This document shows, piece after piece, positions 1-64,000 of a stretch of DNA of 64,000 nucleotides. Position 1 is the first letter of the stretch, and each line of letters begins with the position of its first letter. The stretch is from assembly GCA_002989075.1 (NCBI GenBank), contig PSQN01000017.1, positions 2,115,453-2,179,452 of the forward strand, read 5' to 3'. The stretch comes from Arthonia radiata (lineage: Eukaryota > Ascomycota > Arthoniomycetes > Arthoniales > Arthoniaceae). The translations under genes were made by a program, and so were the position numbers. The notes under the pieces are model-generated. The model was not told the DNA's origin and made no database searches. It was given only the letters and a program-made list of their open reading frames with translations.

Positions 1-52
1 CACCCACTGATCTGTGTCTACCGTGCAGTCATTCTTTGCCTGCCTCGTCTAT

Positions 53-1492
53 TCAAAACATCTGCGCTTCAAGGAGACACCTTCCGACGCCCCCACCCGT
101 CCCAGCCTGCACAGCTTCCGTGCTTCGATCGCATCCCTCAATACCACTGTTCTGCACCTCGCCACACAACGCACCCTTCTTGCTCATCTCTTCCTTGAAC
201 GCATCTACACTGCCACCCACTCCAAAGTACACACGCTTTGCGGCGACAAGAGCCTTCCCATACGTCGCCTTTCTCAATACCTCCACCAGCAGATTCGCGA
301 ATGCCACCATACTCACAGGCGAGTATATTGTCTCAGCCGCCAGGACCAGCACGCCCATTTCCGCCGCTAAGGGCGCAAGCACATGCTTTGTCAGCGCCGG
401 CGACCATGGCCCTGACAGTACAATCAACGGCATTCTTCGAGCCTCCAAGTTCTGTACGAATCGCTCTAGCAGCTTCGGTGTTACTTCCAGCTCGCCCTCT
501 CCGTCAAGTATACGTCCTTTCCCATCATCCTTCGGCACCCCGGGCGTCACCACTTCGGGTGCCACCTCCGTCGCCCATACGCACAGCAGATTCGGCAAGG
601 TCACCAGCCTCAGCACTTCCTCATTATAGTCCGCCAACGTGAACGGTAGCGGCAAATCATGCCTTAGTGCATACTGAAACAGCACCAGACTCGGCAACGC
701 AGTACCACAGCCGAGCTCGATGACGTGGTGCACACGTGCAAGCTCGTCGATGTCCCGACGTGGACCGCGCTCGAGCACCAAGCGCGCGAGATCGTGTGAC
801 CCCTCCCAGGACTTGAAGCCGCCTTCGTAGACGGAGGAGGTCAGGTCGCTGTCGGTGAGGAGGAAGGTGCTGGGGTTGCTGGGGTCGGAATCAGATTCGG
901 AGGGGAGGGGATTTCCGTTGAGGTCGCGGCGCTTCTTTTTGCTTTTGCGGCCGGGTGCGGCGAGCAGAGAGGAAGGGGACTGGGAGGCAGTTGGGTTTCG
1001 ATCATGGTTCGTAGGCTGTGCGGGGGTGGTGGTGGGTGACTCCGCCATAATCTGCAAGCGAACGTCGAACAGAGCCCGGCGAGGAATGAGGGCTCGACGC
1101 TCATGTTGCGGTGAGATGAGCAGTGTGGTTGTATAGGAGATTTGGGAGGGAAGGGTATCGAGCTTTGGATAGTGGTATATTAGTGAGTGACATGTGTTTC
1201 GAATAAAAGAACGGGGCTTCTGTCTCCTTCTTCTGAGACCGCAATTGGCATGGGCCAACGTCGTCAACTAACGCTAAAGGGGCCTCTCACAATTTCTCAT
1301 AACACATGGGAGCTTGTACCCTACCATTTCTCTCAAGTCATGCTTTTTGACAGGCACGTCCGGTGGAGGTTCTTTACCTCCTTCTAACGGCGGGCAATTA
1401 ATCTCAATGTTTGGCTTCGGCTTCGGCGTCTGCGGCATGGCTTGCCCGTCTTCTTCTATGTCGTCGCCGCTGAAGTTGAATGCAAAAGCCAT
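53..1492 (-). CDS. hpm1: Protein-histidine N-methyltransferase Hpm1 (METTL18 family)
   Basis: SAM-dependent methyltransferase of the family that methylates a histidine of ribosomal protein uL3 in yeast. I read two exons, complement(join(53..1162,1325..1492)), 425 aa. The short first exon gives the family N-terminus MAFAFNFSGDDIEE (compare yeast MSFSFGF). The 162-bp intron has donor GTAGGG, a CTAAT branch-like site and acceptor AAAG, and joins in phase 0. Exon 2 begins just before the conserved segment RRALFDVRLQIMAES. Visible motifs are the SAM loop VIELGCGTALPS, then LADYNEEVLRLVTLPNLL, the SGPW segment, AETIYSP and the late YFGVGGS motif. Reading exon 2 alone from an internal ATG (1048) would lose the conserved N-terminus. 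The family match is strong; the substrate is by analogy. Confidence 0.9.
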
Positions 1493-2101
1493 CTTGAGCC
1501 TCAAGTCGAGTGTTCCGTTCCCCGCGCGGTTCAAGGGCAAGCATGTGAATGAGACGGGGTCCGTCAAACGAGTATCTTTTCCGTAGTCGATCGCGTCAAG
1601 ACTCAGGCGTGGCTACTACACTAGTGTTCAATGTCCGAAAAATGTGGATCACGGAGCACCAATGTCCGTTCGCCTGAAACAGGAAAGGCGCCGTTGTGCG
1701 ATTCGCCACTGCAACGCACGTAGGCGCACATGTAATAGTCCTGGAGGATGATGCTTGACTGAGACGTACTCCTAGAGGCACGTGATCATCGAGGATGAAT
1801 GGTATCATTGCACTAGACTAGAAGCCTTGTGGCTTGCTGAAGGGCAATATGTAACAGCTTGGTGGATTGTCGACCACAAGCAAGCTGTATCTAAACTCCA
1901 AACAACACTCTTCAGTCTAATCGTCTCTCTCGTTCAAGGCTACGCGTGAGCCCGCGTAGTGCATGCCTCGTCTCCTCCGTCCGAGCTGTCTTCGTCAGAT
2001 CCACTATGGGCATCCCAATCGAAGGGGGAAAGAATTAGAGAGCGACAGTGACTGCCAGATTCGATCCCGAAAATACTCTTGCGTGTCCTTGAAGGCTTGT
2101 T
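1493..2101. other. Intergenic, upstream of hpm1
   Basis: No supported gene. It separates the start of the Hpm1 gene from the 3' end of the Edc4-like gene, both on the minus strand, so it should hold the Hpm1 promoter and the Edc4 3' UTR. Short open frames here match no family I recognise. Confidence 0.6.
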
Positions 2102-5100
2102 TCAACCTTGCCCGACCATGCTCCTGAAAGCCTCCACATTCTTCGCGAGACCTCTCAATCTTGTCAGGAGGGCTCTCTCGCTTGGCCTCTCTTCAGCCAC
2201 ACGCATGAACTCATCTCCTACGCGATCCTTCAAAACCTCCATCATCCTAGGTGCGTACTCAGCAATCTGGCCGTCGCGAGGATCAACCACTTGCAAGACA
2301 GTCTCCAAATAGCCGAGCTTTTCCTCCGTACGCCCTTGGCCGAGCATACTACTGACGGCCGCAGACACAGAAAGATTGACAATCGGATTGAGCCGGGGCA
2401 AGAGATCAGCAGGACTGATAGCAGCAAAGAAGTCGTTGAAGATTACGGACTGGTTTGGCGACTGCAGCCAGCGGATGGTGGCTTCTTCAGGTCGCTCGTT
2501 GGCCATTGCTTGTGCGATCGCTTCAAACTCCTCATCGCGATCGTCTTCCATTTTGACAGCTGGATCGTCGGGGGGCGCTTGCTCTGTACTTCGTACTACA
2601 GTCGCCGCACGAACCTCGTCGCGCATTTGTAGCATCTCTCCACGGAGCGCCGCAAGTTCCTTGAGCAATTGACCTTGCATGCCAGCCATATCTGTGATCG
2701 TAGACACGAGTTCAGAGTTACTACGCGCAAGATGGTCAATCTTTGTCTGGTCGTGCTGATTCTGCGTCTGCACGGCCCGAAGTTGCTCAAGGACTCGGTT
2801 CTCGACCTCAACAGTCGTTGAGCGCGCTGCGTCGGTAGCTGTTCGTGTGAACGCCGGTAGAACCGAGGACTTCATGGTACTATCGAGATGCTTCTCGATC
2901 TGTGGAGCAAGCTTGGCAGCAACGTGCTCGGAGATGGTCTGCAACACGCCAGGTGCTTGGAGAGACTTGGCGATAGCGTCAGGCATAGAAGCTTTCAGCG
3001 AGCCTGGTACGGACTGTGCGACTTGGTGGGAGACCACATTGGGCACTTTAGCCTCGAGGGTTGCCGAAGTGACGTCCGCGATCGATGGAATGACCTTGTC
3101 ATTTATACTAGAGGACACGATGCGGTGCAAACTCTTTTCCACATTCTCTGTTAGAGTCGCAGAGACCAAGCGCAGTACTGTCTCAAGGCGTGTATCATTC
3201 GCAACATCTGAGATGCGGCGCTGTTCATCCATGCGACTGAATAGTTCATTCATTTGCTCTGTCAAAGCACTGATATAGGACGCAGACGTAGCCTTTGCAT
3301 TACCCGCATCTTCTGAAGCTGGGACAGTCGTTTCAGCTGCGGGCGCAGTTGAAAGTATCGTTCCGTTGATTGCTGCGGATGTCGGCTGCTGTGGGGAAGA
3401 CCCAGCAGGAGGCGCTCTGGCTCGCGAAAGTGCATCTGCGTAGGATGGCGGCTTCGCGGCTGTAACTTGATGCTCCTCCAACTTTTTCTTGTCGGTCTTC
3501 TTCTTGTCAGCTTTTGTTGAAGCGCCGCTTTGCTTCGGCGTAGGAGGTGCTTCATCAGGCTTCGAAGCTGTCACCTCGGGGTCCTTGAAGATATCACTCT
3601 TGTCAAAGGGCTTCAAGACTGTCTTGCTTGGTGTTTCCAGCACTCTTGACTCTTCAGATTGACCTGTTTCCGCTGGCGTGCCGACTTGAAGGTCGCCGAC
3701 GACCACGACACCCTCAGCTTCGGCATCCCGGCCATGGACAACTTTGCCATCCTTGCCCCATCCGAAGTCTTGCTTCTTGAGGTTGAGGCAAGTCACACCA
3801 CGCGAATGCATAACGTACACTTCAAGAACCGTCTCGTCATCCTCCCCATCCTTGTCAGCTGTCTGTGGCGACGGTGAAAGTATATCAATACTCCGCATAC
3901 TGCCAATTGGCTCGAGGGAGATCTCGCGAAGCCCACTCATGATTGCCGTGGAGTCTGGTCGTGGGATGCGCGACTCCTTGTTGACCAATCCGTGCAGGAA
4001 ACTTGCTTGAGACATGGATGGCACGGTATACTTGGGTGCCGACAGGTGAATAAAATAGATGCTGTTGCGAGTTGGATGGCCAACGACAATAATGCCCGAC
4101 TTTGCATGATAGGCGATGCTGCAGATGGCATCTGTTTCGTTGGCATGTGGGAGATTGAGCTCTTGAACTGCTTTGCCCAGGCCAAGATCCCAGAGTTGCA
4201 GTGTATGATTCTGCTTGAGTCCAACCAAAATGTAGCGTGACGCAATGCCCTTAGCAGTTGGTCGATCTTTGTCTACAAACTGAACTGATGTAGGCCACGC
4301 TTTTGTGCTGCTTGAGGTAAGCCACAACGTGGACACAGGTATCTTGGATTCCATGTTGATCGGGCGTCCAGGCAACGTCTCATTGGCCAAGGCCAGATGA
4401 TCAGTAATGTCCCAGAACTTTAAACGCCCGTGCTTGTCAAGAGACACTATCACAGAGTCATCCTCGCTGAACGTGAAATCTTTACCGGCCTTGCCGGTCG
4501 CAATCTTCAGCATCCGCTGTCCGAGGTATCTCTGCGTGTCAATGACGCGAGATTCGGGGTTGATATAAGTGGCAGAACCAGCGATAGTAGGGTAAACCAA
4601 ATAGATGCTTTTACCGCGTCCATAGGCAAAGAATTCCGGATGCCTAGAACTCTTCTTCACGCGCGTTTTCAGCTGGGAAGTAGATGTGTTCTCGTCTGTG
4701 GATTGGAGTGGGGGCATTATGAAACCTCTCTTGTCAAGGTCGACCTTCTCAAGTGGTTCGTCTTGATTTATCGGAATGCTCGTCCAGAAGATGGCTCCGC
4801 TCGTACCGGTGGCCAGGACAGTCTCGGTGAGCTCATTTTGAATCTTCAAGCGAGGCTGATGGCTGATAGAAACGCTGAACATGACGTTCTCGGCGCCTCT
4901 GAAGTTCGTTTTGTTACTACCATCGTCTTGACGTATAACGCGAAAGCCGCCGCCCTTAGCCATGGCATATACGATGTAGTTCGGCGAGGCTGAGGCCAAT
5001 GTCCGGTCGATCTGGTCAAATTCCTTCTTCAATGCGGCGATTTTCATCACCACGTCATTGCGGACTTTGGCTGGTTTCGATGCTTCCCCGTTGATGTCCA

Positions 5101-6235
5101 GTGATACAAATGGTCGCATTGGTAGATTGTACACCTTGACTGTGTTTTCGGAGACACTGTCCGGTACGTCTTCCACTTCTGCAGATTCCCAATTATCGAC
5201 TACACCATCCTTCACAATGTCATCGACAGTCTCTTGAAGAGCGTCGGCGACGGGTTTAGAAACTGTCTTCTCAAGATCGCTCTTGGTTTTCCCGTCGTGC
5301 AGCTCGTCTTGGATCTCAACAGCAGCGTCGTGTACGGCTTCTTTGAGCGCCTCAGGGTTTGTCTCAGCTAATTCCGCAGCAAGCTCTTCCGTCGCGCGTT
5401 CAACTTCGGCACTTTCGAGCGCGTCCTGTGCATCCTGGTCGGCCTGACCAGCGACGTCTTCAACGGCTTCCGCGACTGGCTTCTTATCAGGTTTCTTTGA
5501 TCCGATACCCATGAGAGCTTCCAACTGACTGCGGCCACCGGGTAGTTTGCTAGGTGCAGGAGAAGCGGTGTTCGAGGGTGCCTTTGCGGAATCTGTGCTA
5601 TGATGAGAAGGCTTGCGGTGACCGGCAGAAGCGGGCAACTGATCGAATGGGTTCACGTAAGAGAATATTCCGGGTTTTGGAGCGGGCTGTTGGGGTTGAA
5701 ACGGGGAGCCTCTTCCACTTGCACCGTCAAGAGCCCGAGCAGGCGTTGTTTCACGTACGCTACGGGCTTCGGACGGTGCTTGCTTTTCAGCCGTTCGGTC
5801 TTGCGCCGTCGCGCCTGACTCTGATCGCTTCAACAGATTGAGCAGCATATCCTGTGGGTTTCCCGCAGGGGGTCGCGAGCTGGCCCGATCAGATGTGGGC
5901 AAGAGAGATGCAGCAGATCGCTCTTCGCCGGCGTTGTTCGCAGGCTGAGAGGTAGGCGCGTTGGTCTGGCCCACAACAGGGATCGCAGACTGAGAAGTAG
6001 AGCGAGAGGCAGGCTGGTTGAATTTGAGGAGATTCAGTAGATCGATAGCTTTGTCCGATCCACCGACTTCAAGTTGTGGGGTATTAGCCGACGACATGAT
6101 ATTGGAATAGCGTGGCTGAGGGCCGCTGATAGGTGGCGTGACGGTTGGGGATGAGACACCTGGGTGCTGATAGTTGGAGTGATAAGGTGAGGGGGATGTC
6201 TTCAGTTGGGAAGATAAGTCTGGCAAGTCATTCAT
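2102..6235 (-). CDS. Edc4/Pdc1-like enhancer of mRNA decapping, P-body scaffold
   Basis: An intronless 1377-aa protein resembling fungal Edc4 (S. pombe Pdc1), a P-body scaffold that links Dcp2, Edc3 and Dhh1-type helicases. The N-terminal ~350 residues are disordered and rich in S, P and A. They carry two leucine-rich helical motifs, IDLLNLLKF (about 64-72) and DMLLNLLKRS (about 129-138), the kind that bind Edc3 LSm domains. Residues ~370-800 form the WD40-like region, including HGRLKFWDI and TLQLWDLGLG. A Lys/Glu/Ala-rich linker precedes a long helical region, and an Edc4-type C-terminal helical domain ends the protein. A long antiparallel helix content and acidic stretches are consistent with self-association. 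The start is the first ATG of the frame and precedes the motif-bearing region. It is transcribed divergently from Erd2. Confidence 0.88.
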   Translation of the reverse strand: MNDLPDLSSQLKTSPSPYHSNYQHPGVSSPTVTPPISGPQPRYSNIMSSANTPQLEVGGSDKAIDLLNLLKFNQPASRSTSQSAIPVVGQTNAPTSQPANNAGEERSAASLLPTSDRASSRPPAGNPQDMLLNLLKRSESGATAQDRTAEKQAPSEARSVRETTPARALDGASGRGSPFQPQQPAPKPGIFSYVNPFDQLPASAGHRKPSHHSTDSAKAPSNTASPAPSKLPGGRSQLEALMGIGSKKPDKKPVAEAVEDVAGQADQDAQDALESAEVERATEELAAELAETNPEALKEAVHDAAVEIQDELHDGKTKSDLEKTVSKPVADALQETVDDIVKDGVVDNWESAEVEDVPDSVSENTVKVYNLPMRPFVSLDINGEASKPAKVRNDVVMKIAALKKEFDQIDRTLASASPNYIVYAMAKGGGFRVIRQDDGSNKTNFRGAENVMFSVSISHQPRLKIQNELTETVLATGTSGAIFWTSIPINQDEPLEKVDLDKRGFIMPPLQSTDENTSTSQLKTRVKKSSRHPEFFAYGRGKSIYLVYPTIAGSATYINPESRVIDTQRYLGQRMLKIATGKAGKDFTFSEDDSVIVSLDKHGRLKFWDITDHLALANETLPGRPINMESKIPVSTLWLTSSSTKAWPTSVQFVDKDRPTAKGIASRYILVGLKQNHTLQLWDLGLGKAVQELNLPHANETDAICSIAYHAKSGIIVVGHPTRNSIYFIHLSAPKYTVPSMSQASFLHGLVNKESRIPRPDSTAIMSGLREISLEPIGSMRSIDILSPSPQTADKDGEDDETVLEVYVMHSRGVTCLNLKKQDFGWGKDGKVVHGRDAEAEGVVVVGDLQVGTPAETGQSEESRVLETPSKTVLKPFDKSDIFKDPEVTASKPDEAPPTPKQSGASTKADKKKTDKKKLEEHQVTAAKPPSYADALSRARAPPAGSSPQQPTSAAINGTILSTAPAAETTVPASEDAGNAKATSASYISALTEQMNELFSRMDEQRRISDVANDTRLETVLRLVSATLTENVEKSLHRIVSSSINDKVIPSIADVTSATLEAKVPNVVSHQVAQSVPGSLKASMPDAIAKSLQAPGVLQTISEHVAAKLAPQIEKHLDSTMKSSVLPAFTRTATDAARSTTVEVENRVLEQLRAVQTQNQHDQTKIDHLARSNSELVSTITDMAGMQGQLLKELAALRGEMLQMRDEVRAATVVRSTEQAPPDDPAVKMEDDRDEEFEAIAQAMANERPEEATIRWLQSPNQSVIFNDFFAAISPADLLPRLNPIVNLSVSAAVSSMLGQGRTEEKLGYLETVLQVVDPRDGQIAEYAPRMMEVLKDRVGDEFMRVAEERPSERALLTRLRGLAKNVEAFRSMVGQG

Positions 6236-6739
6236 GCCGCTTTTACCACAGGCATGAGAAAAGAAGAGGCGAATCTTAGCTTCAGTACAGGCCTTTTTAG
6301 CAGGAAGCTATGGTCAGGCGGTCAAGAAACTCTTGTCTCCAAGAGTCTGAACCCGATCAGCTGAAGCAGCCGTCAGGATAGAAGTGAATTGAAGAGGTAG
6401 AGCTCTGTGGCCGCGACGGCGAAGGGTAGCGGCAGTTGACGACGTGAGAAGAAGATGAAGAAAGCTTCATTAATGTTTCGAATGTGGAGCTCGGAGGCTG
6501 GTTACGCCAAGACCATGACTCGGCAGGGTTGGCCGCTTTGGACCCTTACATCCTCAAAACGATGTTGATTACTTTTTTGTTTTGAAGAGGAAATGTCGCA
6601 TGCTATGGTCCTCGAACGACAGACCCCCACGAACGACGCGATACGGAGTTTTCGTTGGGTCATCTAGCAGCTGCTACAGCCCAGCCATCTGCAGACACAC
6701 ACCAGCGCTCTCCAAGACAACGTCCGTTCCTTCGACAAG
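6236..6739. promoter_or_regulatory. Divergent promoter region, edc4-like / erd2
   Basis: A 504-bp gap between the divergent starts of the Edc4-like gene (minus) and Erd2 (plus), so both promoters should lie here. No clear TATA box stands out on either side. Confidence 0.5.
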
Positions 6740-7563
6740 ATGAATATCTTCCGGCTTCTGGGTAAGCACTGCAATACCACCGGACCAGTACAGGAGCTGA
6801 TGACTCTGTAGGAGACATATCCCATCTCATATCAATCTTGATACTGTTGCATAAGATGAAGACCTCGAATGTACGAGCAACGCCCGCCTTGACATCCTGG
6901 TCGCTGACGCGCTGGCGCAGTCTGCCTCAGGCATTTCGTTCAAAAGCCAAGCATTATACTTTCTTGTCTACATCACAAGATACCTTGGTACGCGCTCTTA
7001 CCGCGTGGTGCTTGCTTGAGGGGAATTAAGCCTACTGACGGGAGTGGACAGACCTCTTTTGGACAGCCTTTAGCCCTGATTCCCTCTACAACACACTGTT
7101 CAAGATTGCATACATTGGATCCTCCGCGTACATCCTGTACCTGATGCTCAACGACTACAAGCCCACAAACGACCCCAACATTGATACGTTCAAAGTGGAG
7201 TACCTCCTCGGCGCGAGTGCTGTCTTGGCAGTGCTCTTCCCCAACCGCTTCTTGTACACGCCCACTGAGATACTCTGGACTTTCTCGATCTGGTTAGAGT
7301 CTGTCGCCATCCTGCCTCAGCTTTTCATGCTGCAACGGACTGGAGAGGCGGAAACAATCACAACGCACTACCTTGCTGCGTTGGGCATCTATCGAGCGTT
7401 CTATATCCTGAACTGGATCTGGCGCTTCTTTACCGACACAAAACACAGTCTGGAGCCAATAGCCGTGTTAGCAGGAATATTGCAGACGATACTTTATTCA
7501 GACTTCTTCTACATCTACTACGTGAAGGTCCTGCAAGGCAAGAAGTTCAATTTACCGGTCTAA
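6740..7563 (+). CDS. erd2: ER lumen protein-retaining receptor Erd2 (H/KDEL receptor)
   Basis: Seven-helix Golgi membrane receptor that binds HDEL/KDEL tails of escaped ER proteins and returns them by COPI vesicles. Four exons: join(6740..6761,6812..6870,6921..6987,7052..7563), 219 aa. The junctions rebuild the family N-terminus MNIFRLLGDISHLISILILLHKMKTS, then GISFKSQALYFLVYITRYLDLFW, which no single open frame shows. The last exon holds the remaining helices with FKVEYLLG, the LESVAILPQL segment, HYLAALGIYRAFYILNWIWRF and the terminal DFFYIYY. Length fits the family (~210-220 aa). The three introns are 49-64 bp. The C-terminus KGKKFNLPV-like tail (GKKFNLPV) is the usual cytosolic retrieval tail region. 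Confidence 0.96.
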
Positions 7564-8139
7564 CCAGCTGCAGCGAGGTATCGACAGCGCCTGCCACTCA
7601 AAGGCTTTGAGCGAGCTCACAGACTCAGTACGATCTCGATGAGCAGGATGTTCGAGGCCACCCTGCCATTCTGAGCTCAGCAGCTTGGTGAACGATCGAG
7701 TGGAGAGGTACTCGTAGTGGTTGCGACAGCTTTGACGCTCCATCGGCTGAGCTCTCGTATGCGAAAGCGACAATGGTTCAGACAAACGTCCTTGGGAAGC
7801 GTCTCAGGCAGTGCCTATCCGGTGAGGCTGTCCGAGAGTGTGGTTAGGATTGAGACGAGAAAATACGACTTTATGAGCGAGCTCGTGCGTTCTGTGGAGA
7901 TACTGTATTAGTAGCAACAAAGCATTAAGCCAAGCAATAGTTAGTTACTGAAGTCCTGGCTAATACATGCTAGACAAAGAGCTGTCCAGCTTCCGTGTGC
8001 GCATCGGTCGTTTTGTGTAGAGGGTTAGGGTTTCAAGCAAAAGCTCAAGGTCGCAATGAATCTTAGGTATACTTTCCCGAGCATATACATCCTCTTTGGC
8101 ACACAGAGCCCTCCGCGCGTTGAACACGATTCTTTGAGA
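7564..8139. other. Intergenic between erd2 and the core protein 2 gene
   Basis: A 576-bp tandem gap holding the Erd2 3' UTR and the promoter of the next gene. No coding region or RNA gene is visible. Confidence 0.6.
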
Positions 8140-9667
8140 ATGGTCTTACGGCCGGGTTTGTCCAGCAGAGCTGCTCGGACGTTGCGTCAACCATCCGTCG
8201 TTGCTCCTGTCTCCCGCCGAGGTCTTGCGGCACCCTCATCTGGGACCTTTGCCTACGAGACCGGGGAAGCCGGGGGCGTAAAGCTCGCCAGCAGAGATAT
8301 CGCCGGTCCAACAACCACACTAGCACTCGTATCTAAGGCTGGAACTCGATACCAACCTCTTCCGGGACTTGCAGAGGGACTGGAGAAGTTTGCTTTTCGG
8401 GTACGATGCCGGCCGGACTTCATCTATCCACCCACCTTTTAGCTGGGCTGACCAAGCGTTTGATAGAACACTCATCGACGGTCTGCTCTTCGCATCGTGA
8501 GAGAGTCAGAGCTTTTCGGCGCAACCCTCTTCTCCTCCCACACACGGGAAAGCGTCGTCATTGGCGCAAAGTTCTTCCGCGATGATCTGCCATACTATGT
8601 CGAATTGCTGGGCGAGGTTGCCACTTTGACAGAATACAAAGGTACGCCCTGACGCGAGAACAAGCTCCGGACTATCGACGGCCCTTGCTAACAATACAAC
8701 TTTACTGATAGACCATGAGTTTATTGAGGAAGTCATGCCTCGAATCCACGATTCACAGTCAAAACAGCTAGGGAGAGTCTACGAGCTCGCATTGGCATCT
8801 GCGCATGGTCTTGCGTTCCATCGGGGGCTCGGCGAGCCTGTTCATCCTACCTCCTCCTCACCTCTGAACAAGTACCTTTCCGCGGAAGCTATCGGCGCCT
8901 ACAGTACGCTCGCATACAACAAGCCCAACGTCGCTCTTGTCGCGAACGGTGCAGATCACGGCGAATTGACCAAGTGGGCTGGCGAATACCTCTCCGGACT
9001 TCGTACACAACAGATGGACGGTATACCGGGCTTAGTAGAGACCGAGCAGACGAAGTACTACGGTGGCGAGGAGCGGATCGCGCACGCCAAGTCCAATGCG
9101 ATGGTGCTTGCATTCCCAGGTAGCAGCAGCCTGACTGGCGGCTTCTACAAACCAGAAATTGCTGTGCTCGCCGCGCTTCTTGGTGGACGCTCGTCAATCA
9201 AGTGGTCCTCCGGCTACAGTCTGTTGGCAAAGATTGCCGCTCAGCGTCCCGGGCTGGAGATTCATACGAGGTCCTCTATCTACTCTGACGCAGGACTGCT
9301 GCACATTTCACTCACTGGCCCCGCGTCCGCTGTCGCCGAGGCCGCTGCCGAGACGGTCAATATGATTAAGAAAATCGCTGCTGGCGAGATTAGTAGCGAG
9401 GATATCAAGAAGGCCAGAGCACAGGCGCAATTCAAAGAATTGGAATATGGTCAAGAGAACATGGCGGGGCTTGAGCTCACTGGTGCTGGCCTGGTACAAA
9501 TGGGCAAGCCATATCAACTGGACGAGAGTGCACAGAAGATCAAGGAGGTTACGGAGGCGCAGGTGAAAGAGGCGGCGAAGGCGCTATTGGAATTCAAAGC
9601 ATCCGTGAGCACGGTAGGGGATTTGTTCCAGCTGCCATACGCAGAGGAATTAGGTTTGCAGGTGTGA
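8140..9667 (+). CDS. qcr2: Ubiquinol-cytochrome c reductase core protein 2 (complex III)
   Basis: M16-family structural subunit of mitochondrial complex III. Three exons, join(8140..8400,8467..8641,8712..9667), give 463 aa. The first exon carries a presequence-like N-terminus (MVLRPGLSSRAARTLRQ, rich in Arg and Ser, no acids), as expected for matrix import. The M16 fold follows: LASRDIAGPTTTLALVSKAGTRYQ, GLAEGLEKFAFR, then NTHRRSALRIVRESELFGATL. The HxxEH zinc site of processing peptidases is replaced, as usual in core 2, so a structural role is expected. The second M16 half includes VALVANGADHGEL and the glycine-rich SSLTGGFYKPEIAVLAALLGGRSSIKW segment (split here as a family landmark). The start ATG at 8140 is preferred over an upstream in-frame ATG (8056) because it begins the presequence. 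Confidence 0.93.
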
Positions 9668-10497
9668 GGAAAAGAGGACAATCCGCCGGCGTGGCAGAAT
9701 GTGACTTTTAGATCTTCAGAGCTGTAATACTAGAGCGAAGCGTTGCTACGTGAGAGCTATCTGCCATGGACACAGTGTTGTGATTCGTGTCGTGGACTGT
9801 GTGCGGCTGCCGTCCACTGAAACTCGGCGTGGAGTGCATAATTGGGGTTGGTTCGAGCAGGGTATCTCCCGCGTTGAGCAAACATGCAGAGAGACGGGCC
9901 GACATGATCTAGAAATTGATGCTGGCGCTTGGTCATGGAGAAATGTCGACATACATAGAGATGGAGGGACGCTGCTGAGAAGTGGCTCCGCGATGAGGCA
10001 GTAAAGAGTCCAGTCGTGCCAGGGTTTCACGAGGTGAGGTCTGGGATCGGAGCGGTAATCACGGTCTTGGCAACGGACAGACCCATGTGGTCCGAGCTCT
10101 GGAGCCATTAGCTCGGAGCAGCCAGCGATGCCAACCGCTTTCTCCTATCCTATCTATATACCCTCGACGACATCCTCCATCTCTCTGCTGCCCTTGCCCT
10201 CGTTTTCTGTCGAGTTCGTGCACCTGTTGCGCTGTCGGCTGCCTGTTGTGTGGTTGAGCGCTCCCATTGGTCCTTAGGTGAGTTCATAATGACTTCATAG
10301 TAATGATTCCCGCCGGCGCCGGCCCATTTGTTGAACAATTCCCCCAACGTATAATACTGCTTTCTTCCTCTTTCCTCTTCTTCCTTTCTCTTACCAAACC
10401 CATCACACACATCGCATCTTCCGCCCGCTGTTGCTCTGCTTGCGCCAGCAATTTTCAAACCATCATCAATATTCTCAAATAGCTGTAAACAGCTAAC
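9668..10497. other. Intergenic with pyrimidine-rich leader
   Basis: An 830-bp gap. Its right part (about 10330-10400) is strongly C/T-rich on the plus strand (CTTTC/CTTCC runs), a pattern common just upstream of fungal transcription starts, and fits the kinase gene downstream. Open frames on the minus strand here are the complement of that leader and have no family resemblance. Confidence 0.55.
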
Positions 10498-11196
10498 ATG
10501 GCGCCACAAGCTGGCTCAGCAAGCACTGGGGTAAGTCAAACCACGTGCTGTCTTCTCATTCTGCCGCGCGCTGCTCGAATACTTCCGTCGTGACTACACC
10601 TTCAACATGGCAATCGCTGGTCTCGCACCTTCCTTCTCAAGAGCAAACCCTCCACCTTTTCTTTCCGGCACAAAGCAAAATGAAAGAGCGCCATCCGCTG
10701 TTCTACGCCCATCGCAATTTCCTGTCACCACTTGCAGCTCAGCATCTGAACCGCCCCATCAAAGCAGGCCAGCGGTTGCCCTTGACAATGCCCGATTGCA
10801 GCGCGGGCAGAGCGCTTGGCTTTTGCCGTTTTTGTGAATTTTGCTCTCTCATCGCACTTGCTGACTCTATTCAAACAGATCCTCAGCAGATTCCAAAAGC
10901 GTCGACAGGCAAAGCACCAGGCCAAAAAAGACGCCAAAACCCTTGCCGAAGCCATCAAAGCCGGCAAACCAGTCCTACCGCGCAAATTCACTCAACCACG
11001 CACCTCCAAGCTTTACCAACATCCGAGGGCTTCTGAACACCACAATCCCTTACGACACGTCGACTCGACCCTCTACCACCATCACCTCTCGTCTGCCGGC
11101 CCTGACGCCGTCCCTTGGCGCCCGCACACATCAACCAAACTCAACGATTCCTCCGCTGCCGACTGCTCGCCGACCTACCCGAGACGGACGCGCTAG
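10498..11196 (+). other. Possible 5' exon(s) of the Kin4-like kinase gene
   Basis: An ATG at 10498 is followed by 11 codons and a good donor (GTAAGT at 10531). An acceptor-like site (TTCAAACAG, ending near 10880) opens a frame that runs to about 11200 with Ser/Thr/Pro/Asn-rich composition ending in TARRPTRDGRAR. That resembles the disordered N-termini of Kin4-type kinases. It is one base out of phase with the kinase frame, which has an in-frame TAG at 11194-11196. Either the 5' exon splices directly to an acceptor at 11196, or an unseen intron or sequence error lies here. Confidence 0.35.
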
Positions 11197-11205
11197 GTGC
11201 GCGAC

Positions 11206-13455
11206 ATGTCCCGGCGACAAGACTTCACTCGCGAGCGCGTTGCAGAAAATGGCGACCGAATGCGACTCGGAGATTACTCCTTGGGGGCTACTCTGGGCGA
11301 GGGAGAATTCGGAAAGGTCAAGATCGGCTGGAAAAAGGACTCCGGCAACCAAGTCGCGGTCAAGATCATCCGCAAAGAAAAGCTTGATTCACCTGGACGC
11401 ATGACCAAGGTCCACCGCGAAATCGCAATTCTCAAGCAACTCGATCACCCCAATATCGTCCACCTTTACGAAATGGTCGAAACGGACAACACCATTGGCA
11501 TCATCCTCGAATATGCTTCTGGTGGCGAGCTCTTCGATTACATCTTACAGAAACGCCATCTCAACGACGATCAAGCACGCCGCTTGTTCGCCCAGCTGGT
11601 TTCTGGTGTTGGTTACCTGCACCGCAACGGCATCATTCATCGTGACCTTAAGCTCGAAAATCTACTCCTCGATAGCAAGAAAAACATCATCATCACGGAT
11701 TTTGGTTTCGCCAACACGTTCGACCCTACTGGTGGAAGTGATCCTCCTAAAGGGTACGAAAAGGGGATGGATTACGCCGACCTCAAGAGCGGCGCCTTTG
11801 TGGACCAAACCGCCTCGAAAGGCGACAACTTCGCATCGCCACAACCACGAACTGGACACAAGCCATTCGATCTGATGTCGACGTCGTGTGGGAGTCCCTG
11901 CTACGCCGCTCCGGAACTTGTCGTCAGTGATGGCCTTTACAGTGGCAAAAAGGTCGATGTTTGGAGTTGTGGTGTCATCCTCTACGCCATGCTTGCAGGC
12001 TATCTCCCCTTCGACGACGACCCAGACAATCCAGAAGGCGATAACATCAATCTTCTGTACAAATACATCTGCTCAACAAACCTCATCTTCCCGAACTGGG
12101 TATCCGCTTACGCTCGCGACATTTTGAAGCAGATATTGGTTCCCGATCCAAACAAACGCGCCGACCTTTTCACAGTCGCTCGACATAGTTGGCTCATGGA
12201 CTACGCCCACGTCGTCGAAGGCATCACAAGTGATGTCAAACTCACTCCAGAGGAATACGATCGCGTCAAAGCACTGCGGGTACCAGTCTACGATTTCGCC
12301 TCAGCTCACGGTCAAGTCGCTCCGACTCTCGAAAAAGACAGAGCCACCAGAAACTACAAATACGCCGGCCCCAAAACCGGCCAACGCCAGGTATCGGAAA
12401 ATCTCGTCCGCGCTGGACCAGCTGAGAATGTACAAACTGCAACGCAGGGAGAAGCAGAGGCGCGCAAGAAGAGAGAGCAACAAAGAGAGCGGGAGCAAAA
12501 GAGACGCACCGTGCAAGTCGAATACGTTCCTCCAAAGCCGTACGTTGCAAACGATGGCGCACACATCAAGCCACGCCTGCGCAAATCTAGCGAGCCGGTC
12601 ATCACAGAAGAAGCACCGGCATTACGCGAGAGCTCAGTCAACCTCCAACCGACTGGCAATCCGCAAGCTGTCAACGGAAACAATGCGACGATGAAGCCCC
12701 CTTCGTCATACGACACAAACCGGGTTCCACAGCGAATCCAAGTCCCGCGGTCAACATCCGACAAAAGAGTGATACCACCAACCTCGGACTACTCGCGAAC
12801 CAGCTATGCACGACCACAGAGCCAGAGGATCATCCCACCGTCAAGGGGATCTTACGGTCAGCCGTCGTCAGCGGAAGTGCAACATCAATACGCACAAGGC
12901 CAGATGTCCGCTCCCAAACCCAAGCCTCTACCCACCACACCTACTCAGCGCGACCAAGAAGGCCGCTTGATGATGCCACCATCGATTGAAGGCCCCAATC
13001 AGCCTCAGAAGACCACTCGCGCCCACAAGCGCTCCTCAACGCTTACCGGCATCACCACGATCTCCGATAAGCTCCTCAACCGCGCCTCTTCGATCGGCCG
13101 ACGGGGCAGCAGACCGCCCAAACCGGACCGCAACTACCCACCCACGACCATGACGTATCAAGAATACGACGGCCTCAACCAACAGCAACAAGCCATGCAG
13201 TCACCCGCACAGCCTGCACAGTCTCCAGCACCGTCCAAGGCTGGAGAGGGCATACGGGCATCATTTGGGTTCTCGCGCAAAAGCAGCGACATCTCTACAC
13301 CCCGCAACGAGAAGCGCACATCCTTCTCCTCGCGGTTTGGCCAAAAGCCATCCAACATCAAGCCGCACAAGAACTTTAGCGACGCCACCGAGGCCAAAGG
13401 TGGCAGCTCGAAGGCGTCACAGCGGGTCATGAACTTTTTCCGACTACGACGATGA
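11206..13455 (+). CDS. Kin4/Ppk1-type serine/threonine protein kinase
   Basis: A 749-aa protein counted from ATG 11206; the true N-terminus may come from an upstream exon. The kinase domain spans about residues 24-330: Gly loop GEGEFGKV (31-38), VAVK lysine 53, HRDLKLEN (His145-Asp147), DFG (165-167), and a CGSPCYAAPE activation segment near 226-237. An insert of about 45 residues lies between DFG and CGSP, as in Kin4-like kinases. Preceding the domain, RRQDFTRERVAENGDRMRLGDYSLG is conserved in fungal relatives (given as a landmark). The C-terminal half is disordered, rich in Q, P, S and basic residues, and ends in a short amphipathic basic tail, RVMNFFRLRR, shared by fungal homologues. Yeast Kin4 acts in the spindle-position checkpoint; the role here is inferred from family only. 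Confidence 0.85.
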   Translation: MSRRQDFTRERVAENGDRMRLGDYSLGATLGEGEFGKVKIGWKKDSGNQVAVKIIRKEKLDSPGRMTKVHREIAILKQLDHPNIVHLYEMVETDNTIGIILEYASGGELFDYILQKRHLNDDQARRLFAQLVSGVGYLHRNGIIHRDLKLENLLLDSKKNIIITDFGFANTFDPTGGSDPPKGYEKGMDYADLKSGAFVDQTASKGDNFASPQPRTGHKPFDLMSTSCGSPCYAAPELVVSDGLYSGKKVDVWSCGVILYAMLAGYLPFDDDPDNPEGDNINLLYKYICSTNLIFPNWVSAYARDILKQILVPDPNKRADLFTVARHSWLMDYAHVVEGITSDVKLTPEEYDRVKALRVPVYDFASAHGQVAPTLEKDRATRNYKYAGPKTGQRQVSENLVRAGPAENVQTATQGEAEARKKREQQREREQKRRTVQVEYVPPKPYVANDGAHIKPRLRKSSEPVITEEAPALRESSVNLQPTGNPQAVNGNNATMKPPSSYDTNRVPQRIQVPRSTSDKRVIPPTSDYSRTSYARPQSQRIIPPSRGSYGQPSSAEVQHQYAQGQMSAPKPKPLPTTPTQRDQEGRLMMPPSIEGPNQPQKTTRAHKRSSTLTGITTISDKLLNRASSIGRRGSRPPKPDRNYPPTTMTYQEYDGLNQQQQAMQSPAQPAQSPAPSKAGEGIRASFGFSRKSSDISTPRNEKRTSFSSRFGQKPSNIKPHKNFSDATEAKGGSSKASQRVMNFFRLRR

Positions 13456-14048
13456 GCGTGGTCGTTCTTTTGCACAACTCTTGTCGATACACTTGCTTTC
13501 AGAGCATCAGCGATGGCGTTTGGGTTTTTGTCTGCTTGCACAGGAAGGGAGTCACAGAATTCCTTTTGGGAAGAAGAATGGGTAATGGGTGGAGTTTTGC
13601 GTTTTGGATTGTTTCTTGTATTATTCTTGTCTTTTTGCGCGCTTTGGGTTTGTCTGGTTGTTCTGGGCGCTTGAGAAGTCCGAAAAAGGCCGAGGGAACA
13701 AGTGCTGTGCGTAGAAATGAACAGACACCAATACAAATAATCATAATCAACGCTGACTCTTCCAATGCTGGTGCAGCTGCCTCGCTTGTGACCATTATTC
13801 TCGTCGCTGTAATAACGTTATTGGGACACATACGTCTCTTTCTCTCCATATACTATACAATGTTCGTAGCGAACACGAGACTTCACGTCAGCCAATCGCC
13901 CGACTTCTCACAGCAGCATCAAGCTCCTTGCTCAGTAAGCATCAGATACGACATGAACGCGTGTAGCGTAGAGGCTCGTACACGATACGTGGTACTGGCG
14001 CGGGTCGTATCTCGTTACGCTCTATGTATCCACCTGCGATTTCCTCCA
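13456..14048. other. Convergent intergenic region
   Basis: A 593-bp gap between the 3' ends of the kinase (plus) and the Rieske-AIF gene (minus). It should contain both 3' UTRs. No feature is recognised. Confidence 0.6.
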
Positions 14049-15966
14049 CTACAACTTCGCCTCCAGCAACGGCCCAACATCACTGGTAATATCACTCTTC
14101 TTCACCATCCGCCCCCTGCGCATCAGCTCCGCACTCTTGCTCATGATCGGATCCTTCATCATGCTCGCCACCGCGACAATCTCTTCGCCCTTGCAGTAAA
14201 ACGCCGCCCAGCTGACACCCTTGCTCACGTCCGTCTCGCCTTGGATCACCACATCGTCGTACCCGCCACTCGGCCCGGTGTTGCCACAATACCTCAATTG
14301 CGCTCCCAGCGCCGACCAGAAGATAGGCACGAACGGCTTGATGCTCTTGACGCCTGCAATATGCTTGGCCGCCGTCCGGCCGGAGTTCTGCGCGACGTTC
14401 CAGTGCTCGATCCGCACGTTCGTGCCGCGGTAGGGATACGTCGCGATATCACCCAACGCGTAGACGTCTGAAAGGCCCTTGACCTCAAACATTTCATTCG
14501 TCTCTATGCTGCCGTCTTTCAGCAGACTCGGGCCGCCCTTGGACTCATTGAGGTAGCCCGTCGCAGGCGAGACGCCAACGCCCAGGATAACGACATCGGC
14601 GTCGAGTTTCGTGCCGTCTTTGAGGTGGACGGCACCGACCTTGGAGGAGTCGGAGGAGGAGGGCGTGGCCTTGTCGACGGAGGCGGACATGTGGAATTTG
14701 ACGCCGTTCTTTTCGAGGAGGGCGCGGAAGATGGCACCGACTTTGGGGCCGAAGACGGCTTCGCAGGGTTGGGACTGAGGAGGAGTATGTTAGTGGATGG
14801 TGATCGTGGGGTGGAAAGGAAGTGTTTCGTACCTCCATGCCTATGCAGGTGACGTCGTGCTTCTTGCCTGCGAGGCAGTTGGCGCTCTCCATGCCGATGA
14901 AGCTGCTGCCGACGATGACGATCTTCTTGGGCTGGTCGCCGAGCGCGGACATGATGGCGTTGGTGTGGTCGAGTGTGCGGAGGAGGTAGACGTTTTGCAA
15001 CTCGCCCGCCTTCAGGCCTGGAAGTGGAAGGCTCTTGGGTGCGCCGCCAGAGGCGAGGAGGAGCTTGGTGTAGGGTACGGAGTCGCCGGACTTGGTGTGG
15101 ACAGTTTTGCTGGGGAAGTCGATAGAGGTTACGGAGTCATGGGTGATGTTAATTGAGGCGTCTTTGTAGAACTCAGGTGAATACCAGGCAACGGCGGAGG
15201 GGTCGGTGATGTAGGCTTTGCTGAGTTTGGTGCCTGTTTGGATAGTCAGAATAGCAACATAGTGTTAGTTGTCGCCAGGAGCATACGGTCGTAGAGAGCA
15301 TTGCTCTCCTCGCTCAAGACTGTGATCGCCCCTTTGAATCCTTGTTTTCGTAGCTCGATGACAGCGCCCGTAGCAGCGCTGCCACCACCCACGATGACAA
15401 CCTTCTCTTGCTGCGAGGGCGACTTGCATGAAGCATTTAGCGCTGCTCGACTTGATTTTATCGTCTTCTCGTCACCCTCGATGTAGACCGCACCGTCTTT
15501 CTCGTGGAGCGGAAACTTGGCGATAGGGTCGAGTGCGGGAGCGTCCTCGACGTCGCCAGTGCTCACGTTGAAGCACGCTGTTGGCTTGTCAGTACCGGGA
15601 GATCTTAGAATCCAAGACCGAGTGTAGATACGCACCGCCGTGCCATGGACATGTCAAACGGCCGTCACTGGACAGCACGCCGTTCTTCAAAGGAGCGCCA
15701 TAATGAGTGCATTTCGGGCTGACGGCGTGAATGTGGCCCTCGGAATTAAGCAGGAGCACCGAACCACCTTCAATACCCTCTACTTCAGCCTCTTGCATGT
15801 GACCATCAGCAATGCTGAGGTTCGCTAGGCCCTTGAGGCGGTACTGCTGCGTGGCCATGGTCTGCGGTCTCGTGGTGAGCGTTCGGATTGCGGGGACGTG
15901 GGGTCTAGGAAGGAATGCGTGCCGGTGGAGGAGTCGTCGTGTAAGGCAATTGCGGAGAAGACGCAT
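14049..15966 (-). CDS. Rieske-type apoptosis-inducing-factor-like oxidoreductase (AIFM3 type), probably mitochondrial
   Basis: FAD-dependent pyridine-nucleotide oxidoreductase with an N-terminal Rieske [2Fe-2S] domain, the AIFM3 arrangement. Four exons, complement(join(14049..14774,14833..15233,15287..15577,15636..15966)), 582 aa. Residues 1-36 are an Arg-rich, acid-free presequence (MRLLRNCLTRRLLHRHAF), which decides the start; an internal ATG (15858) would give a form without it. The Rieske ligands are CTHYG (Cys86, His88) and CPWHG (Cys106, His109). The FAD loop VIVGGGSAATGA follows, then YDRTKLSKAYITDPSA, GAPKSLPLPG, the NAD(P) loop IVIVGSSFIGMESA, and the late ALGDIATYPY segment that contacts FAD. 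All three junctions keep these motifs in frame. Its electron partners are unknown. Confidence 0.9.
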
Positions 15967-16286
15967 GAGGGAGCGACAGGAAAGCAAGGAACGGGCAGCG
16001 CAGACGTAGCAAGTAGTGGAGCTATTATTATTCAGCAGGTGAAGCTGTAATGCATATACACGCGTTGAAGTCATCATTCATCGGAGCTTTCAGACGATCT
16101 CCCCGCGCTTCTCTCACCCAATCAGATGGCCTCAATTGGCATGTTCCTGATGACAGGATAGATTGCCGCCCTGGAGAGCTTCTTCCAAGACTGTGAGGTA
16201 ACAAACCGTTGCAATATTGTCCTGGTGTTAATACAGCAGCATCTAGGATTGCTATCACGTGAATTGGCCAAGCGTTGCAAACCAAT
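15967..16286. other. Intergenic between Rieske-AIF gene and lamA 3' end
   Basis: A 320-bp tandem minus-strand gap that should hold the Rieske-AIF promoter and the lamA 3' UTR. Nothing else is seen. Confidence 0.55.
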
Positions 16287-19200
16287 CTATTGCACTGTCC
16301 TAAGCAGACATAACTTCTGGCCGGCCTTCACCGTCTCCCCGCTCTTCACCATTATCTTCTCCACTATCGCCGTCGGGGCTTTGCTCCTCTTACCCTCAGA
16401 ATCAACCCCGTACTTCACCTCCACCTCTAGCTTCATGGCTTCAAGGACAACCACATCATCACCGGCCTGCACTTCGGCCTTCTTTGACCTTTCTTCCTCG
16501 TCTGCATTTTCTGCCACGGGTGACCTGTTCTCCCTTACTCTCACCTTCCAGACATTCGCATCGACTGGTGCGTCAATGCTCATGATGTCCTCTTCCCCTA
16601 AGAGCTTCTCCACTTCGTCCATACTTGGCTTCTCCTTATCCTTATCCTCACGCCACTTCTTTAGCGATGCCTCTTCAGCCTTGATCATCTCCGCCTGTAC
16701 TGCTCGCTGCTTCTTGCGTATGTCCTCTACCTCTTGGGCGGTACTCTTCAGCATCTCATTGTGCTCCTTCATACTGAATTTTGTTTGCTCATACTTGTAT
16801 TTGTACTTCCCGGCATTGAAATCGCCCAAATCTTTGTCCAGCTCCTCAGGCGTCACCTCGTAGAACTTGATTAGATCTGTAGGATCAAAGAGCCAAGGCC
16901 TGATTTTGTCGCTTGTCTTCTCTTCGTCTTCCTCGCCGCCTTTGTCGGCATCTGGACCAGGCGAGAAGCCTGACTTGCGGCCAAACGGATCGAATGTCGG
17001 CACAGTCCTTCCTAACATCTGGTATCCACCGGGAGAGTCTACAGGATAAACGCTAAAGCAACCGCCACCCCAACCCACGGTGCCAGCAGGTGTAAAGACG
17101 CGACTTGGATTCGTCTTGGGACTACTCATGCGCTGTCTCGGATCGACAGGAAGACTGACCGTGTTGCCAGAGTAGAAGCCTACAACAACTGCCATGAATA
17201 AGCCGGTCGTGAAGATGCTCTTGAGGTGATCCGCGGAGAACGCATTGTTTTCGGCCACAAATTTTAGATTGTCAGGTAAGTACGGGGCATGCGGTCTCTG
17301 AGTCTGTATATACCGCTTCGTAGCTTCCGCTTGTTCCTTGCTGGAGAAGGTTATTGGTAGGTGAAATAGGCGAGTCGGAAACGTGATGGAAGATAGATCG
17401 CCAAGCGCAGCGCGCTCGAGCTTCATGATGTGGTCCAAAAGCTTTTGTCGTGGCAGCTTGAGCGCATCGTATGTGATTAGTAGCGAGTTGCATGCGCCGA
17501 CAGTAATGGTGAGATATGGAGTTATTTCGCGCGCGGTATCGAAGGCATTTGAAACGGAGGTTCTATCGGAGGCGTCGCTTGGCTCTGGTACAGCGAAGGC
17601 AGTTTGCTTGTTCAGCAAGGCATTCTCCAGTGCACTAGTTCGGACTCTGTAATTGAGGTCAAAGGAGCCGTGTCCATAGTCTACGAGGATGTTGGTGTCG
17701 CCGCCCTGGCGATAAGTGACAAGAGGCTGGCTGCTGGCTTGTGACTGCGGAATGGTGGCAATGATCGATGGACTATCGTCTGTTGAGTGTTCAGACTTCA
17801 AGACCGAAAGCGTGTCCGGGACAGTGACAGTAGAGAATAGCGTAGGATCTGTGAAGGCCCTCGAGACGCTATCAACGTATCCGTCGACCATCTGACGAGC
17901 TTCAAGAGCTTCATCGAGCGTGCTATGATGTCAAAATGTCAGTACATTGTCTTCTGGACTACAAAGCGGCTTTAGAACAGAATGTGTGGACAACAGGACT
18001 TACCAGCGATGGTACTTGAGCGTGTCTCCGGCTTTGAGTTGGCCAAGCTTAGTCCAATCGGCTTTTGGCACTGTAGTGCTCGAGATGAAGCCGCCAAAGT
18101 TGGGACAATCGACTGGAAAGATGCATGGATCGTCGCCAGTCCACTATAAGCAATTCATTAACACATACTGTTCTGTACAACACAGCACTCACGACGGGGG
18201 CCGAATCATCTGGCTCAGGTCCTGTGACACCACGCAAGCATGCTGGCGGCCACGCAATGCTGCAGCGGCAACAGTACGAAAGAAGTGGGCACTTTAGACT
18301 TACATTCAATGTGGCAATGGGGTATCCATACTCAATGACGTTGGATGGGTGCGAGCCGCCCTCCCCTCCATCTGAACGAGCCCATTTCGGCACTGGTCCA
18401 AGCAACCGTATTGCACTTCGAGCTGCATTGTGTGACACCCTCCACTCTGTTGAATAGATCATCTCGATATCCTCATCAGTAAGGTATCCTGAGTCATGCG
18501 GTCCTGGCATAGCTAGAATGCTGTATCTATTCGAATACTGTGGCCGCAAATTTTCTGGCAGTGCCGTGCCGTCTTTCACTTTTGATACATGAGGCTCACT
18601 CGTGATCGAAAGAAGGTCGCCTGTCGCCAACGCGCGTCCCTGATAGCCACCTAAAGCAACAAGCGGCGACGTCGACTTCGAGCCAAGATACTCAGCGACA
18701 TTGAGCAGTCCACCAAAGATAGCTAGATATGCACGGCAGCCGTGTCCATTCGCCTTGCCAACTTTTAGCCGCTGGCCGGCCTTGACGTGGACGGATTGCC
18801 ACATTGGAAACTCCGCTTCATCAAGCGTGATGACCATGGAGGCTCCTGCGATTGCTACAACCGCTGGGCCTAGGAAACGCAGCTCAGGACCGCTGAGCGT
18901 ACATTCGAGGCTTGCGGTGCCCGAATGGTTGCCAACGAGCGCATTCGCGATTTGAAAGGCCACCGGATCCATTGGTCCAGAATGTGGGATACCTCTGCCT
19001 ATCTGTGGGCGCGCGGGAAGATCCTGAATCAGCGTATAAGCGCCACCAGAGAGGACGTCGATTGCGGAAGGCATGAACTTGAAGTCCCCTATGAACGAAG
19101 TGAGCGTGTTCCCCTTTTTGATCTCTTCGTTCCCCAAAATGGCAGCCAGGTAGTCCTTATTGGTGGGCGGGCCGCAGAGTGTGGAAGCGTTGAGAACGTC

Positions 19201-20952
19201 GCGCAGATCGTCCAGTGCCGCCTCCCTGGACTCACGGTGGCATATTACTTTGGCAATAAGAGGATCGTAATTTGATGAGATTGTCGTGCCCGTCGAGACC
19301 CACGTGTCGACTCTTGCACCTTCAGCCCATTCCACCTTCGTCAAGAGTCCAGGCGAGGGAGCGTGATCGCGGACTGGGTTCTCCGCGTAGACGCGAGCTT
19401 CCACAGCGTATCCTACAGGAGTACTGTGTGCGTTTCGAAGAGACTGTAGAAAGTCCGCGTCCAACTTTTCATCCGCTTGTTGGATTTGTAGATTGACTAG
19501 ATCGACGCCATAGCAGAGTTCCGTTGGGGGATGCTCGACTGATGTCATCTTCAGCATTTGTAATCAAGAAAGAACGGGGAGATCATGCTAAGTACCCTGC
19601 AGTCTAGTGTTCATCTCCAAAAAGTAAACACCGCCTTGCTGGTTGTCAACTAAGAATTCGATTGTACCAGCGCTTGCGTAGGAAACCGATTCTGCGAGAG
19701 CCACAGCACTGGCGCCGATGGCGTCACGCAAACCGTCGTACCGCGATACAAAAGGACTTGGACACTCTTCAATGACTTTCTGATGTCGTCTCTGGATGGA
19801 ACACTCCCGTTCGCCGAAATGAATGGCCTTTCCTGTTCAGCGCATCGTCAGTAAAATGCTCGTTTTCAGCACCGCCATATAATTCTGCACGTCGCAGTCC
19901 AGGACGAGTTCCAGGTGGTTTGACGGTACTATAAACAAGATCGTCGTTCAGTATCCACTACTGGCGTGTGTAGTAAACCACCGCAGTTGTCCGCACCGAG
20001 CGCGACCTCCAAATCGACGCGATCATGCCAACGAGCTTCGAACACTGCTAGATATATAGCGCAGAGGCTGTGAGCCTACCTTTACCATTGCCAAATACTT
20101 GTATCTCAACATGTCGAGCCTTAGGAAAGAATTTTTCTAGGAACACTCCTGCGTTCTTGAACAGGGCCTCCCCTCTGCTCGTGGCTGTCCGAAAACCTCT
20201 GCGCACCTCATCCGCGTTGTAGCACGTTACAAGTCCCATTCCACCGCCTGAGGACGTGTCAGCACGGGTCGTCTTCAGAGCATGCACATGGGTGGTGTCC
20301 GTGTTCCAAACACAGTCATTTGCGGCGACGCTGCTTCATCAGCTCCCAGACAGCGCCATGCAAACGCTATATTACGACATGTGCGGAAGCTCAAAGACTT
20401 ACCTCCCCCAGTCGCTTTGATCATCACGGGAAATCCAATCTTCTCAGCTTCGGCTACGGCCATAGACTCATCTGCGACCAAGTCCCTTGTGCCAGGCACG
20501 ATAGGTACATTGGCCTTCTCAGCCAACTCTCTAGCCACATGCTTGATACCGAACGACTCAATGACCTCCGGTGAAGGCCCCACCCAGCGTATGCCGGCGT
20601 CAATCACAGCGCGTGCGAAATCTGCATTCTCAGACAAGAAGCCATAGCCAGGGGCGACGGCATCAGCATGCTCATCTTGGGCGATCTTGACTATCGCGGG
20701 GATGTCGGTGTATGCAGTGCTGTCCTGACCCGGGAGACGAATGGCTACGTCGGCTGCCAGCACATATCCAGATCCGACATCCGCGTTCGAGTAAATGGCA
20801 ATGGTCGCTATGCCCAACGCTCGAGCTGTTCGTGTGATGCGTACCTGGTGATCATCAACAAAATGCGCAAGACAAGCTGCCCTTGGAAGGGTTGTCTGAC
20901 TTACAGCGATTTCACCACGGTTGGCTATCAGCAGCGTCTTGATGTGCTTCAT
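16287..20952 (-). CDS. lamA: LamA: biotin-dependent lactam-utilisation protein (urea carboxylase-like)
   Basis: Seven exons, complement(join(16287..17922,18004..18143,18304..19538,19596..19832,20080..20247,20403..20844,20905..20952)), 1301 aa. Order of domains: biotin carboxylase ([34 protein letters not shown]-grasp glycine loop [36 protein letters not shown]), then the AHS2/PxpC-type half ([20 protein letters not shown]), the AHS1/PxpB-type half ([15 protein letters not shown]), a charged coiled-coil linker, and a biotinyl domain with LEAMKLE (Lys ~1254). There is no amidase domain, so this is not a complete urea amidolyase. In Aspergillus nidulans, lamA is divergent from lamB and needed for 2-pyrrolidinone use under AmdR control. 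The same arrangement is found here. Carboxylation of the lactam as the activating step is an inference from the domains. Confidence 0.92.
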
Positions 20953-21262
20953 GTTCTGAGTCTATGAGCATAGCGAGTTGGATATCTGCTGCTAAGGTGC
21001 CCTTGGAGGTAGCCATACTGGCCAAGGACGCGAGGTGCTACCCCTCCGGAGCTCGCATGCGGAGAACCACAAATGGACGAATAATAGCGGAAACCTGGGC
21101 TGGTAGCCTTTTAGCCTTGTCTAGTTCCCGTACCTTGCAGAAGTCTCACGGCAAGTGCGCTCGCTGCTAACGTCATCTCCTGCTATCACGGACTCCGCTC
21201 GACGACCACTCAAGCCAGTAATACCTTTTTCACAGTCGACTTGTTGGGGAAGGACAAATACC
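20953..21262. promoter_or_regulatory. Shared divergent promoter of lamA and lamB
   Basis: The 310-bp gap between the two start codons must regulate both genes. It holds a direct repeat CGGAG-N8-CGGAG (21047-21051 and 21060-21064) and a third copy in inverted orientation (21193-21197), which is the type of half-site bound by Zn2Cys6 regulators. A TGATAG GATA-type site (nitrogen regulators of the AreA kind) lies on the minus strand near 21183-21188. AmdR in A. nidulans is a zinc-cluster protein, but whether it binds these sites is not shown. Confidence 0.5.
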
Positions 21263-22408
21263 ATGGCGAGCGGTCGCACACCTGTCAAGATCAATGTAGA
21301 CTTGGGAGAAGGGTGAGTGTTCGTAACGTTGACCATCGATCCTGCAGGTCGGTCATACTAAACCAATGGGCCTAGATTTGGGAACTTCGTCTGCGGGCCT
21401 GATGATCAGCTGATCCCTCTCATTGACCATGCAAAGTAAGTCCTCGCACCTTAGGGTTTGTGGACTTCTGAGGCCACATCGCCAGCGCCGAGTCGGAGAA
21501 GCATCTTCGTGTACGGAGCGCATTGTTCGGACTAACTTGCTGATAGCGTAGCTTGTGGTGGCCATGCTGGTGATCCACTCATTAGTAAGTAGCTGCTTCT
21601 GCCCTGATCGTGGGGGACGCCGCTCAAATCACGTAGTGCAGGAGACGGTCCGAGCATGCAAGAAGCACAATATCGCGGTTGGTGCACATCCTGGCCTGCC
21701 AGATATACAGGGCTTCGGCCGTCGAGAGATGAAGATGAGTCCTGAAGAGCTTACTGCAATGACGCGCTATCAAGTAGGGGCTCTGAAGGGATTTCTTGAT
21801 GCTGAAAGTGTTCCATTGCATCATGTCAAGCCGCACGGTGTACTGTATGGTATGATGTACAGGGGTAAGGGCCGACGGTCCCAGAGAGCTGCGTCTGGTA
21901 TGCTAACCGAGTCACGCAGATCGAGAGGTGTGCCGGGCCGTATACAATGGCGTCCCAAAAGGCGTCAAGGTCTTCGGTCTAGCTGGCACCATCCACGAGG
22001 AGGTTGCAAAAGAGCTGAACTTACCGTTTGTTGCAGAACTGTATGACGTATGTTGTATTGCTGTGATACTGGATGCTAAGAAAAGCAGGTATGGAGATGT
22101 TAAATACAATTCTGACAGAACGTTGGTTATCGACCGCAAGAAGAAGTAGGTGCCTCGGTCCCTCTGGCATCACCACTCTTGCTAATGGATGGCTCCCTAG
22201 GCCTTGGAGCTCTGAGGACAGCATGAAGCATATCAGCAACCAAGTCGAAAAAGCTTCTGTCGAAAGCGTTGATGGAAAATTGATTGAGTTGCCCATACAG
22301 GGCAAAGAGGTGTCGCTTTGCTGCCACTCAGACAGTCCTGGTTGCTTGGAGATCGTTAATACGGCAAGGAGAGTTGTTGACGAGTTCAATAAGAACACCT
22401 TTGGTTAA
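21263..22408 (+). CDS. lamB: LamB: LamB/YcsF family lactam-utilisation protein (PxpA-like)
   Basis: Seven exons, join(21263..21312,21376..21435,21547..21584,21637..21864,21920..22040,22089..22145,22201..22408), 253 aa, matching the family length. The joins rebuild the family motifs KINVDLGEGFGNFVCGPDDQ, PLIDHANVACGGHAGDPL, AVGAHPGLPDIQGFGRREM, HHVKPHGVLYGMMYRDREV, GLAGTIHEEVAKELNLPFVAELYGDVKYN (split family landmarks) and the C-terminal VSLCCHSDSPGC. Bacterial PxpA is subunit A of 5-oxoprolinase; the fungal homologue is required for 2-pyrrolidinone use in A. nidulans. Six introns are unusually many for this window and each is only 48-111 bp. It is divergent from lamA, whose AHS1/AHS2 halves match PxpB/PxpC, so the two probably act on one substrate. 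Confidence 0.93.
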
Positions 22409-22639
22409 AGAGGAAGCCCACACAGTAATCGAGATGTGCAGAATACGTCACATATGACTACTTTGTCTGACATTATTATCAGTGGCTGTTCGTGAGCGTT
22501 ATCGTAGCTCCATCTCGTCGTCATATCTACTGTGCCTCGCTTGCGTGTTGATAGCGTGGTCGATCAAGACCTCACGAGCCCCGCGAAGGTTGGGTTATGC
22601 ATTGCTCAGCCATGGCTGTGAAAACGCGCATGCATCAAA

Positions 22640-23831
22640 TCAATCTGTACTCATTGTATCTGTTCCAATAGAGTCGGAAGAAGCTGACGACGAGCTGACC
22701 GGTGAGTCAGATCCCTCTATCTCGAACTCCAGGTTGCCGTCCACCAGATTCTTATAGTACTCTCCCAGCTGCTCCGGGTCTGGTATGATGCGCCACTCGA
22801 TCTTCGTCAACAGCTCCATCTCGAGGACAGCAAGTTCCTTCTTAGAGACTCCGCCGACTTTTGCGTATGTGCTGTTGGTCCAGAACACATCACAGAGACC
22901 TTTCGCAGCGACGGTGGCGGCCGCAATGAGAAACCGATGAACAGTCAGACTGTTGACTGTGAATATAGGAAAAGCTTCGCACAATTTGTCAATGTAATTG
23001 ACCATTGCAAGCAGAACAGGTGTGGGCAAAGTCGCGTGAAAGGTCAGACGCTGCATGTAGTCATGGACTGATATGCCCGGGGATGTTCTGTATAAGTTGC
23101 GCATCAGCAGAAAGCAGAGCACGACAGATCGCGGGCTCGAGATCGTACCTTGAATGGAACCTGGTAAGATGTGGTTCTTCCAGCTTGATCTTGTCATTGT
23201 GACTGACGAGGTCCATCAACAGCCCCGCAATCAGCGCAGCAAGAACTTTTGCTTCACAAACTGCGTAGTTGGCAGGGAGAATTTTGACTTCAACCCCAGA
23301 ACGTCTTCGTCGCTTCGGAGTGGGCTTACCATTCCCTGGCGCTGCGGGCGAGACAGGCCGGCTGTTTTCCGCGCTCGTTGCGGCTAGCGTTGATCGAGGA
23401 GTCTCCCGGACCTGAGGCTCGTCCGGAGGCTCTGGAGGCGCATCTTGCGCTGCGAGAGCAGCCGGCACGTCCTTGGAGTCCGCTATGGTGGGGTCCTTTT
23501 CCTCGAAAGTTGGTCTTTTCTTTTCTGTCAATGGCTTTGTGTAGGCCTGGAAACGATGAGCGGTGGGCGGAGATCCTGTAGGGGAGTATTGCGTTGCAGC
23601 CTCGGCTGTAGGTCGCTTTGGCGATCTGAATCCTGGTGGTGGAGCTCGCGCTTTGCTCGTGGAGGGAGATGCAGAACCCGACTTCCTAACGGCAGCGGAC
23701 GCGCTGGTGCGAGGGGAGGAAGGCGTGGTGGTGGTCCTGCTAGGGGCGCGAAACGAGTACGGTGATTTATGAGAAGCGGAGTATTTAGAAGTCGATGCGT
23801 TCAATTGCGGTGACGACGAGGACGCCAGCAT
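22640..23831 (-). CDS. Pho80/Preg-type cyclin (cyclin-dependent kinase regulatory subunit)
   Basis: Two exons, complement(join(22640..23087,23149..23831)), 376 aa. The first ~170 residues are disordered (S, P, T and A rich, with a KRRRRSG basic patch that could be a nuclear signal). The cyclin box follows: ALIAGLLMDLVSHNDKI, LTRFHSRTSPGISVHDYMQRL, then LLAMVNYIDKLCEAFP, TVHRFLIAAATVAAKGLCD and WTNSTYAKVGGVSKKELAVLEMELL. These are hallmarks of Pho80-like cyclins that partner Pho85 CDK; in Neurospora the homologue (preg) represses phosphorus-acquisition genes. The 61-bp intron falls inside an Arg codon in the first helix. The start ATG at 23831 opens the Ser-rich tail; an upstream in-frame ATG (23978) would add 49 residues of unconvincing sequence. 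The C-terminus is Ser-rich. Confidence 0.88.
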
Positions 23832-24343
23832 TGCTCGGTTGAGTATGTCTCTTTCCTGGCCAGATGCGCAACGCCAGTCGGATCGCTGTGCATCCTTTGC
23901 AACTTGCAGAGATGGAGAGATGCGCGATGTACAACGATAGCTCGATAGCTTCAGAGGCGGCAGTAGCGCAAGATTCAACGGCTGCAGTTCAGCGTTTGGT
24001 ACCTCGAGCTGGGAGTGAAGTGATGCAGGAGAGCGACGGGGCCCTGAGGAGATCGCGCGGCGACCAGAAGAAATAGAGACAAGCTACTGGCGCCGAGAAG
24101 AACATTGGACGAGGGAGGCAATCGTGACTGAGGACGTGGGCTCGTGGGTGACGCGAGAGATCAAACCTTCTTCGACACCATCCGCGCCATCTCACTTAGC
24201 GAACCGCTCACTACCCATGGCTTGGCATTGCGGCGTTAACCATCGTTGAGTCCGAAGAAACCTCTCTTCCTACCTGTCTACCAGATGGTGAATACCCTCT
24301 TTACTGCTATTGTGCGCCTCGCTGTGATAAAGCAGCCCCCTCC
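23832..24343. promoter_or_regulatory. Divergent promoter region, cyclin / Gid5-like
   Basis: The 512-bp gap between divergent starts, so promoters for both genes should be here. No distinctive motif beyond that is called. Confidence 0.45.
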
Positions 24344-27300
24344 ATGGCCCGTACAGACGCCGTCAGCGTCATCACCCAGCTGAGGACCACAACCCTACCG
24401 TCAGAGCAGCTGGCTGCCTTGAAACATCTCAAGAACCAGATCATTGGACACCCCGTCAGAAAAGAGCTCCTCGTCCAGCATGGCCTCATTGATGAACTGT
24501 GTCAGTTGATCAGGTCTATTCTCCAGTCTCGAGGGTCGCCGTCCAGACGGGGCGCCAACGGATCTGGCACGTCATCCAGCTGCAATGGTTCCGCTCCTGG
24601 CTCGGAGGAGCTTCATCTTCAGGCGTTGACTCTGCTGCGTAGCCTTGCCCAAGGTATGTTTGCACGTTCAAATTCGATCAGGTGTGGTTGCTGACTAGCA
24701 AATTCAGGGGGACCGTCAATCCTCGCGCCGCTGAGGAAAGCCGCCGTCGAAGATCTTCTCGTCTCATCCCTCGCATCAGAGCATAACGGTCCGAGAGTTG
24801 TGTGTGCTGCATTGAAAGCATCATTGAGTCTGCTCGACGCGTACGACTTGCTAGTCGCGAATCAAGATGATACTTTCAAGCCCCAGCACGAGAAGTGGAC
24901 TCAGCTGAGCGTGGCCCACGCGTATCGAGCGATATTGTCACAGACATCTCAGTCCTCGTTTGCCCGCGCGCAAGTGCTCTCTGTGTGTCAACTTCTACAA
25001 AAAACGACCTGCAACGCGGAGCACCAAGAAAGATTCTGTGCGACCGGCATTCTTGATTGCCTCGCTGCGCATCTAGCCTCACATTACGTGCACAGTCACC
25101 CAAAGTCCTCGAGATCTCTCAGTTCAATCGTTGCGACACTACCAGCGCCTCCATCTTCGAAGACAGTTCCGGAACTTCTTGGTGCAGTGAACGCTCTTGT
25201 TGAAGGCTCACGATATCGGGTCGCAAGCCTCCTTCTATCCCCACCGCTAGCGGCCATATTTGGATTCTACAGCAGTCAAGTGGCCCTCGAATCGCGAATA
25301 CACCAGCCATCAACCTATGCTCTTTATGACGTGAACCCCAGTGATACAGATGTGCCCTGGGTCCATAATGGTATACAAAAGCCGGACAGCAGTTTCACCA
25401 AAGCTTTTCCTGCTTTGGGATCTTCGCAATCAGCCACCAGAAACCCGGCTTTCATCGACTTCGCCGACTCCGACAAACCATATTTCGCAAGCGCACCTGG
25501 TGTTGATAGCGCAATCACACCTTGGCTCATATATCTGATGCGAATAGATAAGGGCTTGCTTCGAGTCCGTGCCGCAAGATTGCTGTCATCAATCGCTCGA
25601 ACAGAATACATCTCGAGAGCTAAATCGCATACTTTGGCTTTGCTGGTCATTCCCCTCCTGGTAGAGATCATCAAGGCCTCTACTCCGCTTGCCATGTCAC
25701 TAACCAGCGATCCATTACATAACTCACAATCACAGGCCGTCTGTGAGGCGCCCATTGCGCTCGGCTGTTTGCTCGAAGAGTCGGCTGTCATCTCTCCAGT
25801 TGTGCTCAAAGCTGCTCATGATGCTAAGATCGTTGAGGAGTCCGTCCACTATCTCCAAACGACTTTTACGGCAATAGAGAATCGAGCCCCACTGTGGTCA
25901 CAGAATGCCGAGACCGGTACGATGGACGAAGACCACTCGGTGACAAGGAGTTTGGGAGACCGTGGTGTTTCATCCAAGGTTGCGTATCTTTTCCAATGCA
26001 GAAGAGCAGGCCTGGGACTTATTCGAAGCATTGCGGGAAGCAGGGCCGGCGAAGAAAAGTATCGCAAGCCTCTTGTCGAGAACGGTGTGCTGCAGTGCAT
26101 AGTAGATTCGCTGAGTCCTTTCAACGCAGGCTCTGTTGCTGCGCTCCAGTCCCATGGTGGCAAGGAGAAGCTGGATGGGTCGATTGGCAATCCAGTGGAT
26201 GTACTGATTGCTGCCTGTCAAGCAGCTACAGCAATGTCCCGATCAGTGTACTTACTGAGGACGAGTCTAATAGATGTAGGCATCGCCAAGATATCCCTGA
26301 GGTTAGTTCATCATCCTCACGTTGACGTTCAAGTGGCATCGTTGGCTGTCATGTGCAACATGCTGGTGGACTGCTCCGCCTCGCGTCAGGTAAGTCGAAA
26401 TGCAAAGAAATGGATACTATCGACGATCATTGTTCGGAGCAAACTGACCTAAATTAGGGCCTCGTTGATGAAGGCGCTATAAGTACACTATGTGACCTCG
26501 CGCATTCAGCGGAGATCACTGTTCGTTCTGGGGCCTTATGGGCAGTCACGCATCTTGTTGATCAAGCTCCCAACGACATCAAGCGGGCATGTTTCGAGAA
26601 CCTCGGTACTGAATGGCTTCTGGAGTTGATGGAAGCGCAGAATGTCTCCGCAGCGTCAACTACTCCATATCCGGAAGCGTCGCCGTATCTATCAATCAAT
26701 GCAGCCTCAAATGCCATGGGGGAAAAGATATCACTCTTGAACACCCCCGACGACGACGAACACATGCGTGATGAACCATCACAACCATTAGCAAAAGACC
26801 ACAGTAATAGTGGCTCAAATGCAGAGCAGGCAAGTCTCATTGGAGGTGACGACGCGGGCTCGATGTTCAGCAAACCCCGTGAACCGCAGCATCAGGCCTA
26901 TCTTTCGTCTATTAAGTCAAGTGAACAGTCTAAGCGTGCTTCTCAACCTCTGGAGCTTCAACATCGCATTCAAGCTCATGCCATAAATATCATCCGAAAC
27001 ATCATTTACGGCACGGGCGACGGCATGATAGACTACGTTTTCAGCAAGATCGGTCGCTCCAGGTTCTATGGCCTACTCGCCTCGAAGATGCAGCCGCCTC
27101 ACTCTGGGCCGCAGGGCGTTGAGGCAATACCAATCAAAGTCCTCGAGTCTGTAATAGGGACACTGGTCCACTTCGCCGCCGGCCCGCCACGATATCGGGT
27201 AGAGCTTCTTTCACAGCATCATGTGATGCAATTGCTGAAATCTCTCTTTCACCACCCGCAGCCAGAAATCAAGTCAGCATGTTGTTGGGTTCTGAACAAT

Positions 27301-27555
27301 CTCATGTGGCTCGACAATGATGATGATAAGTCAAGTTGCGCCCAGCGTAGATCTACGTTGAAGCGCATGGGATTTGACGGTCCGCTCGAAGAGCTGAGCA
27401 AAAGACTTGCTGATGGTGGCCGTGAGCAGAGTCAGGACGTGAAAGAGCGCGCAGTGGATGCGTTGAAAACAATGCATGAGCCTGTAGATGGGCGTTCAGG
27501 AAGGCAAAATGAGCCCGGCGGTCTCGGACATGGCCTGGGAATGAGAGCGTCTTGA
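24344..27555 (+). CDS. Armadillo-repeat protein, Gid5/Vid28-ARMC8-like (GID/CTLH ubiquitin ligase subunit)
   Basis: Three exons, join(24344..24653,24708..26389,26458..27555), 1029 aa. Helical repeats of the armadillo type run through most of the protein, including LPSEQLAALKHLKNQIIGHPVRKELLVQHG at the N-terminus (landmark), PSILAPLRKAAVEDLLVSSL, VRAARLLSSIARTEY, VASLAVMCNMLVDCS and GLVDEGAISTLCDLA. The C-terminal block ends with the ARMC8-type SACCWVLNNLMWLDN and ERAVDALKTM. In yeast, Vid28/Gid5 links substrate receptors to the GID E3 that degrades gluconeogenic enzymes. A Ser/Gly-rich insertion in the first repeat and an acidic loop around residues ~780-850 are peculiar to this copy. The function is by homology; substrate receptors are not in the window. 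Confidence 0.82.
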
Positions 27556-27864
27556 GCGTCTTCTCGCAGCACGATTGACGAGTGTACGATACGCGCCTTG
27601 TACAGCTTTAGCACCCCTATGAAACAGGGGGTGCCCATCTTTGCCGATTACGCATGCTTGTACTCTTCCTTGTAAGGGTGACGTAAAGCATCGCCATACT
27701 TTGGCAGAGTTGCATTTCCATCTCGAGGCCTGCAATGTTCCGGTCTTGGCGCGACTGGGCGACGTCCGAGTGACCATTTCGTACAATGTCACTGCCACAT
27801 TACTTTTGTTGCCCAGCTGCTCGTAAACTCTGACATACGCTTTAGCAGTAGTCGCGTAGTAGAT
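27556..27864. other. Intergenic upstream of kti12
   Basis: A 309-bp tandem gap with the 3' UTR of the armadillo gene and the Kti12 promoter. No other feature is seen. Confidence 0.5.
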
Positions 27865-29024
27865 ATGGCGGTAAGTCGAGATCCAATCCCACCCAATGCC
27901 CACTCCAATCTCCCTCGCTCTAGCCACCGCTCAGCGCCCCCCTAACACTTCGAGCCTAGCTAATCATCATCTCCGGCCACCCCAGCTCCGGCAAGAGCTT
28001 TCGCGCAAACCAGCTCCACATCGACTTTGTCGCCCGCGCTGATGCTCTCTCCTCCCCACCACCCTCCAATGTAACCACGGAATCACCTTCCGCCGCAGCG
28101 CAGTCCACTGCAGCACCGACACGTCCAATCAAGCGTCGAAAGCTGAAAATCGACCTCGTGTCCGAACATGGCCTATACACTCCACGCTCTGCATACGCCG
28201 CCGCGAATACGGAAAAGACTGCACGTGCGACGCTCTCCTCAGCTATCAAACGCAGCCTCGGCCGCGACACCGTCACCATTGTAGATAGCGGGAATTACAT
28301 CAAGGGCTTTCGGTACCAGCTCCACTGCGAAGCCAAAGCTATCGGTGTACGGAGCTGCGTCTTACACGTGGGTGTGACAGAAGACAAAAGCAAGGAGGTG
28401 AATGAAGCGCGTCTGGCGCGAGCTGAGCAAGATCCAGCGACCGCAGCGATAGGCGGACCTGGCGAGCAAGACCCATACGAAAAGCACGTTCATGAAGAAC
28501 TGCTGATGCGCTACGAGGAGCCAAACCCACTTGCGCGTTGGGACAGTCCATGCTTCGTGGTGCCCTGGGACGATGCAACAGCGCCGTGCCAACAGATCTG
28601 GGAGCAAGTCGTGCTGGGCATGAGCACGAAGACGGGCGAAGACAGGCAGCGCGAGCGGCTTGCGCCTGTGAGGCCTAATGCTGCGACGGTGTTGCCGAGT
28701 GCGGCGAAAGAGGGGAGTCTGCATAAGCTGGAGAGGACGACGAATGCGATTGTGGCGCAAGTGCTGGCGTATGTGAAGGAGCACTCGGAAGTTGAAGAGA
28801 TCGGCGGCGAGATGGAGGTGGAAGGAGTGACGTTGGCTTTGCCCGCGATGAAGCTCAGTACGCCGCTGTTGCAGAGGCTGCGGAGGCAGTTTATCCAGCT
28901 GCAGAGACAGCAGATGGGGAGTCAGGGGTTTGGCGCCGTCGGTGAGAAAGGCGAAGGAGAGGACGAAGGGGTGGGACGGATGTTTGCTGGGTGGTTGGGT
29001 GACGCGTTGGAGAGAGGTGGGTGA
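27865..29024 (+). CDS. kti12: Kti12-like P-loop protein (Elongator-associated)
   Basis: P-loop ATPase that works with Elongator in wobble-uridine tRNA modification. The gene starts with a 6-nt exon (ATG GCG, 27865-27870) followed by donor GTAAGT; exon 2 runs 27960-29024, giving 356 aa. The splice is needed because TAG sits directly before exon 2 in its frame. It yields MALIIISGHPSSGKS, a Walker A loop at residues 8-15, exactly where Kti12 proteins have it. Further family landmarks are VDSGNYIKGFRYQLHCEAKA, the SCVLHVG strand, LLMRYEEPNPLARWDSPCF and a C-terminal helical part with LQRLRRQFIQLQRQ. A reading starting inside the frame at 28158 would lose the P-loop. The insertion at residues ~28-60 (Pro/Ser/Ala-rich) is longer than in yeast. 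Confidence 0.9.
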
Positions 29025-29316
29025 CACATGCAATTGTAGAGGTCACGGTAAGCACAATGACCACCGGCGCGCATACTGATGATATCGATTCCGCTGAAAG
29101 TGCTGCTGACTGCAGCGAGACAGGATGAAGAAGTACGAAAGCAAAAAGAAAATCTCCATCCATTAAAACTTCTCCGCAGAATTGAAAAGACCAGAGCCCC
29201 GGAGTCGTACCTCCAACTCTTGCAGTCTTGCGCCACCTCTTGCTTGTGGGCCTCTTTCAGCCCCGATCTTGTCTCCTTCTCTCCTTCGTCTCTTCTGTGT
29301 CTTTGCCCTCGTCGGC

Positions 29317-31528
29317 TCACGCAATCAAAACCTCCTCCTCTTCGTACTCAGGCTCCTCTTCATTTTCATCTCCGTTCACTGCGTTCATAGCAGCACCATA
29401 CATCCCCTGCTGCTGCTCATACCACGCATCGAAGCTTCCCGGGTCTCTCTTCATCTTCCAATTCCCAGGTCCCATCGTCTGCTGGTTGCGACGAGCCGTA
29501 ATGGTCGAGCAGCCGACGGTATTCCACACGCTTGTGCCAGCGGGACAGTCGCCATAGATGCTGCTCACGCCGTAGATGGGCATGGCGGTCGAGCCACCAC
29601 CGCACGCCTCGCCTGCGTTGCCTGGGCACGGCGTAGGGCTGGAGAAGCAAGCGGCTGCTGCGGTCGTGGTCGCTGAGGCCGCGATGTTCTCGCCGCAGTA
29701 GCATTGGCTGCCTGTAATTTTGTCAGTCAACAGCAAGCAAACACAAACAGACCAGGTGAAACCTACCAGAAACGATACCAAAGTTAGTATGATTAAAGCA
29801 AATGTTCGCGCACACCTCCAAGCTCATCGGGTTCCTATGAGGGTTCAGTGGCAGTGGTGGGTTGGCCGCATCGAATGGATAGCAAGCACGGTAGCGATAT
29901 GGCTTGAGATTGACGGGCGTTGCGCTGGCCCTGATGCTGGACTTGCTAGCCGATGAGACGGAGCGGACGGAGCTGACAGACGCCCTGCTCACGGAAGCGC
30001 GCGAGTTAGCAGATGAGCGACTGGCAGAAACGACGGACTGGCTGGAGGCGCGGGAGACGGAGGAGATTGAGCGGATGGAGGACAGCGAGGCGGCGACCGA
30101 GGAGACCGAGGCACGCGCTGAGGATCTGCTGGCGCTCGCGGATGATTGGGACGCGCTCCTGGAGGAGGCGGACGAGGAGCGGATGCTGGCGAGAGAGGTG
30201 CGGGAGGCGCGCGCTGAGGAGATGGAGGAGACGCGCACGACGCTGTTGGAGGAGATGATGGCTCTGCGTGACGAGAGCGATGAGGAAAGCGACGAGCTGC
30301 GCGCTGAGACACTGGCCCTGGCTGAGGAGAGCGAAGCAGCGTGCGACGAGCTGCGAGAGGAGACGCTGGCTCGGACTGAGGACCTGGACGCTGATGCTGA
30401 AGACTTGGACACAGACGTAGCCGAGCGGCGTGAGCTGACAGATGCGCTAGCGGACGAGTGCGACGAGACGCGCTGCGACACCGACGAGACCCGCGAGATC
30501 GAAGAAATGGACCGGACCGACGAGAACGAGACCCTTGACGAGCTGCGCGAGGCCCGAGACGCAGATTGCGAGGACGTCGCTAGCGCACGGGACGAGCTCC
30601 TCGACACGCGTGACAAGGAGGCTGAGGATGAAGCGACCGAGCGCGAAGACGACGCCACAACCCTTGAGGAGCTTCTCGACAGCTGCGAACTGATTTTGGA
30701 GACTGAGACGGACGAGCGCGACGCGCGGGCGCTAGAGATGGAGGACGAGCGAGCGATAGAGGCAGAGACAACAGAATTGGAGGCCACTGACCTCGAAGAG
30801 GAGGCGGAGATCCTGGAAATGCTTTGTGCCGAGCTTGCAGACACTCGCGACGCGCTGACGGAGTTGCGAGAGGCGCTTTGGACGCTAGAGGCCGAGGCAC
30901 GCGAGGAGAGATAGGACACTCGAGAGACGCTGGCGGCGCTAGACGCTGAGACTCGAGATGAGCTGGCAGAGGCGCGAGAGACGCTTTCTGAGCTTTGCGC
31001 GGATATGTATGATTGTGATGCTGAGGAGCGGCTTGCGGCGATGACGGAGGACCAGGAGGAGCGCGAGGCTGCTACTGCGGAAGAGCTCTGAGCTGCGGCG
31101 AGCGCGCGGTTGTAGAAGAGACCGGCGAACCCATTGCCACCGCAGGGTTGAGTTGTGTTGGAGTCGCAAGGTAAGTTGCAGTTCGACTCGGCCGTCGGCG
31201 AGGCGTAGATGTTAACGGCGTTACCACAGTAGCATTGCGAGGTGTACTCCACGGCAGCGTAGGCGAAGTTGTTAGTCGCGCATGTCTGGATACACCATTG
31301 CAGTGTCTCGACGCCAGTGCCATCGTAATAGTTCGGGAGGATGTACTAATGCCAGCTCGTCAGCACATGCTGCCCTTCAAGAATACTCTCAGAACATCCT
31401 TACACGGCGGGTAGCATCCTCTGCGTAGCAACCTTGGTAATCATAGGTGCCTGCGGTCGAACCAATCTAACATGAAAGCGTTAGCAATCATACGAACAGA
31501 CCTCGTACTGAGACGAGATTGATGGCAT
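29317..31528 (-). CDS. Double-WSC-domain protein with long serine-rich linker
   Basis: Read as complement(join(29317..29711,29767..31345,31404..31466,31502..31528)), 687 aa. WSC domain 1 (about residues 10-112) shows YQGCYAEDATRR, then CIQTCATNN, SQCYCGNAV and PCGGNGFAGLFYN. A linker of about 385 residues, mostly Ser/Ala/Arg/Val (SRASASS-like units), follows. WSC domain 2 (about 505-600) shows YRACYPFD, CANICFNHTNFGIVSG, SQCYCGENI and ACGGGSTAMPIYG. The tail ends in acidic EEEPEYEEEEV. WSC domains bind wall glycans, and fungal sensors of this type are usually membrane-anchored. I see no transmembrane helix, GPI-like tail or signal peptide: the first exon (MPSISSQYE) is the best in-phase ATG, so a true 5' exon may be missed. 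The WSC assignment is firm; the N-terminus is not. Confidence 0.75.
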
Positions 31529-32094
31529 CCTGGTGGTTAGTAGACACCTAAGACATGTCAGTTCCGAAGTCCCTGCTCGGCTAACAGATCAAAACTCACC
31601 GGATTGCACTATTAAATGGCAAGGATTAGTAACGCGCATGTCCCGCATTGAAGAGGCTGGTAGGAATGTGCTAGAGAACGTGTCTGTCAGTGGGAAACGC
31701 GTCTTGAAAGGACGCGTCAAGATGGAATGGTGCTACCACCGAGGCCCAACCGTCCTCTGCTATTGGGCGCTATTTAAAGAAGACTAGATAGCACAGTGGA
31801 GTCTTTTGGCTCTTGCAGCAAACCTGCCCACTTAATGGTGGGTGATTGCCATGTAATGGCGTATGTTCGCACAACGGCAAGACGGCAATGGACGTTAGGA
31901 AGTGCTGTACTTGACCAACGCACACGCTGTGCTAATGATCAAGAATGGGCCACGGAGACACAAGCATAAACAGCACTGGTGAGGCTTTTGTCATGGCATG
32001 TATTTCATTCAACCAGAGGACAATTTCAAAGAATGAAAATACAGGCCGTATTGAACCTAAAGGCATATCCGATCGTGATATCTATTCACGCATC
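31529..32094. other. Intergenic, likely promoter of the WSC gene
   Basis: A 566-bp gap. A TATA-like TTTAAATA on the minus strand (31771-31778) suggests the WSC transcript starts near 31740, leaving about 200 nt where an unrecognised 5' exon could lie. The rest is the 3' flank of the SGNH gene. Confidence 0.45.
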
Positions 32095-33168
32095 TCACCA
32101 ATAGGCAAGCGAGATCGCCTTCGCCATGTCAGCCGCCAACAAGCTATGCATACGGGCCGTGGGATCGAGGTATTCCACCCAGTAGTAGTCGTTGGCATGA
32201 CCGTGTATAAAACACCACGCAAAGCTGTCAATGCCGGGTTGAGGGTCGATGAAGCTTCTGTCGCAGATATCGTCACCCGGCGTCATCATCGTGAAATCGT
32301 AGGCTGCCGCATTGTCATAAATGTTCATCATGAAGCCGAACGCATCGTAATACTGGATCCGTTTTCCGGAACTCTGCTCGAGGGCTATCAAGTCGTTTCT
32401 GAGATTCTCGTTGACTCTTTGGATCAGCTGGCCATAAGTCGTAATGATGCCCGTATCGTTCGTCAGATAGCGTCGAACGACAGGTGCGACATGCCTGTTG
32501 TAGATGTTTGGGACGAACAGGTTCTCAGCGCCGTTGTCGATGAGCGTCTCAACCTGCTTGGTGATCTCTTTTGCAAGCTGGCAGGTGAAATCTATGTTGT
32601 TCTGCCAATCCAATGGAAAATACGGTGACAGTATTGGCGCACCGTCTTGTGCAAGGCCAAGCACAACGTCGTTGTTACCCGTCCAAACAAAGTTGAGCGA
32701 CTTGTCAATCTCATCTTTGAAAGGCCCTGTAGTGAAATTTTGGATCTGGTCTTGGACGGAGGGAACCCCTGAGTTCGACTTGACCAGGACATTGGAGACG
32801 AGCGCCCCAAAGTTTTGTCCGCCGTCCGTGTGGCCATAGGCGTAGTCGTATACGATGGAGAGGCCCAATCTCTGCGACATTTGCTCGACGGCGACTAGAC
32901 CGTTAGTCCAGGTGTCGAAGCCGTAAATCCATTCCGGATCTCCGGCCAACCCGTGGTCGGACGAGCCGTTACCGCGGTCAGAGAGGTTGTCGCCGAAGAT
33001 GATGATTTTGTCGAAAGGTATGTTGTTCGCGTGTGGAGTGGCTAAGCCAGTCTGACATGCCGGTGATAGGGCTGTTGTTGAGGCGCCAGACAGCTGACAC
33101 TCGGCTGCAATGGGCGATGCAGTCGCGAGATTCAGTACAAGAAGCAAGGAAAGGAAGATGGTAGACAT
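32095..33168 (-). CDS. Secreted SGNH/GDSL-fold protein with Asn in place of the nucleophile Ser
   Basis: A single exon of 357 aa. Residues 1-~18 (MSTIFLSLLLVLNLATAS) form a signal peptide with AxA-like cleavage. The SGNH fold follows: block I is IIIFGDNLSDRGNGS where enzymes have GDS; block III is FVWTGNNDVV with the family Asn; block V retains Asp and His in EYLDPTARMHSLL. Overall this matches fungal secreted GDSL/CE16-like esterases (DTWTNGLVAVEQMSQRLG also fits). The Asn codon AAC differs from the Ser codon AGC by one base. The frame is open and the other catalytic residues remain, so this looks like a pseudoenzyme or an atypical hydrolase, not a decayed gene. Some fungal relatives also vary at this position, to my knowledge, but I cannot check how widely. 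Confidence 0.85.
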   Translation of the reverse strand: MSTIFLSLLLVLNLATASPIAAECQLSGASTTALSPACQTGLATPHANNIPFDKIIIFGDNLSDRGNGSSDHGLAGDPEWIYGFDTWTNGLVAVEQMSQRLGLSIVYDYAYGHTDGGQNFGALVSNVLVKSNSGVPSVQDQIQNFTTGPFKDEIDKSLNFVWTGNNDVVLGLAQDGAPILSPYFPLDWQNNIDFTCQLAKEITKQVETLIDNGAENLFVPNIYNRHVAPVVRRYLTNDTGIITTYGQLIQRVNENLRNDLIALEQSSGKRIQYYDAFGFMMNIYDNAAAYDFTMMTPGDDICDRSFIDPQPGIDSFAWCFIHGHANDYYWVEYLDPTARMHSLLAADMAKAISLAYW

Positions 33169-34548
33169 GATAGTGAGTATGGGTGAGGACCTGCAGCGAG
33201 TGAGGAAGATGAAAACATCGCCAGCAATATAAGTAGTCTTCGAGCTTCAGACCGTGTCGTGAAACTTGCCTCATTTTAGTCCATAGCCTAAACCCATCTC
33301 CCTACAGTGCACATTCGTACCGCGAGGACTCAACCAACTGAGAATAGAAATGTTGTGCACTATTCGAAGAGGCATACGCACATGAGATCAACATGACGAC
33401 CATTCTGATCACATACTTACTCCTTGAGGGGTTTTGACTTGATGGTAGACGAATGAGCGTCAAAGTGTAGATAGCGGTGCCAGCATCGTACTCAGCATTC
33501 TCGTTGTGTTCGTCACCATCGTCCGGGAAGTAGCATCTGTGTAAACGAAGTGATAGGATTGAAAGTCTTGCTAGCGGTCGCAAGCCTTGAAATAGCTCAA
33601 AATCTGCCTCAAGTGGTAAATACACTATAGGTATTTGGACCTAGTATGCAAAGCCGATCTTCATGTTAGCCATGTTGGCAGCACTGCGGCACGACCTACT
33701 TGTGTTGATAATGCGGGTCGAACTGCTTTACCTGAGGTCTGAAATATATCCGAGAACCGGTGTAGATTGCTGCTCTGGGGTATGAAGCGAGTTCCAGCAG
33801 ATGCTCGACGAGCGATCGGAACAACAATTCGAAGGGAGAGGGTGGGCGGGTCTAGACAAGTGTCTTGCGTCCCATTCCCAGCCATAACGATCCTCGTTCG
33901 CGCTCTCGTCTTGTCGTCGTGTCATCTAGCTGGTTTCCGTCATGAGTGAAGCGCAAGTTCAGGCGAGGTTAGGGACAGGATCGAAGTCAGGATCCCTGGT
34001 GTCTCTCGGTGCGATATTAGCAGAGGCTGAATGTGCGTCAAAAGAGCCGTGGCCTGCTGCATCTGGTGATTTTCTGCCTCTATTCCTATCACAACTCGCA
34101 TAGTGACTCTAAATGAATCGCAGGTGGTGTGCTTGAAGACAGAGAAAGCAGGTTATGCAGACAGCTTGATGTTTCAGGTGGAGGAGCCAGTCCACGGAGC
34201 CTCATCCTTCGAGAACGACGCTTGTTCAGAGCTCGGGCCAAGTGTACCGTATCATGCAAGACGCTAGAACCTCGGGAGCTTCCATTGTCATGTGATATTG
34301 AATGTTGCTGACCAACTGCTCCTCTCTTTGTCACCTTCAGCCCTCCTCATTCATGCGCTCTAGTATCTTCCAATCGGCTCTGAAGTATCACTCATCAGTA
34401 GGAATCTTACTTGGAAGAAGCGGCCACCCACACGCGATCCATACCTCTCGTTGCCTACGCCCGTCCAGGCTTATCGTCACATTCCAGCGATCCAACGTAT
34501 GAGTACCGGGCATCTGCAAGCAGAATTGTAGCTAAAGTCAGCAATCAG
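33169..34548. other. Gene-poor stretch upstream of glutathione peroxidase
   Basis: A 1380-bp gap. It holds promoter of the SGNH gene (TATATAAG-like CAATATAAG near 33224-33232 on the plus strand reading, reversed for that gene) and of the peroxidase. Several short frames (60-107 codons) resemble nothing and are interrupted in all frames. No RNA gene is seen. Confidence 0.5.
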
Positions 34549-35509
34549 ATGGCCAGCGCGACCTCATTCTACGATTTCAAGCCTCTTGACAGTATGCATT
34601 CTTTTCCCCATCCTGCTTTCCTGACGGACGGACGCTTACATACCCCACCTCATAGAAAAGGGCAATGCCTACCCCACCGCCTCCCTCCAAAACAAGGTCG
34701 TTCTTATCGTAAACACGGCCTCCAAGTGCGGCTTCACACCCCAACTCACAGACCTTCAAAAGCTGTACAAATCCATCCGTGATACACCCCAAGGCGCCGA
34801 TTTCGAAATGCTCGGCTTTCCGTGCAACCAGTTCAACAATCAGAACCCCGAGGATGATGACGGAACACAGAACTTTTGCATGGTAAATTATGGCGTCGAA
34901 TTCCCTATCCTCGGCAAGACCAATGTGAATGGCGACGATGCAGATCCTCTGTGGAGGTGGATGAAGAACGAGAAGCCAGGCATACTGGGGTTGACGAGAG
35001 TGAAGTGGAATTTCGAGAAGTTCTTGATTGGCAAGGATGGAAAGGTGAAGGGCCGATGGGCGAGCACGAAGAAGCCGTTGGATCTGCAGAGCGCCATCGA
35101 AGCGGAGTTGAAGCAGCCTGGCCCAGAGTTGCCAGCGACGCCGGCCAAAGGTGTTAAGAAGCCAGCAGGCACCCCACAAGTGGATGGCACAGCGACTGCA
35201 ACAAGCTCTGCGCAAACATCAGCACAGACGCCGACAACCGATGCCATTGCCTCGACCCCTGGACAGACTGCGGAGAAAACACCGGCTCTCGACGGAGCGC
35301 CTGCGTCTACCTCTCCTAGTGTTGGAAACACAGCTCAGACCGGCAGCGATCTGCTCTCTTCAGGGACTGAGAATTTGCCAGCAACGGATCAAGCTGGTGA
35401 TACCTTACCAGCCGCCAACGCCCAAAAGGGTCAAGGAAGCAGCAGCCAAGCCGGTGAAGGCGTGACTACTTCGGCTGCTGATAAGCCCTCAGGCAAGTCA
35501 GAGTTGTAA
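34549..35509 (+). CDS. Glutathione peroxidase-like (thiol peroxidase) with low-complexity C-terminal tail
   Basis: Two exons, join(34549..34591,34656..35509), 298 aa. The first exon ends inside a Lys codon. The peroxidase fold covers about residues 1-178: SFYDFKPLD, then VNTASKCGFT with the peroxidatic Cys39, GFPCNQFNNQNP, QNFCMVNYGVEFPI with the resolving Cys of Gpx3-type enzymes, and KWNFEKFLIG with the catalytic Trp/Asn. This fits the atypical 2-Cys, thioredoxin-using fungal Gpx3/Hyr1 group. A further ~120 residues rich in Ala, Thr, Ser, Pro and Gln follow (TATSSAQTSAQTPTTDAI-like), ending GKSEL. Normal family length is ~165 aa, so the tail is unusual. It does not look like a signal or membrane anchor. 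An upstream in-frame run without ATG (from 34411) is not taken as coding. Confidence 0.9.
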
Positions 35510-35654
35510 TGTAAACGATGTGATGAGTATTGACCGACACGATGCGAACTTTTTGATGGCCACGCAGAATCTGTACCAGTATGTAATGTTTTAGATAGGG
35601 CTTTCTTGCTCCTGTTCGTTCTAATTATATGTTCAATGACCTCCACCAGCCACG

Positions 35655-36809
35655 TCAAGTGTGCCCAAAGACCGGCACAGGCTTGTAGACTTCCATCAGA
35701 TACTTCTCTTCCTCTTCCGTCAGCTCTTTCCCTCGTGCTCCCAACGCCTCTTCCAGCCTCTCCACCTTACTAAACCCCACAATTGGACTGCTCACCCTCT
35801 TGTTCATCCAGGCAAGCGCGACATGACTCATGCTCCACCCCTTCTTCTTCCCCAACTCCTCCACTCGCCCAATAATTGCATCTTCCTGCTCACTCACATT
35901 CGCAATGTGTCCCGAGCTGGATCGTGTCGTCTCTCCGCCCTTGGTCACCGATGCCGGCCTCGCTAGCCTTCCAAAGCTCAGCGGACCCCACGGAATCAAG
36001 CCAACGCCCGTGTCGTTGCAGAATTTGTTCATCTCACGCTCTTCCTCGCGGTAGAGCAATGAATAATGGTTCTGCATGCTGACGAAGGGCGTCCACCCGT
36101 GCTTCTCGGCGCAGAATTGCATCTGCGCGAATTGATACGTCCACATGCTGGAGGCTCCGATATAGCGGACTTTACCGCTCTCGACGAGGTCGTGGAGCGC
36201 TTTCATAGTTTCTTCGATCCGAACGGTGGGATCAAAACGATGGATTTGTAGCAGGTCGATATAGTCCGTCTCAAGGCGCTTGAGAGAAGCGTTGACGGCG
36301 TTGAAGATACCCGTGCGTGACAGACCACGCTGGTTGACGTAGTCGACCTGGTCATTTGGATTCGGAATCGCGAGGGTCTCCGGCTCGTTGTCCTCGCGCA
36401 CGGTACCGATACATTTGGTCAGGATTACCAGCTTATGGCGAGGTATACAGTACTTCTTGATGGCTTTGGCGATAATGCGTTCGCTCTCCCCGTTGGAGTA
36501 GACATTGGCTGTGTCCCAGGTATTCAACCCTCGGTCAAAGCTAGCTTTCAGGATTGGAAGAGACTCTTCTTCTTCTATCACCCAGGGCTGCCAGCGCTTG
36601 TCACCGAATGACATCGCTCCGAGGATGGGAACAGAAACGCGCAAGCCGCTCTTGCCAAGCTGGCGATACTCTGCTTGTGGAATATCTTTGGAGGACATGG
36701 TGGCGAGCGGGTGGGGCTTGGTGACTGTATTTCTGCTAAAGGGACTTGCAAAGCGTCGTGGGAGTGAATGAGGCGACGGTCTTGCAGCACTACGCCAGAG
36801 CAAAAGCAT
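35655..36809 (-). CDS. Aldo-keto reductase
   Basis: NADPH-dependent oxidoreductase of the AKR superfamily, 384 aa in one exon. The tetrad is visible: Asp and Tyr in [15 protein letters not shown], Lys in KLVILTKC, and His in DLLQIHRFD. Other landmarks are [62 protein letters not shown] and [17 protein letters not shown]. It resembles fungal aryl-alcohol dehydrogenase / versiconal-type AKRs; substrate unknown. Starting at 36809 adds 37 residues rich in Arg, Ser and Pro without acids, which could target mitochondria. The alternative start, 36698 ([15 protein letters not shown]), gives a cytosolic form of normal length. The TATA box at 36897-36906 sits about 90 bp before the first ATG, favouring the longer form. 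Shares a promoter with the CsbD-like gene. Confidence 0.88.
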
Positions 36810-37402
36810 AGATCCCTACTGACAGCTAGTGGAAGTGAAATGAAATTGAAATTGAAAATCAGATATCACTTTTGAAACGAGCGCGAGGGGGTGTTTCTTA
36901 TATAAGTGATCCGGAAGCTTTTGCTCAGAGGCAGCCCCTCACTCTCTTGTAAGCCCTGCTCTGCAATAATAGACACACTCGTTCGACTGAGACTACGAGG
37001 GGTTTCTTCATATGCGCGAGCGTGATAGGGGAGACTGTTCCGTCTGTGATCGGGAACGGAGTCTCACGAGGGAGTCCGGTGCCTGCATCCTCCGGAGCTT
37101 TAGAGCGGCATCTGCCGGTCGCGTGTGGTACCTTTTTGGAGCATAAACAAAGAGCAGCGCTACGTCATAGCATCACATGGCAGCTCATCGCGATCCACGA
37201 TTTGGGTTCCCTTGCATCACAAGCTCACCTAGGCACCGAGCATTCTGGAAGCACCGTGTGCAAACGTATATTAGTCCTTAGACTATTTTCGCAAAGCTCA
37301 ACTTCTTCTCTACCAACCGCATCTCTCTGCAATCCATCAAACAACTTCATCACCCACAACAATATCCAGTAATTTAGCAACACCACACAAACTTCATTCA
37401 AA
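36810..37402. promoter_or_regulatory. Divergent promoter, aldo-keto reductase / CsbD-like, with TATA and AGGGG elements
   Basis: A palindromic CTTATATAAG (36897-36906) is placed to serve the reductase. Four copies of the yeast-type stress element AGGGG/CCCCT occur: 36886-36890, 36935-36939 (minus), 36998-37002 and 37027-37031. Random expectation for 593 bp is about one, so the excess is suggestive. Both flanking genes are of stress-linked families. Confidence 0.5.
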
Positions 37403-37987
37403 ATGTCCGGAAGCAACGATCAGCCTTCTACCCTGCAGGCCGCTATGGACAACGTCTCTGGCGCTGCTCAGTCAGTCATGGGCTCCATCACTGGCAACAC
37501 CAGCCAGTCGGTACGTAAATTTCGTGCGATATTGGTCAAGTTCACGAGCTGATATATTGCACAGGAGAAGGGTGCAGACAAGCGCACTGAGGCCCAGATC
37601 AAGGACGACGCGTCCCATGCAACGGCCAAGCTGGGCCCGATCACTGCAACACCATCCGGGATCGCCCAGGACGATCAGCGTCGCACCGAGGGCGGCTACA
37701 ACCAGAATGTGGGCTCTCTCAAGGAATCTGTTGGCGGCTTTGTCGGCGCCGAGGGTTTGAAGCAAGAAGGCCAGCGTCAGAACCAGGAGGGCAAGGAACA
37801 GGAGGCCGCTGGTCAGCTCAGCGACCTCGGCGGTGGTGCGAGCGACCGCGTCAAGGGCTTTGCCGGACAGAAGGCTCACGAGTTCACTGGCAACAAGGCC
37901 GAGGCGGCACGCTATGAATCGATGCACGACCAGGGCAAGACTCAGCAGCGCGGTGCCGAGGCCGACATTCAAAAGCAGAACCCTTAA
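37403..37987 (+). CDS. CsbD-like stress protein
   Basis: Two exons, join(37403..37510,37565..37987), 176 aa. It is very hydrophilic and rich in Gly, Gln, Glu, Lys and Ala. Repeated units such as NVGSLKESVGGFVGAEGLKQEGQ and QEAAGQLSDLGGGASDRVKGFAG (landmarks) match CsbD-type sequences, a fold of two to three short helices per repeat. Fungal members are often annotated as mismatched base pair and cruciform DNA recognition proteins or as general stress proteins. The composition also resembles LEA-type desiccation proteins. The donor GTACGT and acceptor TTGCACAG give a phase-0 join between TSQS and EKGADKR. It shares its promoter with an aldo-keto reductase. Function is unproven. Confidence 0.85.
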
Positions 37988-38331
37988 AAAGGTTCACGAG
38001 GTCCATAACACTGAGAAGCGATGAGATGATACCCGTACCACGCGAGCATCATTGGGATGATCCAACTATCACGAACAATTGGCAAAGACGATGCAAGCCA
38101 CTCAGGTAGCAATCTCCAATAATTTCGAGACCTGACCCATTATTGATTTCGCTGCCTTCAGTGTGACTGTGTGTGCGTGCCCCGCCATGAAGCTTATGTT
38201 TTTGCATCCTCTGCGATGACTACGCATTTACCTGTAATTTATTCTGTTAGCAAAGTCCTATGGTCATCGCCTATTAACACAGGTGGGAGGTACAATTCCG
38301 TGCCTGAACAACCGCCTCAACGATCCAGCGT
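37988..38331. other. Intergenic downstream of CsbD-like gene
   Basis: A 344-bp tandem gap with the 3' UTR of the CsbD-like gene and the promoter of the glyoxalase-like gene. No other feature is seen. Confidence 0.5.
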
Positions 38332-39174
38332 ATGGCCAATCCGAAACCTCAGCTAGACCACATCGTCCTCCATCTCCCTTACTCGTCGATTCAGACACCG
38401 CCGTCCTGGCTGACCTCCACATTCACTCTCGCTCCCGGCGGCCGTCACGGTGATGGCAAGACCGAGAACAAGCTGATTGCCTTCGCCGACGGCACGTACA
38501 TCGAGCTCATCGGCTTTACGACAGAGCAGGCAAAAGAGGGTCACTTCTGGGGCAACAAAGGCTACGGCATCATCGACTTCGCGTTTACCCTCGAGGGCGG
38601 TGCGAAAGCATACGAGCAGCTGAAACAAAGCTGGGACAAGCTTGATTTGCCTGCAGGCTGGAAGCCAGGCCCGCTACAGAATGGCAGTCGCACGAAGCCG
38701 GATGGCGTCAGGATAGAATGGGAGGTCGCCTTTCCTGAGCGAAGTGTGAGAGGCCAGGCGCCATTCTGGTGCTTTGACGTGACTCCAAGAGAGAAGCGCG
38801 TGCCGAGTGACTCGTCTTTGATCGAGCATCCGTGTGGCGCGAAGGGCGTAGGCGACCTGATCGTGTTCACAGACGGAGAGCAACGAAGCAGTCTGAAGAG
38901 TCTGCTGGACGCGACGATACCGATGAGCGGCGCAGACAGGCCAGACGACTACACTTGGGACCTTGCGACTCCGCGAAAGATCGAGATGCATGTTCCGTGT
39001 GCGCTGTCGTTGATGCATCCAAAGGGCGAGTATGAGAGGGAAGCATTGAAGCGGCGAAAGCTGACAGCGAGATTGACGTTGTTGACGGATGGGAGAGACG
39101 AGCAGATCGAGAAGAGGAATATCAAGGAGAGTGTTGAGGGGGACGAGGTGTCGATTGGCTTTGTGACGTTGTGA
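38332..39174 (+). CDS. Glyoxalase-like (VOC-fold) domain protein
   Basis: An intronless 280-aa protein. The N-terminus PQLDHIVLHLPYSSIQTPPSWL, with DHIVLHL as the first strand of a VOC module, and TLAPGGRHGDGKTENKL-IAFADGTYIELIGF are hallmarks of the fungal Glyoxalase_3 group. A second module includes WGNKGYGIIDFAFTL, RIEWEVAFPERSVRGQAPFWCFDVTPR and EHPCGAKGVGDL. The VOC fold typically binds a metal through His and Glu; His10 and the Glu in YIEL are the likely ligands. The substrate is unknown and fungal members are often named only by domain. The reading starts at the single ATG that opens the frame (38332), and no intron is required. Confidence 0.8.
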   Translation: MANPKPQLDHIVLHLPYSSIQTPPSWLTSTFTLAPGGRHGDGKTENKLIAFADGTYIELIGFTTEQAKEGHFWGNKGYGIIDFAFTLEGGAKAYEQLKQSWDKLDLPAGWKPGPLQNGSRTKPDGVRIEWEVAFPERSVRGQAPFWCFDVTPREKRVPSDSSLIEHPCGAKGVGDLIVFTDGEQRSSLKSLLDATIPMSGADRPDDYTWDLATPRKIEMHVPCALSLMHPKGEYEREALKRRKLTARLTLLTDGRDEQIEKRNIKESVEGDEVSIGFVTL

Positions 39175-39501
39175 ATGCATATTGAGGGTCTTCTTTGGAG
39201 TAGACATGTTTGGCAAAGCAGGCAGTGCTAATATACTTTTCGATCCTGTGAAGGCTTTGGAACAAGCAGAAGGTCTCATCTCTCAACTCATAAACAGGAT
39301 GCTAAGGACATGGATCAACGCTGGGTGAAGCGTTTCGGACTTCCCCCGCCGTGTCCGGGCCCGGGGCGCTTGGACCCTAAGTCTCGTGACTCGTCCCATT
39401 TCTTTGTAAGACGATCACGCCAGTCGTCTGCTTGCAAGTATCTTCCGTTTAAGTATCACAGCATTGCCGCTTACGGGCGTGATCGCCCTTGATATGCGAC
39501 C
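39175..39501. other. Intergenic upstream of the copper ATPase
   Basis: A 327-bp tandem gap that should contain the copper ATPase promoter. No motif is called. Confidence 0.5.
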
Positions 39502-42500
39502 ATGTCTTCGTCGAAGGCATCTCGCCTTCCACACAATGCAGCGAATACCGATATTGTGACCTCAACCCCGGCAGCGATGCCGGACATCGCCCACATGGCG
39601 ACTACGACGCTGAGGGTCGGGGGAATGACATGCGGCGCATGTACTTCAGCCGTCGAAGGCGCCTTCAAAGACAAGAGTGGAGTGGGCAGTGTCTCAGTCA
39701 GCCTGACGCTGGAGCGCGCTGTGGTCCAACACGACCCCGCCAGGATATCCGCCGACCAGATCAAAGACCAGATAGAGGACGTCGGATTCGAGGCTGAGGT
39801 CTTGACGACCGATATACCTTTGAGCGCCGCACAAGACCTCATTGATGACTTCTCGAGCGACGACGAGCCCCTGGGCCCCCAATACGCGACGACAACCGTC
39901 TCGGTTGGAGGGATGACTTGCGGCGCTTGCACATCGGCGGTTGAAGGCGCCTTCAAGAACACGGCGGGCATCAAGACATTCAACATATCTCTCATCTCGG
40001 AAAGAGCGGTCATCGAGCATGACCCATCAGTCATTACTCCTGACGCGATCTTGGAGAATATCGAAGATGTTGGCTTTGAAGCGACACTAGTAGAGACGAA
40101 AAGCAGCGATACATCACACAGGAAGAAAGCTCGTCGGCGGTCACGGAAAGACAGATCGTCTAGTTCGACGACGACAGTCTCCGTTGAAGGCATGACATGT
40201 GGCGCATGCACCTCGGCAGTCGAGGGGGTGTTCAGAGACATCCAAGGCGTCCAGCAATTCAACATCAGTCTGCTTGCCGAGCGAGCGGTGATCACTCATG
40301 ACCGGAATCAACTGGATACCGAAAAGATCGTCGAGGCAATAGAGGACGCAGGGTTCGGTGCGAAGATAGTCTCTTCGATCCCATCCGAAGCTCTAGATTC
40401 CGCGGCTTCTTCGGTACAGCTTAAGATTTACGGTCTCCAAGACGACGGCGCAGCTTCTGAGCTGGAATCAAAGCTGCGCAGTCTGTCTGGAGTACAACAC
40501 GTCTCAGTCAGCTCGAAAACGGCGCGCGCCTCGGTGCTCTTAGACACCAGCCTTACGGGCGTTCGTGTACTCGTCGATGCAATTGAAGCAGCTGGCTACA
40601 ATGCTCTCATGGCTGACGCTGACGATAACAACGCTCAGCTGGAATCGCTTTCGAAGACAAAAGAGATCCACGAGTGGCGGCGCGCGTTCCGGACATCTCT
40701 CTCATTTGCGATACCCGTTTTCTGCATTAGCATGATTTTCCCGATGTTTATCAAGCCTCTGGACTTTGGCAGCATCGAGTTGCCCATACCTGGACTATGG
40801 CTCGGCGATGTTTTATGTTTACTTTTAACGATACCCGTACAGTTTGGCATTGGGCGGCGTTTTTACAGATCAGCGTTCAAATCGTTACGGCATGGTTCAC
40901 CAACGATGGATGTCCTAGTTGTCCTTGGTACTTCAGCGGCGTTCTTTTTCAGCGTTGCGGCGATGATTGTTTCGATTTTGACACCACCCCACACACGGCC
41001 AGCGACGGTCTTCGACACAAGCACGATGCTCATCACTTTCATTACACTTGGAAGGCTACTGGAGAATGGTGCGAAGAGCCAGACCTCGAAAGCGCTCTCT
41101 AGGTTGATGTCGCTGGCACCCTCCATGGCGTCCATATATGCCGACCCGATAGCGGCGGAAAAGTTTGCAGAGGAGACCGATGTTGACGTAGAGAACGAGA
41201 AGCTCACAGGCGCGCAAGAGCCGCGCAGCCATGCCGCTGAAGAGAAAGTCATACCTACCGAGCTCATTCAAGTTGGAGACATTGTCATTATTCGGCCAGG
41301 CGACAAGGTTCCGGCGGATGGTACGGTCATGCGAGGGCGCAGCTACGTCGACGAGAGCATGGTGACCGGTGAAGCGATGCCCATCTTGAAACAGACGACC
41401 TCTTTGCTCATTGCGGGGACGGTCAATGGTGCCGGTAGACTCGACTTCAGAGTCACACGTGCAGGTCGCGACACTCAGCTCAGCCAGATTGTCCGCCTTG
41501 TGCAAGAAGCGCAGACAAGTAGGGCGCCAATTCAACGATTAGCCGACATAATTGCGGGCTACTTTGTGCCTGTCATCATTATGCTTGGACTGTTTACATT
41601 CTTGCTCTGGATGGTCCTCAGCCATGTCTTGCCCCACCCTCCAATGGTCTTCATGGATGTTAAGAGTGGCGGCTCCTTTATGGTCTGCCTCAAACTCTGT
41701 ATATCAGTCATCGTGTTCGCTTGCCCTTGTGCCCTGGGCCTCAGTACTCCCACAGCGGTCATGGTGGGTACAGGCACAGGCGCCGAGCAAGGCATCCTAG
41801 TCAAGGGCGGCGCTGCGCTTGAGACGGCAACAAAGATCACGCACGTCGTCTTCGACAAGACCGGCACTCTCACAAGCGGTCGTATGAGTGTAGCCAAGGC
41901 GGATCTCACCACGCCTGCATCCGAAGATGCTTTGACTTGGGAACGTTTGTTTTGGACACTGGTTGGCTTGACTGAAATGAGCAGTGAGCATCCCATCGGG
42001 AAAGCCATCGTTCGCGAAGCCAAAAGCATGCTCAATATAGGCAGCGATGGCAGCTTCGAAGGCTCAATTGATAACTTCGAAGTCACTGTCGGTAAAGGCG
42101 TTTCCGCTTCTGTCACCGCTGGGCTCAATAGGAAGGGCCAGCGCGTTGTGGTAGGCACAACCGACCTCTTGCGCTCACAAGGTATCGATATACCGAAACC
42201 CACAACAAGGCAACCCACCGACGCATCGTCCTCCTCCCTAGCCTTAGAACCTATTGGCACCACCACCATCCACGTCGCCATCAACTCGTTCTACGCCGGC
42301 TGCATTCACCTCGCCGACACGCTCAAACCCTCCGCCCCCGCCACCATCAAAGCCCTCGCCCTCCTCAAGATCCCATGTTCAATTGTCACCGGCGACGCCC
42401 ACGCAACCGCATGCCACGTCGCCGACCTCTGCAACATCCCGCGCCAGAACGTGTTCGCCTCACGCACGCCCTCACAAAAGCAAGATCTCATCCGTGAGCT

Positions 42501-43047
42501 GCAAGCTGCGGGACAAGTCGTCGCTATGGTTGGTGATGGCATCAACGATAGTCCTGCGCTTGCCACCGCAAATGTTGGCATCTCACTCGCCTCAGGCACA
42601 GACGTAGCCATGGAAGCCGCAGACGTGGTGCTCATGCACGCCGGCCCAGATGACTTGGTCGACGTGGCCGCCGCTCTGCACCTCGCGCGCACGATCTTCG
42701 GGCGCATCAAGCTGAACCTGCTCTGGGCGTGCGGATACAATCTTATCGGCCTACCATTTGCGATGGGCTTCTTCCTACCATGGGGCCTGCAGCTGCCGCC
42801 AATGGCTGCCGGCGCCGCCATGGCGGCCAGTAGTGTGAGTGTGGTGTGCAGTAGTCTGTTGTTGAAGTTTTGGAAGCGGCCCTGGTGGATGGATGTTGGT
42901 TATCTTGAAGCCGTCGCAAGCAGGCCGAAGGGACGGGTGCAGAGGACCGTGGAACGGGCAGAGCGGACGTGGACGCGGGTTCTGATGCGGAGGCGAGGGA
43001 GGAGCGAGGCAGAGTATATGCCTTTGAGCGTTGTGGAGGATGTATAG
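39502..43047 (+). CDS. Copper-transporting P1B-type ATPase (Ccc2/ATP7-like)
   Basis: An intronless 1181-aa pump that would load copper into the late Golgi for cuproenzymes. Three HMA domains carry perfect GMTCGACTSAVEG copper sites at about residues 41, 136 and 229; a fourth, degenerate HMA-like module (about 312-380) lacks CxxC. The P-type core follows: actuator TGEAMP (about 621), CPC in FACPCALGLSTPT (about 740), phosphorylation loop DKTGTLTSG (about 783), SEHPIGKA (about 830) and hinge MVGDGINDSPAL (about 1010). Eight hydrophobic segments flank these. The CPC, HP and GDGxxD motifs assign Cu+ specificity by family rules. The three near-identical HMA cores suggest internal duplication. Frames on the opposite strand over the HMA repeats are shadows. 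It lies 384 bp upstream of scytalone dehydratase, same strand. Confidence 0.96.
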   Translation: MSSSKASRLPHNAANTDIVTSTPAAMPDIAHMATTTLRVGGMTCGACTSAVEGAFKDKSGVGSVSVSLTLERAVVQHDPARISADQIKDQIEDVGFEAEVLTTDIPLSAAQDLIDDFSSDDEPLGPQYATTTVSVGGMTCGACTSAVEGAFKNTAGIKTFNISLISERAVIEHDPSVITPDAILENIEDVGFEATLVETKSSDTSHRKKARRRSRKDRSSSSTTTVSVEGMTCGACTSAVEGVFRDIQGVQQFNISLLAERAVITHDRNQLDTEKIVEAIEDAGFGAKIVSSIPSEALDSAASSVQLKIYGLQDDGAASELESKLRSLSGVQHVSVSSKTARASVLLDTSLTGVRVLVDAIEAAGYNALMADADDNNAQLESLSKTKEIHEWRRAFRTSLSFAIPVFCISMIFPMFIKPLDFGSIELPIPGLWLGDVLCLLLTIPVQFGIGRRFYRSAFKSLRHGSPTMDVLVVLGTSAAFFFSVAAMIVSILTPPHTRPATVFDTSTMLITFITLGRLLENGAKSQTSKALSRLMSLAPSMASIYADPIAAEKFAEETDVDVENEKLTGAQEPRSHAAEEKVIPTELIQVGDIVIIRPGDKVPADGTVMRGRSYVDESMVTGEAMPILKQTTSLLIAGTVNGAGRLDFRVTRAGRDTQLSQIVRLVQEAQTSRAPIQRLADIIAGYFVPVIIMLGLFTFLLWMVLSHVLPHPPMVFMDVKSGGSFMVCLKLCISVIVFACPCALGLSTPTAVMVGTGTGAEQGILVKGGAALETATKITHVVFDKTGTLTSGRMSVAKADLTTPASEDALTWERLFWTLVGLTEMSSEHPIGKAIVREAKSMLNIGSDGSFEGSIDNFEVTVGKGVSASVTAGLNRKGQRVVVGTTDLLRSQGIDIPKPTTRQPTDASSSSLALEPIGTTTIHVAINSFYAGCIHLADTLKPSAPATIKALALLKIPCSIVTGDAHATACHVADLCNIPRQNVFASRTPSQKQDLIRELQAAGQVVAMVGDGINDSPALATANVGISLASGTDVAMEAADVVLMHAGPDDLVDVAAALHLARTIFGRIKLNLLWACGYNLIGLPFAMGFFLPWGLQLPPMAAGAAMAASSVSVVCSSLLLKFWKRPWWMDVGYLEAVASRPKGRVQRTVERAERTWTRVLMRRRGRSEAEYMPLSVVEDV

Positions 43048-43430
43048 CTTGTATTCTGTGTAGTTTATGTGCATTGTGGTTTGGTCTGGAGTTGTTATCT
43101 GCCATGTGCGCAATCGTCTTCCTGCAGCAGTTCTCCACCCTTGTCGCGAGAGACAGCCCTGAGCTTCCCGCCTCGCGATCGGGCATCACAACGGTAAGCA
43201 CGAAGCATGCATTATCAACGACTGATCGGTGCTCGTATCGCCCGCGTCCGTTGGTACTTCGCCCCGTCCGCAACTTACCCGTTCGGATCCCCTGTCACCT
43301 CCGAAATGGCAGTGCTTAATACGCGAGCCGTGTCGGTGGCCTCAGTATTAATAATGCGGAAGCTGCTTCCTGCTCGTGATATTCTGCCTTGTCTGCCCAG
43401 ATTGTGATTGATTGTAGAAAAGTAAGAAAC
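43048..43430. other. Intergenic between copper ATPase and scytalone dehydratase
   Basis: A 383-bp tandem gap serving as ATPase 3' UTR and dehydratase promoter. No motif is called. Confidence 0.5.
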
Positions 43431-44125
43431 ATGGCAGTACCGGTAGACGAGAAGACAAGTTCGGCCTTTACGCCACCGCCGATGGTGGTGGAGTTGCCTA
43501 CGCATGAAGGTGAGTGAACCTAATACGCAGTAGACGCTAGCTTCAAGTCAAAAATCAAGGAAGCAACAGCGTCTTGAACAAGTTCAAACGTGTTTTCAGC
43601 ACTATACACCCACGTCCTACGTGATCCCATGCTGACAAATCCATAACAGAAATGCTCGGCTGCATGGCCGCCTGCTTCGAATGGGCGGACAGCTACGACT
43701 CCAAAGACTGGGCGCGCCTCTCCCACTGCATCGCCCCGACGCTCATCGTCGACTACCGCTCCTTCCTCTCCAAGCGCTGGGACGCCATGCCCGCGGCCGA
43801 GTTCCTGGCCATGGCCTCCTCGCCCACCGTCCTCGGCGACCCGACACTCAAGACGCAGCACTTCATCGGGGGTACGCGCTGGGAGAAGCTCTCCGAGACG
43901 GAGATCCTCGGGTACCATCAGCTGCGGGTGCCGCATCAGAAGTATGTGGATGCGAGCTTGAAGGAGGTTAAGGTGAAGGGGCACGCGCATAGTACGAATA
44001 AGCATTGGTATCGGAAGGTGGAGGGGGTATGGAAGTTTGCGGGGTTGGCGCCGGATATCAGGTGGGCGGAGTATGATTTTGATAGGGTATTTGCGGAGGG
44101 GAGGCAGGACTTGGGGGAGAATTAG
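43431..44125 (+). CDS. scd1: Scytalone dehydratase (DHN-melanin pathway)
   Basis: Catalyses dehydration of scytalone and vermelone on the way to 1,8-dihydroxynaphthalene melanin. Two exons, join(43431..43509,43650..44125), 184 aa, which fits the family (~170-190). The 140-bp intron falls inside a Glu codon and the join reads [25 protein letters not shown] (landmark). Residues equivalent to the known active site are visible: Tyr and Asp in SYDSKDW, Tyr in VDYRSF, His in KTQHFIGG, His in VPHQKYVD, and Asn in HSTNKHWY. The final part, [21 protein letters not shown], is the C-terminal lid. The other DHN-melanin genes (polyketide synthase, reductases) are not in this window. Strong match in sequence and length. 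Confidence 0.96.
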
Positions 44126-46368
44126 GGGTATGTAGGTGCGAGGGCGGAAGATGTAGTGGGCTTGTTGTGGTCTGTCGGCGGATATCTGGCCCAGTTGCTG
44201 GTTCCGAGTCGATGGGGTTCATGTACTCTGGACATGTTCAGTGTCTTAAGAGAATGTTGTGAGGATGCGTACGATGAAATGGGTCTGGTGTCGAATTGCA
44301 TGCCGTCTTCCATGAGCTGTTCGTGCAAATGTAATACTCGCACTTGGAGTCCTGTTCCCAGAATGCGTATTGACCTCTTGTGTACAACCTTACCCAACCT
44401 TGCGCAGAAGTCCTAATGCTCGACGTAAGAAAACGCTTGCAGTATCTTGCATGCCGGGGAAGGAATTTGATGCAGAACGATCACATCATGAGCTGCATGA
44501 CGGGAACTATCGAAGATCCGCGACAAGCTTCAAATTCACCGGCGCAGGCATAGGTACTCAGCATCCTAGGAGGCAGGGTGCTGACCGACTGATCGATGAT
44601 TGAAAGACGACACCGCCTGTGATCTGCAGGCTTACCAGGTACGATGAGTAGCCTTGTCCATTGATGGGCCATGACGAGCTCGAGAAGATGGATTAATTAA
44701 GAATACCTCGGCCCGACAATGATGAGTTGTCAGAGCAAACAGCAGGCTGGTCGTGAAGAACGTGAACTGAGGAGCAGAGAATAAACACCCATTCTGACTC
44801 GTTGGCCGAGCAAACACTATGCCGGTGGACCGAGTACCCACAGTGAGGCTCTCTCCTGCGTCTGCGTCCACGCGACCTTGATTAAGCGCAGGCTATCGTG
44901 GAAGGCGTAGCCGGTCGGGCGTCGCCTATCTGCGCCAGTTTCTATACAGATCCTGAGATGTGATATAGCCTCATTCTTGCTGTTCACGTTCTTTGCTTTT
45001 CTACTCCATATTACCGATTCTGATATACTCCAAGGGCAATGATGTGTGGAGCTTATGGAGCACACATTTGACAAGGATAATGAAACTGCGCGACCTCAGG
45101 GATGAGCCGTAGTGGGGACTACTGTACCATATACGTGAACCCAGGCGGTGATAGATGACGGTGCTGTCTTTGGTGTCTCGGCACAACTGCCAAAGCTTTT
45201 GCGACAATGGTGCAATACGCATTCAATCCGCGTATACGTAATCAAACTGCATAGAGACAATGAAGCTCCATTGCCACGTATATCGTATGAGCGCAACCGG
45301 TGTAGGCACTGGAGACGAGAGCCGGGCTATGTTACAGCGTACTCGAGTGTGTACATCAAGAGTGAGCAAGCAAGGCAAAGAGCATGTGGCCGGGGATGAC
45401 GAGTGAGGGTAACCGGATGCGGCCATCTTGGCCGCAAGTGTGCTGGAATTGGAAGAGCGTGGGGAGCCCTGCAGAAGGGGGAAAAGGCTAGCAAACGGAC
45501 GAGCTGAATTGCTACGTCACAGGTCATCTTTTTGACGTTGCGGACGCGAGCTAAGCATTCTCTTCCTGCTACGACACGCTGCTTCATTGGCCCCGCCCTC
45601 CGACATACTCCACGCTGCTTTGCGCAGCATCTACGCACACGCCAGTCGGTACAGGAGCACCGGGAGTAGTCCACGTTCTGCCATCCACTCATCTATACTA
45701 CAAATCCAAGGCAGGCAGCCAGCGGCCACTTCCGTTTTGTGCTGCATATCTCCATCGGAAGCCGGACCTTGTGCTTCATTATCCTACCATCTCTTCTCTT
45801 CATCAGTTCGGTGTCTTCATCAAAACTTGAGGCGAGTTGGACAACACAATCCTGCCACACGGAGCTTTTCCAAGGAGTGTTTCACAAGCCATCCCTTTTC
45901 AGCGAAGAGCAGACAGGCATTTTGCACTGGTGTTGATCGACATTACCCAATCTGTAAATCCACACCGACGCTTCTCACCTCCGTCCGTGAACGTCATGTC
46001 GATCTTTTGGCCAAACCTCACGGATCGTCAGTTAGTTTTCCTTCCTCTCTTCGCCCGTCTCTATCCACGCCTCCACCATCTTACCCGCTCGGCACCTCTT
46101 CTCCCTTTCCTCGACGACGCGCTTCCTGCAATTCATTCTTCGCTTGTGACGTCTCTTCCTACTACACCCAGATTTTGTCAATTTCGCTCACCACTCATTT
46201 CTAACACGACGTCGTCACAGCTTCCTCAACGCTGCATCATTGCAGGATCACACCTACGTCAGTCCGCACGAGCCGCGGCACGGTCCATGACCTTGGGGGC
46301 GCGATAGCCATTGACGCAACCGTTGCCTGACACTCAAGACGTCTGTCATTGCTTGTCGTCCATACTTC
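44126..46368. other. Gene-poor region with a C/T-rich leader
   Basis: A 2243-bp gap without a convincing gene. Part of its right end (about 45930-46230) is strongly pyrimidine-rich with CCTC/CTTC runs, as expected for the 5' leader of the short coiled-coil gene. A plus-strand frame of 205 codons (45587-46204) falls in that leader; its composition is of leader type. No repeat or transposon remnant is recognised. Confidence 0.5.
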
Positions 46369-47017
46369 ATGGAATCCACAATCTTCGATCATCGAACACC
46401 AACTGACGTTACGCGGACCCCACAAATCACTAGACAAGAGGCCGGGGCAACCTCTATAACCATCCAAAACGCGTCGCCCGTCACATCCTCGTCCGAATCA
46501 TCACTGCCCCACCACACGCGATCAGAGTCGCAAAGCCAGAGCACCGATAGCGAGAGATCGGATGCTGGAGATTCTACCGACAGACAATCAAGACAAAGAC
46601 TTTGGCGGCCAAAGCTTAGCAGCCGCAAGTCCAGCGGCACCATCATCATTCCGCGTGAACAGCCTCCGATGGCGGAGAATGAGGAGTACGATGACAGCGA
46701 CGCAAGAGCAATGAGTCCGCGAAGAACCAAAGACGAGATTGACAAGATGGGCAGTGATGCTCGGCAGGCTCTTGAAGAGTATGTGTTATTTATTGACGCC
46801 GTCAATCCTATATCTTGACTGACCTATATCTAGGCAAGCCCAACAACTGCAGGACAGCCTGCTCGAGATCATAGAGCGAGTCGACAGTGTGAAGACGGAA
46901 CACGAGAAGTTGGATAGCGATAACAAATTCCTTCAATCTTACATTGGCGAGCTCATGCAGACCTCGAAAATCACAGCCGGCGGCGCGCCGAAGAATAAGA
47001 AGCGTGGCAACAAATGA
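46369..47017 (+). CDS. Short coiled-coil (SCOC-like) protein
   Basis: Two exons, join(46369..46778,46834..47017), 197 aa. The first ~110 residues are disordered and rich in Ser, Thr, Asp and Arg. The C-terminal third is the SCOC-type coiled coil: KDEIDKMGSDARQALEEQAQQLQDSLLEII and DNKFLQSYIGELMQTSKI (landmarks), followed by a basic tail PKNKKRGNK. Human SCOC is a Golgi coiled-coil protein that binds ARL1 and influences autophagy; the fungal role is unproven. The 55-bp intron splits a Glu codon of the coiled coil, and only the spliced reading keeps the heptads. The start is the first ATG of the frame. Confidence 0.8.
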
Positions 47018-48840
47018 GTGCTGCTCCAAGACGCGCCACCAATCTGAGCAGTCTATGATGAGCATGGGACTTAGTTCACCAGTCCTCATGTCCTTCTCAA
47101 GACGCTCACGCGTACTCGGTGCGCCATTCGTATTCACACAGATGACTTCAGAACCCACTCCAATTATTACCATACCAGTTTATACACCACCTCACTTGTT
47201 TAGCATTGCATCAGCGGGCGCTCAGCAACGGCGTTCGGACGATATGGAAGATTTGACGACAATCGCGATTAATTGTACTACCAACTCCTAGTCTTCATCA
47301 GTGCAGTCTGCCTGCATAGGCATTCGCCTGGACCAATCAGGGTCGCTCTGCTGGCGAGTCGTAGCAACGATCACATTGATAATCACCAATACAACACATA
47401 CTCTTCGAAGCTACTCGAGCTGGACGATCCGGAGACTACCAATGACTTCAGCTAAAAGAATAACAACGGCCCTTCGGCGGCTGTGGTGTGGTCACAAAGA
47501 ATGAAACTTCTTGCCTACCACGCTCTTCAATCTGAACGTTTTTATTGAAGCCTGCCACGACCATTTCACATTTCTCTGTCGCTGCATTCATGCCTAACAA
47601 AGAATGAAGAAACTTCAGCCCCAGAGCTCTCCTTCACCCCTGCAACGTGACCAGGGCTTCCCCAAGTCCTGAAACCCTGGCATTTCTTCTCCACTTATCC
47701 CTGCTAGCGTTTCGAATTTGGCATTGTACCGAGGCCGCTTCAATAGCCTTGAAGATCAACATCACACCCTGAAGATCACTCCGTTGTCGAATGCATTTGC
47801 TTCTTGCGGAACAACCAGAACAGCTAAGCTTACGACACGTGGACGATGTCGTTTGGTACTCGTAATTCTCGAGTTCGACTTACAAGCATCGACCACGCAG
47901 TAGAAGGTAATCGACCACAAGTGCTCCCCGACCTCCATGCAGGGTATGTCTGGACAGACGCGCCAGAAGCAGTCAGATACGAAAAAAGTCGCCTAAACAA
48001 CATGTGCGCCACGTCTTGGCTAAGCAAGAGGTTTACCCGCCCGTATGTCTACAACAACTCATCATGCATGAGGCTCAGCGCACACGCTGGCAGTCCATCG
48101 TCCAGGTAAAGGCGTTGCTTACATGAACCGTCCTCGCAGACTCGGTCTTGTAAGGGGATGAGTCGGGCGTGGCATCCTAGATTAGACGCCCCAGGCCGCT
48201 AAAATGAAAGATAATTGCGTGCCAGCTATCAGCGTAGTTGAGCGTAATACTAAATCACAGTTGAACAGCGACATACGGCTTACTTTAAACGGAGTTTGCA
48301 GGCAGTACTACAGCTATGTGGTGCTATTTGTCACCGCTCCGGATGTCAAGAGAGCGGGACGCGTGCAGCTGTGACGAACTGGCGTATTGCGCTTGGGCGA
48401 GGTATTTGCCTGCTTTACCTGCGAGGCGGACAGGCATGTGCCTAATGTGGAGCGCAAATCAACGACAACACGGCAAGACGTTCCAACGCGCCCAGCGACT
48501 GGGACAAGCTGATCAACCAACACGTACTGACAGCTTTGACTGCACGCATGTGCTCCTTTCTCACGCACGCGAAGACGACCCCTGAGATTGTGAAAGCACA
48601 GGCCACCTTGCCAAGAGTACCTCAGGTGATACATGGCCTGAGGCGTCTTCGATCCAGCAGGCAAACAGCAGTTTGCTTGATGATCAAAGCTCGACTACTC
48701 ATGGTGCACTGCATGCCATGAGACTAGCAAAGCTTCGTTCTAAATCTCCCCACATTCATGAACACTTCTACCTTCCGCCTGTGCCGTCTGTGACATCTAA
48801 AGTAGCGGCATCAGGCTGAGGCAGGGCAACCGGCCTCACA
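47018..48840. other. Gene-poor region before the terpenoid cluster
   Basis: A 1823-bp gap. Short frames (60-116 codons) on both strands are unconvincing, including 87 codons at 47846-48109. No tRNA, repeat array or transposase fragment is recognised. It separates the SCOC gene from the first P450 gene and may mark the cluster edge. Confidence 0.5.
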
Positions 48841-50587
48841 ATGGCTGCTTTCGAGGAAATTCTGATGGCGGTAAGCTCACTTATTCACGAGCGTTAAAAC
48901 ACCGAAGCATGTTACTGAATAAGGGAAGACAATCATACTGCTGGCAACATACATCATCTACAGATTTCATTTCGACTCTCTGAGCTCTTACCCAGGCCCG
49001 AAACTATGGGCACTCACACAGTTTCCGTGGCATCTTCACAACATCAAAGGCACGCTGCAGTTCCGACTCGAGGAACTCCACGAGAGATATGGGCCAGCCG
49101 TCCGAGTGGGCCCAAACGAGATCTCGTATGCTGCCACATCATCAGGCACATGGAAAGCCGTGCACGCGCACAAGCCTGAGATGCAGAAGAATTGGCCGGG
49201 CACCGGCATGGTGGGCCCACCTCGTGGAAAGCCTGGGCTTTTGACGGCTGGTACGGAGGCGGTGAGTCCAACCATGCTGTCCCAGTCGTCCTTCGGTCAT
49301 TGCGAGGGCTGACAAAGGACCTGCTAATACCACACTCACAGCACACCCGCATGCGCAAAACTCTTTTCCCCGCTTTCTCCGACAAAGCCCTCAGAGCGCA
49401 AGAAGACCTCATCAACGTCCACGTGCAAAAGCTGCTAACGATCGTATCCCGCGCGGCATCTGATTCGTCTTCACCACCCACAGATCTCGCCCTCCTCTTC
49501 AGTCTCACCACCTACGACGTAATCAGCGACCTGGCCTTCGGCGAGACCTTCGGCGGCCTCGACAACGTTCAAATGAGCCCCTGGGTAGCGGGCATCCTGC
49601 GCATGGTCAAATTCGCACCTTACGTGCAACTCATAGCGCACTGGGGCCTTTTTGAGCTCTTATTCAAGATGGCGGCGATGATGCCGAAGAGCCTGCAGCC
49701 CAAGGAGTCCGAGCACCGCGCGTTGCCGAAGCGGAAGGTCGACGCTCGCCTGAAGAGCCAGGACGCGAAAGGTCGGAGCGACTTTTTGGGGTTTATGCTG
49801 CCCGAGGGACGGGATGGGGAGGCTTCGATTGAGATGGATGAGCTGTATTCGAATGCAGTGCTATTGACGAACGCAGGCGCTGAGACGACTGCGACGCTGT
49901 TGATGGCCGTGATGTATCATCTACTGACAAATCCTGAGCCGTATGAGAAGCTGAAGAGTGAAATTCGGTCGACGTTCAAGCGGGCGGATGAGATTAATAT
50001 GATCTCAGCGGGCTCGCTGAAGTATCTGGGCTGTGTAGTGCAAGAGGCGCTGAGGATGCATCCGCCGCTGCCTGCGACGAGCTCGCGCGTTGTGCCGGGT
50101 GAGGGCGAGATGATTGCGGGGCGGTGGGTATCTGGAGGCGTAAGTCTTTTCGCATCGCACTAAGAGAGGCAAGGGTGATACTGACTGTTGGACAGACTGC
50201 CGTCGGCATCAACCACTGGAGCACCTACCATCTCTCTTCCAACTTCCACGATGCCGCTCGCTTCGTGCCCGAGCGATGGCTGCCGGATCGAGAGCGGCCG
50301 CCGCAGTATCAGGATGATCATCGCGATGTCTTGCAGCCGTTCTCGTATGGCAATCGGAATTGCCTTGGTCAAGGGTATGGCTTCTGTCCTGCGAGTAAGC
50401 GGCAATGCATGCTGACTTATGCAGACTGGCCCATGCGGAGGCCCACATTATCATCAGCCGTCTCGTGTTCAATTTTGACTTTGAGCTGCTGCCTGAGTCG
50501 AGGAATTGGCCGGATCAGAAGGCGTGGCTGTCGTGGGAGCGGGCGCCTTTACTTGTGAGGGTTAAGGCGCGATCAGCAGGAAGGTGA
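48841..50587 (+). CDS. Cytochrome P450 monooxygenase (first of the cluster)
   Basis: Five exons, join(48841..48870,48929..49261,49342..50139,50196..50374,50425..50587), 500 aa. The N-terminal helix (ILMATIILLATYIIYRFHF) anchors it in the ER, followed by a PGPK Pro-rich hinge. Core motifs: WPGTGM, DxHTRMRKTLFPAFSDKAL (C helix), the oxygen-binding helix NAGAETTATLL, the K-helix EALRMHPPLP with ExxR, PERW, and the heme loop FSYGNRNCLGQG with the Cys ligand. The first exon is only 10 codons. All junctions are needed to keep these motifs in frame; the last one completes the Gly after the heme loop. It resembles fungal clans that hydroxylate small lipophilic substrates. Substrate unknown; located 2.7 kb from a terpene cyclase. 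Confidence 0.92.
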
Positions 50588-50882
50588 TGGTTTCAGGGCT
50601 GGGGGTCTTACGCCGTCTTCAGCATGGTACGACCTTCTCACGGAGACGGAGACCATATTTGAAGCATAGGCCGCAGTGAACAGTGCGAGAGCATGCATCC
50701 AGTGCTGCATCTGTGAGAGAGCTGGGTGATGCCCAGAACGTACGTCGTACGAAGAGCACACGTGATGTGTACGAATGAATGAGAAACGATCTTCATGTTC
50801 AGACTGTATCACAGACGCTGTGTCTCTATTTAACGTGTAGTCTCCTCAATCTTCGCTCGCACCCCCTCGGATAGAAGACACC

Positions 50883-52697
50883 CTACTCAACAGTCACCCT
50901 CACCCCCTTCGTGCTCAACTTCGGCAGCGGTATCAAAAAGTCATGCGCCTGTAGCACGTCCGTCTCATCCGTCTCGTGGAGCTTCAGCTTCGGGCCACCT
51001 TTGCGGAACAGCACCGCGAGCGCCAGGCTCATCTCGGCTTGCGCAAGACTGTGAGACATCTTGTCAGCTTGACTTTCACCAAGAGGTGCTATGCGTACAG
51101 GGAAAGAGGCCACTTACTTCATCCCCAGACAGTTCCTCGAGCCCCGACAGAACGGCACCCAATTTCGCTGCATACGCGTCGGCGGACTGTCAAGCCAGCG
51201 CTCCGGCAGGAACTTCTCAGGCTGCGGATAGACCTCGGGGTCGCTGTGCATGAGATAGGCGGACATGCCAATGGGAACCTAGACGCTCGATGTCAGTTCC
51301 ATGTGTGTCCTCAGCGCAAAGTGAAGATGTAAACTCACGCCCGGCGGAATAACCCAGTCCTTGTACTGTATCGCGTTATCCGGGAACACGCGCGGAAGCC
51401 GGTGCATCACGCCATAGCTTAATCTCAGCGCCTCTTTGATCAGTGCCTGCAGGTATCCCACCTTCTCCAGCTCCGCCCAGCTCGGCACGCGCTCAGGGTA
51501 CTCGGCCATCACCTCACTCAACTCCTCTTGCAGCCGCTCCATCATCGCCGGGTTCGCGAGCACGTAGTACGACACGAAGCCCAGCGTGCGCGCCGTGCTG
51601 GCGGTGCCGCCGCCCAGCAAGACTTGCGCCTCTTTCGCGAGGCGCTCGTCGGATTGCTCGGACGCGGGCATGTCGCTGTTGACGATATAGCGGAAGAGGG
51701 AGGTGTGGACGTTCTCTTCTGTGGAGGGGGGCTTGGAGGTCTTGGCCGCGTTCTCGCGCTTCGCGTTTTGGACGTGTTGGAGAGCCACCGATTTGAAGCG
51801 GTTGAAGTACTGGCCGATGGGGAAAGCCCAGAGGAGCAGGCTCTCTGGGATCAAGCTTGCGATTCTGTGAGACCGTTAGTGATGGTGCACGTCGAGGATG
51901 ATGGAGCTGGCTTACTGCACGAGGATGGGAAAGCCTGTCATGAGCGGGATGGAGCGGACGATCATGTGGATGACATGGTACCATTCTGGTGCGAAGTTCG
52001 GGTCGTCGAGAAAGCTCTCTTGCCCGTCCCAGCAGATGCGGCCGATAATGTCGCCGGAGAAGGCAGAGAAGGCATGATCCAGGCGTATGACAGTGCCGGT
52101 GTCCGCAAGTTCGCGAAAGCGCTCTTCCAGTCTGCCGACTACCGCAGCCAGCATGGGCTGTAGGCGCTGGATACCCGCGCGGGAGAAGAACGGCTCGAGA
52201 GGCTTACGGCGACGCTTGTGAAGATCATGGTCCGTCGTTAGCAGGTGCGATCCTGACATCATTGTGTCAGCACGGTTGCAGTAAGACAGTGGCCCTTTCA
52301 TGTAGTTACCGTCGAAGTCAATGCCCTTGCAGAACACGTCGTAGTTCTCGGTACGACGCTTCGCCTCGGCCACGTAGATCTCATTATAGAACTCGGGGTC
52401 GTGCAGCGAAAGCTCGTCCGGGTTGACGCGAACAATGGGTCCGTACTTCTCGTGGAGCTTTTCGATCTCGAAGATGTATTTGCCATTGAGGACCCAATCA
52501 TAGTAGAACTCATACCAGTGAGAGATTGCAGCGATCTTGGGGCCTGGAAACTTGGACAATGGAGATAAATACAGTCTGTAGATAACGAGCCATGCTCCGT
52601 ATAAGACCGTTCCTCCCACGAGCAGCGTGATGAGAGTCGGCAGTTGAGGCAACGATAGCTTCTGCCTGAGTGCGAATGGAAGGTCCATGGTAGTCAT
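50883..52697 (-). CDS. Cytochrome P450 monooxygenase (second of the cluster)
   Basis: Four exons, complement(join(50883..51048,51118..51278,51339..51864,51916..52697)), 544 aa. An N-terminal membrane helix (LPTLITLLVGGTVLYGAWLVI) precedes LSPLSKFPGPKIAA. It resembles the trichodiene oxygenase-like group: YDWVLNGKYIFEIEKLHEKYGPIVRVNPDELS, DHDLHKRRRKPLEPFFSRAG, the I-helix LLGGGTASTARTL, EALRLSYGVMHRLPRV with ExxR, and heme loop FCRGSRNCLGMN. The usual I-helix acidic residue is Ala here. The start 52697 (MTTMDL) is preferred; the frame continues upstream to 52766. It runs convergent with the first P450 and divergent from the terpene cyclase, so it shares a promoter with the latter. Likely tailors the terpene, by context only. 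Confidence 0.92.
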
Positions 52698-53330
52698 ACT
52701 GAAGGCGTACTTCTTTGGATCTCTGAGCACCTGTAAGGACGAACTGGGGTTCTTTGTGTCTCTCAACCGAAGAGAAGCAGCTGGAAATCAGCAAACCTCG
52801 AAAAGATACCTGAAACGGCCGTCACGCTGGCGAAGCAGCGAGCGGCAGGTGTCCAAATTATTGATGAGAAGCAAGCACACCAATGGTAGGGCAGTCTCTC
52901 TCTTTCTCTCTGTCGCGCGTGTCAGGCAGTACCAAAGAGCTCGATCCGTGATTGGCAAAGGAGCGTGATGGGATGAGGCGGAATCAACAGCGTGTGAAGC
53001 ACGAGAAGCAGGCAGAATTTACCTGTGTACGCGGCCGAAGGATGTGTGGTGGCGGTGTCTGGATCGAGCCCACGGTCACAAAGTTGCCATGAGAGACAGA
53101 GGATTGTAAACTATCGGTGAGCTGAAATGTCGTCCTGTAGTCAGCCCCAACGACATCGTAGATCTGTTCGACTCCAGCCGGCTGACGTATATTAACCTTA
53201 ACTTTCCCGGCATCGTAAACAAAAGCCCTCTGCTAAATGCTCCTCGGCAAGAACTAGGAGACTATATTCCAATCTCTGGAGCAGTCGTCCCTTCGTTGCC
53301 CCTTACCTCGTCCTTCAAGAACAACACACC
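52698..53330. promoter_or_regulatory. Bidirectional promoter between P450 and terpene cyclase
   Basis: The 633-bp gap between divergent starts. Co-regulation of the two genes from it is plausible. A TATA-like CGTATATTAA lies about 53187-53196, ahead of the cyclase. CGGCCG-type sites occur near 53032 and 52817 but nothing decisive is seen. Confidence 0.45.
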
Positions 53331-54547
53331 ATGGACTACCGCTACTCCACGATTGTCGACCTCGACAGGTACGAGACCTTGGGCCTCTGCGATGAGATAC
53401 CGCTACGACAGCATCTCTGCACTGACCGGGAGGATGCCGGCGCGATCCGAGCCCAAAAAGATTGGGCGGCGTTGGTTGGCCCCTTGAAATCTTACCGCGG
53501 CGGGCTGGGGCCCGAGTACTCTTTCATGCAGGTCACAGTCCCGGAGTGCTTGCCGGACCGACTCGAAGTTATCTCATACGCAAACGAGTTTGCGTTTCTG
53601 TACGACGGTACGGTGACCGACCAGTATAAGCTTCCGAGACACGGACTAACTACCGACATAAGACCTTGTCGAAGATGCAGAGCTGAACGATGTACGAACC
53701 ACGATTATGCCTTGGGGGCATTTGCTTACTGTGGTATAGGAGCAGACATCAAGTGACAAGGTACTTGATGTCTTCCGCAGCCAAGAACGGCAGGAGTCAG
53801 GCGACGACCCACTCAGCAAAGGGGTGGCCGCAATGCGCCTGCGTGTGATGAAGCAAATGATGCAGATTGACAAAGAACGAGCCGAAATCTCCTTGAAGGC
53901 TTGGGCCACCTTCGTGCAACAAGCTTCGAGCCACGCGCGTCACCAGCCGTTCTCGACATTAGATCAGTATCTCCCTTGGCGAATTATTGACGCGGGCGAG
54001 ATGTAAGCACGCCTGTGGGCAGCCACTCTGACCGCTTTGGGAGAGCTGACAAGATCTGTGCAGGCTTTGGTATGGCACCGTGACTTTTGGCATGGGCCTC
54101 ACCATCCCGCCCGAGCACCTGGATTATTGCATGAAGCTGACGCGACCTGCTTTTGCGGCGCTCAGCTTAGCGAACGATCTCCTCTCCTGGCCTAAAGAGA
54201 AAATTGCTGCTGAGGAAGCTGGGCAGACTCATGTCGTCAACGCCATCTGGGTGTTGATGGACGAACTTGACATTAGCGAGGAGAAAGCAAAGGAGATCTG
54301 CCGCGAAAAGACAAGAGAGTCTGTCGCCGCGTATCGGAAGACTGTCGAGCGGACCAAGGGCGACGAGTCATTGCCAGCTGCTCTTCGTGCCTACGTGGAG
54401 GCAATGCAGTACAGCATCAGCGGAAACGTGGTGTGGAGCCTGCAGTGTCCTCGTTACCACCCCACAGCCAGGTTTTCCGAGTCGCAATGGCGGATGATGC
54501 GGGAAGTGTGCCACGGCACGAATCGTGGCGTGAAATCACTCAATTGA
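53331..54547 (+). CDS. Class I terpene cyclase (stand-alone, similar to cyclase half of fungal bifunctional terpene synthases)
   Basis: Four exons, join(53331..53607,53663..53691,53740..54002,54064..54547), 350 aa. Exon 2 is only 29 nt. Splicing restores the first metal motif: exon 1 ends in the first codon base of the second Asp, giving FAFLYDDLVEDAELND. The second motif is ANDLLSWPKE (NDxxSxxxE). The C-terminal region ISGNVVWSLQCPRYHPT matches the conserved end of fungal cyclase domains of fusicoccadiene/ophiobolin-type synthases. No prenyltransferase domain follows; the frame stops at 54547. Such enzymes ionise a prenyl diphosphate and cyclise it with Mg2+. The preferred chain length (C20 or C15) cannot be read from sequence. 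Neighbouring P450s, SDR and transporter suggest a small cluster. Confidence 0.92.
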
Positions 54548-55018
54548 TCACCATTGGTAGCTCCTGAAGGATGGCAGTAGATGTACGTACCTCTCAAATC
54601 TCGAGCTGTGGTTGAGATGTGGAACGAATTGCCTCAGAGACGATCCCCGGTCTTGCCCAAACACAGTCTAGCGGCTCGCCAGTCGGTCGCGTCGAGAGGG
54701 CACTAAGCCCAGTGCGTCCACACCCCTATCCCTCTTTCCACTCAACTTTGCTACTCCTTGTCATTCACTGCATAAGCAGGCAGATTCTCCATGTCCTGCT
54801 TCTCGGCCCCCAAAAATATGTTCGCCGGAGCTGTTCCTCCTCAACAAGTATCTCAGCACTGACCGCAACCTCAGCTTAATGAGGGCGACGCGGCACAACA
54901 TGGGGACGGCCCTCTTGAGGGTGCGGGGCGCTGCCTCCTGTTATCTTCCTGCGCTCGATGTTGTTCAGATCAAGGAAAACACCGTTCGCCTTGATAACCT
55001 TCTCAGCGCGTGAGGACA
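54548..55018. other. Intergenic downstream of the terpene cyclase
   Basis: A 471-bp gap without a supported gene. It should hold the cyclase 3' UTR and the promoter for the Rhodopsin-domain gene. No feature is recognised. Confidence 0.5.
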
Positions 55019-56487
55019 ATGGCGAGCCACATGGATCCTTCAAAGACCCCATTGGCAAGGCCACCGCCTGGTCAGCGGAGCAATCTTGTAGATCCACCTT
55101 CCCTGACTGCGAACGTTCTTGCATGCCATATCATATGCCTCTTTTTCGCGACGTTATGCACCGGTATACGCCTGTATACGCGGCGGTTCATCATTCACAA
55201 GCTTGGTCTAGATGACTGTGAGGACTTCCGATCTCAAACGCAAGGACATCATTTGCTGACGTTGCACTTCGCCAGATCTTTGCATCTTCTCATGGGTAGG
55301 TGTCAATGATCAAGCAGCGAAGCTCTCACTTATGTTGAAGTAGCTCCTGACCATCGTTTTTTCTGGCTTGACCCTTGAAGGTAAGTTCTTATAGATCTTA
55401 CTGTCTAATGGCTGACGTTTGCTAATGCGCTGTGCAGCAAACCATCAAGGCATGGGAAGGTACATGTGGGATATTCCATACTCACATCTCGCTCCAATTC
55501 GAAAGGTATGCTTCACTTAAGCGGCAAGCGCGCTGGATGACGCTGACATGCTTGCGAAAGCCCTTCGTAATCGCCGAGTGGATCTACCTCATCGAAGCAG
55601 CTTCCATCAAGCTTTCTTGCATCGTCTTCTTCAGGCGCATCTTTGGCCGTGATCAGATCATGAAGTTTCTCGCGAACTTTGGCATTGGCTTCGTCCTTCT
55701 ATCGGCGAACTCAGTTCTCGTCGCCACGATAATGAACTGTATTCCAGTCGCGAAGAACTGGGACCCAACACTTCCGGGTACTTGTTTGCCGCCGGAGGGC
55801 TTGCCGTATGCATCTGGAGCTCTCAATGTCGTCACGGACATCTACATCGTCGTGGTCCCCCTGTTTCGTGTTTGGAAGCTGAATATGAGCTTCGCAAAGA
55901 AGATGAGGTTGGTGGTGTTGTTTGGTCTCGGCGTCGTGTGAGTGATTCATTTGAAACGGTTGATATTGGAAACTACTGATAGCGAGCGATCAATAGCGCC
56001 GTTGCTTGCAGCATCACACGTCTCGCGATGACATATATCCTCTTCGTCAACGCAGACAAGTTCTGGAACACAACGATCATTTCCTGGTTTTCGTAAGTGC
56101 ATGATGCTCAAATGCCCCAGGGTAATCGTGAAGTGAGTGATCTGTGAGCTGACAATACTCTGTAGCGTGATCGAAGTCAACATTGGCATCATCTGCGCCA
56201 GCCTTCTCTCGTTCCCCGCATTCATCGATAAGCATTGGCCAGACTCCGTCAGCAGAAGCATTCAGAGGCTATTCTCAGCCACATTCAGGCGGCACTCCGG
56301 CGACTCGCCAGAAGCAGGAAACACTCGCCACGCTCCCCCTCCTAAGGCCGGAGAGCGGGAGACTCACCAACTGTCGAACATCATTGATGCATATCGACGA
56401 GACTCGGCTCACACTGGAAGTCACATTCGAGATGAGTCTGGCAGCGAAGCAGAGATCGGTCTCCGTGAAGGCGAGCGCATGTACTGA
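55019..56487 (+). CDS. Rhodopsin-domain integral membrane protein (fungal PTH11/SAT4-like family)
   Basis: Seven exons, join(55019..55217,55276..55295,55344..55380,55438..55505,55561..55937,55997..56092,56166..56487), 372 aa. Exons 2 and 3 are just 20 and 37 nt, both required to keep the helices in frame. Seven hydrophobic segments can be counted, with hallmarks TGIRLYTRRFIIHKLGLDD, GMGRYMWDIPYSHL, PFVIAEWIYLIEAASIKLSCIVFFRRIF, ATIMNCIPVAKNWDP, and the late VVTDIYIVVVPLFRVWKL. This is the fungal Rhodopsin_dom family, not the retinal opsins. A charged cytosolic tail of ~90 residues follows. Members are often found near secondary metabolite genes and may sense or transport; its function here is unknown. 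The start ATG at 55019 precedes a Pro-rich short tail; another in-frame ATG is at 55031. Confidence 0.85.
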
Positions 56488-56940
56488 ATGAGGTGCTGCG
56501 GCGGAAACTCAAAATTGAGTCTTGGCGGATGTGCTGGAGGTTAAGTATATGTCAGTATCGAGGCCGTGCTGTGCATGTTAAGACGGCGGTGATAGCCTGC
56601 GTGAACGCGTACCTCTCCTTGCAAATGCCAAGACCTCTAGTGCTGTAGCTATCTGCTATAGTCCTACTCCTAACTCAGGGCATCTTTAAGCCAATTTTTG
56701 AATGAATTGATCAGTATGCAAATGAACGAGCTCGTCAGGCAATCGATATACCAAGTCGAACAGTAGTGGGGCCCTGCCTTACATCTCACGTGCCGTGATT
56801 TTCTTTGTAAGGCGGAAGTGCAGCCGTTAACCTGCTCTCTCGTCCCAAGTCCAAAGCCTTGAATTGCGAATCGCCTGAGGTTCTAGTATAAAGGTCAAGT
56901 AGCATCAACATACACATAGAGCAAAAGCATAACTGCAATC
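56488..56940. promoter_or_regulatory. Intergenic with SDR promoter (TATAAA)
   Basis: A 453-bp gap. A TATAAA at 56887-56892 lies 49-54 bp before the ATG of the SDR gene. The transcription start would fall about 56915-56930. Confidence 0.6.
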
Positions 56941-58061
56941 ATGGGCATCACATATTCCCAGATGTTCCCCCCCGCCGCCGCCTTCACGGAAAAAGATCTC
57001 CCCAACCTCCACGGCAAAGTCTACCTAGTAACAGGCGCCACGTCAGGCATAGGCAAGTTCAACCCACACAAAATCACACCACACATCACTAAACAGCACT
57101 ACACCACACAACACAACACCACACCAACCAAGCAAAATTAACAACCACCAAAGGCAAAGAACTCGCCACCCTCCTCTACCACGCCGGCAGCACCGTCTGG
57201 ATCGCCGCTCGCTCCACCACCACCGCCACCGCCGCCATCACCGACATCCAATCGCGCCCGTCCCCTACCTCCACCCCCGGCGAACTCAAACCCCTCCTCA
57301 TCTCCCTCGACGACCTCACCACCATCAAACCCGCCGTCCAACACTTCTGCGCCAACTCCCCCCGCCTCGACGGTGAAGATGTCCCGCGCCTCGACGTCCT
57401 CTTCAACAACGCGGGCTGCTCGCTCGTCCCCGCCCACAGCAAATCCCCGCAGGGTTTCGAGCTCATGATGGCGACGAATTGCCTGGGCCCGTATCTGCTT
57501 ACGAAACTGCTGTATCCGTGTCTGACGGAGACGGCGCGCGCCAGAGACAGCGCGAAGGCGTCCGTCCGCGTCGTCTGGACCGCGTCGCAGTATATTGAGC
57601 TCTCCCCGCCGAAGGACGGCGTGATGGATTTGGCGCACCTGGAGCAGCCCTCACCAGACCAGGCGGTGAATTATGTCGATACGAAATTGGGGAATTGGTA
57701 CCTTGCTAGCGAGTTTGCGCGGGAGGAGTCTGCGGACGAGGGTAAGGTGCTGAATCTGGTGCAGAATCCAGGCAACCTGAATACGAATCTACTCAGGCAC
57801 GCGCCGAGGCTAATGCAGATCTGCGTGCGGCCGCTGCTGTATTCGGCGAAGCAGGGCGCGTATACGGAGTTGTTTGCGGGGCTGTCGCCGGAGGTGACGG
57901 AGGAGAAGAATGGGAGTTATGTCATTCCGTGGGGCCGGTTCCATCCGTGTCCGGATGAGAGATTGGTGAGGGGGCTGAAGGGGAAGGAGGAGGGAGGGAC
58001 GGGGCATGCGGCTGCGTTTCGGGAGTGGTGTGAGAAGAGTACGGAGAAGTATGCGTTGTAG
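56941..58061 (+). CDS. Short-chain dehydrogenase/reductase (SDR)
   Basis: Two exons, join(56941..57052,57154..58061), 339 aa. The Rossmann motif VTGATSGIGKELATLLY is restored only by splicing across an unusual GC-AG intron (donor G|GCAAGT). Other landmarks: VWIAARS, LDVLFNNAG (NNAG), the catalytic Ser region WTASQYI, Tyr-Lys in YVDTK, and the QNPGNLNTNL segment after it. Fungal relatives include retinol-dehydrogenase-like and secondary-metabolism SDRs. The protein has an N-terminal extension MGITYSQMFPPAAAFTEKDLP shared by this subgroup. It probably oxidises or reduces a hydroxyl/keto group; its location between the cyclase and transporter suggests a role in the terpenoid pathway, but that is inference. 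Confidence 0.9.
57053..57153 (+). other. GC-AG intron of the SDR gene, extremely C/A-rich
   Basis: 101 bp: donor GCAAGT after phase-1 exon end, acceptor CAAAG. The interior is almost purely C and A on the plus strand (CACCACA/CAACAC runs), with no T-rich tract before the acceptor. Needed to keep GIGKEL in frame. Confidence 0.8.
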
Positions 58062-58569
58062 ACCGATATGGTACTCGAAAAGACCTCTTGCTTCTACAGG
58101 CTTGACTCTTGGAGTTATGTGTGTGTTAAGTGGTCCGCAAGGCCTGACTTGGGTTTCTCTTCTCTTTTCTTGGGAGCACACAATGAGGGTTCGTGCAAGT
58201 TGTCTGTCAAAGGGGAGATTAGGCTTTTGGGCCAGCGACACTGAGCTGGCCAAAGTGTGATGCTTCGCTCCTTGAGACGTGAACAGCTTATACTCAACGA
58301 TCAGTCTGCGGGCATGGTTCAAGTGAAAAGAGACACAATCGTGAACAATCACGTATTGCAGAGATTGCTCAGTGGAGGGTGACAGATAAGATCAAGGTCT
58401 ATTCGCGGATTTGGGAAGCGCCATTGAGTATCACAGAATAGCAAAGATAATCAGACCCACTGGCCTGAGTTACATACTCTTGATTTTCTATGGACCAATC
58501 ACTGTAGCAAGCCAGTCTTCAACGTATGAGCAGGCAGATGGCGTCGAAGAGCAACAGTTGACACCCCAG
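58062..58569. other. Convergent intergenic region
   Basis: A 508-bp gap between the SDR (plus) and F-box-like (minus) 3' ends. It should hold 3' UTRs only. Confidence 0.55.
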
Positions 58570-60086
58570 TCAGTCCTCGACCCGACGGAGAAGCACGTCC
58601 GTTCCACGAGGAATACGCTGGTGAGGCACGCCTCGAATGCGACGCACCATCGTTTGCCAAGTTTCATTGCCCTCAAACTTGCTTCCACCATGCTTCCAGG
58701 CCCAGCCGAGCTCGTCACCCTCCAGATCGTCCCACGCTTCAGCTTTGCACTCATCAGCTGGGCACTCTGCACTGCAGTAGACGAAGTCGAACTCTTTCAA
58801 AGTGGAGCCGTGCCGCGTGACGAGGTTCTCGATCGTCTTACGTTTCAAGTTTCGGTCGAGAAAGATTCCCAGACGCAATTCAGCGAGGCGCGGCAGAGTG
58901 ATGGCTTGGAGCAAGCGATGTGTAATCGCTGTCTCTTGATTCTGTGGCAACGAATTTCTGCCTGCCCCTCCAGTGATCGTGAGGTCCAACCTAGTAACAG
59001 ACGAGCATGCACGGAAGGTGGTAGTCCACATTGCACCCTCTTCCTCCGGCTCTTCGAAGGGGAAGGACTTCTCGAGCGAACCGTGGTGAATGTCTGTGTA
59101 GCCATCCGCGGGCATGTGAAGCCGAAGACTAGTGATGGTTTGAAGCGAAGAGGCCAATCGGAAGGCCATGCGCCCCGGAAATGCGGTGCCGTTGCTCTCA
59201 CTGCCGATGATTACTTCGGTAATCTTACTCCCAAGCACTTCTTGGAGAAGGTGGGCAACAACGTCGACGTGATCCAGATTGGCGTTCACGAACATGAGCC
59301 CACTCTTATCCCTGCTCGTGTCGTTAGCTACACAACACCGTCATCGCAAGATTGTATTCACAAGATTGGCTCATTTGCGGCGTCCAATAAGACGGTCTGT
59401 GGGAAATCGTATGGAACATCGGGACGATAGTTCTGGAGACGCACGCTCCTGACACTCGGGAAAGCTTTGAATATGTCCACGAGTGCTTGTTTGCCGGCTG
59501 GAGAGGAAACGAAACGGGTAAAGTGGTCACATACATCCACTAGCCAGCATGTACATGCTTCAATGTGTGTGGCTTCGAACTCATTTTGCAGCACCTTTTG
59601 CGACACTTGTTTGCCAAAGGCGGACTCCACTCGGTAGCTCAAATCCTGTGGACGTCTTACCTTGTCCTTTAAGATCGAATACCACTCCCCACTGTGGAAG
59701 GGAAGACTGACTGTAATCTCTTCTGCCATCTCTCGCAGGCAATCGTTGTAAGAGATTGCTTGAAGCTGACGAATTGTCATCGGACTGAAGTCAAAGTCAA
59801 GGTTTCTGAAGCACTGAAAAAGCTCGTCTCGAAGTCGACTCGGCAATTTGCGAAGAATGAGAGAGTTGAGCTCTAAACAGACCAGGCGTAGTGAGAGAGC
59901 CCGCTTGCGTCGTTCTTTGGTTGGTGATTCGGAGCCCAACAGCATAAAGACGATATCCTGCTTCGTCTCTAACGGCAACATGAACAGGCCACACATCTGC
60001 ACTGGCCTAGTGGAAGTGGAGGCATCTGTCGACGTGACCTGCGGCGAGCCGGAAACCTGAGCCACTACCTCCTCCTCAGAAGCCAT
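58570..60086 (-). CDS. F-box-like protein of unknown function
   Basis: Two exons, complement(join(58570..59311,59362..60086)), 488 aa. The join falls within a Leu codon (donor GTGAAT, acceptor GAGCAG) and links two open frames that otherwise would look like separate genes. Residues ~35-80 resemble an F-box (LPLETKQDIVFMLLG and ALSLRLVCLELNSLI), the typical Skp1-binding module of SCF ligases. The rest contains leucine-rich stretches (SVRSVRLQNY, RLADLR-like LAELRLGIF) reminiscent of LRR-like repeats that bind substrates. Many fungal F-box paralogues show this layout without known targets. The 50-bp intron is close to the minimum length. The first ATG (60095) gives three more residues; the second is used here. 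Confidence 0.7.
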
Positions 60087-60639
60087 CTTGATCAACTAGC
60101 AAAGCAAAGGGAGGGAAGGACGAACATAGGAAAGAGAAGCAACTTCAGCCAAGATTCTCAAGAATCTCAAAGATGGAAGGTGCGCTAGGCAGTAGAGCGG
60201 TGAAGAGCATCACTGGCCGGTCACCCCTTCCTTTCTTGTTACACCGCCACGGCGAATCCGGAAATGCCTCGTTCGAAGGACTAGTGAATAGTGAAAGAAG
60301 CTGAAGATGTAAATACGCATCGCTGGAATGTCAAAGAAACGTATCTGCAGCTATGTGCAGTCTGCGAATATCGAATGGGCGGGGAAATCAGTGGGGTGAA
60401 CATAAGAATTCGACGACTGCGGCACATTGCCTAGCAGCTAGTGTCGAAACGCAAACGAAACTTTCCCAAGCGCTGCCATAGTAAGCGTTAACTTGATTGC
60501 ATTGAAACGAATGTCATACATGCTGGGTATCATCCACCTCATTCCTTTGTCACCGAAAACCCTCATGTACTAAATAACACCCAAATGCGTCACATGCTAG
60601 TCGTAGATCAGTGTGGTTGAGTTGGACGCTCTTCCCACT
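60087..60639. other. Intergenic upstream of the F-box-like gene
   Basis: A 553-bp tandem minus-strand gap that holds the F-box promoter and the MFS 3' end. No other feature is seen. Confidence 0.5.
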
Positions 60640-62696
60640 CTACAAACTCTGCTTGCCGCGCGTCTCCAGCGGCAGCGCACACATCGCCACGAAAGCCGCC
60701 AGGATGAGGCCACCCGACGCGAATATAGGTGCGCGAGGGTCGGAGGTCGAAGCGTAGATCGCCACTATCGGCGCAAGGAAGCCACCAACACGGTTCAACA
60801 TACTCGCGATACCCGTGCCTGTCCCGCGGTTGGGTGCCGGGAATACCTCGGGCGTGTAAGCGTAGAGGACGCCGTACATGATATTCTGGAAGAAGGAGAT
60901 GAGCGAGGAAAAGGCGAGCTGGTAGTTGGCATCCTTGCTGAGGGTGAACAGGTAGAGAAAGATGCCGGTGATGAGCGTAGCAGATGCCATGGTGCCTTTG
61001 CGCCCAATGTACTTGATGTCGACCGTGTAGTAAGCGATGGCGGAGCCGGGTACACCGACGACCGTCGTGATGGCGTAATCACGGTAGGTGGTGTGAGTAT
61101 CGCTGCCGCTAGAGCCAAGGTACTGCACCAGGAATGCATTGAAGAGTGGATAGCCCATTCCGATGGTGAACCACATGAACCAAAGCAGAGCCGTAGTGAG
61201 ACCGATTTTCCAGTTTCCGAAAAGTGGGTTGACGCGCTGCGTTGAGAACTTGCTAGCCGAGCGCTTGACGATCTCGAAGGCGGAGAGCTTGGTGTCACTG
61301 ACGCCAGCTTCAGGGTAGCCACCCACTTCGTTCAACACCTCCTCAGTCAACCACGTCTTTGTTTTGTTCTTGTAAGCCAGTCCTTGAACGACAGCCACAG
61401 CCTCGGCTTGGCGGCCACGGGAGAGAAGGAATTTGGGAGACTCGAACATCTGGAATACAAGGAAGCGCAGGATCCATTGTAAGAACGTAATGGCTCCAAG
61501 AGTGAAGGTGAAGTAACGCCAGCCCATATTGTTAGAGCGGCCACAACATTGTGGGACAGATAGATTGGGGTTCGTGGTGCATGACGGCAAGTCGCTGGAG
61601 CACGAGTAGTTGGGAACCTCACCCCAGGCGATCATGGAGGAGACGAGGGCACCAACAGGCCACCAAATGGAGAGAAGAGTGAGGAGATTGCCAGAGGCGA
61701 ATGGCAGGAACTCGAGAAAGAGGGCACCGTCGACTGGAAGATTCCCACCAATGCCAATGCCCAGGCAGGAGAACAGAGCGCAGACGCTGATCCAGCTGGT
61801 ACTACCACCTACCGCGGTACCGAAGAGAGCGCCGATGAACAGCGTGGTGTTGAAGGCAAACCGACGCCCAAGGACATCCGATGCTGTGCCCCAGAAAGAT
61901 GCGCCGAGGCAAAGACCGATGAAGAGCGAGAAAGTTGTGTAACGAACGTGAGTTGAGCTCACGCCGAACTCAGTCGCAAGCTGCGGCAAAGTGATGGCAA
62001 CACCCTGTCAGATGGATCGTCAGCGCACGATCACAACAGGCGGTATACAGAATTGTATGCGATGCTGTGTGACAAAGCTAAGATTGAAGACCACGTCTCC
62101 AAGCTTGTGCGTATGGAGAGAACAATCTGGTACTGACCTGTAACCAAAAGTTATCCGCGAACCAGCCGAAGCCACAGAGCACGAAAAGCTCCCATTGGTA
62201 TCGGCCCATACCCATGTCTTGTATGGCCTTGTTGATGACCTTGGATTTGCCTACCAGACGTCAGCGTCTGTCGTTATCCGTCCATGGGTCTGCGCACTGG
62301 GCGGGAAGAGAAATGTGAAGGAGGGCATGTCTTCGTCTGAAGGCGTCTAGGGATCAATCAACATTACGTACGATCGTAAGCGGTATTGCTAGCACCGAAA
62401 GCCGACAAGTCACCATCAATCTCAGACCTCAAGCCCTCGATGGTGTGAATGTCGTATGCGGCAACGCTGGACCGACGGGGGTGACCCTCGAACCCATTGT
62501 CATCAGAGCCGGAGCCAGAACCCTTCTCGGCATCACCAATGTCAATGGTTTTTTCGCCGTCTTTCTCGGCCTTCTCGACAACAGAGTGATGCCGCTGAGC
62601 GTGCTCGAGCGGGATGATACAATGCTTGTAGTCCTCGGTCGAGACGGTCTTGAACTGGCGGGCGAGGAAGTGGGGTAGATACTTGTGGAAAGGCAT
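60640..62696 (-). CDS. MFS transporter (carboxylate/sugar-like or SV2-like group)
   Basis: Three exons, complement(join(60640..62004,62138..62250,62372..62696)), 600 aa. Residues ~1-110 are a hydrophilic cytosolic tail. The joins rebuild SKVINKAIQDMGMGRYQW and GWFADNFWLQGVAITLPQL as helix 1. Twelve membrane segments follow, with the loop 2-3 motif ASDVLGRRFAFN (MFS signature A: GxxxDxxGRR), the middle cytosolic loop (RQAEAVAVVQGLAYKNKTKTWLTEE), and FNAFLVQYLG in the second half. The final helices end in CALPLETRGKQSL, close to the PETKG-like motif. An extracellular loop with four Cys (SCSSDLPSCTTN, CCG) is longer than usual. The substrate is unknown. If the cluster is real it may export or import a pathway compound. 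Confidence 0.88.
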
Positions 62697-64000
62697 GATG
62701 GCTGTTGAATCGGTGGAAGCTGTGAAGCTAGGTATCAACGGGTTTCAAATTGGGTTGGAGAGGAATTTTGGTGCTTTGGCGACAAGAGAGCTACTGTCGA
62801 ATGGCGACAGGCGCTGGTGCTGTGGGCGAATGCTGCTGGTGGGCTATGTCACGGATGCTGGCGATGTCGACTCAACTGTTGCTGTTCACTGCTCTAGCGA
62901 CGAGAAACAGCAAGGTGATGTGGTGCTCTGGTGGTGCTGTGGGCGCAAGTTCAGAGATAGTAGTCGGGGGAGTACGTGTGGAGAGTGCTCAGACTGCGAG
63001 AGCGCAGGAGGAGTCGAAGTTTGGAGCTGGCGCTATCGTGCTGCGTCAGAGCGAAGACGCTGAATTGTTGCTGTGGGGTTTTTGACACGACAGCCGTGGA
63101 TGCTGGTCACGTAGAGCTCAATGTTGGATGTGTATGGAATTGAGGAGCGCTGAGACTGATTCTCGATTACGCTACAGAATGTGAGGGCTCAAGCAGCAGC
63201 TGGATGGCGCTGCGTGCTTGTCAATGATGAGTCTGTAGGAAGGGCGACGGGTGGCGTAGTCGCTGAAGAAGAGAGGAGAAGGCTTGGGCAGAGAGGGCGG
63301 TGTAGAAAAGCGACAGTGTCTGCGCCAAGAGAAAAGGCATCGGCCATCTGAGGCTAAGAGAATTTGTGCGCATGCCCACGAGTCTCGAATTGAAGATTGC
63401 GGTGATGCTCCAGCCTCGAGCCGCGCCCGCTCAGACCCAACCCCCACTCGCCGCCGCCATGCACGCGAGCGATAGGACCGTTCGCCGCGGCGATGCTCCG
63501 ACTCGCTCACTCCGCTCTCTGCTCGTGTGGGACCTCGACTTGGCGTGTCCCACCTTCGCTCCTCTCAACACTCACAGCTTCGGCTTTGCCTCGGACCAGA
63601 ATACGGAAGCATCGTCTCTATTCGGTGTTCAATCGCTATCGTGCATCTCAATGAGGAGATTGAGATCAGCATCACGCAATGACAGCTGCGAGTCGGACTG
63701 TAGTTATCCGCTAGATGGAACAGGGAAGGTGCGCGTCTGTGCGAGGCTGACACTAAGTCTTGGGTCACTTGGCCGTGTTGGTTGCGCCCTTGTCACGAGA
63801 CATGTCTCTGCGATGAATGAGGCTGAATGGATCCTTGCGGATTCATGTCTTGCGATTACGTCCGCGAAATTCGAATACACGGTATTGAGGATGCCAGTTT
63901 CTTAGGGGCGACTTGTCGAGAGCGCAGCACTTCCAGAATCAAAAGCTCTGGTGGGAAATGTGGGCATCTTGTGAGCTCATTGGCAAACGAGGTAACGCGT
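62697..64000. other. Region upstream of the MFS transporter to window end
   Basis: 1304 bp without a supported gene. Open frames of 63-179 codons on both strands are short of recognisable motifs and probably chance. The left part (62750-62960) has repeated GGTGCTGTGGGCG-type units over about 150 bp; these are short and imperfect. The MFS promoter should be in the first few hundred bases. Confidence 0.45.

Follow-up and report, generated by a model that had tools for sequence, protein, structure and literature searches.

In Arthonia radiata, a stand-alone class I terpene cyclase (TC) lies among P450 and other genes, which raises the question of whether these genes form a terpenoid cluster, where the prenyl diphosphate for such a cyclase comes from, and what is made from it. 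A sequence-only reading of the window, a 64,000-nucleotide stretch of contig PSQN01000017.1, had placed six genes in a compact group between positions 48841 and 62696. Translation and hand splicing recovered all six at the claimed places and within these limits as intact spliced genes (two P450s, TC, a Fung_rhodopsin protein, an SDR and an MFS transporter), and the Pfam assignments concur. Position 48841 is the start codon of P450a and 62696 that of the MFS gene. The features are as follows:

48841..50587, + strand: P450a, 5 exons (48841-48870, 48929-49261, 49342-50139, 50196-50374, 50425-50587), 500 aa; Pfam p450, 203 bits
50883..52697, - strand: P450b, 4 exons (51916-52697, 51339-51864, 51118-51278, 50883-51048), 544 aa; Pfam p450, 182 bits
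52698..53330, no strand: P450b/TC intergenic region between the start codons, 633 bp, from the coordinates
53331..54547, + strand: TC, stand-alone class I terpene cyclase, 4 exons (53331-53607, 53663-53691, 53740-54002, 54064-54547), 350 aa; Pfam Terpene_syn_C_2, 83.7 bits
55019..56487, + strand: fungal-rhodopsin-domain (PTH11-like) membrane protein, 7-exon model, 367 aa; Pfam Fung_rhodopsin, 177.7 bits
56941..58061, + strand: SDR, 2 exons, 339 aa; Pfam adh_short, 57.4 bits
58570..60095, - strand: extra unnamed gene between SDR and MFS, given as two ORFs, 59358-60095 and 58570-59340
60640..62696, - strand: MFS transporter, 3 exons (62372-62696, 62138-62250, 60640-62004), 600 aa; Pfam MFS_1/Sugar_tr

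The splice models are based on reading frame, intron ends and homology. The shortest exons of the rhodopsin-domain gene model are 20 nt, the SDR exons are joined over a GC-AG intron (57053-57153), and the Pfam assignment of the MFS protein comes from a scan of its long exon. P450a and P450b are convergent, with 295 bp from stop to stop, while P450b (start 52697, - strand) and TC (start 53331, + strand) are divergently arranged, as had been proposed, and the 633 bp between their starts may serve as a shared promoter region. The earlier description omitted the seventh gene on the - strand at 58570-60095, which gave zero matches in a Pfam scan at E 0.01.

Class I terpene cyclases hold Mg2+ with an Asp-rich motif and an NSE motif. 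Both were said to be intact in TC, and they are: D92-D-L-V-E-D97 and N227-D-L-L-S-W-P-K-E235. Intron 1 cuts the Asp-rich motif after the first base of the second Asp codon; a 29-nt exon (53663-53691), flanked by introns 55 and 48 nt long, encodes the rest of the motif. This short-exon model is supported by the alignment with the cyclase domain of the fusicoccadiene synthase PaFS, because the 23 residues from the motif to the next common Phe are aligned free of gaps in the two proteins. The PaFS match spans residues 1-337 of TC, approximately the whole crystallised PaFS cyclase domain, and TC stops 13 residues further on; it has no C-terminal prenyltransferase domain, and no PF00348 match lies within the window. 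TC thus consists, as first described, of a cyclase half with the prenyltransferase half missing.

A comparison with solved structures (E up to 0.1) matched 44 distinct sequences, of which the PaFS cyclase domain (PDB 5ER8) was the top match at 329.9 bits, leading the next different enzyme by 61 bits. Astellifadiene synthase (268.6 bits), stellatatriene synthase (266.2 bits) and the TvTS cyclase domain (261.4 bits) came next, variediene synthase (164.2 bits) and FgGS (158.4 bits) followed, and the aristolochene synthases were far weaker at about 70 bits. Identity was 157/337 (46.6%) to the PaFS cyclase domain and 130/327 to astellifadiene synthase. As judged by these alignments, TC is a stand-alone relative of the PaFS cyclase domain, its closest among solved structures, which indicates GGPP as substrate and a fusicoccane-type product. 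The terpene skeleton itself is not reliably readable from sequence, since the astellifadiene, stellatatriene and TvTS cyclases, whose products are quite different by name, match at 261-269 bits.

The top NCBIfam matches of TC were bacterial sesquiterpene synthases, at no more than 40 bits against cut-offs of at least 400. The genome gave no TC paralogue (E up to 10) and no further Terpene_syn_C_2 match in a profile search that caught only one TC exon, so that intron-rich genes can escape it. A search with PF06330 (TRI5) returned zero matches, as did its control, which matched in no genome, and none of 42 pattern matches in a scan of bacterial and archaeal genomes was confirmed as a TC relative. 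We found no published account of TC in a look through the literature, which was not designed to establish the locus as unpublished.

The prenyl diphosphate had been expected to come from elsewhere in the genome, and a search of the whole assembly (33.5 Mb, 16 contigs) for GGPP and FPP synthases agrees with this. The polyprenyl synthase family had three matches, on contigs C11, C15 and C9, and none within the window. By comparison with solved structures, one is FPPS-like (L001) and one long-chain-like (L003), while the GGPPS-like enzyme (L002) finds its top matches in GGPP synthases and in the GGPPS domains of bifunctional synthases from fungi. We take the ORFs adjoining the GGPPS gene, by eye, to encode a zinc-finger protein and a Y-family DNA polymerase, and on that account regard this gene as unlinked to TC. 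As these three are the only polyprenyl synthases found and none lies in the window, GGPP for TC is most likely supplied by the sole, unlinked GGPPS. A sesterterpene is an unlikely product of TC, given that the genome showed no likely source of GFPP.

A single residue bears on the ring closure. Residue 91 of TC, directly preceding D92, is Tyr, and the alignments place His at this position in PaFS, astellifadiene synthase and stellatatriene synthase. In PMC9551204, Tyr91 of the cyclase TadA is called essential for C2,6 closure, PaFS is noted to have His there, and the TadA Y91H variant accumulates an additional neutral bicyclic compound. By sequence likeness, Tyr91 suggests a TadA-like route in TC, and since the residue is Tyr as in TadA and not His, the product may be other than fusicoccadiene.

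Several other readings of TC have to be weighed against a fusicoccane-type product. TC could belong to the PaFS lineage of diterpene cyclases and yet make another skeleton, such as a bicyclic 5-11 system or a rearranged polycycle: 46.6% identity to PaFS leaves the identity of the product unassured, and the bicyclic compound described for TadA Y91H (PMC9551204) indicates that the lineage can stop early. The 61-bit lead of PaFS and the presence in TC of the Tyr91 of TadA, a 5-8-5 former, speak against this, and we regard it as unlikely. The use of FPP to make a sesquiterpene would be more improbable still. It has a precedent in the separate fungal cyclase TaTC6, reported in PMC7687074 to take FPP and not GGPP, an FPPS-like gene is present in the genome, and the aristolochene synthases do match TC, if only at about 70 bits, but the strong matches are PaFS, a C20 enzyme, and other chimeric-synthase cyclase domains. 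That TC stops just past the cyclase domain, with no prenyltransferase match in the window, would also suit a chimeric synthase that has decayed to a remnant and has no product; but the reading frame is complete, both motifs are present, the introns are plausible and the P450s next to TC are intact, which makes this reading very hard to credit.

The two P450s adjoining TC are far beyond chance. Among 200,000 random positions on contigs with a P450 match, one or more P450 loci lay within 5 kb in 2.4% of cases and two or more in 0.08%; the genome contains at least 65 P450 loci after merging, a lower bound obtained from 72 of 99 matches, the other 27 being further pieces of genes already included. 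The Fung_rhodopsin family is large, with at least 158 matches in the genome (150 of 201 candidates scored), and 126 loci merged from the matches listed entered the statistics. Among these, a Fung_rhodopsin gene lay within 5 kb of 13 of the 65 P450 loci (2.9 expected) and within 10 kb of 22 of them (5.4 expected), counts that were reached in 0 of 2,000 circular shifts in either case. Pairs of midpoints, again among the matches listed, were in 4.3-fold excess at 0-5 kb and 4.7-fold excess at 5-10 kb, and no excess was present at 10-200 kb. Lengths were known for 3 of the 16 contigs; the others were taken to end at their last match, so that 30.3 of 33.5 Mb entered the calculation and the expected values come out slightly high. 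These statistics rest on the two families, with no independent control gene family, and the base rates for SDR and MFS (19 of 177 and 9 of 257 candidates scored) were not used as controls. Because the excess is confined to 10 kb, the P450/rhodopsin pairing beside TC is part of a genome-wide tendency on the scale of gene clusters.

We regard TC and P450b as the core of the proposed cluster, to which P450a very probably belongs. The rhodopsin-domain protein and the SDR are possible members, whereas membership of the MFS gene is doubtful, because an unrelated gene intervenes and the best NCBIfam matches of its product are solute-symporter-like. These matches, to cation-transport and aromatic-acid symporter subfamilies, are below cut-off, as are the far lower ones to drug-efflux families, and the protein has one distant paralogue in the genome (32% identical). 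Of the layout first proposed, the compact group is supported and the transporter is a weak member. The unnamed gene at 58570-60095 is probably outside the pathway. On the other side, five ORFs scanned between 43.5 and 48.8 kb had no Pfam match, and ORFs in the 9 kb beyond the window presumably encode, by their appearance, an amino-acid permease and a chromatin-associated protein. No Zn2Cys6-like pattern was found within a single open stretch in any of the six frames of the window, a search that would overlook regulators of other types and a motif interrupted by an intron.

How far the pathway extends is the subject of a further reading, in which it consists of TC and P450b, perhaps with P450a, and the rhodopsin-domain, SDR and MFS genes are bystanders. 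The two-gene tad cluster described in PMC9551204 would be a model for this, the rhodopsin-domain family is large, with at least 158 genome matches, and the MFS gene is both parted from the SDR gene by an unrelated one and not efflux-like in its product. The co-location of P450 and rhodopsin-domain genes within 10 kb, far beyond chance genome-wide among the matches listed, argues the other way, as does PMC4617483, which lists PTH11-like genes among those syntenic in the diterpene synthase clusters of fungi. We consider the smaller pathway quite possible, if short of probable, and it is compatible with our best explanation.

That explanation, which we hold to be somewhat probable, is a small diterpenoid cluster with TC and P450b as its core and very probably P450a, in which TC is a stand-alone fusicoccane-type cyclase that converts GGPP to a 5-8-5 skeleton. 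In its favour, PMC4205885 reports that the cyclase domain of the chimeric synthase AbFS works when expressed by itself. From what was directly observed (the genes, the motifs, the closeness to PaFS, the missing prenyltransferase half and the genome inventory), we infer the substrate, the skeleton, the possible membership of the SDR and the rhodopsin-domain protein, and the following order of steps. TC would draw GGPP from the genome's single GGPPS-like enzyme, which is unlinked, ionise this substrate through Mg2+ bound at D92-D-L-V-E and at the NSE motif, and close it to the 5-8-5 tricyclic skeleton, for which Tyr91 makes a TadA-like, reprotonation-type C2,6 closure likelier than the PaFS route. 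Oxidation of the product would fall to P450b and P450a, and an alcohol or ketone arising from it may be a substrate of the SDR. In a bolder version, which we advance only tentatively, TC would come from the PaFS lineage, have lost the prenyltransferase half and be fed from the housekeeping pool of GGPP. By Tyr91-type reprotonation it would form an undescribed fusicoccane, and the two P450s, belonging to neither the brassicicene nor the sordarin set, would convert this hydrocarbon to a new diterpenoid.

PMC9551204 counts five distinct fusicoccane-type diterpene synthases before TadA and describes fusicoccanes as sought after as 14-3-3 modulators. Another natural stand-alone PaFS-like cyclase would help to show which residues decide C2,6 closure, and TC would help to tell whether stand-alone cyclases lost or never had a prenyltransferase half. 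Apart from its cyclase, the locus is ordinary fungal specialised metabolism.

Among known systems, PaFS of Phomopsis amygdali shares the metal motifs of TC, and its whole cyclase domain can be aligned to TC. It differs in His at residue 91, where TC has Tyr, and in the chain beyond the cyclase, which PMC8190136 describes as a 70-residue linker followed by a prenyltransferase half; TC has neither, and so is not a chimeric prenyltransferase-terpene synthase. TC does have both metal motifs and, among solved structures, PaFS as its nearest sequence, as would be expected of a member of the fungal fusicoccane-type diterpene synthases, a group that includes PaFS, AbFS, SdnA, MgMS and TadA. The bsc clusters of Alternaria brassicicola and Mycosphaerella fijiensis (as described in PMC5006380 and PMC8951520) also come from filamentous fungi and also pair P450s with a cyclase resembling fusicoccadiene synthase, but they have the chimeric AbFS, four or five P450s, a dioxygenase and an O-methyltransferase, against a stand-alone cyclase and two P450s here. 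Sordarin clusters, likened to the TC locus by description, also pair a diterpene cyclase with P450s; according to PMC9095873, their SdnA converts GGPP to the 5-8-5 hydrocarbon cycloaraneosene, one cluster includes the GGPPS SdnC and compact ones are without a GGPPS gene, but they have four P450s, the Diels-Alderase SdnG, a glycosyltransferase and a methyltransferase. A Pfam scan of 18 proteins or ORFs at the TC locus found no dioxygenase, methyltransferase or glycosyltransferase, and with only two P450s the gene sets of the bsc and sordarin types are not found there.

A further comparison, by description, is the tad cluster of Talaromyces wortmannii, in which a fusicoccane-type cyclase with Tyr91, TadA, lies beside a P450, TadB (PMC9551204). 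That cluster consists of two genes with one P450, and the TC locus has two P450s; a layout of a cyclase next to a P450, with no polyprenyl synthase in the window, would suit a cluster of this type. An added GGPPS raised the product five-fold (PMC9551204), which suggests a separate source of GGPP for TadA, and from the published experiments TadA and SdnA are probably single-domain enzymes. Stand-alone fusicoccane-type cyclases with adjacent P450s thus appear to be known, in TadA/TadB and SdnA, and the view that the present layout has no known counterpart is not borne out, given these published fusicoccane-type cyclases that have P450s as neighbours and were co-expressed with a separate GGPP synthase (PMC9095873 and PMC9551204). 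The TC cluster looks like an unexplored example of such a system, not a new kind.

Co-location statistics were computed across the whole Arthonia radiata assembly for one family pair, P450 genes and fungal rhodopsin domain genes. Among the matches listed, a fungal rhodopsin domain gene lies within 5 kb of 13 of the 65 P450 loci, against 2.9 expected, and within 10 kb of 22 of the 65, against 5.4 expected. The 5-kb count of 13 was reached in none of 2,000 circular shifts, and the matches listed showed no excess of such pairs at 10 to 200 kb. This genome-wide co-location with P450 genes suggests that many fungal rhodopsin domain membrane proteins of A. radiata reside in biosynthetic clusters.

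Within the window, the second half of the cyclase metal-binding motif (D92-D-L-V-E-D97) falls on a 29-nt exon (53663-53691) that automatic gene callers could easily overlook, and the best gene model for the SDR features a GC-AG intron (57053-57153). Elsewhere in the window, one further open reading frame was recorded:

29723-31345, minus strand, a Cys-rich part followed by a long Ser/Ala/Arg-rich part

By eye, we take the Cys-rich part to resemble a WSC domain.

The first P450 (48841-50587) carries a presumed I-helix motif of the usual form, AGAETT. Its top-scoring paralogue, locus L016 (G000:C5:695362-696936), is 41% identical across residues 17-313 and looks like a pseudogene. The heme loop of L016 has no Cys, and an inner part of ∼300 bp matches the P450 on the opposite strand only, as if inverted in place; a search for a long inverted repeat flanking this part found none. 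P450 I-helix motifs usually include an acid that is absent from the presumed I-helix of the second P450 (50883-52697), GGGTASTAR, for which the corresponding sequences in two paralogues are AATESTAK and GAGAAPISK.
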